A stretch of DNA of 64,000 nt, from NCBI RefSeq assembly GCF_008326425.1, contig NZ_AP018929.1:1750875-1814874 (forward strand), in the 5' to 3' direction. The notes beneath the pieces are model-generated. The model saw only the letters and a list, made by a program, of their open reading frames with translations, was not told where the DNA came from and did not search any database. Both the position numbers and the translations under genes were made by a program. The stretch comes from Sulfuracidifex tepidarius. Its GTDB lineage: Archaea; Thermoproteota; Thermoprotei_A; Sulfolobales; Sulfolobaceae. Below are positions 1 through 64,000 of this stretch, piece by piece (position 1 is the stretch's first letter; each line of letters begins with the position of its first letter).

Positions 1-186
1 ATGGCAATTCACATAAAAGTAAGAGCCCCTGGCGGATATGGAAGCAAGACTCCTGGCCCTGGAGCCCAACCTGCAATAAGGGCCCTATCCAGATCAGGTT
101 TCATAATAGGAAGGATTGAGGATATAACTCCTGTACCTCATGACAGCATTAGAAGACCTGGAGGAAGAAGAGGAAGAAGGGTATAA
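1..186 (+). CDS. rps11: 30S ribosomal protein uS11, C-terminal part (cut by window edge)
   Basis: The 61 visible residues match the C-terminal two thirds of archaeal uS11: the stretch [11 protein letters not shown], then PGPGAQ and [10 protein letters not shown], and the conserved end [20 protein letters not shown]. uS11 sits on the platform of the small subunit and binds 16S rRNA with this basic tail. The frame is open to the first base of the window, so the methionine at base 1 is probably internal and the true start lies upstream. It is followed 27 bases later by the RNA polymerase subunit D gene, the usual archaeal order. Confidence 0.93.
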
Positions 187-213
187 AGAAAGCAATTAAA
201 GAGGTTTTTTGTT

Positions 214-1014
214 ATGTCTATAACCAAACTTTCTGGTGATTCTAACAGGCTGGAATTAGTACTAGAGGGATATCCCCTAGAGTTCGTGAGCACAATACGT
301 CGCTCTTTAATGTTGGAAGTTCCAGTTATGGCAGTAGACGAAGTCTACCTCTTAGACAATAGCAGTCCTCTTTATGACGAAATGATAGCTCATAGGTTAG
401 GTTTGGTTCCTCTACTCAGTGATGATGCTTTAGATTCCTATAAAAGACCTGAAGAATGCGAGCAATGTTCATCTTCAGAATGTGATGGCTGTTATACGAA
501 GATCTATCTTGAGGCTTCAGCTGATGTCTCTCCTAGGATGGTCTATTCCAGCGAGATCAAGACGGACGATCCCAGCGTAACTCCGGTTTCCGGGGATATA
601 CCTATTGTTATGCTAGGACCTAAACAGAAAATATCTTTGGAGGCTAAGGTCAGGCTGGGCTATGGAAAGGAGCATGCTAAGTTCATCCCTGTATCAGAGG
701 CTGTGAGCAGATACTTCCCTATAGTTCAGATCAAAGACCAATGCACTGAAGCATATAAGGTATGTCCAGAAGGGGTATTCTCAATTGAGGGAGATAAGCT
801 AGTGATTAAGAACGAGCTTTCGTGCACTTTGTGTGAAGAATGTTTAAAGGTATGCGGAGGGAAAATAGCAATTTCTTATGATCTGAACAAGTTTATCCTA
901 CAAGTTGAGGGTGTAGGTTCGTTAAAGGTAGAGAGAATTTTATTAGAGGCTGGAAATAGCATTTTAAGGAAGTTGGAAGATTTTGAAAAGAAGTTAGATC
1001 AGGTGAGCTCATGA
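214..1014 (+). CDS. rpoD: DNA-directed RNA polymerase subunit D (Rpo3)
   Basis: 266 residues, the size of the crenarchaeal Rpo3 subunit, homologue of bacterial alpha and eukaryotic Rpb3. The N-terminal dimerisation region contains [20 protein letters not shown] and [12 protein letters not shown] ferredoxin-like insertion follows, with cysteines in [11 protein letters not shown] and [11 protein letters not shown], the [4Fe-4S]-type domain known from Sulfolobus Rpo3; an additional group [12 protein letters not shown] lies near residue 90. The subunit pairs with Rpo11 to start polymerase assembly. Its stop overlaps the next start as ATGA, so translation is probably coupled to eL18. Confidence 0.95.
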
Positions 1015-1367
1015 AAAGAACCGGAAGTACGGATATGAATATAAGGAAGCTTTTAGTCTCTTTAAAGGAGCATGAGAAAGCTTTCTGGAATTATGTAGGA
1101 GAAGAAATGGATAAACCAAGGAGGAAGATGACAGAAGTGAATATTTACAAAATAAACTCGATGACTAAGCCTAATGACATAGTTGTAGTTCCTGGAAAAG
1201 TTCTTGGGGTCGGTTTCCTAGACCATCCCGTTACAGTAGCGGCTTTGTCTTTCTCTAAATCTGCACAACAGAAAATAAATCAGGCTGGAGGGAAAATCAT
1301 GTCGATTAATAAGGCATTGGAGGAAATAAAAGACTTTAAGAATAACAATGTGAGGTTGATGAAATAA
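1011..1367 (+). CDS. rpl18e: 50S ribosomal protein eL18 (L18e)
   Basis: 118 residues beginning [15 protein letters not shown]. The central part, [20 protein letters not shown], is the signature of the archaeal/eukaryotic L18e family, related in fold to bacterial L15. The start codon overlaps the rpo3 stop by four bases and its stop codon shares one base with the next start, so it sits tightly inside the operon. Length is normal for the family. Confidence 0.93.
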
Positions 1368-1828
1368 TGTCTAGTCAGACTTCCTCATCACAAGCCTCAC
1401 CTTCAGTTGTAATTGATGCTGATGGTCAGATATTAGGAAGGCTCGCGACTAACGTAGTGAGGTTACTGAAGGAGGGAAAGAAAGTCGAAGTAGTTAACGT
1501 AGAAAAGATAATACTTAGCGGACCTAAGAACAGGGTATTAGCTTCATACACTCTCATGTTTGATGTTAAGACACTATTTAACCCGTACACTAACAGCGTC
1601 ATAAGGCCAAGGTCTCCGGAGAGGATATTTAAGAGGACAATAAGGGGTATGCTTCCTAGAGGACAAAAGGGTATGAGAATGTTGAAAATGGTGAAAGCCT
1701 ACATTGGAGTTCCAGAGCATTTAGCTAACAAAGAGAAGATCAAGCCCTCTACTTCAGACGGAGCTAGACTTAAAGGTAAGTTCGTTACACTGTACGAAGT
1801 ATCTAAGAGCCTAGGGTGGAAAGAATGA
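1367..1828 (+). CDS. rpl13: 50S ribosomal protein uL13
   Basis: 153 residues. After a short serine-rich N-terminal tail the family core begins with VVIDADGQILGRLATNVVRL and continues with IRPRSPERIFKRTIRGMLPR, the uL13 rRNA-binding region. It starts on the last base of the eL18 stop codon (TAATG) and ends in an ATGA overlap with uS9, so the order eL18-uL13-uS9 matches other archaea. Nothing unusual. Confidence 0.93.
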   Translation: MSSQTSSSQASPSVVIDADGQILGRLATNVVRLLKEGKKVEVVNVEKIILSGPKNRVLASYTLMFDVKTLFNPYTNSVIRPRSPERIFKRTIRGMLPRGQKGMRMLKMVKAYIGVPEHLANKEKIKPSTSDGARLKGKFVTLYEVSKSLGWKE

Positions 1829-2235
1829 GCCAATCCGAAACTATAATATCATACGGAAGAAGGAAGATGGCATCTGCTAGGTGCTACTTAAAGAAAGGTA
1901 AAGGAAGAGTATTCTTTAACGATATACCCATTGATATATATCCTAATGAGATGATCAGGTTAAAGATAATAGAACCATTGATGTTGGCAGGAGATAACGT
2001 AAGAGGAACTCTTGATTGCTGGATTTACACTGCTGGAGGGGGAATGATGGGTCAAGCAGACGCTGGAAGGATGGCATTGGCCAGAGCTTTGGTCAAATAC
2101 ACTGAAAGCGACGAACTTAAGAATATATATAGGGCTTATGACAGAACCATGCTTGCTGGAGATCCCAGATCAACAGAGTCAGAGAAGTGGATGAGATATA
2201 GTGCAAGGAGATGGAGGCAGAAAGCGTACAGGTGA
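1825..2235 (+). CDS. rps9: 30S ribosomal protein uS9
   Basis: 136 residues from the ATG at 1825, chosen because it forms an ATGA overlap with the uL13 stop; a GTG at 1816 would add three residues inside uL13. Conserved uS9 features are YGRRKMASARCYLKKGKG near the start, GGGMMGQADAGRMALARAL in the middle and the basic end SARRWRQKAYR that reaches the decoding centre. Standard member of the operon. Confidence 0.93.
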   Translation: MSQSETIISYGRRKMASARCYLKKGKGRVFFNDIPIDIYPNEMIRLKIIEPLMLAGDNVRGTLDCWIYTAGGGMMGQADAGRMALARALVKYTESDELKNIYRAYDRTMLAGDPRSTESEKWMRYSARRWRQKAYR

Positions 2236-2241
2236 TTTAGA

Positions 2242-2442
2242 ATGATAATTCCAGTAAGGTGTTTCACCTGCGGGTCACTCATAGCTGATAAATGGTCGAT
2301 CTATGCCAGCAGAGTCCAAGCTGGAGAGAACCCTGGTAAGGTGCTTGACGATCTGGGCGTAAAGAGGTACTGTTGTAGAAGGATGCTTCTTTCACACGTA
2401 AACATAATTCAGGAAGTAATTAATTATACCAGACCCGTATAA
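2242..2442 (+). CDS. rpoN: DNA-directed RNA polymerase subunit N (Rpo10)
   Basis: 66 residues, the standard size for Rpo10 (eukaryotic Rpb10). The zinc-bundle is visible as CFTCG at the N-terminus and YCCRRM near the C-terminus, giving the CxxC...CC pattern. It helps hold the Rpo3-Rpo11 platform together. The stop shares one base with the ATG at 2442. In published Sulfolobus maps rpoK (Rpo6) lies close to this point; here uS2 follows directly. Confidence 0.94.
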
Positions 2443-2453
2443 TGGTGATACAA

Positions 2454-3134
2454 ATGAGCATGAGAGATGAAAAAGGTTCTCAGCTTAGCGACGCTGAGAA
2501 GGAAGAGTTGAAGCTAGGAGAGAAAGGTGCAGTCATAGAATTACTTGTACCTCTTGAGAATTACCTTTCCGCCGGTGTTCACATAGGGACACACACCTCC
2601 ACTAAGTACATGGAGAAGTTCGTTTATAGGGTGAGGCCTGAAGGACTTTACGTTCTTGATGTAAGGCGAATAGACGAAAGGCTTAGAATAGCTGGAAAAT
2701 TCCTTGCCAGGTTCGATCCAGCCTCTATAGTCGTTACAGCCACCAGACCTTACGCGTTTAGACCTTCTCAAAAATTCGCTGAAGTAATAGGGGCTAAGGT
2801 AATCACAGGAAGAATGATACCCGGTACTTTCACTAATCCTTACCTCGAATCATATATAGAGCCACAAGTTGTCGTGATATCTGATCCTAGGACCGACACG
2901 CAAGCAATAAAAGAGGCAGCTGACATGGGAATACCTATCGTAGCTTTTGCAGATACTGACGCAAAGATAGACTTCGTTGATCTAGTAGTACCTGCAAACA
3001 ATAAGGGAAGGAAGTCCTTAGCATTGTTATACTGGATACTAGCTAGGCAGATCCTGAGAGAGAGGAAGGAGATAGCAGCAGACGCTGATTTGCCTGTCTC
3101 TGTTGACGAATTCGAGGTGAAGCTAGCTCAATGA
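2454..3134 (+). CDS. rps2: 30S ribosomal protein uS2
   Basis: About 226 residues. The core begins [20 protein letters not shown] and contains [20 protein letters not shown], both typical of archaeal uS2 (eukaryotic SA). Possible ATG starts are at 2442, 2454 and 2460; a GGTGAT Shine-Dalgarno-like element at 2445-2450 favours one of the two later starts. The stop overlaps the MEMO1-like start as ATGA, which links the ribosomal operon to the isoprenoid genes downstream. Confidence 0.92.
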
Positions 3135-3979
3135 AAAGGCTCCCAGCTGTATCTGGGAGTTTCTATGAGTCTGAACCAGAACAGTTAAAGAAAAGGATAG
3201 AGTGGTCTTTTCTACATCCTATAGGTCCTGGTTCTCTTCCTAGTATTGGAGAATCAAAGGAAAAGGAAAGACTAACTCCTTTTTTCATTGTCCCTCATGC
3301 AGGTTACATTTATAGCGGTCCAGTAGCAGCTCACTCCTTCTATCACCTTGCGGAGGAGGGTAAGCCAGAACTTTTCATAATACTCGGTCCAGATCACAAT
3401 GGCTTGGGTTCCATGGCCTCTGTATGGCCAGAAGGTGAGTGGGAGACTCCTCTTGGCAAGGTGGAGGTAGATAAGGAAGCGGTAAATTTCATGCTTTCAA
3501 ATTCTGACGTCTTAGCACCTGACGAGAAAGCTCATATTTATGAACACTCCATCGAGGTTCAACTTCCCTTTATTCAGAACTTCTTTGGGTCTTTCAAGTT
3601 CGTTCCAATTTCTGTCACGCTTCAACTTCCTGAAATCTCAGAGAAGCTTGCTGACGTAATAGACGCATATATTAAAGAGAGCGGAAAGGATATTGTTGTT
3701 ATAGCAAGTAGCGATCTTAACCATTATGATCCATATGATCTTACGAACAAAAAGGATCAGCTTGCAATAGATAGAATAGTCTCCATGGACTACAACGGAC
3801 TTTATGATACCGTAGTCACTAAAGATGTTACAATGTGTGGGTATTCCCCTGTAATGGTCGCAATGATTTTAGCTTCAAGGAGAGGAAAGAAAGCTAAGAT
3901 ACTGAAACATGCCAATTCAGGAGATACTTCAGGCGACAGATCAGCTGTAGTTGGTTACCTTGCCGCAGAGTTCCAGTAA
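3131..3979 (+). CDS. MEMO1 family protein
   Basis: 282 residues, the length of the MEMO1 (AmmeMemoRadiSam protein B) family, whose fold resembles non-haem iron dioxygenases. Family signatures are [11 protein letters not shown] at the N-terminus, [34 protein letters not shown] and ASSDLNHYD; the histidines in PHAGY, PDHNG and EHSIE correspond to the conserved metal-site-like residues. The exact role in archaea is unknown. It overlaps uS2 by four bases. Its place between uS2 and isoprenoid genes is a known conserved arrangement in archaea, which suggests but does not show a link to that pathway. Confidence 0.88.
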
Positions 3980-3980
3980 A

Positions 3981-4634
3981 GTGAAATCTCCTATAGTAAT
4001 CGCAGGAATACCTATCTCAGGGAGTAGAAACCCAGTAGTTACTCAGATTTCCTCTTTCGAGTTAGGTACACCCTTGGAGAAGGTAGTAGATTTCATCAAG
4101 ATAATGGAGGAAGCTACTGGTTTCTCATGTAAAGTGAACCCTAGAGGCTTATCCAACTCTCCGCTCGCCACGTCTTACGTTTTCTCCACGCGCGAGGTAA
4201 TAGAGAGTTTCATCAACTGTGGAGTTCCAGCGACAGTAGAAGAGATGAACGAGATAGCATATGAAATAGACGGACTGTTATTCCCTGACGATAAGGACAT
4301 GTTGAAGGCCCTTAGGTTAACTATGGAGATCGGAACCCCAATCCTTTTTAGGGAAGGCGACGAAGCAGTTCCCATAGGTAATTCTTTCTCAGCTAGGTCT
4401 ATCGCATTTCATCCTAGAGATACACCTAACTTCGTTGATAATTCTCTTATCCATTTGGTTGGTATTACAGCAATAGAGATCAGTCAGAAATTGTCTGAAA
4501 ACGATGTATCTAGTCTATTTCGATTCGAGAACGGAGTCTGGAGTGCGGTTTATTCTTTACCTGTTCCAGAGATGAGTATGGTGAAGTGGTCGTGGGATCT
4601 TCAGGGGGCATCGCTTATAGAATTGTCAAGATAG
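3981..4634 (+). CDS. uncharacterised protein in the MEMO1-IPK interval
   Basis: I do not recognise this 217-residue protein. The GTG at 3981 follows the MEMO1 stop by one base and gives the N-terminus MKSPIVIAGIPISGSRNP; TTG codons at 3951 and 3960 are less likely because they lie inside MEMO1. There are no membrane segments, and the GHMP-kinase glycine/serine motif expected for mevalonate kinase is absent. A region near residue 80, GVPATVEEMNEIAYEIDGLL, looks helical. The 3' end overlaps the IPK gene by about 49 bases in another frame. The operon position suggests a role tied to lipid precursors or to MEMO1. Confidence 0.75.
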   Translation: MKSPIVIAGIPISGSRNPVVTQISSFELGTPLEKVVDFIKIMEEATGFSCKVNPRGLSNSPLATSYVFSTREVIESFINCGVPATVEEMNEIAYEIDGLLFPDDKDMLKALRLTMEIGTPILFREGDEAVPIGNSFSARSIAFHPRDTPNFVDNSLIHLVGITAIEISQKLSENDVSSLFRFENGVWSAVYSLPVPEMSMVKWSWDLQGASLIELSR

Positions 4635-5284
4635 GCGGGAGTGCGATAACTTGTAAGGATGTACCTTACTGTTTCAAGGTCAGTGCGGCGAAAGAGATAG
4701 CTAAACAGATTGTCAAAGCTACCTACCATGGTATCGCCCCGATTCTCATTCATGGTGGGGGAAGCTTTGGGCATTATGAAGCTTCAATTGTGGATGAAAG
4801 AACTGTGCCCAGAACTAGTCACGCAATGCTGACTCTAAATTTCCTGGTGAACTCCCTGTTGATAAAGAGTGGTCTCAACACTTATCCCGTCCCTGGGAAG
4901 TTCTTTACTGTAGACGTGACAAAGTCAATAATTAGACAAGGGATGATCCCTCTTATCTTTGGGGATATCTTGCCAGAAGGTAAGGTAATTTCAGGCGATG
5001 ACATAGCAGTAACTCTAGCCAGAGAACTAGACCTAGGTATCGTCTTCGTCACTGACGTAGAGGGAATTCTAAACCAAGGCAGAATAATGGATTGCGTGGA
5101 TAACGACAAAGCCTTTCCAGTAATGAAGACTGTTAACCCTGATGTTACCGGAGGAATTCTTGAGAAGGTGAGGAAAATACTCAGAGCCGAAGTGGATGCC
5201 GTGATAACTAGCTACAGAGATGAAAATATATTACGTGCAATGAGAGGAGAAAGGGTAGGTACAAGAGTGGGTAAATGTGGTTGA
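4586..5284 (+). CDS. ipk: isopentenyl phosphate kinase
   Basis: 232 residues of the amino acid kinase fold. It would phosphorylate isopentenyl phosphate to isopentenyl diphosphate with ATP in the archaeal mevalonate pathway. Visible motifs are VKIGGSAIT at the N-terminus, LIHGGGSFGHYEA with the histidine that marks isopentenyl phosphate kinases, PLIFGDILPEGKVISGDDIA and VTDVEGIL, and the end TDVTGGI-like stretch PDVTGGILEKVRK. The start is GTG at 4586 or at 4592. It overlaps its upstream neighbour by about 49 bases and the isomerase gene downstream by eight. Confidence 0.92.
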   Translation: MVVGSSGGIAYRIVKIGGSAITCKDVPYCFKVSAAKEIAKQIVKATYHGIAPILIHGGGSFGHYEASIVDERTVPRTSHAMLTLNFLVNSLLIKSGLNTYPVPGKFFTVDVTKSIIRQGMIPLIFGDILPEGKVISGDDIAVTLARELDLGIVFVTDVEGILNQGRIMDCVDNDKAFPVMKTVNPDVTGGILEKVRKILRAEVDAVITSYRDENILRAMRGERVGTRVGKCG

Positions 5285-6398
5285 AAATGACGTACGTCAT
5301 CTTATAAACAGGAAGCTAGAGCACGTGGAAGTTACCGTATTCGGAGATGTGAGTAGAAAGACCTACACGATGCTTGAAGACGTTACTCTAGTTCATCAAG
5401 CTTTCCCTGGAATTTCGCTGGAGGAAGTGAACACTAAAGCTAAGTTCTTGGGGTTCGACGTGAACGCTCCAATCATGGTTACTGGGATGACTGGAGGGAC
5501 GCCAGAACTGGGTAAGTTCAACGGAACTATCGCATCTGTGGTCGAAGAGCTTGGACTGGTCATGGGTGTTGGAAGTGAAAGAATAGTGATAGAGAACCCT
5601 TCTTCTGAAGAGTCCTTTAGGATAGTCAGGAGAAACGCTCCCACATCTCCTCTAGTTGCTAACGTTGGTATGCCTCAGATTTCGAGAGGATATGGCCTAA
5701 GGGAATTAGAGAAAATAGTTTCCGTAATAGAGGCTAACGCTTTGGCCGTACACTTGAACGTAGCTCAAGAGGTATTTCAACCAGAGGGGGAGACAGATTA
5801 TCAGGAGGAAGTCCTGGGGAAATTGAAGGACCTCTCCTCTCAAATGGGAATCCCTATAATACTTAAGGAAACTGGATGCGGTCTCTCCATGGAAACTGTG
5901 AGGAAGTTCTCCAGCTATGGCTTTCATAACTTCGATGTTTCAGGACAAGGTGGGACAAGCTGGATAGCCGTGGAGAAGATTAGAGGAGAGAGAAGGGGAA
6001 ATTGGAAATCAAAGAGTGCTTCTCTTTTCTCGTCATGGGGAATACCGACTGCTGCCTCAGTGATAGAGACTAAATGGGCAGACCCTGCTTCTTTCGTGGT
6101 GGGGAGTGGTGGTGTCAGGAATGGTCTCGATATAGCTAAGGCTATAGCTTTAGGGGCAGACATCGGAGGATTTGCCTTACCTGTTCTTGAAGCCTCTTTG
6201 GAGGGGAGAGACGCAGTGAAGCAGTTTCTTTCCGAAGTTGAGTTTCAGGTTAAAGTAGCGATGCTGATGTCTGGTTCCAGGGACGTTTCCTCTCTGAAGA
6301 AAGCCCCTATTGTTATACTTGGCAGTTTAAAGGATTGGATGGAGTCCAGAGGAATAACCTTTTCAACATACGATAAAGTGAGAAAAGGAGGATATTGA
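5277..6398 (+). CDS. fni: isopentenyl-diphosphate delta-isomerase, type 2
   Basis: 373 residues, an FMN- and NAD(P)H-dependent TIM-barrel isomerase that interconverts IPP and DMAPP. Typical segments are INRKLEHVEV at the N-terminus, PIMVTGMTGGTPELGKFN, MGVGSER, HLNVAQEVFQPEG, ILKETGCGLSMET, DVSGQGGTSW and GSGGVRNGLDIAKAIALGAD, the last being the FMN phosphate-binding region. It overlaps IPK upstream and ends in an ATGA overlap with the prenyltransferase. The metallo-beta-lactamase gene that lies near this point in some Sulfolobus genomes is absent. Confidence 0.93.
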   Translation: MVENDVRHLINRKLEHVEVTVFGDVSRKTYTMLEDVTLVHQAFPGISLEEVNTKAKFLGFDVNAPIMVTGMTGGTPELGKFNGTIASVVEELGLVMGVGSERIVIENPSSEESFRIVRRNAPTSPLVANVGMPQISRGYGLRELEKIVSVIEANALAVHLNVAQEVFQPEGETDYQEEVLGKLKDLSSQMGIPIILKETGCGLSMETVRKFSSYGFHNFDVSGQGGTSWIAVEKIRGERRGNWKSKSASLFSSWGIPTAASVIETKWADPASFVVGSGGVRNGLDIAKAIALGADIGGFALPVLEASLEGRDAVKQFLSEVEFQVKVAMLMSGSRDVSSLKKAPIVILGSLKDWMESRGITFSTYDKVRKGGY

Positions 6399-7393
6399 TG
6401 TTACAAGACTACTTCAATGAAGTGATAAATCAAGTGAACAAGACAATTGAGAAGTATCTTTCTAACGCTCCGTCAGGCACTTCTTCTCTATACGAAGCTT
6501 CCAAACATCTCTTTTCCGCCGGAGGAAAGAGACTTAGGCCTTTGATCCTGGTCTCGTCTTGTGATTTCCTAGGAGGAGATCGTTCTAGAGCAATACTTGC
6601 AGGCTCAGCAATAGAGACCCTTCACACGTTTACCCTCATACATGATGATATAATGGATCATGACTTTTTGAGGAGAGGCCTTCCTACAGTTCATGTAAAG
6701 TGGGGAGAGTCAATGGCTATATTAGCAGGAGATCTCCTGCACGCTAAGGCATTTGAAATGCTGAACGACTCGTTAGAAGGCGTCAATGAGACCCTCCATT
6801 ACGAAGTGATGAAAACTTTCATTAACTCAATAGTTGTGGTCTCAGAAGGGCAAGCTATGGATATGCAGTTTGAAGGTAGAAACGATGTAACTGAAGAGGA
6901 CTACTTAGAGATGGTGAAGAAGAAGACTGCATACTTAATAGCTACGTCATCAAAGATAGGTTCCTTAATAGGAGGAGCTGGCCCAGATGTGGCTGACAAG
7001 TTCTTTCATTTCGGTATTTACCTAGGCATAGCGTTCCAGATAGTAGACGATATAATAGGGATAACCTCGGATGAGGCTGAGCTAGGTAAGCCTCTTTTCA
7101 GTGATATAAGGGAAGGGAAGAGAACTTTGTTGGTAATAAGGACTCTAAAAGAGGCCGAGTCAAGAGAGCTCGAAGTTCTGAAACAAGTTCTGGGGAATAA
7201 AAATGCATCCACAGACCAGCTCAAAGAGGCGTCCCAAATAGTAAAGAAACACTCTCTGGAATACGCTTATTCTCTAGCTGAAGAATACAGATCTAGGGCT
7301 ATTTCCAGTCTAGACGGAATTCAGCCTAGGAACCAGGAGGCTTATGAAGCTCTCAAGTTCGTATCGGAATTCACGCTGAAGAGGAAAAAGTGA
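6395..7393 (+). CDS. gds: geranylgeranyl diphosphate synthase (polyprenyl synthetase)
   Basis: 332 residues of the trans-isoprenyl diphosphate synthase family, which condenses DMAPP with IPP to the C20 chain of archaeal lipids. The N-terminal part carries GGKRLRPLILV, the first aspartate-rich motif appears as IHDDIMDHD and the second as FQIVDDIIGITSD. The residues five and four before the first motif are T and L (TFTLIHDD), the region that sets chain length; a short chain product such as GGPP is consistent but not proved. Starts within the fni stop (ATGA); aglH-like gene follows after six bases. Confidence 0.92.
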   Translation: MMLQDYFNEVINQVNKTIEKYLSNAPSGTSSLYEASKHLFSAGGKRLRPLILVSSCDFLGGDRSRAILAGSAIETLHTFTLIHDDIMDHDFLRRGLPTVHVKWGESMAILAGDLLHAKAFEMLNDSLEGVNETLHYEVMKTFINSIVVVSEGQAMDMQFEGRNDVTEEDYLEMVKKKTAYLIATSSKIGSLIGGAGPDVADKFFHFGIYLGIAFQIVDDIIGITSDEAELGKPLFSDIREGKRTLLVIRTLKEAESRELEVLKQVLGNKNASTDQLKEASQIVKKHSLEYAYSLAEEYRSRAISSLDGIQPRNQEAYEALKFVSEFTLKRKK

Positions 7394-7399
7394 CCATCT

Positions 7400-8368
7400 T
7401 TGGAATATTTTCTCATTGATCTAGTTATTGCTATAGCAGTAGCGTTTCTGGGGACTTTCTTCTCTACTAGATGGGTCATAAGTGAGGCCATGCGCAGAGG
7501 CTTCACTGGGAAAGATATCAACAAACCTGACAGAAGGGAAGTAGCTCAACTAGGAGGGATCGCGATACTAGTCGGTTTCGTGGCCGGGTCATTCACGCTC
7601 ATGATAGCTTTGAAATCTCAAGAGATAATACCAGCAATACTACTTTCTGCACTTCTCATAGGTTTCTTGGGATTGGTCGACGACGTTTTCAACGTCAGGC
7701 AATCACTTAGAGCCTTCCTGCCTATTGCAGCAGCTGTACCTCTTTCTTTGTTTAGCTTAGGTCATTCAGTTATTTCAATACCGTTTATAGGACTGGTTAA
7801 TTTTGGTATTGTGTATTATATCCTCATAGTTCCTGGTGCGTTGACTATAACTAGCAATGCCTTCAATATGTTAGAAGGTTTAAACGGTCTAGGTAGCGGA
7901 ATGGGTGTGATAATGCTTTCCACCTTAGCCGCCATAGGTCTGAAGAGTACGGGTCCAACCCATATTGCAGGAATACTAGCTCTGGTGACCGACTTCGCCT
8001 TCTTAGCATTTCTTCTCTTCAATAAATATCCAGCAAAGATATTCCCTGGAAATATAGGCACTTACCTAATGGGTGCGATAATAGGAGCTATAGGGATAGC
8101 TGGCTACATGTTCACAGCCCTAGCTCTCCTTTACGTCCCTTATGTAGTAGAGTTCGTACTTAAAGCAAGGACTAAGTTTAAGGGAATTTCTTTCGGCAAA
8201 GTGAGAGAGGACGGTACTCTATATTGGGATTCTAAACCTAATTCCTTAACTCACGTTGTGATGAGGCTTGGTAATTTCAAGGAATACCAAGTTGTCACCG
8301 TACTATGGGGGATAGAGGTAGTTTTTGCGACAATTGCTTTCATACTGCAGACAACCGTAATAACGTAA
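7400..8368 (+). CDS. aglH: UDP-sugar:polyprenyl-phosphate glycosylphosphotransferase (AglH/MraY-like)
   Basis: 322 residues with about ten membrane spans, a member of the MraY/WecA/Alg7 family. It would transfer a sugar-1-phosphate, probably GlcNAc-P, to dolichyl phosphate at the inner face of the membrane, the first step of N-glycan assembly. Signature motifs are GFLGLVDDVFNVR (aspartate pair), NAFNMLEGLNGLGSG and FPGNIGTYLMGA. The start is TTG at 7400, six bases after gds. AglH is known in Sulfolobus; the substrate is assigned by family. The stop lies four bases before the oppositely oriented tRNA-Ser. Confidence 0.88.
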   Translation: MEYFLIDLVIAIAVAFLGTFFSTRWVISEAMRRGFTGKDINKPDRREVAQLGGIAILVGFVAGSFTLMIALKSQEIIPAILLSALLIGFLGLVDDVFNVRQSLRAFLPIAAAVPLSLFSLGHSVISIPFIGLVNFGIVYYILIVPGALTITSNAFNMLEGLNGLGSGMGVIMLSTLAAIGLKSTGPTHIAGILALVTDFAFLAFLLFNKYPAKIFPGNIGTYLMGAIIGAIGIAGYMFTALALLYVPYVVEFVLKARTKFKGISFGKVREDGTLYWDSKPNSLTHVVMRLGNFKEYQVVTVLWGIEVVFATIAFILQTTVIT

Positions 8369-8372
8369 GTAC

Positions 8373-8455
8373 GCCGAGGACGGGATTTGAACCCGTGCGA
8401 GGTTTCCCTCATCGGCTTAGCAGGCCGACGCCCTACCAGGCTAGGCGACCTCGGC
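8373..8455 (-). tRNA. tRNA-Ser(GCT)
   Basis: On the minus strand an 83-base type II tRNA: acceptor arm GCCGAGG pairing with CCTCGGC, anticodon loop CTGCTAA giving anticodon GCT, a long variable arm, and the T-arm GGGTTCAAATCCC. No CCA is encoded and no intron is seen. A TATA-like ATTTTTAATTC lies about 28 bases upstream (near 8483), inside a 23-base gap between the arms of an 8-bp inverted repeat. Confidence 0.96.
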
Positions 8456-8470
8456 GTTAGATAATATGTT

Positions 8471-8509
8471 ATCATGAATTAAAAATTTTCCCTAAAGATA
8501 GTTCATGAT
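8471..8509. promoter_or_regulatory. inverted repeat around the tRNA-Ser promoter
   Basis: Perfect 8-bp arms ATCATGAA (8471-8478) and TTCATGAT (8502-8509) are separated by 23 bases that hold the TATA-like box for the minus-strand tRNA-Ser. It could be a protein site or chance in AT-rich DNA. Confidence 0.35.
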
Positions 8510-8671
8510 AAACCATTCAATGTTCCACGGGGTAAAGATACATCATGTATAACTCATGTATTCTTTGAGCTTCCTCTATTAACATAGAGAATTTACATCA
8601 CTTTTTAAATGCAATAGTATTTTTATACCCAATAGTTTATAATTTTAAATCCTCTAGAGTGAAAATTTAAA

Positions 8672-8976
8672 GGTCGGCCCTCGTACCTCATATGCTCAGG
8701 GGCTGATAGCTTTTGCCCCATCCCTGCTCAAACCGGAGACCGATGAACGCTGATACCCGGGCACGGCTGCTCCCTTCCGGACCTGACCGCTTCCCCCGGT
8801 AAACGTAGTATCTCTCTTCTCTCCAGAAGAGAGATCTACGAATATCTTGCCCCATCGGGCGGCTATCATCGATGAGGATGGAACTATCAGTCCATGAACA
8901 TCTGAGGCACGAGTTTCTGGTGCCCACTTTACGCCCTTGGGTAATGGAGCTGGCGAGACTCCCACCCTTCCCGACC
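8672..8976 (-). ncRNA. ffs: 7S RNA of the signal recognition particle
   Basis: The minus strand reads as archaeal SRP RNA, about 305 bases. Its 5' GGTCGGG and 3' CCGACC close the terminal helix. The domain IV hairpin bound by SRP54 is unmistakable: GTCAGGTCCGGAAGGGAGCA with the GGAA tetraloop context. The 5' domain that binds SRP19 and folds with two interacting loops precedes it. Long open frames across this interval on the minus strand are shadows of the RNA. A weak TATA-like TTAATAG lies about 26 bases upstream of the 5' end. Confidence 0.95.
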
Positions 8977-9179
8977 AAAGAATATTTGTGCTAAGCTATT
9001 AATGAAACTATCTACCACTTTAGGCATTTTCACTACTTTTAACTCGCTTTCAAATCTAGAAAATCTTTACACAGAATATAAAAATATCTGTGCCTTGTTA
9101 AATGAGGCTATAAAACGTTTGGCTTTTCTTTGCGTTACGATAACTTTAACTATTATGTATATCTAACTTTTCTAGGCTT

Positions 9180-9252
9180 GCCAGAGTAGCTCAGCTGGAA
9201 GAGCGTCCGGCTGTTAACCGGACGGTCGGAGGTTCGAGTCCTCCCTCTGGCG
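9180..9252 (+). tRNA. tRNA-Asn(GTT)
   Basis: 73 bases with acceptor GCCAGAG/CTCTGGC plus discriminator G, D-arm GCTCAGCTGGAAGAGC, anticodon stem CCGGC/ACCGG around loop CTGTTAA with anticodon GTT, and T-arm GGAGGTTCGAGTCCTCC. No intron and no encoded CCA. Its 3' half is also the end of a decayed integrase fragment read on the other strand (9191-9405), marking it as a former integration site. Confidence 0.97.
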
Positions 9253-9405
9253 CTTTTGGGACATACATATCCCACTCTTCTTTAATTCTTTGCAAGATTT
9301 CCCCAGACCATTTGAAGGATCTACGTAACGTTCCTTTTCGTTATCAATATGCCTGTCATCTGCCTTGTAAACGTAATACTTGTTCTCTTTTTGATGTATC
9401 TTGTA
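9191..9405 (-). pseudogene. int(N) remnant: N-terminal fragment of an SSV-type tyrosine integrase at tRNA-Asn
   Basis: On the minus strand the frame from 9405 reads NKYYVYKADD then KERYVDP, matching the N-terminus of fusellovirus-type integrases (RYYVYKLE...KERYVGPL). After a frameshift near 9315 another frame continues WSGEILQRIKEEWDMYVPK and then KAPEGGLEPPTV, the last part being encoded by the complement of the tRNA T-arm, just as PGFEPGT-like residues are in the SSV1 integrase. It ends at TGA (9191-9193) within the tRNA D-arm. An in-frame stop at 9406-9408 cuts the upstream side. This is the classic int(N) left behind when such an element integrates into a tRNA gene and later decays. Confidence 0.8.
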
Positions 9406-9755
9406 TTATCCGGCTGAGATAACTCTATGACTTGCTAGCTGCCCTCTCTTTCGCTCAAATAAGCTTTTAAGCACGGGGTTATGTGCTGTTTAGACGTTGA
9501 GTTAAAAAGTATGGCGAGAACTCTTCAGTATTGCAATGAATTCAATAAATCATGAAAAAGTTATATCATATTATTATAATTACATCTCATTTATTTGCAT
9601 GCCTTAGTTGTACTTGCTTCTACATCTGTCATTAATAGTTTTATTTTTTAAATAAATATTCTTAAAAAATACGATAAACGCTGTTAATTTGAAGTACCTT
9701 GTATTTTAGAGCTAGATCATATATTTACGAAACGTGAGACTAATGTAGATCGATT
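9406..9755. other. intergenic region upstream of doxB
   Basis: About 350 bases, AT-rich towards the right, without a convincing gene. It may be eroded DNA of the element whose int(N) scar lies at its left edge. A TATA-like CATATATTTACG at about 9718-9729 is the likely doxB promoter, giving a leader of roughly 5-10 bases. Confidence 0.5.
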
Positions 9756-11537
9756 ATGGGCTTAAAGGATTTGGTAGTATCGCTTTTCCAACTGGACAAA
9801 GATTGGACTACTAGAATAGTTATGGGAATGCTAGTAATGAGCGTAATATGGGGACTTCTTGGAGTCATTGACGCATTGATGGTAAGAATACAGGAGGCTA
9901 TGTGGGGAATTTCAGCTACACTGCCTCTTTCACCTCAGGAGTATTTTGCTTCGATTACACTTCACGGTGCGAGGGATTTATTCCCGTTCGCTCAACAGCT
10001 AGAGTTCGCTCTATTCATTTTCTTTACTATAAAGCTTCTCAATATACAGCCTAGAGCCAAGTGGCTTCTTAATATTGCCTTCATAGCAATAAATATTTCC
10101 CCAATGTTCATGGAAGGTCCTATAGTCATCACAGGACAACCAGGATTTGATAACTACTTCCCTTCAACTTCATGGTATTATCTATCTCCTTTAGGAATAC
10201 CAGGCTATTCACAATACGTAGCTAGCATCACTTGGTATATAGGTTGGATCCTACTGGATAGCTTCACTTATCTAGCCGGAATTTGGATAGTTTACCATTA
10301 TTATTTAGCTACGAAACAACTTAAGGAAAAGCTTCCCGTTGTTCTTGTTTTCTTCTTGATGGACACTCTCCTCTACATGATAGGTTACAGCGGAGTTACG
10401 GTAGCAGACGTATGGGATGTCTTAGCGTTCTATCACATAACTGGGCTGGACGTAATAGCTAATCAAGTAGCGTTTTGGATATTCGGACACGCAATAGTAT
10501 ATATGGCATGGCTACCAGCTGTAGGAGCGTTGTATTTGCTTATACCCGTACTTGCTAACAAGCCTCTCTATAGCGATAGAATGGGTAGAATCTCTGCGCT
10601 ACTCTACTTGATTTTCTCTAACAACGTGCCAATACACCATCTTTACATGGTTAATCTTCCGTTAGATCTGAAACTGCTTCAAGAAGCACTGACATACGCC
10701 GTTGTAATACCATCTATGATGACCTTCTTCAATCTGTGGGCAACTGCGAAAGGTGCACAAGTGAACCTGAACCTCATGACAGCATGGTCTGTCACATCTT
10801 TTGCAGGAGCCATAGCTGCAGGTGTCACCGGGATATCTAACGCTACGATTTCCTTCGACGCGATAATCCATAACACAATGTATGTTGTAGGTCACTTTCA
10901 TGCTATGATACTGTGGTCTATAGTTCCTGCAGCTTTCGCTGTGCTCTATTTCATGATACCGATGATGACTGGAAGATCATGGTATTCAAGGTCTTTAGGG
11001 TGGATCCACTTCGTCGGCTACATGATAGGTACATCTCTTCTAATATTGGGATTCGAGATAACTGGATTCTCTGGACTCCTGAGAAGAACCGAGATCTATC
11101 CGCTCACTTCACCTGTCATAGAGGGCGAAGTCATGGCCACAGTGGGAGCGTTCATAGCAGACTTCGCTACACTGCTTTGGTTCCTGAATCTGGTGTTAAC
11201 GCTAGTTAAGGGAGAGCCAATGAAGAGCTGGAACAGTGTACCAGAGCTTATAAGCGAAGTTGCAATGAGCTTTAGCTATTCTCCTAAGTTAAGTTCATTA
11301 TCCTCTATTAAACTAACTAAATCAATGCTGAAGCTATTTCACACTAAGCCGAAGAAAGGGCTAGGAAAGGACTGGTCTCTGGGGATACTGGGAGCTTTCC
11401 TGATAGTGGTCAGCACAATACCTTTAGCACTAGCCGGAGATTTCTATACAGCAACTGGATGGATATGGATATTTTTACTTACATTGGGAATAGTGATCAC
11501 ATCTATATTTACCCTTAAGGCAGCTAAGACAATTTAG
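9756..11537 (+). CDS. doxB: terminal quinol oxidase subunit I (DoxB-type haem-copper oxidase)
   Basis: 593 residues with about 12-14 membrane spans. It is the catalytic subunit of an aa3-type quinol oxidase that reduces oxygen to water and pumps protons. Haem and copper ligands are seen in [10 protein letters not shown] (CuB histidine with the VY pair), NVPIHHLYM (the HH pair) and [10 protein letters not shown] (haem ligands). Size and downstream partners of 348 and 64 residues match the Acidianus ambivalens doxBCE operon. The next gene begins 48 bases on, after a run of seven T residues at 11538-11545 that might cause partial termination. Confidence 0.93.
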
Positions 11538-11585
11538 TTTTTTTAAAGAAAAGTTTTATTTGCGTCACGTAAAAGGTGAAGAGAT

Positions 11586-12632
11586 ATGGACAAAAAGGAA
11601 AGATGGGAATTAACATGGGTAGTTTTCGTGCTTGCTCTGTTCGTTATTGTTGGTGTCGCTACGGCTCCCCTTGACGGAAACGTAGGAGGTGTGCCGCAGG
11701 AGATAAGCCAAATTCCTCCTAATGCCAAGGTCGATAATGTTCTGGTGACTGCTTACCAATACTACTTCAATCTGTCAGAACATGGTCCAGATGTGAACTC
11801 TGTAGAGGAAATAGGGAACACTACTAATGACTTCTACTATAACATCTTAGTTGCACATCCAGGAGATTGGATGAATCTGACAATGGTTGCCGGTCCGGAG
11901 ACAGCTACAACTAATTTCTTCTTCCCTCTATACGGGGATAAGATCACTGACGTTCAGATAGTTCCAGGCCTCACCGGGTATGCAGTATTTCCTGTTCCCA
12001 ATGAAACTGGTGTGTACACTTTCGTTAATGGAGAATACGACGGGCCTTGGTTTAGCTACCAGGAGGGCAACATGATTGTAATACCTACCTCAGGTTATTC
12101 TTCTCCTGCTAGCATCTCTAAGTACATCACGACGACTCATGAGGCTTTTACTTCAGCTTTAGTCGGAGACCCTTACAATCCTCGAATCTACGTGGAAAAT
12201 AGTACCATGTCTCCTAACTTGTATGTAGTAGCTGACGACTATAACGTTCTAAACGGAACTATCCCTGGTCCTACCTTCGTTGTTAAAGCTGACTCTAGTA
12301 TAAGTCTGAACATGTACGTCCCAACCCCTAAAGGTGATCACAACTATCTATATAACTATTCAACTACCGGTAAGGCAGCTCCTGACAAAGGTATAGTTGC
12401 TGGTATATATGCAGTGTGGTGGAACGGAACGATAACTCCTGTTGAGACCTCAAATCTGACCTACAATAGTCACATGGAATTCACATTCAATGCTAAGGCT
12501 CCTGCCTACCTCTATGGAGTTATATATCCAGTCTTCTATAACTACGACCTAGACGGTATGTCGAGTACATTGACCGGTGAGCAGATGGGTTATGTAATGA
12601 GCTTATGGGGCACAATAATAGTTGAATCATAG
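11586..12632 (+). CDS. doxC: terminal quinol oxidase subunit II-like protein (DoxC)
   Basis: 348 residues, about 38 kDa, as expected for DoxC. A single N-terminal membrane segment (WVVFVLALFVIVGVATAPL) anchors a large exported domain rich in NxS/T sites. The domain has cupredoxin-like strands; no clear CuA ligand set (CxxxC with H and M) is visible, as fits a quinol rather than cytochrome c oxidase. A GGTGA element at 11576-11580 precedes the ATG, and a TATA-like GTTTTATT about 26 bases upstream could also give a separate transcript. Confidence 0.9.
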   Translation: MDKKERWELTWVVFVLALFVIVGVATAPLDGNVGGVPQEISQIPPNAKVDNVLVTAYQYYFNLSEHGPDVNSVEEIGNTTNDFYYNILVAHPGDWMNLTMVAGPETATTNFFFPLYGDKITDVQIVPGLTGYAVFPVPNETGVYTFVNGEYDGPWFSYQEGNMIVIPTSGYSSPASISKYITTTHEAFTSALVGDPYNPRIYVENSTMSPNLYVVADDYNVLNGTIPGPTFVVKADSSISLNMYVPTPKGDHNYLYNYSTTGKAAPDKGIVAGIYAVWWNGTITPVETSNLTYNSHMEFTFNAKAPAYLYGVIYPVFYNYDLDGMSSTLTGEQMGYVMSLWGTIIVES

Positions 12633-12827
12633 GTGATTGGAGTGGTAAGTTTCTTCAAGCTTTTAGGAATAGGTTACATATTTGCTATACTCCTCCTGTT
12701 ATGGGAAATTGGAGATATCGCGTTTCATGCTGCAGCAACGCCTTATGTGCTGCCATTTACGATACTGGCTATGATAGGTTTCCTAGCTTTCTTCTTATTC
12801 GTGTACTTCGCTCCTCAGGAGGGGTAA
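12633..12827 (+). CDS. doxE: small quinol oxidase subunit (DoxE)
   Basis: 64 residues, about 7 kDa, with two hydrophobic segments (FFKLLGIGYIFAILLLLWEI and PFTILAMIGFLAFFLFVYF). Its size and place directly after doxC match DoxE of the Acidianus ambivalens quinol oxidase. The GTG start abuts the doxC stop with no gap, so translation is probably coupled. It likely stabilises the oxidase complex in the membrane. An AT-dinucleotide run follows near 12855-12870. Confidence 0.88.
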   Translation: MIGVVSFFKLLGIGYIFAILLLLWEIGDIAFHAAATPYVLPFTILAMIGFLAFFLFVYFAPQEG

Positions 12828-12900
12828 AAGACAATTCTTATTTTTTAAAAAATGATTATATATATATATATCTACTTTGTTATTTGGTTCTCTTAATCTT

Positions 12901-13638
12901 TTAGTATGATTTATTTAGAAATCTTCTAAAGTTCTGAAATATAATTTCTTCTATTTCTTTTGTATCAACTCTCCATAACGTGGAAAGGGCTTCTAATGTC
13001 ACTTTAACGTTACAGGGTTCATTTCTATCACGTGTAGGACCCAGAAAAGGTGAATCCGTTTCGGTAAGCACTCTCTCTTTCGGTACGTTGAGAGCTACGT
13101 TCTGTCTCTGCTTGTCCCTAACTATCACTGGTGGGAAGGAGATATATCCTCCCATTTCCACTATTTTCATAGCATTCTTTACACTTCCTTCGTATGCATG
13201 AATATCAAATCTCACCTTGAATGATGCTATGATCTCTAGGAAATCTTTAAGCCCTCCTCTCACGTGTACTACTACTGGTTTATTTTCTTTCTCTGCTATT
13301 GACAACAGTATTCCCAGAATTTCCCTTTGTACTTTCCTCTTTTCTTCATCTTTTATCCAGTAATAGTCTAGCCCTATCTCGCTGATTATTTCCGCTTTAC
13401 TGGCTAGAGAAGTGACACGGTCTATTTCCCCTTCAGGATCATCATAGTTTATGTTTTCAGGGTGTAAGCCTATTGCAGGTATAACGTTGCTATACTTGGC
13501 CACAATCTCCAGGACCTTTAAGTTGTTTTCATAATTGATTCCAGCATCTACTACAATAATATTGCATTTCTTTAATATTGAGTCCCTATCAGAGTTAAAC
13601 TCTTCGCTGTCTATATGCGAATGGACGTCTATAAGCAT
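12901..13638 (-). CDS. TatD-family metal-dependent hydrolase
   Basis: 245 residues of the TatD/amidohydrolase TIM-barrel family, associated with 3'-5' DNase or other phosphoester hydrolysis. Metal-binding motifs are seen: LIDVHSHID at the N-terminus (HxH), ISEIGLDYYW (glutamate), VVHVRGG and FDIHAYEG (histidines) and LTETDSPFLGP (aspartate). Length is normal. It is convergent with doxE, 73 bases apart, and precedes the AbrB-like gene on the same strand with the regulator upstream. Confidence 0.9.
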   Translation of the reverse strand: MLIDVHSHIDSEEFNSDRDSILKKCNIIVVDAGINYENNLKVLEIVAKYSNVIPAIGLHPENINYDDPEGEIDRVTSLASKAEIISEIGLDYYWIKDEEKRKVQREILGILLSIAEKENKPVVVHVRGGLKDFLEIIASFKVRFDIHAYEGSVKNAMKIVEMGGYISFPPVIVRDKQRQNVALNVPKERVLTETDSPFLGPTRDRNEPCNVKVTLEALSTLWRVDTKEIEEIIFQNFRRFLNKSY

Positions 13639-13688
13639 CCCAAAAGCAATAAAAAAGATTTGAAATAAAAATCTTTTAAATAATCAGC

Positions 13689-13853
13689 TTACTTCCAAGG
13701 TTCTTTCATTATTTGGATCTTTACTACTCCTTCTCCGTCATCAAAAATTACTTTTACTAGATCACCTTCTTTTATCTGGAACTTCTGCCTTACCTTCGCA
13801 GGTATTGTGACCTGGTAGTTTCTTGATACCTTAACTATCTCTTCGACACTCAC
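13689..13853 (-). CDS. AbrB/SpoVT-type small DNA-binding protein
   Basis: 54 residues starting at GTG 13853. The swapped-hairpin AbrB signature is clear: IVKVSRNYQVTIPAKVRQKF followed by IKEGDLVKV. Such proteins act as dimeric regulators, often as antitoxins; no toxin gene is visible next to it, since the upstream neighbour region is empty and the downstream gene is TatD. A GTGATC element lies about six bases before the start, and a TATA-like TTTTATATAG about 40 bases upstream, suggesting a short leader. Confidence 0.85.
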   Translation of the reverse strand: MSVEEIVKVSRNYQVTIPAKVRQKFQIKEGDLVKVIFDDGEGVVKIQIMKEPWK

Positions 13854-14062
13854 TTAGATCACTAAGTTATCATATTACTAGAACTACTATATAAAACTTT
13901 CTAATCACAGTAAAAAATAATGAGTAAGCTATAAGTGAGTATTAAGCCAGATTAAGCTAGTATTATGTACAGTTATGTACTGAATCATTCATTTATTTTT
14001 GTATAATAGTTTCATGTTAGCTTAACACATTCAATAGATTCTCTTGTTCTAGTCGGAAAAAA

Positions 14063-14075
14063 TTTTTATAGTGGA
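14063..14075 (+). promoter_or_regulatory. strong TATA/BRE promoter of the Lrs14-like gene
   Basis: A purine-rich BRE (GGAAAAAA) followed by TTTTTATA ends about 30 bases before the ATG at 14103, the spacing of a leaderless archaeal promoter. Confidence 0.65.
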
Positions 14076-14102
14076 ATATTACATTCTTAAATTGTGGCAT
14101 AA

Positions 14103-14492
14103 ATGTCCGAAACCCAATTATCGTCTGGAACAAGAATAAAGCTTCCTTCAGGTAAGGATGCGGGTCTAGTAGATATCCTATCCTTTTGCTATGGATTGTC
14201 TGAGACAGATGTAACTGTTCTCCTAGCTCTCATGAGAGGAGATGCTAGAGGAACAGAGGAGCTTGAGAGCGACCTTAAGTTGTCCAAAGCTTCAATTAAC
14301 AGAAGTTTGAACAAGCTTCTCGAAATGGGCTTAGTAATGAGAATAAAGGAGCCAGGAAACAAGGCAGGTCGTCCAAGATATCTTTACAAAGCTAGGGACT
14401 ACAATGAGCTGAAGGGTAAAATGCTCTCTGACATCAAGGAATGCTCAGACAAGATGGCTGAACTAGTAGAGAAAGAATTCAGGCCTCTATAA
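14103..14492 (+). CDS. Lrs14-like winged-helix transcriptional regulator
   Basis: 129 residues. The pattern IKLPSGKDAG, ILSFCYGLSETDVTVLLALM and then LKLSKASINRSLNKLLEMGL followed by a wing with GRPRYLYKA is that of the Lrs14-like family of Sulfolobales, small winged-helix DNA-binding proteins linked to biofilm and motility control in Sulfolobus acidocaldarius. A C-terminal helix (KMLSDIKECSDKMAELVEKE) probably makes the dimer coiled coil. A strong TATA box about 30 bases upstream predicts a leaderless mRNA. The target genes cannot be read from the context. Confidence 0.85.
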   Translation: MSETQLSSGTRIKLPSGKDAGLVDILSFCYGLSETDVTVLLALMRGDARGTEELESDLKLSKASINRSLNKLLEMGLVMRIKEPGNKAGRPRYLYKARDYNELKGKMLSDIKECSDKMAELVEKEFRPL

Positions 14493-14494
14493 CC

Positions 14495-14518
14495 TCAAGA
14501 AAGTTATTTTTCTCTTGA
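14495..14518. promoter_or_regulatory. inverted repeat around the first PadR promoter
   Basis: Arms TCAAGA (14495-14500) and TCTTGA (14513-14518) flank an AAGTTATTTTTC segment that is a plausible TATA region 20-30 bases before the ATG at 14535. It is a candidate autoregulatory operator. Confidence 0.4.
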
Positions 14519-14534
14519 AAGCTATCTTCTTTTA

Positions 14535-14927
14535 ATGAGTTGGTTTCAGAAGAGAGGGCTGAAACAAGTTATCTTGAACGTTTTAAAGGACCATGAAATG
14601 ACAGGTTCACAAATAATAGATGAAGTGGAGAGGCTTACGTTAGGTATGTGGAGGCCTTCTCCTGGTTCTATTTATCCCGCGCTGGATCAACTTGAGCAGG
14701 ACGGTCTCCTTAAGATAAGCAGAGTAGAGGGATGGAAAAAGTACTATGAACTTACTAAAAAGGGGAGAGAAGAGCTAGGTAAGTCAGAAGGGGGAGGAGT
14801 TAATGATGTAGTCTCACAGTTGGAATTCGTTATACGTTATCTCATAGAGAACAGCGATAAGATAGATCCAAAACAGAAGATAAAAATAAATCAATTAATA
14901 GATGAATTGAGGAACTCTCTATCTTAG
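14535..14927 (+). CDS. PadR-family transcriptional regulator
   Basis: 130 residues. The PadR winged helix is plain: RGLKQVILNVLKDHEMTGSQ, then the hallmark PSPGSIYPALDQLEQDGLL and YYELTKKGREEL. The C-terminal part is predicted helical for dimerisation. PadR proteins usually repress their own or neighbouring genes in response to small molecules. It lies 42 bases after the Lrs14-like gene, with a possible own operator, and its stop overlaps the 3' end of the convergent NifX-like gene by four bases. Confidence 0.9.
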   Translation: MSWFQKRGLKQVILNVLKDHEMTGSQIIDEVERLTLGMWRPSPGSIYPALDQLEQDGLLKISRVEGWKKYYELTKKGREELGKSEGGGVNDVVSQLEFVIRYLIENSDKIDPKQKIKINQLIDELRNSLS

Positions 14928-15271
14928 AACTCGTTCTCAGCATACATTTCTTCTTCTAAGTCATCCCTTGTAGATTTCTTAATTTCCTCGAAGTGTTCTT
15001 GTATTTCCTTCAAGTTAGAATATTTCGATGGGATATATTTTATTCTTCCATATGACATATAATAAGAACCTGGGCATAGAAACCCTTCCTTGACGATTAT
15101 AGCATCTGCGTCTAAGCCCAATATCAGATCCATTGTGGCTTCCTTGCTACCTAGTCCCTCATTTTCATATTGTTCAATCTCTTTCTTTTCTTCGTCTATT
15201 ACACCTATTAAATCAGCCTGATCTAATGGCTTCAGGTTTTGTTCTTTATCATATGTTACAGCGATTCTCAT
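14924..15271 (-). CDS. NifX/NafY-like (dinitrogenase Fe-Mo cofactor) domain protein
   Basis: 115 residues. The first half, MRIAVTYDKEQNLKPLDQAD followed by GVIDEEKKEIEQYENEG and LILGLDADAIIVKEGFLCPG, resembles the small RNase H-like domain of NifX/NafY/NifB that binds iron-sulfur cofactor precursors. No nitrogenase is expected in this lineage, so a general iron-sulfur or metal-cofactor handling role is more likely. The acidic C-terminal tail is unusual. It is divergent from the Rdx-like gene with about 130 bases between. Confidence 0.7.
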   Translation of the reverse strand: MRIAVTYDKEQNLKPLDQADLIGVIDEEKKEIEQYENEGLGSKEATMDLILGLDADAIIVKEGFLCPGSYYMSYGRIKYIPSKYSNLKEIQEHFEEIKKSTRDDLEEEMYAENEF

Positions 15272-15404
15272 TAATTCTATTAACGAATGCTTAGGTTTTA
15301 AGTTTGTTTAATAGTTCCTCAAGGTTATTTTGCTTAGATAGCTAAATTTAATTATTTTAATATCTAGTTTATAAAGTTTTTAAGGACACTGGGGAAAGAG
15401 AGTT

Positions 15405-15656
15405 ATGCCAAAAACCCTCAAGATAATTTATTGTAGGCCATGCGGCTACATCGATAAGGCCCTTGATCTTGCAAGAGATGTACTAAGCTATTTTCAGGAC
15501 ATAGAAGTGGTTCTTTCCCAAGGTGAGAAAGGAATTTTCGACGTTTACTTAAATCAGAAACTACTATTTTCCAGATACGAGGAGAAGAGGTTTCCAGATA
15601 ACCAGGAAATACTGAAGAAGATCTCAGAGGAAACAGGACTTAATTCTAGAATCTGA
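15405..15656 (+). CDS. Rdx/SelT-SelW-SelH family thioredoxin-like protein
   Basis: 83 residues with the start MPKTLKIIYCRPCGYIDKAL. The CRPCGY motif in the first loop is the CxxC of the Rdx (SelW-like) family, and VVLSQGEKGIFDVYLNQKLL is the matching strand region. Members are small thiol redox proteins of unclear substrate. A TATA-like GTTTTTAAGG about 25 bases before the ATG suggests a leaderless transcript. Both ends are free of close neighbours. Confidence 0.85.
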   Translation: MPKTLKIIYCRPCGYIDKALDLARDVLSYFQDIEVVLSQGEKGIFDVYLNQKLLFSRYEEKRFPDNQEILKKISEETGLNSRI

Positions 15657-15832
15657 GTGGGCATATCTTTCATCACATCCCTCGAAAGTTTTCCTTTTTA
15701 TTTCTTTAAAATTCATTTTTGACTTGTTTAGAACGTTCTTTCAATTATACCGTATTATTAGATGCCCTTCTGATCTGTAGCTCAAACTCTATTCTTAAAA
15801 TTCGACATATTGTTTTTATACGTTAAACATCA

Positions 15833-16621
15833 GTGTTCAATTGTAGTGATACGAAAGTGGTGGTTAAACTCGAGAGTTACGGTAACTATTCTGTTTTAAA
15901 GTTTAATACTGGAGGAAAGTACAATCTTTTTAACATAAAATTTATGACAGATATGATTGATGTACTGAGCAACGTCGAGGAAGATAGAATATCAAGGTTC
16001 TTGATCATTGAAGGTGAAGGAAATTTCGGTACGGGGGCAGATATAACAGAGTTAAAGAAGGCTAATGATGACCTAGAGTTCGCCAGGACTTTCTTCAATT
16101 ACATGAGGCAGATTTATGAGAAAATAATGACCGTCCCCAAGATAGTTATAGCTCTTCCTCAAAACATAGCCTACGGAGCATCAATGGAGATGTTGTTAGT
16201 CTCGGACTTCGTCATAGCTAAGAACGGGACGAAATTCGCTGCACCCGGTGCCAAGCTGGGAGTGTTTCCGCCAGTTCTAGTGAGTATAGGTCCATCAATA
16301 ATAGGCTATCAAAACGCCAGAAGACTTGCTCTAACTGGGGAAGAGATAGACGCGGATGAGGCGATGAGGATAGGGTTAGTGAACTACGTTTCAGAGGATC
16401 CCATGAAGACTGCCTCCGTTTTAATGGAGAAAATGTCTGTCATGGCACCTACATCACTCATATGGATGAAGAAGAACCTAGACTCTAGAATGAAGGATAT
16501 GTTATACGATGCGTTTGAGGATCTAGTAAACCAAGTTCAAAGTGATAACGCAAAGGAGGGAATATTGGCTTTCATAAGCAAGACTAGACCTTCGTGGATA
16601 CCACAACAGAAATCTAGCTGA
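15833..16621 (+). CDS. enoyl-CoA hydratase/isomerase family protein
   Basis: About 262 residues of the crotonase fold. The oxyanion-hole regions are visible: GEGNFGTGADITELKK and PQNIAYGASMEMLLVSDFVI, followed by FAAPGAKLGVFPPV and RRLALTGEEIDADEAMRIGL. The first usual catalytic glutamate position is replaced (YGASMEM), so the exact reaction is open. The outer start is GTG 15833, but the TATA-like TTTTTATACG at about 15812-15820 would place transcription near 15842, so GTG 15857 may be the true start. Its stop overlaps that of the convergent permease gene (TGATCA). Confidence 0.85.
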   Translation: MFNCSDTKVVVKLESYGNYSVLKFNTGGKYNLFNIKFMTDMIDVLSNVEEDRISRFLIIEGEGNFGTGADITELKKANDDLEFARTFFNYMRQIYEKIMTVPKIVIALPQNIAYGASMEMLLVSDFVIAKNGTKFAAPGAKLGVFPPVLVSIGPSIIGYQNARRLALTGEEIDADEAMRIGLVNYVSEDPMKTASVLMEKMSVMAPTSLIWMKKNLDSRMKDMLYDAFEDLVNQVQSDNAKEGILAFISKTRPSWIPQQKSS

Positions 16622-17650
16622 TCACAACCCCGTCTCTCTCAGTCTGAGAAGTCTTCCTGCCACCACGTTAAGAACTATCGTTATTGCAATGATAGAGAAC
16701 ACCAAAGATAGGTTTGGTGCTACATTGTAAACAGTCAGATCTCGTATTACAGTATCTATTAATGATAGAGGCTGATACTCTGCGAAAGGTCTCAGAAATG
16801 ACGGGAAAGCTGATATGGGGAAGAAGGCGTTGCTGAGGAACATTAAAGGAAAGATTAGTGCGCTCACTACGCTTTGCGCTACGAAGAGCTTCTCCTTAGG
16901 TGTCAGCCCGTATATTACAGCTCCTATTGCACCGAACATCATTGTAGAGATCACCAAGAAACCCAGGAACGCTATTCCAGCTATAGGTATGAACCCGAAG
17001 AATATCCCTGTTATCAGAACTGCAGAAGTAGAGATCAACGTGATGATCACGACGTAAAGTATGAGGGAGACTGACCACTCTAGACTCCTGAGAGGAGAGG
17101 CTGCAAGTCTATCAACTACCTTGTCCCTGTAATATCCAGATGCTATGCCTATTAAGCCAAATAATCCATTTGATAATGAAACTATCCCTATAATTCCAGA
17201 TATTAGGTAGTCGTTAAATGTGTAGTTGCTTGTAACTTTAGACGAGAAAGTAACGTTCGGCTCCAATAGGGCTTCCTCCACTATAGCTTTAAGTGAAGGA
17301 ACCAGGGGTTTGTCCTGAAGATTGGTGAAGACGTCTATTGTTCTGCCTTGATTAGTTATGTTAACGTACATGTACCCTTGCCTCATGGCATCTTGGTAAT
17401 TAACTCCGACTACACCGGTGAAGATATTAGAGTCGTTCAGTGCCTTAGCTACCTCTTGAGAATTGTAGCCGTTAACGCTAACAGTTATATGTATTGCGTT
17501 TCCTATTCCACCGAAAACTAGGGGGAAAAGGATAGCCAAAACAACTGGGAAGAATATTATCCAGAAAAGGGCGAACCTGTTCCTGAGGTTATCCTTCAAT
17601 ATCGCTTTCGTCGTGTTAGCTATGTTTCTTACTTTAACCATCAGATTCAC
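16622..17650 (-). CDS. ABC-2 type exporter permease
   Basis: 342 residues with one N-terminal membrane segment (FALFWIIFFPVVLAILFPLV), an extracytoplasmic domain of about 130 residues with several NxS/T sites, and five C-terminal segments, the layout of ABC-2 permeases. SLSNGLFGLIGIASGYYRDK and RLAASPLRSLEWSVSLILYV contain the typical coupling region. Together with the upstream ATPase it would form an exporter of unknown substrate. It overlaps the ATPase gene by 17 bases. Confidence 0.87.
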   Translation of the reverse strand: MNLMVKVRNIANTTKAILKDNLRNRFALFWIIFFPVVLAILFPLVFGGIGNAIHITVSVNGYNSQEVAKALNDSNIFTGVVGVNYQDAMRQGYMYVNITNQGRTIDVFTNLQDKPLVPSLKAIVEEALLEPNVTFSSKVTSNYTFNDYLISGIIGIVSLSNGLFGLIGIASGYYRDKVVDRLAASPLRSLEWSVSLILYVVIITLISTSAVLITGIFFGFIPIAGIAFLGFLVISTMMFGAIGAVIYGLTPKEKLFVAQSVVSALIFPLMFLSNAFFPISAFPSFLRPFAEYQPLSLIDTVIRDLTVYNVAPNLSLVFSIIAITIVLNVVAGRLLRLRETGL

Positions 17651-18365
17651 CCTCGAGGTTTTTCATGAGTTCTAAGTAAGCTTCCTCTAAAGTTTCCTTC
17701 TTAAATTCGTCTATAATCTCTCCTGGTTTACCTCTACGAACTACTTTCCCGTCGTATATAACAACGACCGTGTCAGAAAGCTTCTCAGCTTCGTCTAAGT
17801 AATGGGTTGTGAGAAATATTGTTATGCCTTTATCCCTCAATTTCTTTATGATTTCCCATAGAGACCTTCTCGCCTTAGGGTCTAAGCCCACAGTAGGCTC
17901 ATCCAAGAAGAGAATCTTGGGCTGACCTGAAATAGCTGAAGCTAACCCAACTCTTCTCTTGAAACCTCCTGATAATTCCCTTAACTTTTTGTACTCGTAT
18001 TTCCTTAGCTCGAACATATCTATGAGCTCATCTATGTTTATATCCTTGTCGTAAAGGCTGGCGAAGTACTCTATGTTTTCCCTTACAGTCAGGTCGGAGA
18101 ACCCCTGGAACTCCTGTGGCATTGTGCCCACTTCCCTCAAGATCTCCCCGCAGTTTCTGGGGATTTCCTTATCTAGTATCTTGATTTTCCCCTTGTCTGG
18201 TTTAAGGATACAAGACATGATTTTCACGGTTGTGGTCTTACCGGCACCGTTAGGTCCGAGCAAAGAGAAGATCTCTCCACCCTCGACTTGAAGGTTTAAC
18301 CCTTTGAGTGCTTGTGTACCGTTCCTGTATGTCTTCCATACGTCATACATGTCAATAGCTAACAT
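17634..18365 (-). CDS. ABC transporter ATP-binding protein
   Basis: 243 residues with all ABC motifs: Walker A GPNGAGKTTT, signature LSGGFKRR, Walker B ILFLDEPTVGLD and the switch histidine in FLTTHYLDEAEKL. It is of the drug/polysaccharide exporter type that pairs with ABC-2 permeases. The C-terminal end EFKKETLEEAYLELMKN is the usual short regulatory helix. The permease gene starts within its last 17 bases. The 390 bases upstream separate it from the divergent cobY-like gene. Confidence 0.92.
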   Translation of the reverse strand: MLAIDMYDVWKTYRNGTQALKGLNLQVEGGEIFSLLGPNGAGKTTTVKIMSCILKPDKGKIKILDKEIPRNCGEILREVGTMPQEFQGFSDLTVRENIEYFASLYDKDINIDELIDMFELRKYEYKKLRELSGGFKRRVGLASAISGQPKILFLDEPTVGLDPKARRSLWEIIKKLRDKGITIFLTTHYLDEAEKLSDTVVVIYDGKVVRRGKPGEIIDEFKKETLEEAYLELMKNLEGESDG

Positions 18366-18754
18366 TATATTCTATTCTCATGTGCTAACTTAATTTAGCT
18401 TTCTTAAGTTGATACTTCCTTTTCAATGGATGTTGGTGTCATAATTAAGAAGAGTTAAAAGAGGTTTTCTCTTTGAGTATAAAGATCCATGAAGGAAAAG
18501 GTTAAATGATTAGGGAAGATGTTCGCTGATATTGAAAGATGCAGTTCTTATTTCCGCTCAGACTATAAAGGGTAATATGAAATTACATAATAATTCCTTT
18601 CGAGCTCTTAATTTATGAACTGATGCCTGCCTTGGCTTTTAAGGTCTGAAGAAGTATAGTCTAAATTAGATTATTACTGAGATGGTGACATAAACGTGGG
18701 TTTTCAAGATATTTTTAAAAAAATAAGAAAGTAGCCTAAAATGAGGCTGAGAAT
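18366..18754. other. intergenic region between divergent operons
   Basis: 389 AT-rich bases with no credible gene. A TATA-like GATATTTTTAAAA at about 18708-18720 fits the promoter of the operon starting at 18755. Nothing else is clear. Confidence 0.5.
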
Positions 18755-19249
18755 TTGAGGGTTGTGATCATGGCTGGAGGAAAAGGCAAAAGGCTTTCAA
18801 TGATTAAACCTCTATTGACAGTATGCGGAGTCCCGATATTGAAACTCATAGTAGACTCTCTTTCTCCCCATATCGAAGTATGGATAGCTACAACTAATGG
18901 ACATCCTGTGGAACGTTTCGTAAGAAATTACCTTGGCATGGAGAATTTTCTCATTTTCACCAGAGGTTTAGGCTATGAAATTGATGTAATTCAAGTGGTA
19001 GAAACTTTAGGTTTTCCCCTCATAACTGTACCTGCCGACTCACCTTTTCTGACATGGAGGGATATAGAGCATCTGATCGAAGAGTGTAGGTCTTCCCTCT
19101 GTTCGCTCAAAGATAACAAAGGTTTCACTGGGATAAGCTTCTGGAGAGATCATGGCTATTCAAAATATTTTCAAGACGTAAGCATAGATCATGAGATACT
19201 TAACGTGAACGACTGGAACGCTTTTTTACAGGCTAATAAAAACTGTTAA
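18755..19249 (+). CDS. nucleotidyltransferase, probably adenosylcobinamide-phosphate guanylyltransferase (CobY-like)
   Basis: 164 residues of the MobA/CobY-type nucleotidyltransferase fold: VIMAGGKGKRLSMIKPLL is the nucleotide-binding loop and ITVPADSPFLTW the metal-binding DSPF motif. CobY is the archaeal non-orthologous replacement of CobU, activating adenosylcobinamide phosphate with GTP. The short length fits CobY; MobA-like activity cannot be ruled out from sequence. The start is TTG 18755. It is followed after 15 bases by a DUF1614 membrane protein and then a ThiN protein. Confidence 0.68.
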   Translation: MRVVIMAGGKGKRLSMIKPLLTVCGVPILKLIVDSLSPHIEVWIATTNGHPVERFVRNYLGMENFLIFTRGLGYEIDVIQVVETLGFPLITVPADSPFLTWRDIEHLIEECRSSLCSLKDNKGFTGISFWRDHGYSKYFQDVSIDHEILNVNDWNAFLQANKNC

Positions 19250-19264
19250 GGAGAGAGTATTATT

Positions 19265-20017
19265 ATGGGCGATGATAACAAGAGGATAATATTTCTCATA
19301 CCTTTCAGAGGGGCAATGTCGATACTGCTCCACCTTATTATGGGTATTTTCATAGTATTCCTTGCAGTTAGTTACTTCGCTGAAATCTTTTCCTATATCG
19401 GGTTACCGCTTTACCTGAGCTATGCATTAGGAGTGGAAATATCTTTCCTTAGCTTACTTCTGAGCCCAATTAACATAGTGATAAAGAAGGTCGAAAACAA
19501 CGTGTTCTCAATACAACAAGACGTTGTATACTTCTTTGGAATACCGATCGTAGTCCCAAGGGCATTTTCTCAGAGGACATATACATACATAGCACTTAAT
19601 GCAGGAGGAGCTATCCTTCCTCTAGCTACTACTCTATTCCTGTTACTATCCCTTCACCATCCGCTTTCCTTATTGTTAGTGTTGTTCGAAACGTTAATAA
19701 TAATTCTAGCCAGCAAATCGATAGCCAGAGTTATACCAGGGGTAGGTGTAGTCATGCCACCTATAGTCCCTTCTTTGATATCTTCAATACTGAGCTATGT
19801 GCTCTTCGTCACAATTCATCCTATTCTCGTTCCTTTGTCGGCATACATCAGCAGTGTGCTGGGTACTCTCATAGGAGCAGATATACTTAACCTAAAGAGG
19901 ATGCTTCAAGAAGCTAGACCGCAAATGATAAGTGTAGGAGGTATGGGGACTTTTGACGGGATATTCATATCAGGTCTCTTGTCTCTAGCCATAGGTACTT
20001 TCTTGATTTCGTTATGA
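19265..20017 (+). CDS. DUF1614 family membrane protein
   Basis: 250 residues with about eight hydrophobic segments. Features such as LNAGGAILPLATTLFLLL, RVIPGVGVVMPPIVPSLIS and the end SVGGMGTFDGIFISGLLSLA are those of the DUF1614 family of archaeal and bacterial membrane proteins with no established function. The DUF assignment is from memory of these patterns. It lies between a CobY-like gene and ThiN, overlapping ThiN by ATGA, so a cofactor-related role is possible. Confidence 0.72.
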   Translation: MGDDNKRIIFLIPFRGAMSILLHLIMGIFIVFLAVSYFAEIFSYIGLPLYLSYALGVEISFLSLLLSPINIVIKKVENNVFSIQQDVVYFFGIPIVVPRAFSQRTYTYIALNAGGAILPLATTLFLLLSLHHPLSLLLVLFETLIIILASKSIARVIPGVGVVMPPIVPSLISSILSYVLFVTIHPILVPLSAYISSVLGTLIGADILNLKRMLQEARPQMISVGGMGTFDGIFISGLLSLAIGTFLISL

Positions 20018-20604
20018 AAAGTTTTAACTCAGATTTCTCCTTAAAACACATGGAAGCTAGTCGTCAAGAAGTCCTTAGGAGGCTGAAAGAAGCTGCAGAT
20101 CTCTTCATATCGAATCCAAGGTCCTCCCTCCTTATACCAGAGATAAGAACTAACCTAGGTTACGCAATTCCTGAGGCTAGAAACGTGGAAGATGTTGCCG
20201 CAATACCAGGGAGGATCACGTGCGCCTTTGGTAAGTCCTTCTATTGCATGCCTCCCCAATTCGGAGCGTCTGATCATATAGCTAGAGTTATACTTACTGC
20301 AATGAAACATGACCAAGCAGTTAGGAGTGCTATAGATCTGAGGTACGAAGAGTCTATAGTGAAGAGTCTCCCCAGTGAGGAGCTGTGCGTTTTCAATAGG
20401 AATGTCGAGACTGAGGAGTCTAGAAGTGTAGAGAGACACACCATGAACCTCATGGTGGACTTCTGCTATAAACTTTGGGATGGCAAGAGCCATAAATTCA
20501 TAATAGATGAGGGGGACGTCGGTAAAGAGAAGACTTTGTTCGTCCTAGGAAAAGACCCTGTCGACGTGGTGAAGATATCTCTCTCCTTACTCGATTTGAT
20601 TTGA
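20014..20604 (+). CDS. thiN: ThiN-type thiamine-phosphate synthase domain protein
   Basis: 196 residues, a free-standing ThiN domain. The family pattern is clear: LGYAIPEARNVEDVAAIPGR, then FGASDHIARVILTAMKHD with RSAIDLRY, and near the C-terminus FIIDEGDVGKEKTLFVLGKD. ThiN joins HMP-diphosphate and thiazole phosphate to thiamine phosphate in archaea, replacing ThiE. No helix-turn-helix domain is attached, so it is not the ThiR regulator form. It starts within the stop of the DUF1614 gene. The ThiD gene at 60.7 kb carries only a degenerate version of this domain. Confidence 0.82.
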   Translation: MKSFNSDFSLKHMEASRQEVLRRLKEAADLFISNPRSSLLIPEIRTNLGYAIPEARNVEDVAAIPGRITCAFGKSFYCMPPQFGASDHIARVILTAMKHDQAVRSAIDLRYEESIVKSLPSEELCVFNRNVETEESRSVERHTMNLMVDFCYKLWDGKSHKFIIDEGDVGKEKTLFVLGKDPVDVVKISLSLLDLI

Positions 20605-21066
20605 ACTTTTGCGATTTCCTATAACTACTTCAATCTTCTCTCTACAAGCTCTTATTATTTCAAGGATCTTCTTAGTTTCTTCTTCTCCGATAGAATTTCT
20701 ATTACCATAAAGAATAATTATCATGTCCATCAGTTCAAGGGCAATTTTTCTCTTATCACCAGTGTAGTCGTCGGCGAACTTGGTCTTGAATTTCTCTCTA
20801 GCTTTTTCTAGTTCCTGTTTCCCTGCCTGGTTGAGGACATACGTCTTCTTTCCGTCCTTTTCGTTTACTTCCACTAATCCTTCGTCCACCAATCCCTTCA
20901 ATATAGGATAGATCGACCCAGTGCTAGGGCGATATGTACCATCGAACCTCTCTTCTATTGACTTGATTATGTCGTAAACTCTAAGGGGTTTTTCAGATAT
21001 AGACTCCATTACTAAGTACCGTAATACACCCTTTCTGAGTCTTTCCAAGTTCAGTTTTCCTAGCAT
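20587..21066 (-). CDS. PadR-family transcriptional regulator
   Basis: 159 residues from the ATG at 21066. An upstream start at 21129 would add 21 residues but lies before the promoter elements. The PadR core LRKGVLRYLVMESISEKPLR, YRPSTGSIYPILKGLVDEGL and KKTYVLNQAGKQEL is clear, with a helical C-terminal dimer domain rich in charged residues. A TATA box about 27 bases upstream sits within an inverted repeat, which suggests self-regulation. Its 3' end overlaps that of thiN by 18 bases, convergent. Confidence 0.9.
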   Translation of the reverse strand: MLGKLNLERLRKGVLRYLVMESISEKPLRVYDIIKSIEERFDGTYRPSTGSIYPILKGLVDEGLVEVNEKDGKKTYVLNQAGKQELEKAREKFKTKFADDYTGDKRKIALELMDMIIILYGNRNSIGEEETKKILEIIRACREKIEVVIGNRKSSNQIE

Positions 21067-21079
21067 AATCAAACACCAT

Positions 21080-21103
21080 CTTACTAAACATATATAATGT
21101 AAG
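21080..21103 (-). promoter_or_regulatory. TATA box within an inverted repeat, second PadR gene
   Basis: Arms CTTAC (21080-21084) and GTAAG (21099-21103) enclose CATATATAAT, about 27 bases before the ATG at 21066. The TATA box inside a dyad is a typical archaeal repressor site and a candidate for PadR autoregulation. Confidence 0.45.
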
Positions 21104-21215
21104 ACTGTGAAATAAACGTTGCATAACATTTCGAAAGTTGAAAAGATATTTAATTTATCTAAATAAAATCATAATTTATGCAAAGTTTTTAAGAAACATT
21201 GAATAGTCTTTTATA

Positions 21216-22358
21216 ATGGAAGGAAAAAAACACGTAGTTATAATAGGAGCTGGAAACGGAGGAGTAGTAACGGCAAACCAGCTCGCTAAGGAAGGAAATC
21301 TTCACGTCACAGTTTTGGATAAGTCCGCGTACCACGTTTATCAGCCTGGACTAGTAGATTTGATGTTTGACGAGAGTATGACTCCAGGAATGATAATGAA
21401 GGAGACCAAGCTGATTCTAGATAGAAGAGTGAACTTCGTTCAAAAGAAAGTCATTAAGGCAGACGTAGATAACCATAAGGTGGTAACGGAAGACGGAAGT
21501 GAATACAGTTACGATTATTTGGTGATCTCACCTGGGGTAACAGAGAAGAAGAAGTTCAATTTCCCAGCATGGCATGATATAGATAGCGTTACCAAAATCA
21601 GGGAAGGGATCACTGATCTAAACGGAAAGAATGTGGTAGTAGGTTATTACGGTCTCATAAAGTGCCCTGCTGCTCCATTTGAAATCTCTTTCATGTTGAA
21701 ACGTAAATATCCTAAAGCAAACGTTACTCTTCTAAATCCTGTGGCTCAACCTCCGAAGCTTCAAGTACCAATGGCAAACTTGCTAGGGCAAGCGTCTAAG
21801 GAAATGGGAATTCAAGTTAAGAGAGGGTTCAAGTTGAGCGGTATTGACGGCAACACGATGATATCAGAAGACGGAGAGAAATTCCAGTTCGATTACGCCA
21901 TAATCGATTCCCCCATACACGTACATAAAGAATTTGAGGATTTGTCAGACGACAGCGGTCTGATCCCTGTAGACAAGGCCAGTTTAAAGTTCAAGGATTT
22001 CGATAACGTGTACGCTATAGGAGATACGACAAATATTACATTTCCACCTAAAACCGGCGCTTTAGCTCACTTTGAGGCAATTCATGTAGCTAAGAGTATA
22101 TTAAGCAATGTGAACGGGGGCAATAAGCCAGTTTTTGACGGAAGGGCAATGTGTGCAGTATATGCGGGAAACAACAAAGGAATGATGGTGTACATGGACT
22201 ATGAGAAGAGTACCGCGCAGGGGAGGAACTTCATGTTCTATGCCTCTAAGAAGCTTTTCATGTCATTATACTGGGCCTCCCTTACTGGATCTTTAGATAA
22301 GACATTAGAAGCTTTTTCGAACTCTATAGCAAAAACAGCGGTAAAGACACCAAATTGA
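21216..22358 (+). CDS. sulfide:quinone oxidoreductase-like flavoprotein
   Basis: 380 residues. The N-terminal FAD site is VVIIGAGNGGVVTANQLAKE, followed by YHVYQPGLVDLMF, DYLVISPGV, and the second FAD motif VYAIGDTTNI. One cysteine sits in LIKCPAAPFE (residue 150) and another near residue 313 (RAMCAVYAGN), the positions used for sulfide oxidation in the SQR/flavocytochrome c group. A hydrophobic C-terminus (KLFMSLYWASLTGSLD) fits membrane attachment. It would pass electrons from sulfide to quinone and thus to DoxBCE. A TATA-like GTTTTTAAG about 26 bases before the ATG predicts a leaderless mRNA. Confidence 0.83.
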   Translation: MEGKKHVVIIGAGNGGVVTANQLAKEGNLHVTVLDKSAYHVYQPGLVDLMFDESMTPGMIMKETKLILDRRVNFVQKKVIKADVDNHKVVTEDGSEYSYDYLVISPGVTEKKKFNFPAWHDIDSVTKIREGITDLNGKNVVVGYYGLIKCPAAPFEISFMLKRKYPKANVTLLNPVAQPPKLQVPMANLLGQASKEMGIQVKRGFKLSGIDGNTMISEDGEKFQFDYAIIDSPIHVHKEFEDLSDDSGLIPVDKASLKFKDFDNVYAIGDTTNITFPPKTGALAHFEAIHVAKSILSNVNGGNKPVFDGRAMCAVYAGNNKGMMVYMDYEKSTAQGRNFMFYASKKLFMSLYWASLTGSLDKTLEAFSNSIAKTAVKTPN

Positions 22359-22516
22359 AAATTCAATTAATTAAAAAATAATTCTTTTCCTCCTCTAGTT
22401 ATCTATTATTTGACTTCTACTAGGAAAATTTTTTCAAGAAATTAAATTTTATTTATTAGAAAATACTAATTTCTTGTCGTCTTTAATTGTCTTTTAAGGG
22501 CAACAGAAACTTTAAA

Positions 22517-22638
22517 GCCATCCCGGTTCGGTAGGGCTACGGATCCTCTCGGAATCCACCGCCCTACCAACGTAGACGGCTTAACTTCCGGGTTCGAGAT
22601 GAGTCCGGGTGTTTGCCCGTCTACTATGACCGGGTAGC
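22517..22638 (-). rRNA. rrf: 5S ribosomal RNA
   Basis: About 122 bases on the minus strand. It contains the conserved loop C and B region ATCTCGAACCCGGAAGTTAA and the stretch AGCCGTCTACGTTGGTAGGG, with the 5' CTACCCGGTC pairing the 3' ACCGGGATGG. It matches Sulfolobus 5S in layout. It stands alone, away from 16S and 23S genes, as usual in Sulfolobales. A promoter-like CTTTTTAGG lies about 26 bases upstream. Confidence 0.96.
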
Positions 22639-22663
22639 GATCTATACTATCTTTGTCTCCCTA

Positions 22664-22673
22664 AAAAGCTAAC
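22664..22673 (-). promoter_or_regulatory. promoter of the 5S rRNA gene
   Basis: On the minus strand AGCTTTTTAG lies about 26-30 bases before the 5' end of 5S rRNA, the expected TATA position. Confidence 0.55.
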
Positions 22674-22708
22674 TTTTGATTCTGTTTTCAATTAATGATT
22701 TAAGTATT

Positions 22709-23107
22709 TCATTTGGCTCTGTTAGTTACTTTCTTTACAGTTTCTACATAATTTTTATCCTGAGTTATTATTCCTAAAGGCTTCATAGATTCTAGTTTTG
22801 GAAAAAGTGATACGTCATTTATTCCATCTATTAGCACTGGTGATCTGAATTGATGAATTTCTCTTATACCCATTGGCATATATTCTAGAATTAACAGTTT
22901 TGCCCTTACCTTATAGTCAGGCCTTCTAACTACGAGAGCCTTCTCCGAGGCCTCATTTGGATCTTCCGTTACTTCTATTTCATCTCCTTCAGGATAGAAG
23001 ACTATCTTTTCTTCTTTTCCTCCTTTCATAGCTAATATTCCGTCGAAACCAAGATCGACTATCCTATCCCTGTTTATTTCCCCTGCGGTCTTTAGAATGA
23101 ATTTCAT
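22709..23107 (-). CDS. uncharacterised protein
   Basis: 132 residues, not recognised. It starts MKFILKTAGEINRDRIVDLG and has an alternating strand-helix pattern with FDGILAMKGGKEEKIV, KLLILEYMPMGIREIHQ and SPVLIDGINDVSLFPKLESM. It is soluble and has no cysteines. The pattern of a short alpha/beta protein with a conserved GINDVSLFP loop would suit a small enzyme or RNA-binding protein, but no function can be assigned. It lies between 5S rRNA and segB on the same strand, with gaps of 70 and 155 bases. Confidence 0.75.
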   Translation of the reverse strand: MKFILKTAGEINRDRIVDLGFDGILAMKGGKEEKIVFYPEGDEIEVTEDPNEASEKALVVRRPDYKVRAKLLILEYMPMGIREIHQFRSPVLIDGINDVSLFPKLESMKPLGIITQDKNYVETVKKVTNRAK

Positions 23108-23262
23108 GAATTTACTTTCTGTATCTTCTTTATTAATGCTATCTACATGATAGAATATGACAAGTGTTTTTTAATTTATAAAAATTATCTGTAATTAAAG
23201 TCTATTTAAAATCAATTCAAAATGATATTAAATTATTGTAGGCGTAATACGATACATCAGTA

Positions 23263-23652
23263 TTACACGTTGCTAAACGATGAACGGTATATCTCCTCAG
23301 CTTTTTTGAACAGGTCAGGATACATTTCTTTGAGTCCCTTCTCAAGAGCTTCTTTAGCTATTTTGCTCATTTTGAAGCCTGGAATTGTATTATAAAGATA
23401 TTGGAGAAGTAGAAAAGAAGGGTAGCTCCACACTCCTATCTTTGGGTCCTTGTTCACGAACTTCCTCATTAATTCCTCAATTCTGTCTTCTGGTCTAGAG
23501 GTCGAAGTTCTATCTTCTCCGACCCAGCTTTTTTCAACAGGCTCTGTTCTACTCTCTTCTGTCTCCTCACTTCCTTTTCTTGTCTTCTCTATTCTCTCTA
23601 CTTTGTCCTCTCTTCTTTCTGCTCCTCCCAGAAGGAAGTCTAGTTCACTCAT
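23263..23652 (-). CDS. segB: SegB-like DNA-binding partner of SegA
   Basis: 129 residues. The first 60 residues are charged and low in complexity (many E, R, S, T), followed by a compact C-terminal domain, LMRKFVNKDPKIGVWSYPSF and LYNTIPGFKMSKIAKEALEK, that looks like the ribbon-helix-helix region of SegB from Sulfolobus. Assignment rests mainly on its four-base overlap with segA. SegB binds an imperfect palindrome near its own operon and stimulates SegA; motifs of that kind are abundant here. Confidence 0.8.
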   Translation of the reverse strand: MSELDFLLGGAERREDKVERIEKTRKGSEETEESRTEPVEKSWVGEDRTSTSRPEDRIEELMRKFVNKDPKIGVWSYPSFLLLQYLYNTIPGFKMSKIAKEALEKGLKEMYPDLFKKAEEIYRSSFSNV

Positions 23653-24311
23653 TCTACTATCGCCTTCTCTAGACTCTCGAAGTAACTCTGGAGTCTAGGT
23701 CTCTTGTTTCTGACCTCTTCATACCTGAGTGCTGGAACGCCCAGTCTAGACGCCTCAACGAAAACTCTAGACTGAGGAATGCCTACCTGCACGAACTTAA
23801 CTGAGGAGAGCCCCTCCAGTGATACCGGTTTAGTTGAGAAGTTTGTGAATGATAGAGCTCCCTTCTTGAGGCTGTTGAGTCTAGAGTCTAAGTTCTTCAC
23901 GGCTTCAAGGGAGAGAGGTTGCGGTGTAACTGGAGAGACTATACGATCCGCTACTATCATAGCAGAGACGGCAAGCTTTCCTAAGTTAGGCGGTGTATCT
24001 ATGACGGTGGCGTCGTAGTTCTCAGCTATTTTCCTGATGTCTTTGGTTATCTCATTTATGTCTCCTCCAAGTTCCAGCTTCAGTAGTCCCACGCTTGCGG
24101 GATATACTTCTACATTAAATATGTTCACACTTTTAGTACCTAACTTCACCTCGTTCTGATCCCTCTTTATACCGAAAGAGACTGTAGAGCCTCCCTCTGG
24201 GTCTAAGTCTACTAGGGCTACTTTCCTCCTTTTTGAAAGGTAATAGGATAAGTTAACTGAAGTTGTAGTCTTTCCGACTCCTCCTTTTTGATTAATTACT
24301 GTTACTATCAC
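23649..24311 (-). CDS. segA: SegA, ParA-type chromosome segregation ATPase
   Basis: 220 residues, the length of Sulfolobus SegA. Deviant Walker A is QKGGVGKTTTSVNLSYYLS, the switch region is ALVDLDPEGGST and Walker B is ATVIDTPPNLGKLA. The start is GTG 24311. ParA-like ATPases bind DNA non-specifically and move the SegB-bound locus. segB overlaps its last four bases. Four SegB-like motifs lie within the gene and one overlaps the start codon, so the operon may be autoregulated as well as being the segregation site. Confidence 0.9.
   Translation of the reverse strand: MIVTVINQKGGVGKTTTSVNLSYYLSKRRKVALVDLDPEGGSTVSFGIKRDQNEVKLGTKSVNIFNVEVYPASVGLLKLELGGDINEITKDIRKIAENYDATVIDTPPNLGKLAVSAMIVADRIVSPVTPQPLSLEAVKNLDSRLNSLKKGALSFTNFSTKPVSLEGLSSVKFVQVGIPQSRVFVEASRLGVPALRYEEVRNKRPRLQSYFESLEKAIVE
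23742..23752. repeat. SegB-like site (CAGTCTAGACG)
   Basis: Perfect 8-bp palindrome GTCTAGAC at 23744-23751 within the segA coding region. Confidence 0.5.
23764..23773. repeat. SegB-like site (ACTCTAGACT)
   Basis: Exact copy of the recurrent 10-mer, inside segA. Confidence 0.55.
23876..23890. repeat. SegB-like site (TGAGTCTAGAGTCTA)
   Basis: Contains the 10-mer on the minus strand (AGTCTAGAGT, 23878-23887) with an extra GTCTA half site, inside segA. Confidence 0.55.
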
Positions 24312-24325
24312 ACTCTAGACTCTTG
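24311..24325. promoter_or_regulatory. SegB-like site at the segA start (CACTCTAGACTCTTG)
   Basis: The 10-mer ACTCTAGACT at 24312-24321 abuts the GTG start of segA, the position where a bound SegB could control expression or nucleate a partition complex. Confidence 0.6.
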
Positions 24326-24439
24326 AAAACCTTAGTTTAATAGAGTGACCACTTGATATTACTCTCAAGTGAGACCTCTCAGTTATACCTCATTTTCAAG
24401 ATATGGTTGAAGTAGGCTGAAGAGCATGGAAGGAAGACT

Positions 24440-25483
24440 CTAGAGGAAGTCCGCTATATGCATGATCCTTTTACCGCTTTTCTTCATTACTAGGGAGCAA
24501 GAGGGGTTAGTGCTGATCACTATGTCAGCTACTGAGTACTTCACCTTCTTGTTCTTTTCCTGTATGACCTTATCTGAGATCTCCTGGTTAAAGAGGAAGA
24601 ACGCTCCTCCCGCCCCGCACTCAAACGAGGGGTCCTCCATTTGAACCATGTTTTCTCTATCGTAAAATACATCTATCAGAGACTTAGTTATCCCGAGCAA
24701 GTGAGCATGACAAGGGTAATGAACTGTAAACTTGGTACCTATCCTGATCTGATAGTTCATGGACTTCATGAACTCGTGGAAGTCCATTACGTTTATCCCT
24801 TTTTCCCTCATATGTGCGGTGCAGTTTGATGAAAGGGAAACTAGCCTAGCGTTAGAAGTCCTGGCGCTTGTAGGTATGAGCCGATCTAAGGCTTTGTCTC
24901 CACCTTCTACGTCTCCTTCAGAGTAATGTGCTAGCCCGCAACAACCGTTAAGGATCTTGACTCGAAAACCCTTCTCTTTCAAGAACTTCAAGGCTTTCTC
25001 TACAGTACTTCTAAAGAACGTGGAAGTTATGCAACCGGGTATCAGGTATATGTCTGGATCCATCTCCTCATGCTCAAGAGGCTTCTGTGGATTTTCCACG
25101 AAATTCCTCAGTCTGTAGGAAAACTCCCCGTTACCCTTCGAGACGGCTAAAGTTCCCACGTAAAGTAGACTAGGTCTTTCTAGAGTTTTCAGCATTATTT
25201 TCTTGAACATGTCAGGCTTTCTGGCGCTAGTTATTATCTTGTTGTATTCCACTCCACTTGGACAAGCTATCTCGCATCTCCTACAATACATGCACGTCTC
25301 TATTCCTTCCGTGCTCAACCCCAGTTTAACAGTCAAAATCCTTCCCCTAGGTGAGTGAACTTCGGATCTAGTCACGACGTAAGTGGGGCAACTCTCTAAA
25401 CAGAAACCACAGTGCACGCACTTCCCGATCTCACTTTCAGTAACGCCCTTCTTTCCGTCCATCCTTATCATTCCCATTCCCAC
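24440..25483 (-). CDS. GlcF-like iron-sulfur subunit of a 2-hydroxyacid oxidase
   Basis: 347 residues. Two [4Fe-4S] ferredoxin motifs open the protein (CVHCGFCLESCP and CMYCRRCEIACP), then two cysteine-rich CCG-type regions (LNGCCGLAHY and ECGAGGAFF, with HYPCHAH before the second), as in GlcF, LutA and heterodisulfide reductase B. It would carry electrons from the flavoprotein encoded just upstream to the quinone pool. It overlaps that gene by 16 bases. An ACTCTAGAGG motif covers its stop codon region. Confidence 0.87.
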   Translation of the reverse strand: MGMGMIRMDGKKGVTESEIGKCVHCGFCLESCPTYVVTRSEVHSPRGRILTVKLGLSTEGIETCMYCRRCEIACPSGVEYNKIITSARKPDMFKKIMLKTLERPSLLYVGTLAVSKGNGEFSYRLRNFVENPQKPLEHEEMDPDIYLIPGCITSTFFRSTVEKALKFLKEKGFRVKILNGCCGLAHYSEGDVEGGDKALDRLIPTSARTSNARLVSLSSNCTAHMREKGINVMDFHEFMKSMNYQIRIGTKFTVHYPCHAHLLGITKSLIDVFYDRENMVQMEDPSFECGAGGAFFLFNQEISDKVIQEKNKKVKYSVADIVISTNPSCSLVMKKSGKRIMHIADFL

Positions 25484-26859
25484 ATGACCTTGAGTACCTC
25501 ATCCTGTTTTGGAAGCCTTACGGGCCTGAATATTTTCCAAGGGTTAAACAGATTGTTAGGGTCAAAGGTCTGTTTTATCCTCTTCATTACAGCTATCTCC
25601 TCCTCGTTGTAGTATATCTCTTCTATTCTTATTTTCTCTATTCCTATTCCGTGTTCGCCTGAAGGTACCCCGCCCATAGTGATTGCGATCTTGGAAATTT
25701 TCTCCCCAACTTTCAGGGCATTTAATAGGGACTCTTTGACGTTAGGATCATAAGGTATTAGAGGGTGTAGATTACCATCTCCTGCATGGAAAACATTTGC
25801 TATGAATACTTTCTCCTCTTTCGAAATCTTCTCTATAGACTCTAGAGCTCTAGGCAGAGCACTGCGTGGAACTGTGCAGTCTAGAGTGATGTATGCAGGT
25901 GATATTGCACCCATGGATGGGAAAGCGCCCTTCCTTGCGTTCCAGAACTGATTTTCCTTTCCTTTCGGGTCGATTACTTTTCCGTTATTAGCCTCAATTG
26001 CAGACTCAGTGACGGCTTTCTCTTCAGTAACTTGGGAAGTTGAACCGTCAAGCTCAACTAGTAGCATAGCACTTACATCTGGTAGGTCTGCTTTGTATCT
26101 ACTCCTTTCTATAGCGTAGATGATGTTCCTATCCATGAGCTCAAGGGCGGACGGAATTATCCCTCTTCTAAAGACCTCGACCACAGCTTTTCCGGCATCA
26201 ATTACTGTATTAAACGTGGCGAAAACCGAGACTCTAGACTCTGGTTTGGGGAACAACTTGAGCCTCGCCTTGACTATTGCACCTAATGTTCCTTCTGCCC
26301 CTATGAATATGGAAGACGGGTTTAGCTGCCCATTGTGAAACAGGAGGTCTTCAACATTTCCGTCAGGGAGTATCGTTTTGACCCCTAGAACACTATTGAA
26401 AGTAGGCCCGTACTTGATAACATGTATTCCCCCTGAGTCATGAGATATGTTTCCTCCGATGGATGAAACGGAATAGCTAGCTGGGTCGGGGGCATAGAAT
26501 AAATGGGGAGGAGCGTTCTTAGTTAACATTATGTTAGCTATCCCCGGGCCTACGATTACTTCGTTACCTCTATACTCTTCTATCCTATTGAGCCTTGAAA
26601 GTCCTACAACTATTTCTCCATCAACCGGGATTGAACCTCCGCTCAGACTGGTTCCCGAACCGCGAAAAATGATCTTCTCCCCGTGTTTTATAATTGACCG
26701 GACTACCCTCACAGTTTCCTCTTCGTTTCCAGGTAAAACTACCATGGAAGGGTTTCCTCTGTAAGCCGTGAACCCATCAATACTGAAGAGAGAAGACTCT
26801 TCTCCAGCCATTACCCATTTATCTCCCACTATCTCCTTCAGCTCCTTCTCTAACGTCAT
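25468..26859 (-). CDS. FAD-linked 2-hydroxyacid oxidase/dehydrogenase (GlcD-like)
   Basis: 463 residues of the vanillyl-alcohol oxidase/GlcD family. The FAD-binding part is IIFRGSGTSLSGGSIPVDGE, APDPASYSVSSIGGNISHDS and IGAEGTLGAIVKARLKLFP. The C-terminal part has FHAGDGNLHPLIPYD and PSGEHGIGIEKI, the substrate-side histidines of D-lactate/glycolate oxidases. Which hydroxyacid is used cannot be told. It forms an operon with the GlcF-like gene and shares a 41-base divergent promoter with a GlcE-like gene. Two exact SegB-like 10-mers lie in this gene. Confidence 0.9.
   Translation of the reverse strand: MTLEKELKEIVGDKWVMAGEESSLFSIDGFTAYRGNPSMVVLPGNEEETVRVVRSIIKHGEKIIFRGSGTSLSGGSIPVDGEIVVGLSRLNRIEEYRGNEVIVGPGIANIMLTKNAPPHLFYAPDPASYSVSSIGGNISHDSGGIHVIKYGPTFNSVLGVKTILPDGNVEDLLFHNGQLNPSSIFIGAEGTLGAIVKARLKLFPKPESRVSVFATFNTVIDAGKAVVEVFRRGIIPSALELMDRNIIYAIERSRYKADLPDVSAMLLVELDGSTSQVTEEKAVTESAIEANNGKVIDPKGKENQFWNARKGAFPSMGAISPAYITLDCTVPRSALPRALESIEKISKEEKVFIANVFHAGDGNLHPLIPYDPNVKESLLNALKVGEKISKIAITMGGVPSGEHGIGIEKIRIEEIYYNEEEIAVMKRIKQTFDPNNLFNPWKIFRPVRLPKQDEVLKVMWEWE
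25878..25887. repeat. SegB-like site (AGTCTAGAGT)
   Basis: Reverse complement of the recurrent 10-mer, within the GlcD-like gene. Confidence 0.5.
26230..26242. repeat. SegB-like site (GACTCTAGACTCT)
   Basis: Thirteen-base match to the extended form also found at 40218-40230, within the GlcD-like gene. Confidence 0.5.
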
Positions 26860-26900
26860 GTATATACTTTTTAAACTCCACTAAACTATTTAAAAATACC
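26860..26900. promoter_or_regulatory. divergent leaderless promoters of the GlcD-like and GlcE-like genes
   Basis: The 41-base gap carries TTTTTAAA at 26868-26875, about 26 bases before the TTG at 26901, and on the minus strand TTTTTAAATAG (about 26888-26898), roughly 30 bases before the ATG at 26859. The two core promoters face each other and overlap. Confidence 0.6.
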
Positions 26901-27776
26901 TTGGTCGAGATAGTAGAGCCAAGAGATTACGACGAAATTAAAGACGTAATTCTCGAAACGTCCAGAGACGAAAAGAAAGTGAAGGTAGTCGGCACTCAGA
27001 GTAACGAGCTCGAAGCAGACAGTGATGTGTTACTTTCACTCAGAAAGATCACGGGGATATTAGATCTCTCTGAGGACGACAACTACGTAAAGGTGAAAGC
27101 CGGCACTCCGTTTCATGAGGTACAGGAATTCTTGAGAAGAAGGGGTTACATGATACCTCATTCATATTGGGGATCTGTGGGTGGTCTGTTCTCGCTGAAT
27201 TTGCCTTCTGTTTTCTCATTTTGGTTCGGCCTTCCCAAGGACATACTGCTGGGCGCAACCATATGCACAGGTCTAGGAGAGGTCGTTAAGTCCGGTGGGG
27301 TAACTACGAAATTCTCCAGCGGTTATAAGATATGGAAAGCCCTTTCCGGATCCATGGGCAAGCTCGGAGTCTTCCTAGATCTCACTATAAAAATCATCAA
27401 GACTCCAGAGGAAATGAGGTTCGTAAAGGTAAAATCTGATGAAGCTTATCCTCTCATGATGTCAAATAAGAGGCCGTGGGGTGTAGCGTGTGGAAACGTA
27501 AGCGGAGAGATTGAGTGTGAAGCACTTTTTGCAGGGTTTAGCAGATCTGTTGAGCAACTTTCCTCAGGCTATGAACCAGGACGTATACAAGAGATTAGAT
27601 CCCCTTTCATAAAGAACACCAGATTAGGAGACGAGCTAAGGATCCTTAATGAAGAGAAGGCCTTAGTCTTTCCTGGCGTTGGGCTTGGAATAGTTGAAAA
27701 GAGGGAAGAAGTTAGACTCACTAAATCTTTCTTGATGCTGAAACGTGCTCTGGATCCCAATTTCGTTCTAGTTTGA
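26901..27776 (+). CDS. FAD-binding (PCMH-type) oxidase subunit, GlcE-like
   Basis: 291 residues from TTG 26901. It contains the N-terminal FAD-binding half of the GlcD/GlcE family: KKVKVVGTQSNELEADSDVL, then VKVKAGTPFHEVQEFLRRRG, SVGGLFSLNLPS, and SSGYKIWKALSGSMGKLGVF. The usual GN-rich loop is altered. It lacks the substrate half of GlcD, like GlcE of glycolate oxidase. The end LKRALDPNFVLV recalls the common terminal DPNNLFNP. With the divergent GlcD/GlcF genes it may form a three-part oxidase, though transcribed apart. Confidence 0.75.
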   Translation: MVEIVEPRDYDEIKDVILETSRDEKKVKVVGTQSNELEADSDVLLSLRKITGILDLSEDDNYVKVKAGTPFHEVQEFLRRRGYMIPHSYWGSVGGLFSLNLPSVFSFWFGLPKDILLGATICTGLGEVVKSGGVTTKFSSGYKIWKALSGSMGKLGVFLDLTIKIIKTPEEMRFVKVKSDEAYPLMMSNKRPWGVACGNVSGEIECEALFAGFSRSVEQLSSGYEPGRIQEIRSPFIKNTRLGDELRILNEEKALVFPGVGLGIVEKREEVRLTKSFLMLKRALDPNFVLV

Positions 27777-28205
27777 ATTGGGTGCTACACTGTAATTATT
27801 TTTTATAATAATCTTATAGAAATATAGAATTAATTTCTAGACTATCTTGGTAAGGTTGGGAAGTGAAAGACCTTAGTTAGAAGAGTCAGAGAGTCCCTCA
27901 TCCAAATATCAATTTAAAGACGCGCTGACGACATACTCATGGAGCGAGCGATTGAGACGTCTAGAAGTGAGGGTTTGTGAATGCTTCTGCTCCATTTATC
28001 AATCCTTGGGACATGTATAAAGACCAGGTTCGGGCGACCCTCAGCTTTAAGCTCACCCTCTATCACCGGCAAATGTAGCAATAAAGCATGAAGCCATATC
28101 AGTTATGTCAGGGTAATTCACGTGAAGGAAATAAGTTTCATTTTTCTTTTTTTTTACCTTACTCTATATATTCTCTATATATTACAAAAAAAAAACAAGA
28201 AAAAT
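27777..28205. other. intergenic region with eroded coding-like DNA
   Basis: 429 bases without an intact gene. Around 27850-28140 the composition is less AT-rich and the minus strand has broken frames, such as AEGRPNLVFIHVPRIDKW and SRRLNRSLHEYVVSASLN, interrupted by stops. It looks like the remains of an unidentified gene. T-rich runs near 28140-28165 fit a terminator region for neither strand clearly. Confidence 0.4.
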
Positions 28206-30996
<2,791 letters not shown>

Positions 30997-31089
30997 ATGT
31001 AAAATAGGTTTTGTGGGAAAATAAATCACGATGGTTTTATACTAGATTTTTTTAAAATAAATTTCAAAAGTTAGGTAGTCTAGAATACG

Positions 31090-31893
31090 TCATGGTAATT
31101 TAGCTATTAGTCCATTTATTATATTCTCTTTTTGTAAATTCTTCTTTGCCTTGAAATCATAATAGATCCTCGCTTTCTCTTCCAGGCTAACAGTATTTCC
31201 ACTGATTACGTCATCTCTTGTTGCCTTGCCTTTTTCAATCTTGAACCTTATGTCATCATTTTCTCGTGTAATAACAAGAGAGTTATCGCTGTAAACGTTC
31301 ATCCCTATCATTGGGAGCATGAGAACTGTCTTGGGGGAGATCCACAATGTAGCTTCTACGTTCTCCTTTGATGAGAGGAGCTTTGTGACTAAGTTAGGTT
31401 CTATAAATATGCTCCTCTTCCTATCGAAATTAATTATTTTCTCATCTTGAAAGGTAACTTTTATGTCGTCCTCCTCTTTTTCCTGCACCCTTTTTTCTAG
31501 CGTAGAATAGCTATCATAATTAAGGAAAGAGAGCCTGAATGTTCCCTCTCTCATCACGGCCCTAGAAGGGATAGCTCCCTTTTCTGTAATTCTGACTTTC
31601 GTGGTGCCTGAGAAAGGAATACCATAGTAAGGAAACCTCAGCATGTTTTGCTCATAGGTTTTTCTCCCATCCTTTTCCAGGACTTTCTCTACGAATTTGT
31701 CTTTACTGTACTTGTATTGCCTGAAGAGATCGGCATATTTGTATTCCATTTCCTTTATTATGTTTTCCATTATCCTTTCGTCTAGGTAAGGGGACACGAC
31801 TAACTCCAAGTCTAATTCCTTGCTTATCTCAACGGCAAAATCCACGGAACTCCTAAGTTCAGGAAATTGAGATAGAATGGAAAGTGAGCTCAT
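31090..31893 (-). CDS. uncharacterised protein
   Basis: 267 residues, not recognised. It is soluble, rich in charged residues and beta-strand-like segments. The N-terminal region LDLELVVSPYLDERIMENII and the middle YYGIPFSGTTKVRITEKGAI and EPNLVTKLLSSKENVEATLW are the most structured parts, and ISPKTVLMLPMIGMNVYSD looks like a buried core. No catalytic motif is visible. The gene ends 94 bases upstream of the ferredoxin oxidoreductase start, so it may or may not share the transcript. An AGTCTAGAAT motif overlaps the region of its stop. Confidence 0.7.
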   Translation of the reverse strand: MSSLSILSQFPELRSSVDFAVEISKELDLELVVSPYLDERIMENIIKEMEYKYADLFRQYKYSKDKFVEKVLEKDGRKTYEQNMLRFPYYGIPFSGTTKVRITEKGAIPSRAVMREGTFRLSFLNYDSYSTLEKRVQEKEEDDIKVTFQDEKIINFDRKRSIFIEPNLVTKLLSSKENVEATLWISPKTVLMLPMIGMNVYSDNSLVITRENDDIRFKIEKGKATRDDVISGNTVSLEEKARIYYDFKAKKNLQKENIINGLIAKLP

Positions 31894-32029
31894 ACATAAA
31901 AGAGAAGGAACTGTATGTTAAATAGTTAATTGATATCAAATCTCTTCTTAGAAGAATTCTGAAAAAAGAGAGGAAAGATTAGTTTAAAAAGTTTTCTACT
32001 TTATTTTCAATTCAGGCTTTACTAGTTTA

Positions 32030-32341
32030 TTACTCTACATCAACTTCTATCCAGCCGTTATTTTCTCTTACGGGTATCGTTTTCAGCCCTAGCTTGTCTT
32101 TGGGCGCATCGGGAGCTACATAGGGCGGTTCCAACATTTTCCCAGTATTTAAATCAAAAACCGCATGATGGCAAGGACACTTAACTGTCATGGAAGCTTT
32201 GTCAAGTTCTCCTAAAATACATCTTGCATGAGAACATACACCGTCCATCCCCATTAATTTCCCGTCTATATTTGCTACAAAAACAACTGAGTTATCTACC
32301 TTTATGGACGCATGACCTGCCTTTTCAAGGGCTTTCGCCAT
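32030..32341 (-). CDS. Rieske-type [2Fe-2S] ferredoxin
   Basis: 103 residues from the ATG at 32341; the frame is open further upstream but a TATA-like CTTTAAAC lies about 25 bases before this ATG, which makes the shorter protein the better choice. The cluster motifs are CSHARC (C36, H38) and CPCHHA (C55, H58), giving the CxH...CxxH pattern, and the typical GKLMGMDGVCSHA and DLNTGKMLEPP flank them. It is soluble, like the Rieske ferredoxins of oxygenases and of Sulfolobus, and carries single electrons. No dedicated partner enzyme lies beside it. Confidence 0.9.
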   Translation of the reverse strand: MAKALEKAGHASIKVDNSVVFVANIDGKLMGMDGVCSHARCILGELDKASMTVKCPCHHAVFDLNTGKMLEPPYVAPDAPKDKLGLKTIPVRENNGWIEVDVE

Positions 32342-32633
32342 GATAGTCCTTTTCCAGACCATGTTTAAAGAGTGAATTATTCGGAGTAAAAATGTTTTTC
32401 TTCTTTGAAAATACCGAGGGGGAGAAAGAGTCCTACATTTATTTGAATACAAAATTTTTCCCCTATTTATAGTATCTGAAACGGCATGTATTTGAATAGC
32501 CTAAAGAAGATAATTTCCTATATTTGTAAATGAAAAGTTATTCTATATAAAATTTCAAACAGCTCTCTAGATCTCCGTGGTTTTAAAATACATTCAAAAG
32601 TGAAAATCATCACGACTTAAAATCCATATAATA

Positions 32634-33350
32634 TTATCTTACATCCTTTACCTTGGGGTCTACGTATTCTTCTAACCTTTGAGACCGTAGTGGCATATAT
32701 CGTAGCGTATCTATGTTTACGACCTTCCATTCTTCTTTGTCCTTCATGTCAGCTAAGATCATAGGTCTCACGATGCCGTTATCGTTCTCTGGAACCATTG
32801 CTATGCTCATTCCAGGATAGTCAGGTAAGGTTAAGTTGTTTGCGTTCACCACTCCTACCCTGTTCTCTAGAGCCCTTATCATCAGGTAAGCTCTCCAGAT
32901 GTCTATTCCCTCTTTTCGTATCTTTGATGGAACTAGTAGTATCTCCATACCCCTTTTGAACAGTTCCCTTACTGACTCAGGGAAGTCTACGTCGTAACAT
33001 ATAGCTATGCCGAGTTTTACTCCGTTATAGTTAGTGAGTATTAACTCCTCCCCTGGAAAAAGCCTTCCTTTCTCATCACCAAAGAGATGTACCTTCTTTG
33101 CTACATCCTTTACGTTTCCATTTCTATCTATGATGGGAGAAATAACAGATACTCCGTCTTCGAAAGCTCCTGGTATTATCATTGCGGTGTACTTCATTGC
33201 CAGCTTCTGGAACTCAGGAAGAGGTACATCATCGAGTGAAGGGACCCACTTTTCGGGTAGAAGCACTACCTCTGCTCCATCGTTCAGAGCCTCCTCTGTC
33301 ATTTGCACTGCGCTTGTCTTGGAGCTTGGCTGAACTATTCCAACCTTCAA
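32634..33350 (-). CDS. carbon-nitrogen hydrolase (nitrilase superfamily)
   Basis: 238 residues with the catalytic triad in place: E33 in VVLLPEKW, a lysine at about 85-86 in DVAKKVHLFG and C118 in LGIAICYDVDFPES. The family hydrolyses amides or nitriles, and small members like this one act on omega-amides or in metabolite repair; the substrate is not visible. The start is TTG 33350, forming a TTGA overlap with the stop of the CBS-HPF gene, so the two genes are likely co-translated. Confidence 0.88.
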   Translation of the reverse strand: MKVGIVQPSSKTSAVQMTEEALNDGAEVVLLPEKWVPSLDDVPLPEFQKLAMKYTAMIIPGAFEDGVSVISPIIDRNGNVKDVAKKVHLFGDEKGRLFPGEELILTNYNGVKLGIAICYDVDFPESVRELFKRGMEILLVPSKIRKEGIDIWRAYLMIRALENRVGVVNANNLTLPDYPGMSIAMVPENDNGIVRPMILADMKDKEEWKVVNIDTLRYMPLRSQRLEEYVDPKVKDVR

Positions 33351-34489
33351 GTTTTTTCTGCCTTGTCTTTCTTATTGTTTTTATCCTCGATCTTCTTTAG
33401 GTTCCTTATTATTCTAGACTCTATTTTCTCGACAGCCCTCTTTACTGCAACTACTGGATCTCTATCGGAGTCTTTAGCTACGAACTCACCTTCCTTGGTC
33501 ACAGCCCTAACTGTGGCCATGTAAACCGATCCCTCTCCTTGTTTTGCACTTTTTTCCTCCTTGAAAGAAACCTTGAACGTTATGATATCTGATATTTTCT
33601 CTAGTTTAGCTAGGTATCTCTCCACTATAGCGTCTATTTCAGCCTTGAGTTCGCTGTTCTTCCTTATTATCATGGGAATTTTAGCGTCTATAGGTATCGA
33701 TAACTGCATGGATTCAGACACTGCATTTATCACGTCTACTCCACTTAATACTCCTACTATTTGCTCTCCTTCCATGATAGGAAGGCCTGATACGTTCTTA
33801 TCTAGCATCTTTTCTAGAGCCCCCTTTAACGATTCGTTAGCTTTAGCGGTAATTACTGGGTATTTCATGATTTCCTTTACACATGTTGCCATTATTCTTT
33901 CTTCCTCTGTCATGATGCTTGATTTCTTTTTATCTATCACTGAGTAGAGGGTATTCACCACGTCTCTTACTGAGACTATTCCAACTAGCTTGTTGTCTTC
34001 AACTACGGGCAGTCTTGATATTTTATCCCTTAGCATTATCCACCTTACCTTGGCTATGCTTTCACTCTGTGATATCACCTTGGGAGGAGAAGACATGTAC
34101 TTCCTGGTCTTCTCGTTATCTGGGACCTTCTTCTGTTCTAGCAAGTACCTTATTATTGACTCCCTAGTTATCTCCCCCTTCAAGTTCCCTTTGTTGTCAA
34201 TTACTGGTATCACTCTGGCTTTGGTCGTGTAGAACTTTCCTATTATTTTAGTGAAATCACTGTTATCTAAAAGGGACACCGTGGGTGACATCACCGATGA
34301 AACTTTAGAGTCTAGACTAACCCTTCTAGAGAGTAGGTCTTTATATGAGAGTAACCCTACGAGCACTTTTCCCTTGACTACCGGGGCAGTCCATGAGTTT
34401 GTTTCTCTCATTTTAGGAATAATTTCAGATAATCGGTCATTAGGCGTAACAGTTAATTTCACTTCCGAGATTAGCTCTCTTGCTGACAT
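33347..34489 (-). CDS. four-CBS-domain protein with C-terminal ribosome hibernation factor-like domain
   Basis: 380 residues from the ATG at 34489 (a GTG at 34498 would add three). Four CBS repeats can be followed at roughly residues 5-60, 65-115, 130-180 and 205-260, each with the IPVID- or LPVVE-type strand and GxxxxxDV end (for example KLVGIVSVRDVVNTL and QIVGVLSGVDVINAV). The last 100 residues, LKAEIDAIVERYLAKLEKIS and DPVVAVKRAVEKIESRI, have the helix-strand pattern of HPF/RaiA proteins that bind the small ribosomal subunit. CBS domains bind adenosine nucleotides, so nucleotide-controlled ribosome dormancy is a reasonable inference. Confidence 0.82.
   Translation of the reverse strand: MSARELISEVKLTVTPNDRLSEIIPKMRETNSWTAPVVKGKVLVGLLSYKDLLSRRVSLDSKVSSVMSPTVSLLDNSDFTKIIGKFYTTKARVIPVIDNKGNLKGEITRESIIRYLLEQKKVPDNEKTRKYMSSPPKVISQSESIAKVRWIMLRDKISRLPVVEDNKLVGIVSVRDVVNTLYSVIDKKKSSIMTEEERIMATCVKEIMKYPVITAKANESLKGALEKMLDKNVSGLPIMEGEQIVGVLSGVDVINAVSESMQLSIPIDAKIPMIIRKNSELKAEIDAIVERYLAKLEKISDIITFKVSFKEEKSAKQGEGSVYMATVRAVTKEGEFVAKDSDRDPVVAVKRAVEKIESRIIRNLKKIEDKNNKKDKAEKT
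34305..34330. repeat. SegB-like perfect palindrome plus second half site
   Basis: TTAGAGTCTAGACTAA at 34305-34320 has the fully symmetric core AGTCTAGACT (34309-34318); a second TCTAGA follows at 34325-34330. It lies in the CBS-HPF coding region, about 10 kb from segAB, and is the closest match to a symmetric SegB site in the window. Confidence 0.55.
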
Positions 34490-34504
34490 TTGAAACACGA
34501 TAAA

Positions 34505-34517
34505 GTATTTTTAAAGC
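34505..34517. promoter_or_regulatory. shared TATA element of divergent HDAC-like and CBS-HPF genes
   Basis: GTATTTTTAAAGC is centred about 23 bases before the ATG at 34534 on the plus strand and about 22 bases before the ATG at 34489 on the minus strand. One AT box may serve both leaderless genes. Confidence 0.55.
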
Positions 34518-34533
34518 CACAATTAAAAGACTA

Positions 34534-35604
34534 ATGAGACCTTTGTTAGCACATAAAACTGTTTTTGTGTGGAGTGACCTTTACTACAACTATTCCTTCC
34601 CTGGAGATCACCCTTTTAAGTCAATAAGGGAAAGCCTGACAAAGAAGTACTTGGAACAGAAAGGACTGTTTCACGAGATAGAACAAGTAGCGCCTGACCC
34701 TGTAAGTGAAGATATGCTTCTGGAAGTTCACTCAAGAGAATATGTAAACCAGATCAAGAGAATGAGTGAACGTGGTCAGGGGATGCTCGACGAGGGAGAT
34801 ACACCAGCATTTAGGGGAATTTTCGAGGCGTCCTTAGTCAGAGTAGCAGGCAACCTGAAAGCACTTAAGGAAATAGAGAGCGGAAATTTCGTTCATGCGG
34901 TTAACATAGGAGGAGGTCTACATCACGCTAAGAGGGACTCCGCAGGAGGCTTCTGCGTCTTCAACGACATAGCTATCTTAGTGAAGGAGGCAGAGAAGAG
35001 ATACCAGCGTGTCGCAATACTTGACATCGATGGTCACCATTTCGACGGCACGCAGTCTCTCCTCTATCAAGATGATAAATCCCTAAAGATCTCCATGCAC
35101 ATGTTCCATCCTAATTTCTTCCCGGGATCTGGGTCTATAAATGAAATAGGGGAAGGTAAAGGGAAAGGGCTAACAGTCAACATTCCACTCCCCCCTGGTA
35201 CTGCTGACGACGCTTACTTGATGGCGTTCAACGAGGTGGCCTACCCTGTCCTAGAAAGGTTTAAGCCAGAAATAATAATCCTTGAAGTGGGGGGAGACTC
35301 TCACTTCGGGGATCCGTTGGTAGAGCTCAAGTTAAGTACCATGGGATACGCGGAGGTAATAAAGAAAGTTCACGAACTAGCTCACCGTCTTTCTGAAGGG
35401 AGGCTAATAATGACTGGAGGAGGAGGGTATAACTACGACGCTACAGCTAGAGTCTGGACTCTAGCAATAGCAGAAATAGCTGGAATCAAAGAGACAGAGC
35501 TAGATTTGCTCCATGACTGCTGTTCTACCGCGTCGACTCCTTTTGTAATTGAGAAGGTAAAGAAAATTGTGGAAAAATTGAAAGAGGTTCATCACATTAG
35601 TTAA
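34534..35604 (+). CDS. histone deacetylase/acetoin utilisation family amidohydrolase
   Basis: 356 residues with the arginase-like deacetylase fold. Zinc and charge-relay residues are seen in [49 protein letters not shown] and [16 protein letters not shown]. Archaeal members may act on acetyl-lysine proteins, acetylpolyamines or other amides; the substrate is not visible. It is divergent from the CBS-HPF gene with a 44-base gap holding one TATA element, and its end overlaps the convergent purT by eight bases. An imperfect 20-base dyad of SegB type lies inside it (35447-35466). Confidence 0.88.
35447..35466. repeat. imperfect dyad GCTAGAGTC-TG-GACTCTAGC
   Basis: Two 9-base arms that are exact inverted copies around a TG centre, each carrying the GAGTC/GACTC half of the SegB-like motif, inside the HDAC-like gene. 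Confidence 0.45.
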
Positions 35605-36787
35605 CTACTATTAATGCTGAGGCTTTCCTTACTTTCTCTAAAGCTTCAGTTGGATTATCCCCCGTAGCCAGAACGACCCCCATCCTTCTCTTTGGATATG
35701 TGGACGGCTTACCAAATAGCCTGACTTGAACATTAGGTATCTCTAGAGCCTTGTCAACGTTTTGGAACTTGGGAGCCCATTTTGAGTTCTCGGCCAAGAT
35801 CACGTGTGAAGCCGCAGGAGAGACTAACTTAACGCTGGGCGTGAAAAGCCCTAAGGCACTCCTAACATGGACTTGAAACTCGCTTATGTCTGAGCTAGCT
35901 AATGTGACGAGCCCCGTGTCGTGGGGTCTAGGAGAGACCTCACTGAAGAGCACCCTTTCACCAGTAACTATGATCTCAACACCATAGATTCCCAGACCTC
36001 CGAAGCCCTGCACTGTCTTTTTAGCTATCTCCTTAGCTCTCTCAGCTATTTCCTTCCTTACAGTGTATGGATGCCACGACTCCACGTAATAGTAAGATGG
36101 TCTGCGGTGTTCTATAGGCTCATATTGCCCTATTTCTGCCTTCCCGTCGCTGTTCATTGATCTGTATGTGAGCACCGTCAGTTCAGTGTCGATCTTTACG
36201 AATTCCTCGACTATTACCTTTTTGCCTTTACCTCTGGCGTGAGAAATCGACTCCTGATAGCCTTTTGCAACTTCATCTGGAGATTTTATCAGAACGTGTC
36301 CGTGTCCACTGGAGCTCATCTCGGGTTTCACGAGGCAGGGGAAGCCTACGTCTTTGCACGCTGACATGACCTCGTTCTCGTTTTCAGCGAAGTGAAATGT
36401 CGTCGTGGGTAAACCCAGCTTATTGGAGGCGAAGTCCCTTAATTCCAGTCTGTTCATGCAAGTCTTCACTGCAGTAGCGTTAGGAGCAACTCTAAAGCCG
36501 TCGTCCTCAAGCTCCACTAATGCGTCCGTGTTTATGGCTTCTATCTCAGCTATGACAGCATCGGGGTTTTCTCTCCTTATGATTGCCTTAATTGCATTAG
36601 GATCCATCATGTCAACTACGTATTTCCTGTGGGAAACATGCATAGCTGGCGCGAAGTCATATCTATCTACCACTACTGTTTCGACGCCTAGCCTCTGAGC
36701 TTCTATAACCATCTCTTTGCCTAGCTCTCCTCCTCCTAACCAAAGGAGTTTCTTAGAACCCTCAAATAAAGGTGAACCTATATTCAC
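35597..36787 (-). CDS. purT: formate-dependent phosphoribosylglycinamide formyltransferase (PurT)
   Basis: 396 residues, the standard PurT length, an ATP-grasp enzyme that makes formyl-GAR from formate in purine synthesis. Characteristic parts are [80 protein letters not shown] and [20 protein letters not shown]. The start is GTG 36787. It is followed upstream on the same strand by a PD-(D/E)XK protein whose stop lies 13 bases before it, so they may share a transcript. Confidence 0.93.
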
Positions 36788-36800
36788 GTGTGGACATCAA

Positions 36801-37397
36801 TTATCTAGATAATAAGCTTTCTATAAGTGAAAATAGCCTATTCCCGTCCTTAATCACGTTTTGTACGTACAACCATCCGTTAGGCACGCGACAACTTGAC
36901 CTGAAAGCTATTGCGACGACTCCTTTCCTAAAGAATCTGGAATATGCCCTTATCTGTCCTTGGTCTACGGAACTAACTTTAGCTTCAACTGCTACATTTC
37001 CGTTCACTACAAAGTCAGGTCTGTTGTGATACTTTACTCCGGTCAATTTGGATAGGGAAACGAATTGCTCCTTTTGCCTCTCGACATGAAACTTTTTCGA
37101 CAGTAAGTTGTAAACGTAATCCTCGAACAACTTACCTTCAACTCTGTTGATTTCGATCGTCCTTTCTTTCTCATCAGGGAAGCACAGCAAGGAGTTTGGA
37201 TCTATTTCAACGTTTACCTTGCTTGCGATAACTTTGACTCTCTCGACTCTAGGGTCTTCTTTAAACTTAAAATTCAGAATTTTTTCTCCTTTAGAGTCTA
37301 AAACTGTAACTATTCCTCTACCACAGAGTACCCTAAGACTTCCATTTTCGGATGGAGTTATCAACCCGTCTACAAGGTCTGCGTTATAAATAATCAA
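36801..37397 (-). CDS. PD-(D/E)XK nuclease-like protein
   Basis: 198 residues from TTG 37397. The C-terminal half shows a restriction-endonuclease-like core: a glutamate helix in VEGKLFEDYVYNLLSKKFHV, then YHNRPDFVVNGNVAVEAKVS, which gives the PD...(D/E)xK set (RPDF, VEAK), and QGQIRAYSRFFRKGVVAIAF. The N-terminal 95 residues are beta-rich and unassigned. No methyltransferase or other restriction partner is next to it; instead purT follows in the same orientation. A role in DNA repair or in cutting foreign DNA is possible. The family assignment is by motif only. Confidence 0.7.
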   Translation of the reverse strand: MIIYNADLVDGLITPSENGSLRVLCGRGIVTVLDSKGEKILNFKFKEDPRVERVKVIASKVNVEIDPNSLLCFPDEKERTIEINRVEGKLFEDYVYNLLSKKFHVERQKEQFVSLSKLTGVKYHNRPDFVVNGNVAVEAKVSSVDQGQIRAYSRFFRKGVVAIAFRSSCRVPNGWLYVQNVIKDGNRLFSLIESLLSR

Positions 37398-37455
37398 GCT
37401 GAAGATCTAAAAAGATCAGAGACTTTAAATCTTAGCCGTAAAATCAGTCGTCTGG

Positions 37456-38109
37456 ATGTTCGAAAATTACGTTACCCTAAACGATGTGTTGTGGGGTATT
37501 GTGCTCACGGTCTGGGTAGCTCTCGTGACAGTTGTAATCTCCAAGTATGTAGCTAAACTGACAACTATATACGTTGCAAGGAAGATCATACACATGCTTG
37601 GAGGAGGCGTAGTTGCTATATTGTCACCTTTCATTTTCTCTTCCCCATTGATTCCGATTCTAGATTCATACCTACTTATGGGCATCCTTCTTTACGTGAG
37701 GTTCAAGAAAGAAGGTTTCAATTGGTTTCAGGAAGAGGGAAATTACGGGGAAATCTTCTTCACGTTTTCCTTCGGCACACTTCTCCTCCTCATGTGGGTA
37801 ATTGATCCAAACTATTGGTATTCAAATGACGTCTTTATCGCCATTCTTCCTTTAATCTTCATGTCCTTCGGTGACGGCGTTACTGGGATCATAAGAAACT
37901 ATGTATACAAGAGAAGAGTCAAGGGACTTTGGGGATCTCTAGGGATGTTGGTGTTCTCCGCTATTGTAGGTTACGCAGTGTTCTCGATACCCGGTTTGAT
38001 AGCTGGAGTGATAGCTACAGTCGTCGAAGTCCTTCCTCTAGTTGACGACAATATTTCCATTCCTTTTGCTTCCTTTGCAGTACTCTATCTCCTGATCAAG
38101 GTATTCTAA
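37456..38109 (+). CDS. dolichol/phytol kinase-like membrane protein
   Basis: 217 residues with about seven membrane spans. Motifs shared with SEC59/VTE5/CdsA-type CTP-dependent kinases are present: [39 protein letters not shown] and [17 protein letters not shown]. It would phosphorylate a polyprenol, possibly dolichol for N-glycosylation or a lipid alcohol, with CTP. The substrate is inferred from the family only. The gene has a 58-base gap to the divergent nuclease-like gene and is followed by a candidate antisense sRNA. Confidence 0.78.
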
Positions 38110-38164
38110 TCAGACAGGGAAACGATCTTCATCAATCGGTAAACCATCACGTCATCACGCTGGC
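38106..38164 (-). ncRNA. candidate C/D box sRNA
   Basis: The minus strand reads GTGATGA (box C, 38158-38152), a 12-base guide CGTGATGGTTTA, CCGA (imperfect D'), TTGATGA (C'), a guide AGATCGTTTCCCTGT and CTGA (box D, 38113-38110). This is the layout of archaeal 2'-O-methylation guide RNAs. The missing D'-C' spacer and the long second guide are atypical, so it is a candidate only. It slightly overlaps the end of the kinase gene on the opposite strand. Confidence 0.5.
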
Positions 38165-38271
38165 TTGTAACTTAGTCTATCTCTGCTTATAAAAAGCTGA
38201 AACGAGGGTTAAAATTATCTACATATTTTGAAACTGAAGAGCTAAACTCTAGTCAAGCTCTTAACCAGGGT

Positions 38272-38718
38272 ATGCCCTCTTTTCATATGCAATGGTTAAT
38301 GGATTCTCTCCAGATGGCGTGGGACGATTACGCATCAATATTTGAGGATTACTCGAATGCCGCAGTTTACGTGGATCGTATAACTTCTACGGTGCAAGCT
38401 GTCAAGGTAAGCGACATAGGCGATTTCTATTCGAGTTTCTCAGTTCTCCTTCAGGGAGGATATCTGTCCAAGTATAAGCCAGTTTACATCAAACTCGAAA
38501 AGTATGTGGCTTTCCCGACGCTTAGAGAAAACGTAGCTGTCAGGCTCTCTAGATTGAAGGGATGGAGAAGGGTAAGTTACTACGTGGAATGGAATCACGT
38601 TGCCTCGTGGGTCATAAAGGACTGCTTCAGGTGTGAAGCGGAACAGAAAGCCCACATGGAGATAAAGGAAGCTGGGCTTTCTGATGATGATCTAGTGAGG
38701 ATACACTCTTCTCTCTAG
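38272..38718 (+). CDS. uncharacterised protein
   Basis: 148 residues, not recognised; ATG codons at 38272, 38287 and 38299 are possible starts. The sequence is soluble and aromatic-rich, with SLQMAWDDYASIFEDYSNAA near the start, YLSKYKPVYIKLEKYVAFPT in the middle and WVIKDCFRCEAEQKAHMEIK near the end, where CFRC could be a partial metal site. The final residues overlap the end of the convergent flavin oxidoreductase by four bases. No neighbour suggests a function. Confidence 0.65.
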   Translation: MPSFHMQWLMDSLQMAWDDYASIFEDYSNAAVYVDRITSTVQAVKVSDIGDFYSSFSVLLQGGYLSKYKPVYIKLEKYVAFPTLRENVAVRLSRLKGWRRVSYYVEWNHVASWVIKDCFRCEAEQKAHMEIKEAGLSDDDLVRIHSSL

Positions 38719-39722
38719 AGTTCGTGTGGCTCTCTTCCAAGATCGAAGTCCTTAATTCCGTTGAACCTATCTAGAATGTACGATTTTCTTTCTTCTCCTT
38801 TATCTATCATCATTTCCAAAAGCATAGCCATCCCCGGTCCTACCTCTGCACCGTAACCGTTCAAGCCACCTACTAGGTAAAGGTTGTCCTTGAGCCTGCC
38901 GTAGAGAGGTCTCATGTCAGGTGTTCCCTCGCAGAAGTTACCTGAAACGTATATTGAGCGTGATTCAAACCTCCTTCTGATTCTCGAGATCACCAACTCT
39001 CTGTCCTTGATTTCTGGTTTCCTCATGTTTCCATCCTCAGGCGGTTTCATTTCAATTATATCGCCATCTCCTGCTATAAATAAGGGAGAACCTATCCCTA
39101 TGGCAGGTCTAGAGTAGAAACCTAACACGTAATCATAAACAATGAACTTGTCCAGCTCCCTTCTGTGTCCTTTCATCAATGACGCCCAGCAATAGTACGG
39201 CTTTAAAGGTAATCTCTCGTCGATGATATTACTGTTCCAGCTACCAGCGGTTAAGACGAAGATGTCGAAGTCTTCAGTCACATCTTTTCCATTAGCTTTC
39301 ACCGTAGCTTTCTTCTCACCCGTGGAGATCTCGACCTTAGCCTTCTCTTTGGGTACACTTACTAGGTTCCTTATGTCCACCAACGAGTCTCCTCCTTTAG
39401 CTTCTATTGCCTTCTCGCCAATCCAATCCACGTAAGTTTCTCTCGCCGAGACTCCGTGCTCCCTCCAAGACGAAACTAGGTCATCACTGACTTCTCCCAA
39501 AGTATAGGAAGTGAAGTCCATCCTCTTGATCCTATACTTATTGTAGAACTGTAACGAGAGAGACGCTAGTTCTATATCACATCCCTTCAAAAGTAAGGAA
39601 TGTATCAACGTTGGGAACTGGGTTTTTATCGAAGCATCAAATACTTTCACTTCATGTCTTTCAGATAGGATCCTGTAAAGCGAACTGCCTACTATACCCC
39701 CTCCGATAATTCCGATCTTCAA
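38715..39722 (-). CDS. FAD-dependent oxidoreductase (DAO family)
   Basis: 335 residues from TTG 39722. It is related to D-amino acid oxidase, glycine oxidase and glycerol-3-phosphate dehydrogenase: the N-terminal dinucleotide fold is KIGIIGGGIVGSSLYRILSE, DIFVLTAGSWNSNIID is the second FAD contact, and the C-terminal DNLYLVGGLNGYGAEVGPGM is the family's final glycine-rich loop. It lacks clear membrane segments. The substrate is unknown; many Sulfolobales members act on sarcosine-, proline- or glycine-like amines. It is divergent from the nucleotidyltransferase-like gene, 46 bases away. Confidence 0.82.
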   Translation of the reverse strand: MKIGIIGGGIVGSSLYRILSERHEVKVFDASIKTQFPTLIHSLLLKGCDIELASLSLQFYNKYRIKRMDFTSYTLGEVSDDLVSSWREHGVSARETYVDWIGEKAIEAKGGDSLVDIRNLVSVPKEKAKVEISTGEKKATVKANGKDVTEDFDIFVLTAGSWNSNIIDERLPLKPYYCWASLMKGHRRELDKFIVYDYVLGFYSRPAIGIGSPLFIAGDGDIIEMKPPEDGNMRKPEIKDRELVISRIRRRFESRSIYVSGNFCEGTPDMRPLYGRLKDNLYLVGGLNGYGAEVGPGMAMLLEMMIDKGEERKSYILDRFNGIKDFDLGREPHEL

Positions 39723-39768
39723 ATCAGGTACAGCATCCTTTTAACTTGAGCGAGTAAAAACGCTTCCG

Positions 39769-40575
39769 ATGAGAGTAGTAGAGGGATACTTACTAAGATA
39801 TAAAGGAGGAGTTTGGGCTGTCAAAGGATGTGACCACCCTCAGGGGTACGTTGTAGCACTCCCGCGGGAGATAGACGGTTTAAAGGTTAAACGGATCAAG
39901 GAAGGGATGTCGATTGTGAAAGAAAGGTTTCCAGCGCTGATTAAATACTATGACAAGATAGGATTTGAGGTTCCATTGATACCCCTTAACGAAAGCCACG
40001 TGATAGACCCGTTCACCATTGTTCCCAAGGATTCAGTTTCAAGGGAGTTCGCCTCTTTCTTTCCGGGGGTAGGAATCACGGGTAGTATGGCGTACAGCGA
40101 CTCCTGGAGGGATGTGGATTTCCTGTCTTTCAATCCTAGAGACTATGAAACTCTTCTTCGCATGAGGAATGAAGGCAAAACTTCTCCTCTATTCACGATA
40201 CAGGAAAACGAAATGGAGACTCTAGACTCTTCGTCGTTCAGAAAGCTGAAACAAGAGAGGGTAACTGAAGGAGTTTACAAGGGGATGGAATACACTTTCA
40301 AAATAGTAGAATGTTTTGAATTCCCTCCAGTTGAAGGGAGAGAGGAGTTTCACGGAGAAGTGGAAATACTTCGTGAAGTGAAGCCACATACTCTTCCAGT
40401 GGTTTATTTAGCAAGGGATAGTCAAGGTAATAAATTGAGTCTGACCTCGTTCAGAACTAGGTTCGCAGACCTAAGGAAAGGGGATAAGCTAACTGTCAAG
40501 GGGACGATCCTTAAAAGGAGGGGAGGTTTCCTTGACCTTGATCTCGATATTGCTGAGATAGTATCTCTTCTGTGA
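39769..40575 (+). CDS. nucleotidyltransferase-like protein with C-terminal OB-like region
   Basis: 268 residues. Near residue 105 the segment GITGSMAYSDSWRDVDFLSF has the GS...DxD pattern of the DNA polymerase beta-type minimal nucleotidyltransferase fold. The preceding 100 residues begin with a strand-rich unit (GYLLRYKGGVWAVKGCDHPQ) and the last 65 residues, LRKGDKLTVKGTILKRRGGF plus LDLDLDIAEIVSLL, look like an OB-fold nucleic-acid-binding domain. I do not know a characterised protein with this layout. The 3' end overlaps a convergent membrane-protein gene by 65 bases. Function is unknown. Confidence 0.7.
   Translation: MRVVEGYLLRYKGGVWAVKGCDHPQGYVVALPREIDGLKVKRIKEGMSIVKERFPALIKYYDKIGFEVPLIPLNESHVIDPFTIVPKDSVSREFASFFPGVGITGSMAYSDSWRDVDFLSFNPRDYETLLRMRNEGKTSPLFTIQENEMETLDSSSFRKLKQERVTEGVYKGMEYTFKIVECFEFPPVEGREEFHGEVEILREVKPHTLPVVYLARDSQGNKLSLTSFRTRFADLRKGDKLTVKGTILKRRGGFLDLDLDIAEIVSLL
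40218..40230. repeat. SegB-like site (GACTCTAGACTCT)
   Basis: Same 13 bases as at 26230-26242, inside the nucleotidyltransferase-like gene. Confidence 0.5.
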
Positions 40576-41038
40576 GACTGTTAATTTTCTTAACTAAAAA
40601 CCCGGATGTAAGTCCGTTCAGCACTACATTCAGTATTACCAGCACAGTGGACGAGTCCTGTGGGTTAGGTGACGCTTTAATGAGGGATTTTCTAAGATAA
40701 TAAGAAATTATTATTTGATTTATGAAGGGGATTTCGATTACTATTCCAAGAAATAGAAGCAACAAAACTTGAAGAACCGGAACCTCTCTCCCTGAGATCA
40801 TGTATGTCTTTGACATTGCGTCGTAAGTGAAATAAGTTATTCCGATCTGTGTGATGAAATATAACATCAGGAAGACGGAGGAGGTGTAAAGTAAGGGATA
40901 ATTCGATATTTGAACTTGAACGGAACCTATTATAGAAACCCTTATTGATTCCGCATAGAGGAAAATTGCAATAGGCAAGGAGATGGAATGAAGTATGCCC
41001 ACAAAAGGAGACAGCAAGTTGTAAACACTGTTTGTCAT
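40511..41038 (-). CDS. uncharacterised membrane protein
   Basis: 175 residues with four or five hydrophobic segments (for example LYTSSVFLMLYFITQIGITY, VLLLLFLGIVIEIPFINQII and STVLVILNVVLNGLTSGFLV). No known transporter or enzyme motif is visible. The 3' end runs 65 bases antisense to the nucleotidyltransferase-like gene, which may affect one of the two real stop sites or reflect compact packing. It is divergent from moaB, 40 bases apart. Family and function unknown. Confidence 0.65.
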   Translation of the reverse strand: MTNSVYNLLSPFVGILHSISLPIAIFLYAESIRVSIIGSVQVQISNYPLLYTSSVFLMLYFITQIGITYFTYDAMSKTYMISGREVPVLQVLLLLFLGIVIEIPFINQIIISYYLRKSLIKASPNPQDSSTVLVILNVVLNGLTSGFLVKKINSLTEEILSQQYRDQGQGNLPSF

Positions 41039-41078
41039 AACATGATATTTAAGTTGGCTGGAAATATCTTTATGCGTA

Positions 41079-41621
41079 ATGTCTCATTCACACAAGGAAC
41101 ATAGGAGTCATGCCCCAAGAGAGTTAGGTTTCTTCGTTATCACTGTGAGTTCCTCTAGGTTTGAGAAATCTAGAAGAAAGGAACCGATAATAGACGAGTC
41201 AGGGGACGTGGCTAAGCAGCTGATCATAAGCTCTGGGAATAAACTTGAGGGTTACTCTTTAGTTCCGGACGATAAGTTGATGATACTTAAGTCAGTAGTG
41301 GACGCTTTATGTAAGGAGAATGTAGACGTGGTGGTAACAACTGGAGGTACAGGTTTCACTCCGTCCGACATGACAGTGGAGACCTTGAGGGGCATATTTG
41401 ACAGGGAAGTGGAAGGGTTCGGACAAGTTTTCCGCTCTCTCAGCTTTAGTCAAGAGGAAGTAAAGAGCGCGTCTTACCTCTCTAAAGCCACGGCAGGGAT
41501 AATCAGGGGGAAACTTATCTATGTCCTACCAGGTTCGCCCGACGCTGTGAAACTAGCAATGTCTGAGTTAGTGCTCCCAGAGGCAGGCCATTTGGTATAT
41601 TTGGCTAGGTCTGAGCGTTAA
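41079..41621 (+). CDS. moaB: molybdenum cofactor biosynthesis protein MoaB/MogA
   Basis: 180 residues of the MoCF-binding family. The conserved motif is [20 protein letters not shown], with [20 protein letters not shown] later, both typical of MoaB/MogA enzymes that adenylylate molybdopterin before metal insertion; in hyperthermophiles the tungsten or molybdenum cofactor is used. The start is the ATG at 41079 with a TATA-like GATATTTAAG about 27 bases upstream. The stop overlaps the end of the convergent flavoprotein gene by 17 bases. Confidence 0.9.
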
Positions 41622-43488
41622 GAATCACTGACTTCATTTTCTCTATAAGCTTGGAATCCCTTAGCTCATAAGGGAGGGAAGGCGTATAGATATAAAGTAG
41701 CTTAAGCGTAATGTAAGGTACATCACTGAATCCCTTAGAGATGGCCTCTTCTTGGATGCTCTGTAATACAGTGTCATTAATTCCTTCAAACCAGCTGAGA
41801 TCATCTAAAATTATTTGAGTGTTTTCTGTACCTTTTTCAACTTTATCTTTTATCTGCTTGAAAGTCTCGATAAGGTCTGGTATCTGAGGCAGAGATAAGT
41901 CAAGGACTGAAGGTATTCCTAAACCTTTGCTTGTGAGAGGACAAAGGGTTACATCAGCCTTAAGGTCTGCTCTCATTCCCTCTCTGTTAACCTTGTTGAG
42001 GAAGAACGTGCTACAGTCGTGTATTTTTTTGTCGTCATCTGTCTTAGGTTCACTCTTCAGGAGACAAGGCACATGAAGCGACTTTCCTTTCACAGCATCA
42101 GGGTTCTTCTCGAGTAGCATGGTTCCTATGAAATCTATCTGAATCACCCTTCTAGCCTTCAATATCTGAAGGTAATAATGGTCTTCCGGTGTTATCGTTA
42201 TGAGTTCTTCAATTCCCACAAGTTCATTCATGAGGAAATCTAAGTCGGGATTTCCTCTTATTAGTGAATTAGGGTTCACATTTAGATAAATAAATCCTAC
42301 ATCTAAGCCTAGTCTAGATAGATATTCTATACTTCTAAGTGCATAATCATAAAGTTCAGCTGAAATTGGAGTTAATACGACGTTTATCCTCTTCCTCAAG
42401 TCGTTCAGAGGTGGTCTTGGGCTCTGTTGAGGTAATGTAGGGTTTACGAACTTTCTAAGGTCTGTGATAATGTCTAGCTTTGCTGGGCATACAGATATGC
42501 ATTGCCCGCAAACATGACAGTTAGAAACTTGGTCAGCCATTCCGTCACTTTGTAATACATAGAGCCCTAAAGGTGTGAAGGATACATCGTTACCCCTCTG
42601 TTTACCGTGAGGACATACATTTACACATGACCCGCAAAGTATACAACCGTTAAATATTGACTCCTCTATGGAGAACTTAACGTTGGGGATGCCGAGCAGC
42701 TTGTTGTTACTAGATATAGAGTATACAGCTTTGTCTTTTCTTACTCTGATTACTGCAAACTCAGCCATTTCAATGGCAGCTTCAAGGGAGAAGAGACTGT
42801 CCAGAGGAATCTCTCCCTCGTAGTAAAAAGGAGAGTCTATCTTATCGTAAAACGGGTTCCCTGGGGAACTAGAATTGAGGAAAGGCTTAAGCAAAATTTC
42901 TCTCGTCTCTGGGTAAGAAGCAACCACTTTCACACCCTCATTGTCCTTAACTACGGAAATGTCTCTAAATACTGGGATGGTGTTGTTATACCAACTTCTG
43001 ACCATAGAGAAAAGCGAACTGGTATTACCTCTCCATTCTCTCCACGTTATTTTCTTGTTTTCTTTCTTTATGAAAACTTTCAGAGGAATTCCTCCGTTAT
43101 ATTTCCCCTGATAAAGTGTCCCATTGAATCCCTCCACTTCTACTTTAGCTGTCATAGACCCGAATTCGTTTAAACCGTACACAGGGTCTCCAAAGAATAG
43201 TGTGCCCCCGACTGTGAGGTTCAAGTTACCATGTAATTCTACGTTATACTTCTCTGAAACCTCCCTCCAAGTTGTTCCTGCCTTTACCGCTATCTTGTCG
43301 CCCAAGTCTTCGATACCAGTGTAATGGTTCATGTTTACTATTACGTCTCCTTCAGCTCCTCTAAACATCTCAAACCTAGGTATAGAACCCTGGGGTATCT
43401 CCACACCTTCTGTGAAATTGATTACTTTGGATGGCAGTTTCCCCTTCTTTGAAGGAGAAATGGCTGAAAGAATGTACTCCTCGTACAT
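41605..43488 (-). CDS. diverged FAD-oxidase-like/iron-sulfur protein (GlcD-GlcF-like fusion)
   Basis: 627 residues from the ATG at 43488, preferred over an in-frame start at 43509 because it forms a TGATG junction with the upstream helicase gene. The N-terminal 200 residues resemble a worn PCMH FAD-binding domain ([40 protein letters not shown]). At about 280-345 there are two [4Fe-4S] motifs, [14 protein letters not shown] and [14 protein letters not shown]. The last third has two scattered cysteine regions ([11 protein letters not shown] and [11 protein letters not shown]) like a CCG domain. It may be a redox enzyme for a 2-hydroxyacid; the altered flavin loop makes FAD binding uncertain. 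Confidence 0.75.
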
Positions 43489-45728
43489 CAAACCACCGGT
43501 TCTCCCCACCTGTTGCTGTATATCTCTTTTCCCTCATCCTCTAATAGTCCCTTTATTAGTCTGTACGAAAGTTTTCTTGAAAGCATTCTGTTATTGTTTC
43601 CGCAATAGGGACTATAAACGCACTTAGGACATCCGTCCTCACATGTACAGTTTCCGGTTATTTCCTTGGAGATTTCATATGCAGATTCAAGCCTGTCATA
43701 TAGCAACGCCGAGATTCCGTTACCTCCTATTGTAGAGTCGTAGATTGCCACATCCCCACTAGGGTAAGATACACCACTTAGGTCGGTCTGTGAAGCACCA
43801 GCAACTACCCTTGCAGATGCTATCAGAACGTGTTCCGTAGCGTGGAATGCCTTTATGCTTTCCTCCACGTTTTTCATCCACTCCATTACTGGATGTTTTA
43901 TGTACACTCCTTTGGTTTTATAAGAGAAAGAAATAGGTTCGTCGTAAAAGACCTCTCGTTTGGGTTTATCTCTGCTTGAGCCTGACATTGAGTACATCGA
44001 ATATCCAGTTACTATTTCTTGGATTTCCATTTCACCGTACTTTACGTCCATGTTTAACACTTTCTTACGATTTATTTCTTTAAATTCTTTAATATCAACA
44101 GTATAAATAGGTTTCGTATAAAAATCTGTTATTTTTGATTCTTCTAATTCAGCCCTCATCTTATCTAGATCGAGGATCTTCACTCTATAAGACCTCTTGG
44201 ATGCTAGGTAATACCCGCCCGGGTAGAACTCGTAAAGCGCAACAGGAAGTTCCCGCTCTCCTACCTTTCTTTTTCCGTCGAATGCCTCAATTATTTTTCC
44301 AGAACTCCTCAGAGAGCTTTCTAAAAACTTGGTCTTGGTTAGGTGCGTTGGAAAGATGAAACCGTTATTTCTCTTCAAGTAACCTTCACACTCCAGCTCT
44401 GGTAATGCTCTCTTCCATATGTCTGGAAGTCTTTCCTCTGAAAGGACTTTCCTCTCCAGGAGCATTCCCAACAAGTGCATCTTAGCTACTTCCAAGTTAG
44501 TTGGGTCGAAAGGTATGGGAAGAAGTTCCCTTTGAAAGAACTCGTTAGGGTTCCTCAGGTAGTAAGACTCGATGGGGCTGTCTCCTAAGATGGTGAAGAC
44601 GAAAGCTACTTTATTTCTCCTGCCTGCCCTTCCAGCCCTTTGTACGTACTTTGTGAAGGACGGCGGATCAGCTGACATTATAACGCAGTCTATAGAACCT
44701 ATGTCTATTCCCAGCTCCAGCGTAGGGGTCGCCACAACGCCGTCAATTTTCCCTTCTCTCAGCATCTCCTCCACGCGTATTCTATACTCCTTGTCAGTCC
44801 CAGCCCTGTGGACCTCGAATTTCACGTGAAACCTCTCAGTTATCTTTGCAGTTACCTCTGCCATCTGCTGGGAGTCTACAAAGATGATGCTCTTAAGTCC
44901 CTTCCTTGCCAAGTAAGCCCCAAGGAAGGCTGAGAGTATCCATCTGCTAGAGCCGTTGCTGTCTATTAAAGCATGGATCGCCACTCCCTTTCTCCTTAAC
45001 GTCCCCCTCAACAAGCTTCCAGAGCTCAGTCCGAACAATTCTTTGAAGAGAAAATCCGTGCCTCCTATGGTGGCGCTAGATGCAACTATTTGAGGTTTCC
45101 TGTCAAAAGCTAACCTTTCCGATATCCATCTCAGGTGGGCCCCCATGACCCCTTCATATACATGAACTTCGTCAAAGATGAACATGGATGACTCTCTTAT
45201 TAGGGACGAAAACCTATCGCTTAGAGGTAAGCCTCTGTGAACCATGTCTGGGTTCGTCACCAGCAGATCTGGAGGACTATCGCTTAGTTCTCTCCTCTCC
45301 TTCTCGGAGGTGTCACCGTCAAAAATCCCGACGGTGACGTCACATTTGTCTGTTATCCTCCTTATCCTCTTGACCTGGTCTCTGGCCAAAGCCTTAGCGG
45401 GATAGACTAAGACTACCTTCTCTCCGCTCATTGCTCTCTCTACCGCTGGTATTAAGAATGCCTCAGTTTTCCCAGTCCCAGTCCCAGACACTATCATGAG
45501 GTTCTCTCCTTTCATGATCCTTTCGATCGCCTCGGCTTGGAATTTGTAAAGTCTCTGTATTCCTTCTTGTATGAGTGCGTCCTTCAACTTCTGAGAAATT
45601 TCAAGAGAGATCACGGGAGGGCCCAGATCAGGATCCATGGAAGTTTCTGTCCTGACGTGAACTATCTTAGCCGAAAAGGAAGCTAAGGCCTTACTAACGT
45701 CTGACAAGAAATCATCGAGCTGTTCCAC
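43488..45728 (-). CDS. DEAD/DEAH-box helicase with C-terminal DUF1998 cysteine cluster (MrfA/Hrq1-like)
   Basis: 746 residues from GTG 45728. Helicase motifs are SGTGTGKTEAFLIPAVERAM (Walker A), VLVYPAKALARDQVKR, FIFDEVHVYEG (DEVH), SSATIGG, ATPTLELGIDIG and YVQRAGRAGRRN. The C-terminal domain ends in CTCEDGCPKCVYSPYC, the metal-binding four-cysteine set of the MrfA/Hrq1 repair helicases, after a DUF1998-type region (FHATEHVLIASARVVAGASQ). Related proteins unwind 3'-5' in repair of crosslinks. It is coupled by TGATG to the Fe-S flavoprotein-like gene, an unusual partner. Confidence 0.9.
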   Translation of the reverse strand: MEQLDDFLSDVSKALASFSAKIVHVRTETSMDPDLGPPVISLEISQKLKDALIQEGIQRLYKFQAEAIERIMKGENLMIVSGTGTGKTEAFLIPAVERAMSGEKVVLVYPAKALARDQVKRIRRITDKCDVTVGIFDGDTSEKERRELSDSPPDLLVTNPDMVHRGLPLSDRFSSLIRESSMFIFDEVHVYEGVMGAHLRWISERLAFDRKPQIVASSATIGGTDFLFKELFGLSSGSLLRGTLRRKGVAIHALIDSNGSSRWILSAFLGAYLARKGLKSIIFVDSQQMAEVTAKITERFHVKFEVHRAGTDKEYRIRVEEMLREGKIDGVVATPTLELGIDIGSIDCVIMSADPPSFTKYVQRAGRAGRRNKVAFVFTILGDSPIESYYLRNPNEFFQRELLPIPFDPTNLEVAKMHLLGMLLERKVLSEERLPDIWKRALPELECEGYLKRNNGFIFPTHLTKTKFLESSLRSSGKIIEAFDGKRKVGERELPVALYEFYPGGYYLASKRSYRVKILDLDKMRAELEESKITDFYTKPIYTVDIKEFKEINRKKVLNMDVKYGEMEIQEIVTGYSMYSMSGSSRDKPKREVFYDEPISFSYKTKGVYIKHPVMEWMKNVEESIKAFHATEHVLIASARVVAGASQTDLSGVSYPSGDVAIYDSTIGGNGISALLYDRLESAYEISKEITGNCTCEDGCPKCVYSPYCGNNNRMLSRKLSYRLIKGLLEDEGKEIYSNRWGEPVV

Positions 45729-45761
45729 AGTTTTTTAAATTCAGCATTCTCGCATAAAAGC

Positions 45762-45983
45762 ATGTCATCGAAAGACGTCCTTGATTCAAGGTCGCTTAGC
45801 TCATTTCTCTTGTCAATGAGTAACGTACTCAGGAAGGATGATAAACTGGAAGTAGTTGTATATTCAAAAGACATACAGGAATGCCCTGGAATAGCTATGG
45901 AACATAATTTCGCCATAATTGACGGAGAAGAGGACGGCGAAGATAAGATAAAGTTAGTTCTAGTATATAAGGGTAAACCCTGA
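45762..45983 (+). CDS. small uncharacterised protein upstream of GAT-QueC
   Basis: 73 residues, not recognised. It reads KDDKLEVVVYSKDIQECPGI and then MEHNFAIIDGEEDGEDKIKL VLVYKG in a strand-helix-strand pattern, with one cysteine. A TTTTTAAATT element about 27 bases before the ATG suggests a leaderless start of an operon that continues 15 bases later with GAT-QueC. It might be a small accessory of the tRNA modification enzyme or simply co-transcribed. A long frame on the opposite strand is a shadow. Confidence 0.65.
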   Translation: MSSKDVLDSRSLSSFLLSMSNVLRKDDKLEVVVYSKDIQECPGIAMEHNFAIIDGEEDGEDKIKLVLVYKGKP

Positions 45984-45998
45984 TAGGTTGAGGTTCTC

Positions 45999-47387
45999 AT
46001 GTGCAGCGTCTCAGGAGTGATCCTACTGAATCCTTCCAGATACAAGGAAGTCGAGGAGAAATTTTCGAGGATAATGAAGCTTGCTGAGGACAGAGGAAGA
46101 GATAGCTTTGGAATCGTTGCAATTAGAGAGGACGGGTCAATCATGTCCTCCAGATCTCTTGGCAGACCTTCTGAGCATGAAGAGAAACTCTTGGGTGTCT
46201 TCGACGAGAAGACGTCTGTGGTAGTTTCCAACAATAGGGCGGAGCCTACCACGGAGTATGTGAAGTTGAAGGAGGAAAAGGACATACAGCCTTTCGAAGG
46301 AGAAAGGTTCGTAGTTTCTCACAACGGTGTTATAGCAAACGATAAGGAACTGGAGATCAAATATTCACTCCACAGAAAATCTAACATAGATACCTCAGTA
46401 ATACCCCCATTTTTGGACAAGCTCTGGGACGGCACTCCGGAGAAGCTAGCTGACCTGCTGAAAGAGGTGAGGGGGAGCTTCGCCTTCATAATAGCTGACA
46501 AGAGACATCCAGATAGGCTCTTCGTAGCACAGAACTTTAAGCCAGTGTACATGGCATATGATCAGACCTTGGAAGCTATATTTTTCTCTTCTCTGGACGA
46601 GTTTCTAGACGAAGGTCCTTTTTACCCTATGAATATTAGGAAACTTGAGCCGTACTCAGTTGTAGAAGTAACCAAAAGGAAGGAGATCAAGGAGGTCAAG
46701 CTTCAAAGTGAAGAGAATAAGAGAGCACTCGTGATAGCTAGTGGCGGGCTAGACTCTACTGTGGCAGCGACGAAGTTGCTGAAGGAAGGGTACGAAGTAA
46801 CTTTGCTTCATTTCAACTACCATCATAAGGCAGAGGAGAAGGAGAAAGAAGCAGTTATAAACATAGCTAGGTTCCTTAACGTTGACTTGATGGAAGTGAA
46901 TACTGATCTTTTCAGGCTGGTTGGAGGCACAACCCTTCTTAAAGGAGGTGGAGAAATAGTTAAGGACAGATCTGGAATAGAGGGGGCTGAGTTCGCCCAT
47001 GAATGGGTTCCCGCAAGGAACTTGATATTCCTTTCTGTCGCCCTTGCGATAGCAGAGACTAAAGGTTTCTCTTACATTGCGACCGGGATAAACTTAGAGG
47101 AATCAGGGGCGTATCCGGATAACGAGATGGAGTTCAATAGGCTATTCGATAAAATGTCTCCATACGCTACTGGTCCAAACAAAACGGTTAGAGTTCTCAT
47201 GCCTGTCGGAAACCTGATGAAGAGGGAGATAGTCAAATTAGGAGTTGAAATAGGGGCGCCACTACATCTTACGTGGAGTTGTTATGAAGGAGGAGATAAA
47301 CACTGTGGAAAGTGCGGTCCTTGCTTCATGCGTAAGGAAGCTTTCAGAATAAACGGGCTTGTAGATCCAGTACAGTATGAAAGTTAA
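45999..47387 (+). CDS. GAT-QueC: class II glutamine amidotransferase fused to QueC
   Basis: 462 residues. The N-terminal half is an Ntn-type glutaminase: M-Cys2 in [33 protein letters not shown] and [12 protein letters not shown]. The C-terminal half is QueC-like: [20 protein letters not shown] (PP-loop), [19 protein letters not shown], and the zinc site [14 protein letters not shown]. This fusion is known from Crenarchaeota, where it takes part in archaeosine formation in tRNA, converting preQ0 with ammonia set free from glutamine. The protein therefore serves tRNA modification in the cytoplasm. A TauE/SafE gene follows after 17 bases. Confidence 0.92.
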
Positions 47388-47404
47388 AGTTAGACGTTGA
47401 ACAA

Positions 47405-48298
47405 ATGGCAATTTTAAAATGCCTAGAAACTCAATTCTCTCTTATGACACCACTGGAGCTGTTTATTGTCCTTGCAGTAGCAAGTGCCATATCAGGTATC
47501 TTAGGGTCTTTAACCGGTTTAGGAGGTGCCACTTTCCTAGTCCCTATCTATTCTCTTTTCTTAGGGATTCCAATTCAGTATGCCTCAGGGGCATCATTGA
47601 TCTCTACGATAGCAACGTCTGCAGGGGCTACTAGTGCAAACGTGAAAAACAAGATAGTTAACATCAGGATCGGCATGTCATTAGAAATAGCCACCACACT
47701 CGGTTCCATAGTTGGTAGCCTAACTGTAGCGTTCATATACTCTCATCATTTAGAGAACGTGATATACGTAGTATTTGGGTTGGTTCTTCTCTCTCAAGTC
47801 TACGTTCAGTTGAAGAGGAGCAAGTTCGAGCTACCAAAACCCATGAAGCCAGATTGGTCAACCAAGATTTTCTCTCTCCACGGAAGCTATTACGATATGG
47901 CATTAGATAAACAAGTAGAGTATTACGGAGTGAGGTGGTGGTTAGGAGAGATAATAATGTTCATGGCAGGGTACATTTCTGGACTGCTTGGTATAGGATC
48001 TGGCGCTCTTAAGGTTCTTGGCATGGATTGGGCTATGAACTTGCCGATGAAAGTTAGTACTACCACTAGCAATTTCATGATAGGGGTTACAGCAGCAACG
48101 GGTAGCTCCATCTATTGGGTTTTCGGCTACATACAGCCATTTATCGCAGCTGCTACTGCGATAGGTGTTCTAGCAGGTGCAATACTGGGGGCAAGGTTAA
48201 TACCAAAGGTTAGAAATAGCAGGATCAGGCTAATATTTACTGCTATCCTGGTTATCCTAGGGATTCAAATGCTATTAAGGGGTTTAGGACTATTCTGA
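47405..48298 (+). CDS. TauE/SafE (TSUP) family anion exporter
   Basis: 297 residues with about eight or nine membrane spans and the two-fold repeat of the TSUP family: GILGSLTGLGGATFLVPIYS in the first half and SGLLGIGSGALKVLGMDWAM in the second, each with the glycine-rich loop. The family exports sulfite, sulfoacetate and other organosulfur or anionic compounds. It is preceded by GAT-QueC and followed 10 bases later by a DUF1634 protein, the usual companion. In a sulfur-oxidising archaeon sulfite or thiosulfate handling is a natural guess. Confidence 0.87.
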   Translation: MAILKCLETQFSLMTPLELFIVLAVASAISGILGSLTGLGGATFLVPIYSLFLGIPIQYASGASLISTIATSAGATSANVKNKIVNIRIGMSLEIATTLGSIVGSLTVAFIYSHHLENVIYVVFGLVLLSQVYVQLKRSKFELPKPMKPDWSTKIFSLHGSYYDMALDKQVEYYGVRWWLGEIIMFMAGYISGLLGIGSGALKVLGMDWAMNLPMKVSTTTSNFMIGVTAATGSSIYWVFGYIQPFIAAATAIGVLAGAILGARLIPKVRNSRIRLIFTAILVILGIQMLLRGLGLF

Positions 48299-48308
48299 GG
48301 TGACTTGA

Positions 48309-48689
48309 ATGGGAGAACTTGAGGAAATAGTAGGCCACATAGCTAAGGCAGGAGTTTATCTGATCTTCGGATTCCTCGTGGTAGGTAGCATTCTTCTCTT
48401 CATTGAAGGAAAAGGTGATGGTAGATCCTTGTCAGAGATATCATCTCCTCACTCTACCTTCAATACTTCATTGATATCATCATCAATAGTCTATGGTTTA
48501 GCCAAGGGGGATCCAATATCTTTCATTTCCGTAGGTTTAATGATATTGGTAGCTATTCCAGTTATTTGGATAGCCACTGGGATAATAAAATATGCATTTG
48601 AAAGAAATAAGGTTTACACGATAGTGTCCATAATAGTACTCTTCGACCTTCTGTTTGCGATATTCGTTATACCATATCTAGTTAAATAA
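48309..48689 (+). CDS. DUF1634 membrane protein, partner of TauE/SafE
   Basis: 126 residues with three membrane segments (VYLIFGFLVVGSILLFIEGK, PISFISVGLMILVAIPVIWI and YTIVSIIVLFDLLFAIFVIP). DUF1634 proteins are commonly encoded next to TauE/SafE transporters in archaea and bacteria, as here with a 10-base gap, and may be accessory subunits. Length is typical. Confidence 0.82.
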   Translation: MGELEEIVGHIAKAGVYLIFGFLVVGSILLFIEGKGDGRSLSEISSPHSTFNTSLISSSIVYGLAKGDPISFISVGLMILVAIPVIWIATGIIKYAFERNKVYTIVSIIVLFDLLFAIFVIPYLVK

Positions 48690-48847
48690 AATAAATACAA
48701 TAAAACTATACTATCATTATTTTTTGATTAATCTGCTGTTTTCTATAGATCAGAATATATGGCAAGTTTATACTAAAATTTTATTATAAAAATAGATCTG
48801 CTTAATAACCTATAATTATTAAAAAAGGTAAGGCCTTATAGGCTTAG

Positions 48848-50794
48848 TTATTGATTCTGTTTCTTGATTTCGTTCTCGAACTCGCTTATTACTCTTTTCA
48901 GTTCATCTAATGAAGTCTCATCTTCTAACGTAGTAGTATCTCCTGTCTGCTGTCCAGAAAGGACCGATCTGATCAGCCTCCTCATTATTTTCCCGCTCCT
49001 TGTCTTCGGCAACTTAGTCACGAAATATATATCTTTCATTATGACTAATGAGCCCAAGTTATTTCTTATGTGAGACAGTATCTGTTTCTTGAGATCCTCG
49101 CTGGGCTGGTATCCTTGTTTTAGAACTACTGCAGCTACAGCTACTTCACCTCTCACCGGATCTGGGACTCCTATTACAGCACTTTCAGCTACTCCAGGGA
49201 AGGATATCAGCACGTCCTCTATTTCTCTAGTTCCTATTCTATGTCCTGCAATTTTGAGAACTTCATCAGCTCTGCCAAGTATGAAGAAGAATCCGTCCTC
49301 ATCGCGTACTGCGTAGTCACCTGGGTAGTAAATTCCCTGGAACTTTGACCAGTAAGTACTAATGTACCTATCAGGGTCTCCCCATACCCCAGCTAACATT
49401 CCGGGCCAAGGCCTTCTTATAACAATGTAGCCCTTTTCCCTTGCATTTGCTTTCTCCCCGCTTTCATTTATGACATCTGCATCTACTCCTGGAAGAGGTA
49501 ATCCGTTTGCGCTCGGCTTCAACATGTAATTTCCTAATCCAGGAGTTGCAGAGATCATGATTCCCCCAGTCTCAGTTTGCCACCAAGTGTCCACTATCGG
49601 GAGCTCATTATTGCCTATGTTCCTGCTGTACCACCTCCATGCTTCGGGATTGATAGGTTCTCCTACGCTACCTAGTATTCTGAGGTTGCTTAAATCGTGC
49701 ATCTTTGGCCATTCGTCTCCGTACTTCATTAGGGCTCTGATCGCAGTAGGTGAAGTGTAGAATACTGTAACTCCGTATTTCTCTATCAAGTCCCACCATT
49801 TATCAGGATTAGGGTAGTCCGGCACACCTTCATACATCAGCGTAGTAGCTCCTGCCTGAAGCGGCCCGTAAACTATGTAGGAGTGGCCGGTGATCCATCC
49901 TATATCAGCGGTGTTGAAGAAAACGTCATCGTCATGCAAATCGAAGACCCACTTGGTCGTAAGGTAAGTCCATAACCCGTAACCTCCGTGAAGATGGTAT
50001 ATACCCTTCGGCTTACCAGTAGTTCCAGAAGTGTATAAAATGAAAAGCGGATCCGTAGAAGAGGTCTCTTCAGGGTCTACCTTCTTATATCCTGTCTTGG
50101 AAACCAGCTCGTGATAGTAGACGTCCCTTCCTTCCTTCATTTGAGTGTCCTCGAAGTGAGGTCTTTTCACCACTATAACTTTCTCCACCGAAGGGGCTTG
50201 TTTCAAAGCCTCGTCAACAACCTGTTTTAAAGGAATCTTCTTACCCCTTCTTACGGTGTAATCTGTGGTCACGACTACCTTAGCTTTGGCGTCGTTTATT
50301 CTATCAGCTATAGCTTGTTGTGAAAAACCTGAGAAAACCACGCTATGAACCGCACCTATCCTAGCTGCTGCTAGCAAGGTCACGGGCAATTCCGGCATCA
50401 AGGGTAAATACGTGAGTATTCTATCTCCTTTCTTTACTCCTAAATCATGTAACGTTTTGGCGAACCTGTTAACCTCATTAAAGAGCTGTCCATAGGTTAA
50501 CGTCTTAGATTCTCCAGTTTCGCTCTCCCATATGAGTGCTGCCTTATTTTTCTTCCACGTTTTGACGTGTCTGTCTAGCGCGTTCTGAGTGATGTTTATG
50601 AGCCCGTCTGGAAACCATCTGTAGAAAGGAGGGTTCGACTCGTCTAAAACCTTTGAGAACGGCTTGATCCAGTCTAAGCTCTCCGCTTGTTCCCTCCAGA
50701 AGTTCTCAGCATCGCCAATAGATCTTCGATATGTTAACTTATATGGAGACAATGTGTATTTCTCGTTGAAAGGTAGGTTCTCTTCTTGTGCCAT
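48848..50794 (-). CDS. acs: acetyl-CoA synthetase (AMP-forming) or close acyl-CoA synthetase
   Basis: 648 residues, full length for the AMP-forming acetyl-CoA synthetase family. Key motifs are LFILYTSGTTGKPKGIYHLH (P-loop), NTADIGWITGHSYIVYGPLQ, WWQTETGGIMISATPG, YPGDYAVRDEDGFFFILGRA and the lysine motif LPKTRSGKIMRRLIRSVL, where acetylation of the lysine can switch the enzyme off. It activates acetate with ATP and CoA; a Sulfolobales paralogue uses 3-hydroxypropionate in the autotrophic cycle and cannot be told apart by eye. The gene stands alone. Confidence 0.9.
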   Translation of the reverse strand: MAQEENLPFNEKYTLSPYKLTYRRSIGDAENFWREQAESLDWIKPFSKVLDESNPPFYRWFPDGLINITQNALDRHVKTWKKNKAALIWESETGESKTLTYGQLFNEVNRFAKTLHDLGVKKGDRILTYLPLMPELPVTLLAAARIGAVHSVVFSGFSQQAIADRINDAKAKVVVTTDYTVRRGKKIPLKQVVDEALKQAPSVEKVIVVKRPHFEDTQMKEGRDVYYHELVSKTGYKKVDPEETSSTDPLFILYTSGTTGKPKGIYHLHGGYGLWTYLTTKWVFDLHDDDVFFNTADIGWITGHSYIVYGPLQAGATTLMYEGVPDYPNPDKWWDLIEKYGVTVFYTSPTAIRALMKYGDEWPKMHDLSNLRILGSVGEPINPEAWRWYSRNIGNNELPIVDTWWQTETGGIMISATPGLGNYMLKPSANGLPLPGVDADVINESGEKANAREKGYIVIRRPWPGMLAGVWGDPDRYISTYWSKFQGIYYPGDYAVRDEDGFFFILGRADEVLKIAGHRIGTREIEDVLISFPGVAESAVIGVPDPVRGEVAVAAVVLKQGYQPSEDLKKQILSHIRNNLGSLVIMKDIYFVTKLPKTRSGKIMRRLIRSVLSGQQTGDTTTLEDETSLDELKRVISEFENEIKKQNQ

Positions 50795-51198
50795 GGTAAA
50801 TAATCTCGATTCCTAAATTATTAAAGTGATACTCTCCTGATAATTGTTAATTAGACCTAATATCTATCTTTGCCTGATGATGTTCTTCTCATCGATTCTG
50901 GTTCTCACCTTTCGGGCTCAGCTAAGAGGCTCAGAGGGCCGTCTCATTGAGTTAGCGATATCAATGACGTCTAGATAGTTTCCGTAACCTTTTACAAGTG
51001 CTTGTCATCAACACCCCAAAGAGGTTTTCAGCCTTTTATAATGAAAATTGACAATAAATTTGATATCATCTTATTATATATAAGTTGAGAAATTCCTAAG
51101 GCTATATAAATGAAAAATCTTCACTAAATTGCTTTAAAGGTCTTTCATACTTAATGAAATCAATCATGTTTTTCCTACTTAGTGTTTAGAATTAATCG
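50795..51198. other. intergenic region with a decayed coding fragment
   Basis: 404 bases. On the minus strand from about 51006 to 50876 one frame reads VKGYGNYLDVIDIANSMRRP then SEPLS, a stop, and ARKVRTRIDEKNIIRQR before a further stop. The good codon quality with a single internal stop suggests a recently broken gene fragment. I cannot name the family. The remainder is AT-rich without features. Confidence 0.4.
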
Positions 51199-51792
51199 CT
51201 AATTGGTTTGCATCATTCTCTTAATACTCCGCTTAAGGAATTCCTTTCTAACGTTAAGAATCTTCATGTTGACTTCCACTGATTCCCTCATCTGAGCTTC
51301 TGTGAAAAGTTTGCATTTTCCTTCTCTAAATACCTCGTCGAAAGCCCCTTCCATTTCGTCTCTTATCTCCTCCTCTTTGAAGGTATCTATGATCTCAAGC
51401 CCTGATAAAAAGTCCTCGTCTTTACTCCATATGTCGAACTTAGTTACCCTTTCATGGATTATCTTTTGGATCATGTAAGTAGGTTTCCATGTGGAAAGAG
51501 CATGACCGTGATCTATTATGTATCCCTTTCCGTCTTTTGCCATAACGTGACTTTCCTTCATGTCGACGTTGAGTATCCATTCCTCGAAAGCTACTGCTAA
51601 CCTCAATTTGTCTATGTTCTGTAAATTAGGATGTCCCATTTCAGTGAGATATTCCATAACTATTCCGTACTTATCATTGAACGTGAATGGTTTGACCTCA
51701 AGCAGAGGAAATCCCATCTTTCTTCCTATTCTACTTGAAAATATTTCTGTAGCTATTTCTAGTGAGACGTTATGATCTTTATATTCTCTCAT
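51199..51792 (-). CDS. HipA-like protein kinase domain protein
   Basis: 197 residues from the ATG at 51792; a start at 51813 would add seven. The core resembles the C-terminal lobe of HipA/PI3K-like kinases: EIATEIFSSRIGRKMGFPLL, YGIVMEYLTEMG, AFEEWILNVDMKESHVMAKD (the D-x-x-x-x-N-like loop) and GYIIDHGHALSTW, where IIDHG would be the metal-binding DxG-type motif. HipA kinases often belong to toxin-antitoxin pairs; no HipB-type repressor follows, but a 43-residue basic gene is divergent 50 bases away. Function is inferred only. Confidence 0.65.
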   Translation of the reverse strand: MREYKDHNVSLEIATEIFSSRIGRKMGFPLLEVKPFTFNDKYGIVMEYLTEMGHPNLQNIDKLRLAVAFEEWILNVDMKESHVMAKDGKGYIIDHGHALSTWKPTYMIQKIIHERVTKFDIWSKDEDFLSGLEIIDTFKEEEIRDEMEGAFDEVFREGKCKLFTEAQMRESVEVNMKILNVRKEFLKRSIKRMMQTN

Positions 51793-51842
51793 CGGTTTGA
51801 AATATAAGATCAATATTAAAGCCTCTGTGTGGAAGAATAATC

Positions 51843-51974
51843 ATGGGTTATAAAAGTAGACTGTATCATGTTCTGCCTTATTCTAGGTCGTATAGGAAAT
51901 ATTATAAAAGAAGAACGAGGTTAACATTAAAATGGGCAAAACTGAGAATAAAATACTACTTAAGGGATAGATAA
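51843..51974 (+). CDS. 43-residue highly basic protein
   Basis: The frame ATG 51843 to TAA 51972-51974 codes for 43 residues with about 17 arginines and lysines and eight tyrosines (MGYKSRLYHVLPYSRSYRKY continuing with KRRTRLTLKWAKLR). Such composition is typical of small nucleic-acid-binding or ribosome-associated proteins. No family is recognised. It is divergent from the HipA-like kinase gene and followed after 62 bases by a small winged-helix gene. Confidence 0.5.
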   Translation: MGYKSRLYHVLPYSRSYRKYYKRRTRLTLKWAKLRIKYYLRDR

Positions 51975-52045
51975 AAGAAAAATTCTTAAAGAACTAAAAT
52001 ACAAAAGGGAAAAATTTAATTACCATATCTTATACTTTGAAGTTA

Positions 52046-52219
52046 ATGGATGTTAAATCTGAAGTCGAGAAAGTAGTAAAAGAGAGCGGATGGGTTACCG
52101 CCAACCAACTCTTCAAAATGTTACCTTTTCCAGCTCCAGAAGTCAACAAAGCCATAATTGATCTCATAAAGGAAAACAAGATTGAGAGACGCGGTCGGTA
52201 TTTTCATTATCTATCTTAA
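52046..52219 (+). CDS. small winged-helix protein
   Basis: 57 residues from the ATG at 52046 (a TTG at 52037 adds three). The sequence VEKVVKESGWVTANQLFKML, PEVNKAIIDLIKENKIERRG and RYFHYLS is a minimal helix-turn-helix with a short wing, the shape of a DNA-binding domain. It may regulate a neighbour, such as the MscS channel 30 bases downstream or the kinase side. A TATA-like AAAATTTAATT lies about 30 bases upstream. Confidence 0.7.
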   Translation: MDVKSEVEKVVKESGWVTANQLFKMLPFPAPEVNKAIIDLIKENKIERRGRYFHYLS

Positions 52220-52249
52220 TTTTAAATATCTCGGTTCCTAACTTTCTTC

Positions 52250-53125
52250 ATGTCCTTTAAGGTAAGGAATATAGATATAGTAAAGATTTTAATTACTGTA
52301 ATAATTCTTGCCGCTTTAACTTACGTTATAGCTTTCCTTAGCGACCTTTTCTTACCGAAATATAAGATGTATATTTCCGATGTCAGCAGTGCCGTAATAG
52401 TAGGTCTAGGAGGGTACGTGATAGTCAAGATATTGATGGATATAATATCTCCTTATTTGTTCTCTAGAATGGATCAGGGGATTGCCCATACTACTAGGCT
52501 TGCATTAAGTGTAGCTCTCTATGCAGTAGTAGTATTGGCTGTGCTTTCGGCTCTCGGAGTTAACCTCACTGGAGTAGCTTTAGGTGGAACAGTTGCAGGA
52601 ATTGCCATAGGTCTTGCAGCGCAAACAGTTTTCTCAAATGTTTTAGCAGGGTTTATGGTTTCCTCAAGTAAGACTCTGAAGCCTGGGGATTCTGTAATAC
52701 TGAACTCATGGATATGGGGAAACCCTATTGTGGGAGAAGTTGTTAATGTATCTCTTCTCTTCACCGAGGTCAAAACACTAAACGGCAACGTGGTCAAGGT
52801 CCCGAACTCTGCATTCCTGGGTAACACCACGTTCACCAAGCTCAGCCAAGAGGAAGGAGATCTTGAATACCCGCTTCAGGTAACTATCAACGCCGACGTT
52901 AAGGCAGAGCAAGTACTTTCCTTAGCCCAGTCGTATGTGAAGGATTACTTTGACAAGGAGAAAATTCAGGTACCTTTGATGTACTTCACTTCAAAGAACG
53001 GAGGGACTAACGTGTTCACAGTTTTGTTGCGTTTCAATAACATAAAAGACCTCAATAGGATTCTCTCTATAATAAATACAGCGTTCGAGAAAGCTTACTG
53101 GGATGCAAAGTCGTCTAAAACATAG
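52250..53125 (+). CDS. mscS: MscS-family mechanosensitive channel
   Basis: 291 residues. Three membrane segments precede the pore-lining helix, whose glycine/alanine pattern is visible in GGTVAGIAIGLAAQTVFSNV followed by LAGFMVSSSKTLKPGDSVIL, the classical MscS signature. The soluble part contains GEVVNVSLLFTEVKTLNGNV and VPNSAFLGNTTFTKLSQEEG, the beta domain. It lets solutes out after osmotic downshock. Length equals Escherichia coli MscS. It follows a small winged-helix gene by 30 bases. Confidence 0.92.
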   Translation: MSFKVRNIDIVKILITVIILAALTYVIAFLSDLFLPKYKMYISDVSSAVIVGLGGYVIVKILMDIISPYLFSRMDQGIAHTTRLALSVALYAVVVLAVLSALGVNLTGVALGGTVAGIAIGLAAQTVFSNVLAGFMVSSSKTLKPGDSVILNSWIWGNPIVGEVVNVSLLFTEVKTLNGNVVKVPNSAFLGNTTFTKLSQEEGDLEYPLQVTINADVKAEQVLSLAQSYVKDYFDKEKIQVPLMYFTSKNGGTNVFTVLLRFNNIKDLNRILSIINTAFEKAYWDAKSSKT

Positions 53126-53223
53126 AAGTTATATTAGTTTGTTAAAATTCAGATAAAATCGCATATTGCCATGATGTGGGTTAAAGTTAAGAATCAAGAC
53201 TAGCAAAGTGTCCGTGAATAATC

Positions 53224-53847
53224 ATGGATGTAGCAATATTTCTTGCAGCAATGGGCATATCAATCCTGGAAATGACCGAAGCTTCGGCCATAGCCGTAAT
53301 ATTTTATGGAATTTATCATACATCTAAGTCTTATCTCTATGCAGTAGCAGGAGTGGCCACATCGCTAATCCCGGCATTGATAGCTGGTAAATTTCTCGTT
53401 CTTATACCACTAGACTATATTGCAATTGTAGCAGCGGTCATACTATTCTACTTCTCCCAGAAGCTTTTCAGAAGCGCTAGGAGGTCAATAAAAGGAACAA
53501 GGAGGAAGAAAGAAGAAAAAGAAGAAGGCCTGATAACAGTATATACAGTGAGTGTTGTAGAAGGATTAGAGGCATCTCTCGTAGTCGTAGGTCTAATGCC
53601 TTTCGGATATTTCTCAGCTTTAAGCGGAGTTGGAGTTGCAGTATTCGCTGTAATAGCGTTGACGTATGCAATGAAGGAAAGAGTAATGAAGATAAGAGTG
53701 CCTCAGCTTAAGTTGTTCCTCTCTGCTCTTCTAGCTACTATAGGGACTTTCTGGTTATTGGAGGTAGGACTTGGGTTATCAGAAATTTTTACTATTCCCA
53801 TCTTCCTGTTTTACATCCTTTTAACCCAAGTTTTAGTTAGAATTTGA
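53224..53847 (+). CDS. FTR1-like polytopic membrane protein
   Basis: 207 residues with six or seven membrane spans and a basic loop (RSARRSIKGTRRKKEEKEEG) in the middle. Two related motifs, ISILEMTEASAIAVIFYG in the first span and VSVVEGLEASLVVVGLMPFG after the loop, give an internal repeat with the E-x-x-E-A pattern of the REGLE motif of FTR1 iron permeases. It may be a metal transporter; the family is suggested by motif and not certain. It stands between MscS and a TRIC-type channel on the same strand. Confidence 0.65.
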   Translation: MDVAIFLAAMGISILEMTEASAIAVIFYGIYHTSKSYLYAVAGVATSLIPALIAGKFLVLIPLDYIAIVAAVILFYFSQKLFRSARRSIKGTRRKKEEKEEGLITVYTVSVVEGLEASLVVVGLMPFGYFSALSGVGVAVFAVIALTYAMKERVMKIRVPQLKLFLSALLATIGTFWLLEVGLGLSEIFTIPIFLFYILLTQVLVRI

Positions 53848-53927
53848 AACTTTAGATAGATTTTTTGTTATAGACAAACATAGTCAAGAATTTTAACTCT
53901 AAATTGACAGATTTAACGACGTAAAAG

Positions 53928-54554
53928 ATGCTTAACGTCCTAGAGATGATGAACATAATTGGAATAATTTCATTTACAATATCTGGGACTAGCAAGGGGG
54001 TTAAGAAAGAGTTAGACCTATTTGGTACCATAGTGTTGGGAATAGCAACGAGCTACGCTGGTGGTATTGTAGCAGACCTCCTAGTAGGTGTAATACCTCC
54101 AACTATATTGAGACAATGGCAACTTCTATTGCTTTCAATATCTGTCTCTATCACGACCTTTTTTTATTATAAACAACTTAACAGGAAATTTCTGGCGTTG
54201 GTTCTCAAAGTTTCCGATGCCATAGGTTTAGCTACTTTCGCTGCATATGGGGCTGACCTAGCTTATTCCCATGGGTTTAGCTTGGTAACGGTTGCAATGA
54301 TATCCAGCATAGTTGCGTCTGGAGGCGGTGTTCTCAGGGATATTCTGGTTAACGATATTCCTCTCATTCTCACAAAGGAGATATACGCTACTGCAGCTTT
54401 AGGCGGTGGAATAGTATATTACCTTGTGGCATCGATCTCAAATCAGGGATATGCCACACTAATTACAATTTTTACTGTGGTCACAATAAGGATCTTTGCA
54501 ATAAAATATAACCTGCATCTACCTGTAATTAAGGCGGAAGTAGGGAATAGGTGA
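53928..54554 (+). CDS. TRIC-type (UPF0126) trimeric cation channel family protein
   Basis: 208 residues with seven membrane spans made of two repeats, each with a GxxxRD- or GG-type kink: NIIGIISFTISGTSKGVKKE and YAGGIVADLLVGVIPP in the first, KVSDAIGLATFAAYGADLAY and ASGGGVLRDILVNDIPLILT in the second. This matches the prokaryotic UPF0126/TRIC family of monovalent cation channels. Length is typical. The stop lies within the outer end of a decayed IS605 fragment. Confidence 0.87.
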   Translation: MLNVLEMMNIIGIISFTISGTSKGVKKELDLFGTIVLGIATSYAGGIVADLLVGVIPPTILRQWQLLLLSISVSITTFFYYKQLNRKFLALVLKVSDAIGLATFAAYGADLAYSHGFSLVTVAMISSIVASGGGVLRDILVNDIPLILTKEIYATAALGGGIVYYLVASISNQGYATLITIFTVVTIRIFAIKYNLHLPVIKAEVGNR

Positions 54555-54870
54555 ACTACTCTGACCTCACGGACAGAGGCTTTCTGTTTCATAGCTCTGT
54601 CATGCCCGTGACTAGACCATGGGTAGAGGACGTAGCTCCACACTGGTCGTTTCGACCTGATCTTGTCAAACGTTAAGGGAAACCTTATAGTCGCGGTCTG
54701 TAGTCCAACCACAGGGGCATGAACAGACGCGGTCTTAAAGGGTGAGGCCTTGCTTCATGCGTCCGCAACTAGCACACGTTCAGGAAGTGCATGCAGGGTT
54801 GATCAAGGTGATGGGGATATGAACGGCCCCACTCATAAGCTGTACAACAAGTAGCGATTGCTTCCACAAC
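54543..54870 (-). pseudogene. decayed tnpB (IS200/IS605 family), 3' part with right end
   Basis: On the minus strand one frame reads TCASCGRMKQGLTL, stop, DRVCSCPCGWTTDRDYKVSL, which is the zinc ribbon and RuvC-III motif of TnpB from Sulfolobales IS605 elements (CxxC...CxC/CxxCG...DRDxNxSLN), followed by VETTSVELRPLP as in their C-terminus. Several stops interrupt it. The right-end sequence GAGCTATGAAACAGAAAGC (54597-54579) follows, with a short hairpin beyond it. The element is inactive. Confidence 0.72.
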
Positions 54871-54894
54871 GCTCGAAAAAGGTTCTTCGAGGGA

Positions 54895-55058
54895 CTAGAC
54901 TAGGAAGGTCATTGCTCTCGATGTTAGCATAGAGAAATTTTTGCTTAATATTTACGTCGGATGAGGTCAAGTCTCTACGATATAGCGTTCCACAAGTTGA
55001 GGACAGTGACCCAATACCAGCTAGAGAAATATGGTAAGATCATTCCCGTTTCCTCAGG
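54895..55058 (+). pseudogene. second decayed tnpB fragment, plus strand
   Basis: The plus strand first reads KVIALDVSIEKFLLN, like the RuvC-I strand of TnpB with its aspartate, and after a gap and a frameshift SSLYDIAFHKLRTVTQYQLE with KYGKIIPVSS, the helical stretch just before the zinc ribbon. The parts between are missing, so it is an internally deleted remnant lying head to head with the fragment at 54543-54870. Confidence 0.6.
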
Positions 55059-55060
55059 TC

Positions 55061-55270
55061 TTAGGTGAGTTGCCTCAACTCCGTCAATGTTAGGCCTTTT
55101 CTATCCCTTTGATAAAAGTATGGATCATTCACCTCAGTGTATTGTAGAGCTGACATTCTATTCAGCCTGGACTTGAACTCCCTCATGGTCTGTACGTCTA
55201 CGTAAGCTCTTACCCTAAAGTAGGCATTAATAGGTTGCAAAGAAAAAGTATCATGTTTTCTTAAGCACAA
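55061..55270 (-). CDS. possible small protein downstream of the surface-protein operon
   Basis: 69 residues from TTG 55270, overlapping the preceding gene by 20 bases. It is soluble and basic, with YFRVRAYVDVQTMREFKSRL and MSALQYTEVNDPYFYQRDRK. No family is recognised. Its end lies next to decayed transposon DNA, so it may be a real gene or chance; the continuous open frame and helical pattern give mild support. Confidence 0.35.
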   Translation of the reverse strand: MCLRKHDTFSLQPINAYFRVRAYVDVQTMREFKSRLNRMSALQYTEVNDPYFYQRDRKGLTLTELRQLT

Positions 55271-55436
55271 ACAACCTAAGGATACTCAGAAATATTCTAA
55301 GCAAAATAATCATAATTACAAATAAAAATCCTACCAGGATTCCTAAGGAGGAATACGCTGGTTTTAGATAGAGATATAGCAACGTTAATGAGTATAAAGG
55401 GAAAACGCTCATAAAGTAAGTCAGCAATTTAAGCAA
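55251..55436 (-). CDS. small two-span membrane protein
   Basis: 61 residues, almost entirely two hydrophobic segments (YFMSVFPLYSLTLLYLYLKP and LGILVGFLFVIMIILLRIFL) with a basic C-terminus. It lies seven bases after the surface protein gene on the same strand, which suggests translation from the same mRNA and a possible role in the membrane complex of that protein. Confidence 0.5.
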   Translation of the reverse strand: MLKLLTYFMSVFPLYSLTLLYLYLKPAYSSLGILVGFLFVIMIILLRIFLSILRLFVLKKT

Positions 55437-55443
55437 AAAAAGA

Positions 55444-57348
55444 TTACTTTGGAGATCCCCTTCTCCTCGCTACTGCTATTAATGCAATTATCAAGACTAT
55501 AATGATTATCACAAATATCAGGATTAACAATGTATTACTAGATACAAGCTTAGAGAGGAAGGGTTCGTGAACTGTGGCGTTAAAAGTGTCGGACTGCACG
55601 AAAGGATAGAGTGACCCAGTTTGGTTCCACTCCAGAGCTACTGAGAGTGGATATGTGCCTGGTGTAGCACCGCTGCTTACGTCAACGATATAGGTTACAT
55701 TGACTTTCTGTCCGGGCTTTATGTCTCCTATGAAGTATTCCGATGCTGTGAGAGCCTGCAAGGGATTTGAGGAGCTAACATGAGGATAGATGACGTCAGA
55801 TTCTCCTAACCTTAATACCACGTTCTTTGCAGTTTCATTACCTATGTTCTCCAAGGTTATCGTAAGAGGTATCTTAGATGCTCCTGCAGTAGCTCCAGGG
55901 AAGTATGTGGAGTATATGATTATGTTAGCCTTAGGATATATTTCTAAGGTATAGGCATTAGTGTAATGTCCTCCGTCATAGTTAACAGTTACGTTGATTT
56001 CATAGTTGCCGGGGGAAGTGGTGTTGGGGACATTGAAGAGGAAGGAGGTGTTTATTAGTTTTCCTGAAGGAATTGCACCGATCTGTTGTTCTGGCTGTGA
56101 AATCAGGTTTATGCCATTGGGAGTTTTAATTTGTACGCTAGCGTTCTGCGCTATTCCAGAACCGTAGTTCAACAGTAACACATGTAACTCAACGTCAGAG
56201 TAACCTTGGAAAACTTGGGGTGGAAAAGTGTACATGTTCATTGATATGTTTACTGTCCCTGCTATTGTGATGGGCATCTCTACTTTCATTGTCTCTCCTC
56301 CGTAAAGCGTCAGAGTGACAGGGACGTAATACACTCCAGGTGTGGCGTTGTTATAAACGTCTGCAGTCACAGATACCTCGTTATACTCTCCAGGAGGAAC
56401 TAAACCAACTGAAGCGTTTGGTTGGAGGAACTTCACAGGATACGTCGATTTAAATTCTAGGCTCACATTGGACAACAAGTTGGTTTCAAGGTTCTTTACA
56501 ATGATAGTCAGAGGAAGATTCGCTTCTCCTGCAGACGCTATTATTGGAGACGACGTGGAGCCCCATAAGGTCTCAAGCGATACTTGATTAGTTGATATTA
56601 TATCGACAGGAATCTTAACTGTCTCAGAGGAATCGTTAAAGAAAGTGATGTTTGCCTCCACATAGTGCACACCTTCGGTTGCATTGGGATATACGTCTGC
56701 AAGGACAGTAACGGGTATTGGCTGCCCTATTGGTAAGTACCCAACTGAGACATTGTCCTGCAAGAACTTGACTGGGTAGTTTGACTTCAGATGCAAAGTT
56801 ACGTTAGAGAGCATTACGTTTCCTTGATTCTGCAACAATATAGTGAGTGGGACGTTATCCTCTCCAGGTCCAACCACCATTGAGGAGTTAGTTGTCCCCC
56901 ACACTGACTGAGCGGAAACTTGTTCCTTACCTAAAACTGGGATAGAGACGACTATAGTCTTCTCCTCTTGGTTTCCGTTTTCGTCGTAACCACTTACCAT
57001 GACGTAATACTTATATATACCGTCTTTAGCCGAGCTTGCTACATTGAGGAGCACAGTCACGTTCACGGTCTGACCTTGACCCCAGTAAGGTATAGAGATG
57101 TTCTCTGTATCGTTATAATAACCGTAAGGGGAAAATGGATAAACAGACATAGGTATCACCGACACGTTGAACAATGTGCTACCTAAGTTCGTTAGCGAGA
57201 TTGTCACTGGTTCTCCAGTTTCTCCAGGGGCAAGTAGCTCGTCTGGATGAGCGTATCCGAATACGTTAGCTGTAGATGCTGAATAAAAAGGTACTTCTAA
57301 GAGGAAGCTTATCGCTAATACTAAAGCGAGCACTACTTTGCGGTTCAT
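55444..57348 (-). CDS. membrane-anchored surface protein with repeated CARDB/NEW3-like domains
   Basis: 634 residues from the ATG at 57348 (a TTG at 57354 adds two). A signal peptide (VVLALVLAISFLLEVPFYSA) leads to five or six beta-sandwich units of about 95-110 residues. Units near residues 150-255 and 255-365 are clearly duplicated: both start with a VWG/LWG-type strand, contain the conserved motif YPVKFLQ followed by VSVG or ASVG, and end in DVY-NAT-G-YYV. Many NxS/T sites suggest glycosylation. A C-terminal membrane helix ends in ARRRGSPK. The layout is that of COG1361-type S-layer-associated proteins. A TATA-like CTTAAATATTT lies about 28 bases upstream of the start. Confidence 0.8.
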   Translation of the reverse strand: MNRKVVLALVLAISFLLEVPFYSASTANVFGYAHPDELLAPGETGEPVTISLTNLGSTLFNVSVIPMSVYPFSPYGYYNDTENISIPYWGQGQTVNVTVLLNVASSAKDGIYKYYVMVSGYDENGNQEEKTIVVSIPVLGKEQVSAQSVWGTTNSSMVVGPGEDNVPLTILLQNQGNVMLSNVTLHLKSNYPVKFLQDNVSVGYLPIGQPIPVTVLADVYPNATEGVHYVEANITFFNDSSETVKIPVDIISTNQVSLETLWGSTSSPIIASAGEANLPLTIIVKNLETNLLSNVSLEFKSTYPVKFLQPNASVGLVPPGEYNEVSVTADVYNNATPGVYYVPVTLTLYGGETMKVEMPITIAGTVNISMNMYTFPPQVFQGYSDVELHVLLLNYGSGIAQNASVQIKTPNGINLISQPEQQIGAIPSGKLINTSFLFNVPNTTSPGNYEINVTVNYDGGHYTNAYTLEIYPKANIIIYSTYFPGATAGASKIPLTITLENIGNETAKNVVLRLGESDVIYPHVSSSNPLQALTASEYFIGDIKPGQKVNVTYIVDVSSGATPGTYPLSVALEWNQTGSLYPFVQSDTFNATVHEPFLSKLVSSNTLLILIFVIIIIVLIIALIAVARRRGSPK

Positions 57349-57354
57349 AGACAA

Positions 57355-57883
57355 AAAGATATATCTAAAATATTTAAGTTCTTCTTTCTCTGTATAATTA
57401 GTAATTTCATTGTTGATATATAATAATTTTTACGTATAAATTAAATAATCTTTATCTTCATTTTATTAAAATAAACTAAGAGGATAAGCTTGTGCTCCGT
57501 GGAGAGTAATCAAGGTAACTGCTAGGTATTTGCACTAGGGCAAAGTTTTGTTGGAAAGGGATTCAATAGTCCCTCTTAAAATTGTGAGAAAGGTGGATGA
57601 GAGGGTAGAGGTGTTTCCCTCGACTAGCCCCAATAAGCTAAGGGTAACTGTGTATGATCCTTAGGGGAGGTGTCCATGGCGGAATTAGAAGTAATTAAAA
57701 AATAAGCATAAGTTACACCATGGCTAAACACATATAAAATAAGAATTATGAGAACTTTAAGGTTCTAGAAACATGATTATTTTTTGGTGTAATATATTCT
57801 TAAGAAGATAATATTTAACTTTTATTTTACTTGTTTATTTTAGAGCTCTAATTACTGAGGGTAATTAAGGAACTAGTTTGATG
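57355..57883. other. intergenic region with a plus-strand gene relic and a hairpin
   Basis: 529 bases. From about 57540 to 57660 the plus strand has an open stretch, PLKIVRKVDERVEVFPSTSP then NKLRVTVYDP and a stop, which looks like the broken end of an unknown gene. The AT-rich right side has a perfect hairpin TAATTAC-TGAGG-GTAATTA (57849-57867), 17 bases beyond the stop of the TnpB-like gene. Confidence 0.4.
57849..57867 (-). terminator. hairpin after the TnpB-like gene
   Basis: Seven-base perfect stem with a five-base loop (TGAGG) starting 17 bases downstream of the tnpB-like stop. It may be a terminator or the stem of an RNA that overlaps the gene end. Confidence 0.35.
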
Positions 57884-58726
57884 TCAACAAGAATAGTAGC
57901 ACCTTAATGCTATATTGAACGCTGCGTTGAAGTCCCTATCGGCCTTGTAACCGCATGCAGGGCATACGAAAATTGAGCCGAGGACTTCACCTTTCTTGTA
58001 TCCGCAGTTAGAGCATACTTTCGAAGTGTTATATGGTTCTAGTCTCCTATACCTTATACCCCTCTTGTATAACTCTGTCTCCAGAGCATTTTGAATCGTC
58101 TTCAGCCCTCTCCCTATCTTGTTGTCGTAAAGTCTGAGGTCTTCCATAGCTACAACACGCGGGTTTAACTCCTCTATGAACCTTACAGCTTCGTTTGTCT
58201 GAAACCTCACCTTATCTCTTATCGCCTGAAGGTGAGAATACCCCTGATTTTCTCCCAGATATCTAGCGAAGTCTTCTTTCATTAAGTCGCTCCCGAAATA
58301 CCTTACCTTCCACAACTTTCCATCTATCAGTGAAACTATAGTTATTAAATGCCTTATTCCCACGTCTATACCTACAACCACTTTCTTGCTCTCGTAGGCT
58401 AAGAACACCTTTATACCATCTGACATGTCTACTATAGCGTAGAGTGGTTCACCCATCTCTACTACTCCCTCCACAACTGTATTGTAATCTTTCAACCTCA
58501 CCTTGTTTTCACTTACCCTTTGAACTTCAACTGGGCCGAGTCTTACAGGCCCTTTTCCTTGGATCGAAGAGATTACCTCCCTTGGTATAGATGGAGGTGG
58601 AGAGAACTTTCCTCCCTCCATCTTCCTCATGGCAGTAGAGTAAGCCCTAAAGTAACAGATGTCCTGATAAATAGTTTTTAACTTACCAAAATCTATTATC
58701 TTTACAGCTATGAGTTGTTCTTTCAT
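57884..58726 (-). CDS. compact TnpB-like RuvC nuclease, operon-embedded
   Basis: 280 residues. The C-terminal two thirds are a TnpB RuvC domain: VVVGIDVGIRHLITIVSL (aspartate 121), RVVAMEDLRLYDNKIGRG (glutamate 195), the zinc ribbon CSNCGYK...CPACGY (cysteines 238, 241, 255, 258) and KADRDFNAAFNIALR (aspartate 265). All catalytic residues are present. Usual TnpB proteins are about 370-430 residues; here the N-terminal 115 residues have a short strand-rich unit and lack the large helical insertion. It is 19 bases behind an 87-residue gene in a host-type operon with an amidotransferase, and no transposase TnpA or clear element ends are seen. A domesticated nuclease is possible. Confidence 0.82.
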   Translation of the reverse strand: MKEQLIAVKIIDFGKLKTIYQDICYFRAYSTAMRKMEGGKFSPPPSIPREVISSIQGKGPVRLGPVEVQRVSENKVRLKDYNTVVEGVVEMGEPLYAIVDMSDGIKVFLAYESKKVVVGIDVGIRHLITIVSLIDGKLWKVRYFGSDLMKEDFARYLGENQGYSHLQAIRDKVRFQTNEAVRFIEELNPRVVAMEDLRLYDNKIGRGLKTIQNALETELYKRGIRYRRLEPYNTSKVCSNCGYKKGEVLGSIFVCPACGYKADRDFNAAFNIALRCYYSC

Positions 58727-58745
58727 AAAAAATAATACGACTAAC

Positions 58746-59009
58746 TTACTTAAGTGTTTGAAGGACTACGTTTACTAGTCCCTGAGGCATTCCTTCCATT
58801 TCCTTTACAACTTCCATACTCCCTTCTGTGCTGTCGAAAGATTTAACGTATTCTTCCTTACACCCATCTATCTTGAATACTGAAACTTCTTTCACCGAGT
58901 TAGTCGGCATTATTGCCAAATATACTGCGAATCCCTTGCATGGCTTTTGAGAGATTATGAAACCGTTCTCATCTGTATACCTTACACTTTTTGCGATTAC
59001 GCTTTCCAT
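58746..59009 (-). CDS. small uncharacterised protein upstream of the TnpB-like gene
   Basis: 87 residues, not recognised. It reads VRYTDENGFIISQKPCKGFA, AIMPTNSVKEVSVFKIDGCK and then VVKEMEGMPQGLVNVVLQTL. Two cysteines and an alpha/beta pattern are visible, with no membrane segment. It lies 56 bases after the amidotransferase and 19 bases before the TnpB-like gene, all on the minus strand, so it is probably translated from the same message. Confidence 0.65.
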   Translation of the reverse strand: MESVIAKSVRYTDENGFIISQKPCKGFAVYLAIMPTNSVKEVSVFKIDGCKEEYVKSFDSTEGSMEVVKEMEGMPQGLVNVVLQTLK

Positions 59010-59065
59010 GTATATCAGACTGTAGTTACTATATTTAAACTTGTCTTCAATCTACTTTAATACTA

Positions 59066-59773
59066 TTACAATTCTTTAAACCCAATGGGAACTCTGTCGA
59101 GTTTATGGTCGGGCAAGTGCATGGCTACTGAGGAAGACATACAGTAATTTTCGTTACAATAGATGTGGTAATACTGTTCTGACTTCTCCTTCATGGCGTT
59201 AGGGTTAAAGGAATGCAGGACTATTAGTCTAGTCTGCTTTCCCTTCACGTATAATAAGGCCGAATTCAAACTGGATGAGAAGTCCTTTATCCTAGAGTAT
59301 TCCTCCTTGAACGCCTCATAGGGTTCTAAACCGGAGTTCACGTAGTCGGCTATGTCCTCCAAGACCATGTAGCTGTCGGTATACGGTCTAAGAGGATCCC
59401 TGAACGCTTTTCTATTGACAGAGCCGTTATGGGCGAAGAAGATATCGTAGCCATTAGCTCTAGTATGATATGGATGGGCATGGGGTAATCCAAGTAAGAA
59501 GGACTTACCGGCCTTTCTCACATGGAGAATTCCTATTACCTCATCTCCGTCAAGGTGAATAAGGTTAAAGAAATCATCCTTGAATATCGGTTTAGAGCTT
59601 CTATAATAAAAAGAACTCAAATCATCACCGTTTCTGATTAATGCAACTATCCCCCAGCCGTCTGGATGCCCACCGTAAATCGACAAATTGTCATGTTCTG
59701 CAGATAGCTTGATTGCTTCTAAAACTTGTTTATCCAATTCTCCTTTTACATGAAATGCAAGAATCCTGCACAT
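59066..59773 (-). CDS. class II glutamine amidotransferase (YafJ/Gat-type)
   Basis: 235 residues. After removal of the first methionine, cysteine 2 (MCRILAFHVKG) is the nucleophile. Further glutaminase signatures are GGHPDGWGIVALI, ILHVRKAG and IFFAHNGSVNRKAF. No synthase domain is attached, so it resembles the free-standing YafJ-like proteins whose acceptor is unknown. It is preceded two bases upstream by a possible 29-residue gene that itself overlaps ribokinase, giving a tight chain with ribokinase and ThiD. Confidence 0.87.
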   Translation of the reverse strand: MCRILAFHVKGELDKQVLEAIKLSAEHDNLSIYGGHPDGWGIVALIRNGDDLSSFYYRSSKPIFKDDFFNLIHLDGDEVIGILHVRKAGKSFLLGLPHAHPYHTRANGYDIFFAHNGSVNRKAFRDPLRPYTDSYMVLEDIADYVNSGLEPYEAFKEEYSRIKDFSSSLNSALLYVKGKQTRLIVLHSFNPNAMKEKSEQYYHIYCNENYCMSSSVAMHLPDHKLDRVPIGFKEL

Positions 59774-59775
59774 GG

Positions 59776-59865
59776 TCAGTCCTTTTCAGATTCTCTTTCT
59801 AAATCACATAAACCTACACATTCATTCTCGTCTTTCTTGTCTTTCTTCCTCTTCTGGTCCTTCAA
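59776..59865 (-). CDS. candidate 29-residue microprotein between ribokinase and amidotransferase
   Basis: The frame TTG 59865 to TGA 59776-59778 encodes a very charged peptide (KDQKRKKDKKDENECVGLCD then LERESEKD) with CVGLC in the middle. Its TTG overlaps the ribokinase stop as TTGA, and its stop is two bases before the next ATG. The fit between both neighbours argues for translation; composition alone does not prove it. The two cysteines could bind metal or form a disulfide. Confidence 0.4.
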   Translation of the reverse strand: MKDQKRKKDKKDENECVGLCDLERESEKD

Positions 59866-60755
59866 GGCATTTTAATGTTGAGCTTGTCAAGAAATAACTT
59901 TACCTCTTCTAATTTAGGTCCCAATGCCCCTTCAATTGTAACTGAAAGTCCTGCAACAGCGTTAGCGAAACCTACGGCTTCTTCGAGTGTAGTTCCCTTC
60001 TCTATCGCAAACGCTAAAGCAGCGTTAAAGACATCTCCTGCACCTGTAGTATCTATTGGGTTTACCTTCACTGAGTCTATTATCACTCTCTTGTGTCTTG
60101 TAGCTATGATCACTCCTCTCTCACCTAAGGTAATTATTAATGCCATTCTTACCTTCTTCAAAATCAAATCGATTCCGTCTTGTATGTCATCAGTAGAGGT
60201 CAATTCCTTGAATTCTATCTCATTTGGTGTCAGTATGTCTACATGTTCAAGCAAACTCATATCGGAAATGATTGACGGCGCCGGATTTAATATCCTTATA
60301 CCGTTAAATTCTCTAAGGGACTTTTTCACTACGGATTCTTTCACTTCCATTTGAGTTAAAAGGACATCATCTTTTCCAGACGAGCTCAGGTCTACATCCT
60401 CTGGGTCCAAAAGTAAGTTAGAACCTCTGTTTACTATGATCCTATTCTTCCCTTTTTTGTCAACTATGATGATTGCGCTACCTGTTCTCCCCTTTTTAAC
60501 TTTTACGTTACCGTGATCTACCCCCTCACTTTCCCAAAAAGAGATTGCGTCCCGTCCTACGTCGTCATTCCCTACAGCAGCATACAGTTTCACCTTGCTA
60601 GATAATCTTGAAGCTGACACTGCTTGGTTAGATCCTTTTCCGCCATGTCCCGTCCTAACTTCGTTGGAAAATGTTGTCTCTCCGTCCTCAGGGAACCTAT
60701 CCACTTTTACAGTTAAGTCAAGGTTGTAGCTCCCTACAACGTGAATCAAGACCAT
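59862..60755 (-). CDS. rbsK: ribokinase (PfkB family)
   Basis: 297 residues of the ribokinase/PfkB family. The N-terminal signature is VGSYNLDLTVKVDRFPEDGE, followed by TGHGGKGSNQAVSASRLSSK (substrate GGKGxN motif), GSAIIIVDKKGKNRII, TPNEIEFKELT and the catalytic DTTGAGDVFNAALAFAIEKG. It is expected to phosphorylate ribose or a nucleoside-derived sugar. It overlaps thiD by 10 bases upstream, so both kinases are translated from one message. A possible microprotein begins within its stop codon. Confidence 0.9.
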   Translation of the reverse strand: MVLIHVVGSYNLDLTVKVDRFPEDGETTFSNEVRTGHGGKGSNQAVSASRLSSKVKLYAAVGNDDVGRDAISFWESEGVDHGNVKVKKGRTGSAIIIVDKKGKNRIIVNRGSNLLLDPEDVDLSSSGKDDVLLTQMEVKESVVKKSLREFNGIRILNPAPSIISDMSLLEHVDILTPNEIEFKELTSTDDIQDGIDLILKKVRMALIITLGERGVIIATRHKRVIIDSVKVNPIDTTGAGDVFNAALAFAIEKGTTLEEAVGFANAVAGLSVTIEGALGPKLEEVKLFLDKLNIKMP

Positions 60756-61945
60756 AATACCTCTAGCTTGTTCTGCATTTCATAAAGCGTTGATGCCATT
60801 AGGAGCAAGTTTCCCCCATAGATCATAGCGTCTCCTTCAATCCCGCTTTCAGTTAGCTTTATGATTCCAGACTCAGCCTTCTTAAGGATCGACTGAGAGA
60901 AAGGTAACAACACGTTTATTCTCCTCCCTGTTTTCCTCGATATCTTGCTTATTTCGTTTTCCACGTTGACTAAAAGAGGACCATCTATCTTCACCTTGTC
61001 TAAATATTTTATGAGCCCGCCTGCAAGGCTTATCACGTCCCCGTAGCTGGTGAGATAGCTTACGTTCACCTTAAAGTCGTCCCTGAGCAGTTTCATAAAA
61101 GCTTTACTGCTCTCCATGAAGTATAAGAGCTCCTCTAAGGTTCTCCTTCCTTCCTCTCTTTCAATTATAGCTTCTGCATTAGAGAACGGATCTACGGGTC
61201 CCTTCCCTTTGCCTATAGAAAGCGAGTTTACTATCGAGAAGTAAGTGAATTCTTTAGCTTGCTTTATAGCTTGAAGTAAAGGAATTCCTTTTGAAAGGTA
61301 CCCTACTATCGAAGCTGAAAACACGTCACCGCTTCCATGTAAATTTTGAGTGTTCACCTTCTGTGTCCTCAACTCTATTTCCTGGCCGTCTACTATGGCG
61401 ACGTCAACTCCAAATGTGTTTCCTCCCTTTACTACCACGTTGCCTACACTCTCGTAAAGTTTCTTTGAGACCCTCTTCATATCATCAATGCTAGATATCC
61501 TATCCTTAGTTAGCCTCTCAGCCTCGTACTTGTTAGGTGTAGAAATTAATGCTTCCTTCATTAATGGTCTTAGAGCGTCTATAGCTCTATCGTCAATTAG
61601 AGGAGATCCAGTCTTCGACACCATGACAGGATCGACCACTATCTTCAAGTTGTATTCCTTCATTTTTTTAGATACTGCGTTGATTATATTCTCGTCTCCT
61701 AGCATTCCAGTCTTGCCGAACTTTACGTCGAAGTCTGACATTATCGCATCGAACTGAGACGACACGAAGGAAGGGTCCACCTTGAATATTGATGAAACTC
61801 CGGTAGTGTTCTGTGCTGTCAATCCGGTCACCACGGTAACACCGAAAACTCCCATTGAAGTGAGAGTCTTCAAGTCTGCCTGAAGTCCGGCACCCCCTCC
61901 AGAGTCGCTCCCCGCTATGATCATCGCTATTGGTCTGTTTTTCAT
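60746..61945 (-). CDS. thiD: ThiD (HMP/HMP-P kinase) with a degenerate ThiN-like C-terminal domain
   Basis: 399 residues. The first 260 are ThiD: IAGSDSGGGAGLQADLKTLT, TAQNTTGVSSIF, VVDPVMVSKTGSPL, TPNKYEAERLT, VVVKGGNTFG and the catalytic LHGSGDVFSASIVGYLSKGI, so the kinase for the pyrimidine part of thiamine should work. The last 130 residues sit where ThiDN fusions carry ThiN. The segment SYGDVISLAGGLIKYLDKVK can be lined up with the ThiN motif EDVAAIPGRI, but the FGASDH and downstream DxGxxGKE motifs are missing. A complete ThiN is encoded at 20014-20604. Confidence 0.82.
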   Translation of the reverse strand: MKNRPIAMIIAGSDSGGGAGLQADLKTLTSMGVFGVTVVTGLTAQNTTGVSSIFKVDPSFVSSQFDAIMSDFDVKFGKTGMLGDENIINAVSKKMKEYNLKIVVDPVMVSKTGSPLIDDRAIDALRPLMKEALISTPNKYEAERLTKDRISSIDDMKRVSKKLYESVGNVVVKGGNTFGVDVAIVDGQEIELRTQKVNTQNLHGSGDVFSASIVGYLSKGIPLLQAIKQAKEFTYFSIVNSLSIGKGKGPVDPFSNAEAIIEREEGRRTLEELLYFMESSKAFMKLLRDDFKVNVSYLTSYGDVISLAGGLIKYLDKVKIDGPLLVNVENEISKISRKTGRRINVLLPFSQSILKKAESGIIKLTESGIEGDAMIYGGNLLLMASTLYEMQNKLEVLWS

Positions 61946-62548
61946 AGGAAAAGGAGGTTTTACCTCAATTTAAGTTTTGAAAGGCTCATGCTAATGAGGG
62001 TTCTATTGTGAAGCTCGGTAGAATTTTTTAGTATACATCGGAAGAAAAGTGAAGTTAACCTAGTTCACTTAGGACGCCGAGCCTTTTTGTTAAAAGTATA
62101 TTTTTTATTCAATTTCCTATTTTAGACTTCTGTATGTAATGTAATATCCTGTGTTACATTGGACGAGGAAAGTCAATATAGTAAACTACCCGCCTAACGA
62201 AAAGTGCTTCCTGCTTCATAGCTCCACCTTGCCAGGGGGTAGATAGCGGAGATCCACAGACCCTATGGGTTGTTCTAACCCTGATGTCGAGGAACATTCC
62301 ACGTGTCTTGAAGACTGATTGAACAGAGACGTACCACACAGATCCTTGCTTAGAGTCATCTCAATGACGCTTGCCCCGTCTGTGACTGTCATCGAGACAC
62401 GCATTACTTTTCTTGTATTTAAACGTACGTACAAGGTGACTATTCTCATGCGGGTCTTCCCCCTCGCCTTTGAACCCATCTCCCGTATATAATAAAAGAA
62501 CAACATTGTTTTGGCAAGTTTTATTATAGTTCTAAATAGCTCTATTGT
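61946..62548. other. 603-base region with an IS605-derived remnant
   Basis: Between thiD and the PAP2 gene. The right-hand 350 bases belong to the IS605-related remnant described at 62154-62506. The left part (61946-62150) is AT-rich, with a GC-rich stretch CTTAGGACGCCGAGCC followed by T residues near 62065-62085 that may be a terminator. No intact gene is seen. Confidence 0.5.
62154..62506 (-). mobile_element. short non-autonomous remnant of an IS200/IS605-type element
   Basis: On the minus strand a 96-codon frame starts near 62506 but its end, PIGSVDLRYLPPGKVEL, resembles the C-terminus of TnpB proteins of this family (VExRPLP). The bases directly after it, GAGCTATGAAGCAGGAAGC (62224-62206), match the right end at 54597-54579 in 17 of 19 positions. 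The zinc ribbon and RuvC parts are missing. It is therefore an internally deleted, MITE-like or decayed copy. Confidence 0.6.
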
Positions 62549-63229
62549 GTGAACTGGAGATATATACTACCTATTTACTTTATATATATCTTGCTTTCAA
62601 TTATAGTCAAACTAATAGGCGAACAGAACTTCCCTGGAAATGTTCTACTATACCATGCCATAAACTCGTCACAAGTGACTCTTCTAAATCCAATAATGGT
62701 ATTTCTTTCTGAATATGGAAGAGAATACGTCTGGATTCCAGTAACTGCGGCTCTGTTTATTGCCGGGGGGAAGTACAGAAGAGCTTCGATAATCCTCGCG
62801 TCCGCTTTCGTCCTGGCGATAATTTTTGGCGAACTGTCGAAATATGCTGTGGCTCAACCCAGACCTTTTCTGGTGCTCTCCACGTACCATCTCTTAGTCC
62901 CTAAGCCTCATGATTTCTCATATCCATCAGGCCATGCCCTAATTGTCGGAGTAGGAGCTATAACTTTACTTCTGACGGTTCCATATTACATATCATTACC
63001 CCTCACTGCAGAAGCGATACTGGTCAGTTATTCTAGGGTCTACGTGGGAGTTCATTGGCCTTTGGACGTCCTAGCGGGATGGATATTAGCGGCAGCGATC
63101 TCGTTAACTGCTATAAAGCTAGAGTGGCTGGAGATGAAAATATATGACCGCGTGAAGAACCTTGCCACTCACGATAGAAATGAGGCGAATATGAAAGAAA
63201 TGAAAAAAGAGAAGAGGAATCAGAGTTAA
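62549..63229 (+). CDS. PAP2-family membrane phosphatase
   Basis: 226 residues from GTG 62549, with six membrane spans. The three phosphatase motifs are KYAVAQPRPF (KxxxxxxRP), SYPSGHALIVG and SRVYVGVHWPLDVLAGW (SRxxxxxHxxxD). It would remove phosphate from lipid or polyprenyl diphosphates at the outer face of the membrane, for example recycling dolichyl diphosphate after glycosylation. The C-terminal 25 residues are highly charged (NEANMKEMKKEKRNQS). The stop lies two bases before the convergent glycosyltransferase gene. Confidence 0.88.
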   Translation: MNWRYILPIYFIYILLSIIVKLIGEQNFPGNVLLYHAINSSQVTLLNPIMVFLSEYGREYVWIPVTAALFIAGGKYRRASIILASAFVLAIIFGELSKYAVAQPRPFLVLSTYHLLVPKPHDFSYPSGHALIVGVGAITLLLTVPYYISLPLTAEAILVSYSRVYVGVHWPLDVLAGWILAAAISLTAIKLEWLEMKIYDRVKNLATHDRNEANMKEMKKEKRNQS

Positions 63230-63231
63230 TT

Positions 63232-64000
63232 TCAGATTTTTCCCGACCTCTCAGTTTTAACCCATACTTTCTTTGCGTGGAGTAACTCTAAAGTCATGGC
63301 ATAGAAATTCATCAGAATGATAAAGTCAATATATGCTAAGGACAGGACGGGGAACAGCGGCTCTATCATGTGTCTCCTTGAGATCGCCACTGATATCAGG
63401 AAGGACATAAGGGTAGCTATAGAAAGAAGTGCACTAGCTATGAAATACATAACGCTGAACGGATAGAGAAGGAACAGTCCGTAGTTCACAACCGATATTA
63501 CCATGAACACCGGGCTTAGAGTTATTATCATGCCGTCTATGACTTTCTTGTTTATTTTCTTTGTTACCTTCAGTGAAACTTCGAAATGACCTCTATACCA
63601 CCTTATTCTCTGCTTCCATAAAACTCTGAACTTGACCGGGACTTCCCTCCATGTTATCGCATTAGGAGAGTAAACTACCTTCAGCCCTAAGGCATGTATC
63701 TTTAAGCTGAGGTCTAAATCCTCGGTCAATCCGTTCTCATCCCATCCGCCTAAGCTGAGCAACACGTCCTTTCTTATGAAGGAACAAGTTCCCTCAAGCG
63801 GAACGAAAAGGCCGGACCTCGCTCTACCAGCTATAGAGTATTCATAAAGGAGTTCTTCAAGCGATGCGAACCTTGACGTGAGCGACTCCCTGACATTCAC
63901 GGGAATCAATCTCCCCTGCACTGCACCTACCTTAGGATCGGAGAACTTAGGAGCTACGATAGATAAAACGTCTATTTTAGGTATGCTATCAGCGTCGAAT
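63232..64000 (-). CDS. family 2 glycosyltransferase, membrane-bound (5' part beyond window)
   Basis: The frame is open to the right edge, beginning with FDADSIPKIDVLSIVAPKFS, where FDADS is the nucleotide-sugar DxD motif. It continues with VGAVQGRLIPVNVRESLTSR, PLEGTCSFIRKDVLLSLGGW, LTEDLDLSLKIHALG (the TED motif) and KQRIRWYRGHFEVS (the QxxRW motif), followed by four C-terminal membrane spans. This is the processive GT2 type of cellulose synthase and hyaluronan synthase relatives. At least the N-terminal nucleotide-binding part lies outside the window. Its substrate is unknown. Confidence 0.87.
   Translation of the reverse strand, partial: FDADSIPKIDVLSIVAPKFSDPKVGAVQGRLIPVNVRESLTSRFASLEELLYEYSIAGRARSGLFVPLEGTCSFIRKDVLLSLGGWDENGLTEDLDLSLKIHALGLKVVYSPNAITWREVPVKFRVLWKQRIRWYRGHFEVSLKVTKKINKKVIDGMIITLSPVFMVISVVNYGLFLLYPFSVMYFIASALLSIATLMSFLISVAISRRHMIEPLFPVLSLAYIDFIILMNFYAMTLELLHAKKVWVKTERSGKI

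Follow-up and report, generated by a model that had tools for sequence, protein, structure and literature searches.

The 64,000-nucleotide stretch of DNA analysed here, hereafter the window (positions 1,750,875-1,814,874 of the 2,560,765-base genome of Sulfuracidifex tepidarius), very probably carries the SegB-binding region of this chromosome, with a centromere-like and chromosome-organising character; that SegB binds here we infer from the sequence. The clustering of SegB sites at segAB is a published phenomenon (PMC12284271), found here in another genome. What seems to be new is the codon-level selection on the sites, together with their 7-base spacing. The main text of PMC12284271 makes no mention of synonymous-codon selection, of 7-bp phasing beyond the 13-mer or of a family-wide site in segA.

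The segA and segB genes are adjacent and overlap by 4 bp (Table 1). The match of SegB to the solved structure 7duv spans residues 51-127 and corresponds to its RHH domain (phmmer, E = 2.9e-30). A Pfam search of SegB gave no match to the ParB family, and its fold is RHH, so that SegB does not qualify as a ParB-family CTPase. Orthologues of segA were found in 29 other genomes of the family. The locus shares its overlapping segAB genes, its RHH-type SegB and the clustering of TCTAGASTCTAGA with the SegAB systems of Saccharolobus solfataricus and Sulfolobus acidocaldarius (PMC12284271), from which it differs in belonging to another species. As for replication, the genome has three orc1/cdc6-type genes, the nearest of which lies ~177 kb from the segAB region; the region therefore marks no origin, and a link with one was dropped. 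Downstream of segB, a 132-aa gene (window 22709-23107) has no Pfam family, and among the other segAB regions examined it is matched only in the genus mate.

The motif is of the SegB type, as the first-pass annotation had proposed: it equals the motif TCTAGASTCTAGA derived from ChIP-seq in Saccharolobus solfataricus and published in 2025 (PMC12284271), and the adjacent gene encodes SegB. In that study, motif searches located TCTAGASTCTAGA in relatives, where it clusters near segAB in several genera (PMC12284271). The 10-mer ACTCTAGACT noticed initially is the core of this site. It had been described as a TCTAGA-centred dyad; the pattern stands but the unit does not, since in the published 13-bp palindrome two TCTAGA flank a central S. 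The 10-mer reads this 7-bp pattern in another phase (AC-TCTAGA-CT), that is, one TCTAGA flanked on each side by a junction base and the adjoining base of the neighbour unit.

All seven exact copies of ACTCTAGACT reported for the window (17077, 23764, 23878, 24312, 25878, 26231 and 40219) are present, as are AGTCTAGACT at 34309 and the weaker forms at 23668, 23691, 23744, 24433 and 25840. Dinucleotide shuffles yield 0.45 +/- 0.59 copies, and none of 100 reached seven. The claimed excess thus holds, but not the expectation of 0.12 given with it, which assumed even base composition. The excess is far smaller when one mismatch is allowed (16 in the window, 8.5 +/- 2.6 expected). Five of the exact copies lie within 2.5 kb of segA against 0.025 expected (binomial P ~4e-11), in line with the clustering first described. 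The whole genome holds 13 exact copies, seven of them in the window. Two others, at 1,716,702 and 1,718,736, ~57 kb from segA, belong to a second small group of sites outside the window (genome 1716697-1725682, ~50-60 kb from segAB), with 13-mers at 1,715,089 and 1,725,670.

Table 1. Genes and predicted SegB-type sites in the window (window coordinates)
Feature	Coordinates	Strand	Remarks
segB	23263..23652	-	129 aa, RHH site-specific DNA-binding protein; phmmer E = 2.9e-30 to solved SegB 7duv, 2e-29 to 7dv2
segA	23649..24311	-	220 aa, ParA-type ATPase, GTG start; Pfam AAA_31 3.6e-29
Candidate site at segA start	24314..24326		1 mismatch; coincides in position with the published 'site 1'; found there in several genera; unchanged in the genus mate
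Two candidate sites overlapping in 7-bp phase, segA codons ~140-146	23873..23892		Conserved core Ser143-Arg144, TCTAGA at 23880-23885
TCTAGA, segA Ser181-Arg182	23766..23771		21 bp from next TCTAGA; Ser181 codon z 17.4
TCTAGA, segA Ser188-Arg189	23745..23750		Ser188 codon z 19.6, Arg189 z 8.2
Two candidate sites near segA end	23668..23699		23668-23680 and 23687-23699; 23668 site unchanged in the genus mate
Candidate site, GlcD-like gene	25834..25846		TATAGACTCTAGA, 1 mismatch
TCTAGA of the 25878 10-mer, GlcD-like gene	25880..25885		Without a good second half
Two candidate sites overlapping in 7-bp phase, GlcD-like gene	26226..26245		
SegB-like site, second FAD-binding gene	27397..27409		2 mismatches
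Outer group	33413..40226		Sites 33413, 34304, 35446/35453 (7-bp phase), 37241, 37290, 40214
Outer group, segB side	16477..17091		Sites 16477, 17079

When 13-mer sites are defined as matches to TCTAGASTCTAGA with at most two mismatches, ~18 are predicted within 24 kb, most crowded in segA and in the pair of genes upstream of it. Genome-wide counts are from pattern searches; the sequences taken were the segAB regions and 20 control stretches. The genome has 82 such sites, 18 of which are no more than 20 kb from segA, where 1.28 would be expected (P ~7e-16). A uniform distribution over the chromosome would have spoken against the proposal, but every 20-kb stretch that starts outside 1.70-1.80 Mb contains four sites at most. 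The genome as a whole has no excess of the motif, with 82 sites against 92 for the reversed pattern; it is therefore placement alone, and not abundance, that is special. Across 21 Sulfolobaceae genomes, 103 sites fall within 3 kb of segA, 13 of which form a repeat array in the segB gene of a single genome, whereas permuted motifs gave a mean of 2.7 and a maximum of 16. In 20 control stretches distant from segA the count is 0-2 sites per 20 kb, and orthologous genes have a density of 0.75/kb when they lie within 1.5 kb but only 0.05/kb beyond 15 kb. The grouping of SegB sites around segAB is thus a general property, which holds in a genome that the published experiments did not cover and across 21 genomes of the family.

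Studies of relatives describe binding by SegB at such sites, with compaction and looping, and defects of segregation when SegAB is missing. The published authors emphasise chromosome organisation and looping alongside segregation (PMC12284271). The cluster could be a hub of chromosome folding, involved in the organisation of the A compartment, with segregation affected only indirectly. We regard this possibility as serious though rather unlikely; that all genomes examined have the cluster at segAB, and that SegA is of ParA type, favours a direct role as well, and the two readings overlap. By analogy, 'centromere' seems a reasonable, if provisional, label for the cluster. In relatives SegAB is non-essential and SegB sites also occur elsewhere on the chromosomes; one discrete centromere is therefore not established.

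The sites lie mostly within coding sequence, including the GlcD-like gene, as initially noted. This location weighs against the idea that they are operators serving SegB in the control of segAB and the genes around it, rather than an element of segregation or organisation. Autoregulation is left possible by the published authors, but most sites are intragenic and reach as far as 16 kb away, and 83.7% of the published sites are intragenic too (PMC12284271), making this explanation improbable. The halo of sites proposed at 33-40 kb is borne out by seven sites of the published type between 33413 and 40226. In contrast, its interpretation as a 'loading zone' with spreading is unsupported, because the published SegB ChIP-seq peaks are narrow and long-range spreading is absent (PMC12284271). 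In this respect SegB, which is an RHH protein and not a ParB, differs from bacterial chromosomal ParB-parS systems, with which the locus has in common a ParA-type partner and palindromic sites that group close to the partition genes (par).

The location in genes makes it possible to look for selection on synonymous codons. In segA, TCTAGA encodes Ser-Arg at residues 143-144, 181-182 and 188-189 (the sites first listed at 23878, 23764 and 23744). Among 169 testable columns of segA, Ser188 ranks first for codon conservation beyond codon usage, Ser181 second (z scores in Table 1) and Ser143 fourth (z 13.8). A SegB-type site is present at about bases 419-433 of segA in most genomes of the family. 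The third most conserved synonymous choice is the GTG codon of Val217, just before segB (window 23660-23668), a constraint that may well stem from the signals that start translation of the overlapping gene. When all genes are considered, TCTAGA is the spelling used for Ser-Arg in 38 of 57 cases in segA (67%), in 55 of 261 at 0.4-6 kb (21%) and in 29 of 292 far away (10%), the last share being that expected from codon usage. In the other frame, Leu-Asp/Glu is written as TCTAGA in 102 of 846 cases near segAB and 48 of 1106 far away (P = 3e-10); as the genomes are related, P values of the codon tests overstate independence, but a control with the same flaw shows nothing, AGATCT for Arg-Ser having no excess (12/196 near, 24/242 far). 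The conservation at third codon positions predicted for relatives is therefore observed, sites being kept through synonymous codon choice. SegA does conserve its Ser-Arg residues at the protein level. Even so, the reading of the sites as a by-product of constraint on proteins or codons in similar genes is rejected as highly improbable: the TCTAGA share near segAB is 2-7 times higher than the codon-usage expectation that holds far away, the other frame behaves alike, and GlcD orthologues located elsewhere in the genome lack sites. The sequences give direct evidence that selection acts on the sites independently of their host proteins. Whether the cluster truly serves as a centromere could be approached through synonymous recoding of the segA codons named above.

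The cluster persists although its individual sites turn over fast. Relative to the genus mate (72% identity over the region), two of the 18 sites are unchanged, one at the start of segA and one near its end. The mean identity of the sites is 0.78 against 0.72, so that outside segA site-by-site conservation within the genus is weak in this comparison, yet the genus mate retains nine sites within 10 kb. GlcD orthologues adjoining segAB have nine sites in 14 genes, and those elsewhere none in nine genes, a contrast that is suggestive only (P = 0.016, related genomes). Given this turnover within a maintained cluster and the contrast between GlcD genes, position rather than gene seems to be kept.

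The spacing of the sites was examined with exact TCTAGA within 6 kb of segA, excluding segA and collapsing orthologues (n = 129). Among all offsets from 7 to 34, likeness to TCTAGA peaks at 7, 14 and 21. The first restates the known 13-mer, and the other two extend beyond it. The heptad effect has a z of 8.0, whereas none of the other palindromic hexamers examined exceeds 1.6; the effect is weaker at 6-12 kb and gone at 12-20 kb and in the far stretches. Counting outward from 13-mer sites, the top score among 26 offsets belongs to the third heptad (2.22) and the next to the fourth (1.88), against 1.52 +/- 0.14. The junction base is G or C in 66% of cases, compared with 36% at the next position. 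No run of four contiguous good heptads was seen in the window, where the best three-heptad match is 17/20, at 35446.

Such phasing is reminiscent of the ParABS system of pSM19035 (PMC9499535), which likewise combines an RHH DNA-binding protein (omega), a ParA-type partner and 7-bp repeat units, phased here at 7, 14 and 21 bp. Binding of one omega dimer to a single 7-bp repeat is weak, but the affinity is high for dimers that bind side by side (PMC9499535). According to a review, SegB wraps DNA as an omega-like left-handed superhelix (PMC9178275). The omega parS sites consist of 7-10 contiguous WATCACW repeats at promoters, whereas here short degenerate arrays, each of 2-4 TCTAGAS units, are scattered in genes. 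At least four contiguous good repeats are needed for ATPase activation in the omega system, and as no such run was seen here, the locus is likened to the omega type in its working only and is not a member of that class; we do not claim homology between the two systems. The 7-bp phasing provides a testable link between SegAB of archaea and RHH centromeres of the omega type.

The explanation we favour for how such a region operates is as follows. RHH dimers of SegB, produced from the adjacent gene, would bind TCTAGA heptads 7 bp apart, probably one dimer per heptad and several side by side, as omega does in pSM19035. The short heptad arrays would then be bridged into a single nucleoprotein cluster, the target of SegA as ParA-type ATPase, and the region would thereby direct segregation as a centromere-like, chromosome-organising zone. 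A more specific proposal is that degenerate heptad arrays, with one RHH dimer per 7 bp, are kept near segAB by synonymous selection in whatever genes are there, with a conserved core in segA, and together make up a regional centromere that is defined by position, tolerates site turnover and is written into coding sequence; for this version, we see the case for and against as evenly balanced.

Repeats are also found within segB genes. Members of the genus g10 have long SegB repeats without the site. In another genus of the Sulfolobaceae (locus L069 of genome G007), segB harbours the repeat array mentioned above, made of 13 virtually identical copies of the 36-bp repeat GLESTLKREEEK. Each copy contains TCTAGAGTCCACA, a SegB site with two mismatches, and this segB gene may thus itself be an array of predicted sites for its own protein.

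What the first reader, a model, noticed from the sequence alone, without database searches (positions are those of the whole stretch)
57884..58726. Compact TnpB-like protein in a host operon, catalytic residues kept
TnpB proteins are RNA-guided nucleases of IS605 elements. This copy is only 280 residues, lacks the large N-terminal helical part, but keeps D121, E195, D265 and the four zinc cysteines. It follows a conserved-looking chain of amidotransferase and an 87-residue gene with gaps of 56 and 19 bases, and no TnpA or the right-end sequence seen in the two decayed copies nearby is found around it. That combination suggests domestication, perhaps as an RNA-guided regulator or a defence nuclease.
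Basis: partly seen in the sequence, partly recalled or inferred. Interest (0 to 1): 0.75.

Follow-up and report, generated by a model that had tools for sequence, protein, structure and literature searches.

The report
Domesticated guide-less TnpB nuclease gene
A gene that began as part of a jumping element has become a permanent single-copy gene of a whole family of hot-acid archaea; it keeps its DNA-cutting site but has lost the parts such enzymes use to hold a guide RNA, so it probably cuts nucleic acid in some other way.

Summary
The gene is real: 57884-58726, minus strand, 280 aa. It is not a stray IS gene. Exactly one orthologue occurs in 30 of 31 Sulfolobaceae genomes (28 of 28 that are at least 90% complete) and none elsewhere in the phylum sample. 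It sits next to the same amidotransferase gene in 26 of 30 loci, its tree recovers every genus, and dN/dS is about 0.01-0.1, like its housekeeping neighbours. D121, E195, D265 and four zinc cysteines are invariant in all 30. 'Domesticated' is well supported.

The RNA-guided reading is not. The REC part is cut from about 104 to about 45 residues, losing helices that read the TAM in ISDra2 TnpB. The RuvC segment that grips the omegaRNA is neutral (median net charge 0, against +12.5 in TnpBs); the N-lobe is +3 against +19.5. The 3' end shows no synonymous constraint, and in several genera the stop codon overlaps a convergent gene, leaving no room for an omegaRNA.

Best reading: one ancient domestication that gave a catalytically competent, guide-less RuvC/TNB nuclease with a core cellular role. 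Activity and substrate are untested.

The parts
57884..58726 (-). Domesticated compact TnpB-like nuclease, 280 aa: N-lobe 1-112, RuvC/TNB 113-280
58391..58726 (-). N-terminal lobe (residues 1-112): strand, long helix 15-37, short helix 49-55, five strands; WED-like topology with REC reduced; found only in this family
   Evidence: WED assignment is by topology only, sequence profiles do not match
57887..58390 (-). RuvC nuclease with inserted TNB zinc ribbon (residues 113-280); D121, E195, D265 and C238, C241, C255, C258
58746..59009 (-). 87-aa gene, no Pfam match; homologues between the two genes in 6 of 30 loci
59066..59773 (-). Class-II glutamine amidotransferase, next to the nuclease gene in 26 of 30 loci

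Best explanation
A TnpB gene was captured once, in or before the common ancestor of the sampled Sulfolobaceae, and became a vertically inherited core gene. SHOWN by sequence: single copy, family-wide presence, synteny, purifying selection, invariant catalytic and zinc residues, loss of most of REC, loss of the basic RNA-binding surface, no conserved 3' RNA. INFERRED: the protein is a metal-dependent RuvC/TNB nuclease that works without an omegaRNA and recognises the shape of its substrate (single-stranded, branched or flapped nucleic acid) rather than a guide-matched sequence, in a housekeeping role such as DNA repair, recombination or replication. The stated confidence is for the guide-free nuclease; domestication alone I would put at 0.95.
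For: Exactly one copy in 30 of 31 Sulfolobaceae genomes, 28 of 28 near-complete ones; absent elsewhere in the phylum sample; 26 of 30 loci syntenic; tree needs the minimum of 9 changes for 10 genera; dN/dS about 0.01-0.1, like pfkB and thiD; catalytic and zinc residues invariant in 30 of 30; model residues 115-280 match Cas12f, TnpB and RuvC at Z 13-16; net charge of the RuvC helix segment 0 against +12.5, N-lobe +3 against +19.5 in TnpBs, with TnpBs of the same genome like the other TnpBs; REC-equivalent about 45 residues against 104, where TAM contacts lie in ISDra2 TnpB; no 3' synonymous constraint; stop codons overlapping a convergent gene.
Against: No activity has been measured. Charge and length arguments are indirect; a partner protein or a trans RNA could replace what is missing. 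The model used few sequences and is weaker around residues 41-60 and 150-170. The protein as a whole is still basic (pI about 9).
Confidence: 0.5

Rival explanations
1. It is still RNA-guided, but the guide RNA is encoded elsewhere, and the missing REC and basic helices are replaced by RNA or by a partner protein.
For: TnpB ancestry and an intact active site; RNA can substitute for protein lobes in this class (IscB lacks REC and uses its RNA instead, PMC10097598).
Against: Basic surfaces lost; no RNA in the usual place; REC cut down.
Confidence: 0.2
2. It is a ribonuclease: the RuvC site now processes cellular RNA, extending the ability of TnpBs to process their own transcript.
For: TnpBs can process their own omegaRNA transcript at the 5' end (Nety et al. 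2023, as summarised in PMC12558985); a metallo-beta-lactamase-fold gene lies in the same conserved block.
Against: No specific evidence for RNA substrates; loss of RNA-binding basic surfaces.
Confidence: 0.15
3. It is a nucleic-acid-binding regulator or scaffold in which cleavage is irrelevant, like TldR.
For: Compact form in a conserved host operon.
Against: D121, E195 and D265 invariant in 30 of 30 over deep divergence, which is unexpected if catalysis were not needed.
Confidence: 0.1
4. It is an ordinary TnpB of an IS605-type element, decayed or shortened, not domesticated.
For: TNB domain and overall TnpB similarity.
Against: Always one copy, also in a genome with no canonical TnpB match (G022) and in 11 of 28 near-complete genomes without Y1 TnpA; synteny, tree and selection.
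Confidence: 0.02

Closest known systems
TnpB of IS200/IS605 and IS607 elements (e.g. ISDra2 TnpB, PDB 8h1j)
   Same: RuvC D/E/D triad, TNB zinc ribbon, fold of residues 115-280 (Z 13.3; profile match 99.5%)
   Different: REC reduced, basic omegaRNA-binding surface lost, no element ends or TnpA, no 3' RNA, one copy per genome, vertical inheritance
Cas12f (e.g. AsCas12f, PDB 8j1j)
   Same: Best structural match of the nuclease half, Z 16.2 over 157 residues
   Different: 280 residues against more than 400; N-lobe reduced; CRISPR association not examined in detail, the conserved neighbours are housekeeping genes
TldR (domesticated, nuclease-dead TnpB; from memory and PMC13418256)
   Same: TnpB-derived and domesticated
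   Different: TldR keeps the guide and has lost the nuclease; this family keeps the active site and appears to have lost the guide apparatus
RuvC Holliday-junction resolvase (T. thermophilus, PDB 4ld0)
   Same: RNase H-like nuclease fold, Z 14.0 over 134 residues; guide-free structure recognition is the proposed analogy
   Different: RuvC has no zinc ribbon or N-lobe of this kind; the sequence relationship here is to TnpB

Membership tests
TnpB (RNA-guided nuclease of IS605/IS607) | RuvC catalytic triad D, E, D | tested here: met
   Invariant in 30 orthologues and aligned with TnpBs
TnpB (RNA-guided nuclease of IS605/IS607) | TNB zinc ribbon with two CxxC pairs | tested here: met
   PF07282 in all 30 members; cysteines invariant
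TnpB (RNA-guided nuclease of IS605/IS607) | Full REC domain of four helices with TAM-reading residues | tested here: not met
   One long and one short helix, about 45 residues against 104; 112-122 residues before the catalytic D against 178-215
[quoted passage not shown]
   No 3' synonymous constraint; convergent gene overlaps the stop codon in several genera; no Rfam match. A trans RNA is not excluded.
TnpB (RNA-guided nuclease of IS605/IS607) | Lies in a mobile element (ends, TnpA, several copies, patchy distribution) | tested here: not met
   One copy per genome, syntenic; no TnpA nearby
TnpB (RNA-guided nuclease of IS605/IS607) | Guide-directed DNA cleavage | not testable with these tools
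   Needs biochemistry
TldR | Degenerate RuvC active site | tested here: not met
   Active-site residues invariant
Cas12f (type V-F CRISPR effector) | Linked CRISPR array and guide | not tested
   No search for arrays was made; conserved neighbours are housekeeping genes
RuvC resolvase | RNase H-like fold with acidic active site | tested here: met
   Z 14.0 to 4ld0 over 134 residues
RuvC resolvase | Dimeric cleavage of Holliday junctions | not testable with these tools
   Needs biochemistry

The most novel reading that the evidence does not exclude
A TnpB descendant that kept its nuclease and discarded RNA guidance, becoming a guide-free, structure-directed nuclease with a core role in genome maintenance of a whole archaeal family: the reverse of TldR, where guidance was kept and the nuclease lost.
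Probability: 0.4. Interest if true: 0.85.

Novelty: new variant of a known kind. Interest (0 to 1): 0.7.

Why it matters
Domestications of TnpB known to me (CRISPR Cas12, TldR) keep the guide. Here the sequence evidence says the nuclease was kept under strong selection while the guide machinery went, in a gene that every near-complete Sulfolobaceae genome searched keeps, including genetically tractable hosts. That makes a concrete question testable: what does a TnpB nuclease do for a cell without a guide? It also means that automatic 'transposase' labels may hide a core gene.

Tried and rejected
RNA gene at 57480-57760: rejected; no Rfam match, not present between the same two genes in G066, and it encodes the C-terminal tail of a 442-aa mobile transposase. 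omegaRNA within the 3' coding end: rejected by synonymous rates. Raised synonymous conservation in the first codons: thiD shows nearly the same, so it looks like ordinary start-of-gene constraint. PADLOC label 'Csx1' (PDLC01039): the model hits canonical TnpBs throughout the family, so the name misleads. Structure from two sequences was poor (pLDDT 42) and was replaced by a 34-row alignment (pLDDT 82.7). Viral structure library: transposases, TnpB-like proteins and RuvC, no evident match of the same compact form. Profile comparison of the N-lobe with TnpB N-lobes gave no match. Literature: no paper in the library holds both 'TnpB' and 'Sulfolobaceae'; locus-tag searches found nothing on the gene. 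Paper supplements, including the S. islandicus essential-gene tables, could not be read.

Full report
OBSERVATION. The ORF at 57884-58726 lies on the minus strand and encodes 280 residues. Pfam finds the Cas12f1-like TNB domain at 65.8 bits (cut-off 26.3) and nothing else above its cut-off. NCBIfam's guided_TnpB model scores 60.8 against a cut-off of 100. D121, E195 and D265 align with the D, E and D of TnpB-type sequences and the four cysteines with their zinc ribbon; the profile alignment with TnpBs over residues 111-272 has 99.5% probability.

DISTRIBUTION. A search of 197 genomes of the order found full-length orthologues, at 39-92% identity, only in the window's own family. I read that family as Sulfolobaceae: the closest named relative is 'Sulfolobus sp. 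UBA167', and the sizes of several genomes equal those I remember for S. acidocaldarius DSM 639, S. tokodaii, M. sedula and M. cuprina. Because the nuclease half attracts every TnpB, I repeated the search with a profile of the N-terminal lobe alone: exactly one match in 30 of 31 family genomes and in 28 of 28 that are at least 90% complete; the one without is 79% complete. In 398 genomes across the phylum the same profile hits only this family. By contrast, canonical TnpBs (found with the mislabelled PADLOC model PDLC01039) vary from 0 to 38 scored matches per genome, some with internal stops, and Y1 TnpA is missing from 11 of the 28 near-complete genomes.

INHERITANCE AND SELECTION. In 26 of 30 loci the gene lies directly downstream of the same class-II amidotransferase gene, with or without the 87-aa gene between, and in most the block continues with a metallo-beta-lactamase-fold gene, pfkB, thiD, a Cas4-like nuclease and a glycosyltransferase, while the other flank changes between genera. 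The four exceptions keep the gene in another setting. The gene tree needs 9 changes for 10 genera, the minimum, and the family separates from 22 TnpBs, including three of the same genome, on a fully supported branch. dN/dS for pairs with usable dS is about 0.01-0.1, apart from one near-identical pair with few substitutions (0.37); the nuclease half is mostly the more constrained. The neighbours amidotransferase, pfkB, thiD and GT2 give similar values.

WHAT IS KEPT AND WHAT IS LOST. Catalytic and zinc residues are invariant in all 30. Spacings are rigid: D to E 73-74, E to the first CxxC 42 in every member. The AF2 model (34-row alignment, mean pLDDT 82.7, pTM 0.62) shows strand - long helix 15-37 - short helix 49-55 - five strands, then the RuvC fold. 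Residues 115-280 match AsCas12f (Z 16.2), ISDra2 TnpB (Z 13.3) and T. thermophilus RuvC (Z 14.0). In ISDra2 TnpB, WED is residues 1-12 and 117-176, REC is 13-116 with four helices, the TAM is read by Y52, S56, K76, F77 and Q80 of REC and by T123 and N124 of WED, and omegaRNA stems lie on basic residues of RuvC helices (PMC10097598). Here the REC-equivalent stretch is about 45 residues. The RuvC segment between the first two acidic motifs has a median net charge of 0 (range -5 to +2) against +12.5 (+8 to +17) in 20 TnpBs, and the N-lobe +3 (0 to 5) against +19.5 (14 to 33). Three TnpBs of the same genome fall with the other TnpBs, so this is not a habit of the host's proteome. The WED assignment rests on topology: sequence profiles of the N-lobe do not match TnpB N-lobes.

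NO GUIDE RNA IN PLACE. Synonymous differences are not reduced over the last 40 codons (0.58 against 0.52 for the gene). In several genera the gene's end overlaps that of a convergent gene by 4 bases. Rfam finds nothing credible. The 57505-57731 stretch, which looks like an RNA gene by eye, is debris of a transposase with up to 67 matches in a related genome and is not found between the same two genes in G066. In the close relative G183 what looks like another element's right end sits just after the stop codon in opposite orientation.

MECHANISM. Shown: domestication, retention of an intact active site under selection, loss of the known TAM-reading and omegaRNA-holding features. Inferred: a guide-free metal-dependent nuclease that recognises structure. 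A core gene kept through rearrangement of its surroundings and present in every near-complete genome is more like genome maintenance than defence. Alternatives are listed with their evidence; the most serious is an RNA-guided enzyme with a guide in trans.

LITERATURE. No paper found describes the gene, within the limits of an open-access library. A paper on S. acidocaldarius reports omegaRNA-like processing at Saci_1941, an IS-type tnpB. That is probably a different gene: Saci_0266 is annotated as PhoU-like and a PhoU-like gene lies three genes from the orthologue in G042, so the orthologue should be near Saci_0269 (inference).

Noticed in passing
57505-57731: Debris of a mobile transposase: encodes the C-terminal tail of a 442-aa protein with up to 67 matches in a related genome; a 77% identical copy lies elsewhere in the own genome.
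   Followed up: partly
L067 (G183), just after the stop codon of the orthologue: What looks like an IS605-type right end and a TnpB C-terminal fragment in opposite orientation begins within about 30 bases of the stop codon.
   Followed up: no
L040-L065, about six genes upstream of the gene: A Cas4-like PD-(D/E)XK nuclease, relative of PDB 4ic1, is part of the conserved block in 18 loci and missing from it in the window's genus.
   Followed up: partly
58746-59009: The 87-aa gene has no Pfam match and homologues in only 6 of 30 loci, always between the nuclease and amidotransferase genes.
   Followed up: no
PADLOC model PDLC01039: The model named Csx1 matches canonical TnpBs, in numbers, throughout the family; the label is misleading.
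   Followed up: partly
first 25 codons of the gene in the orthologues: Synonymous sites are more conserved than in the rest of the gene; thiD shows nearly the same, so it is probably ordinary start-of-gene constraint.
   Followed up: partly
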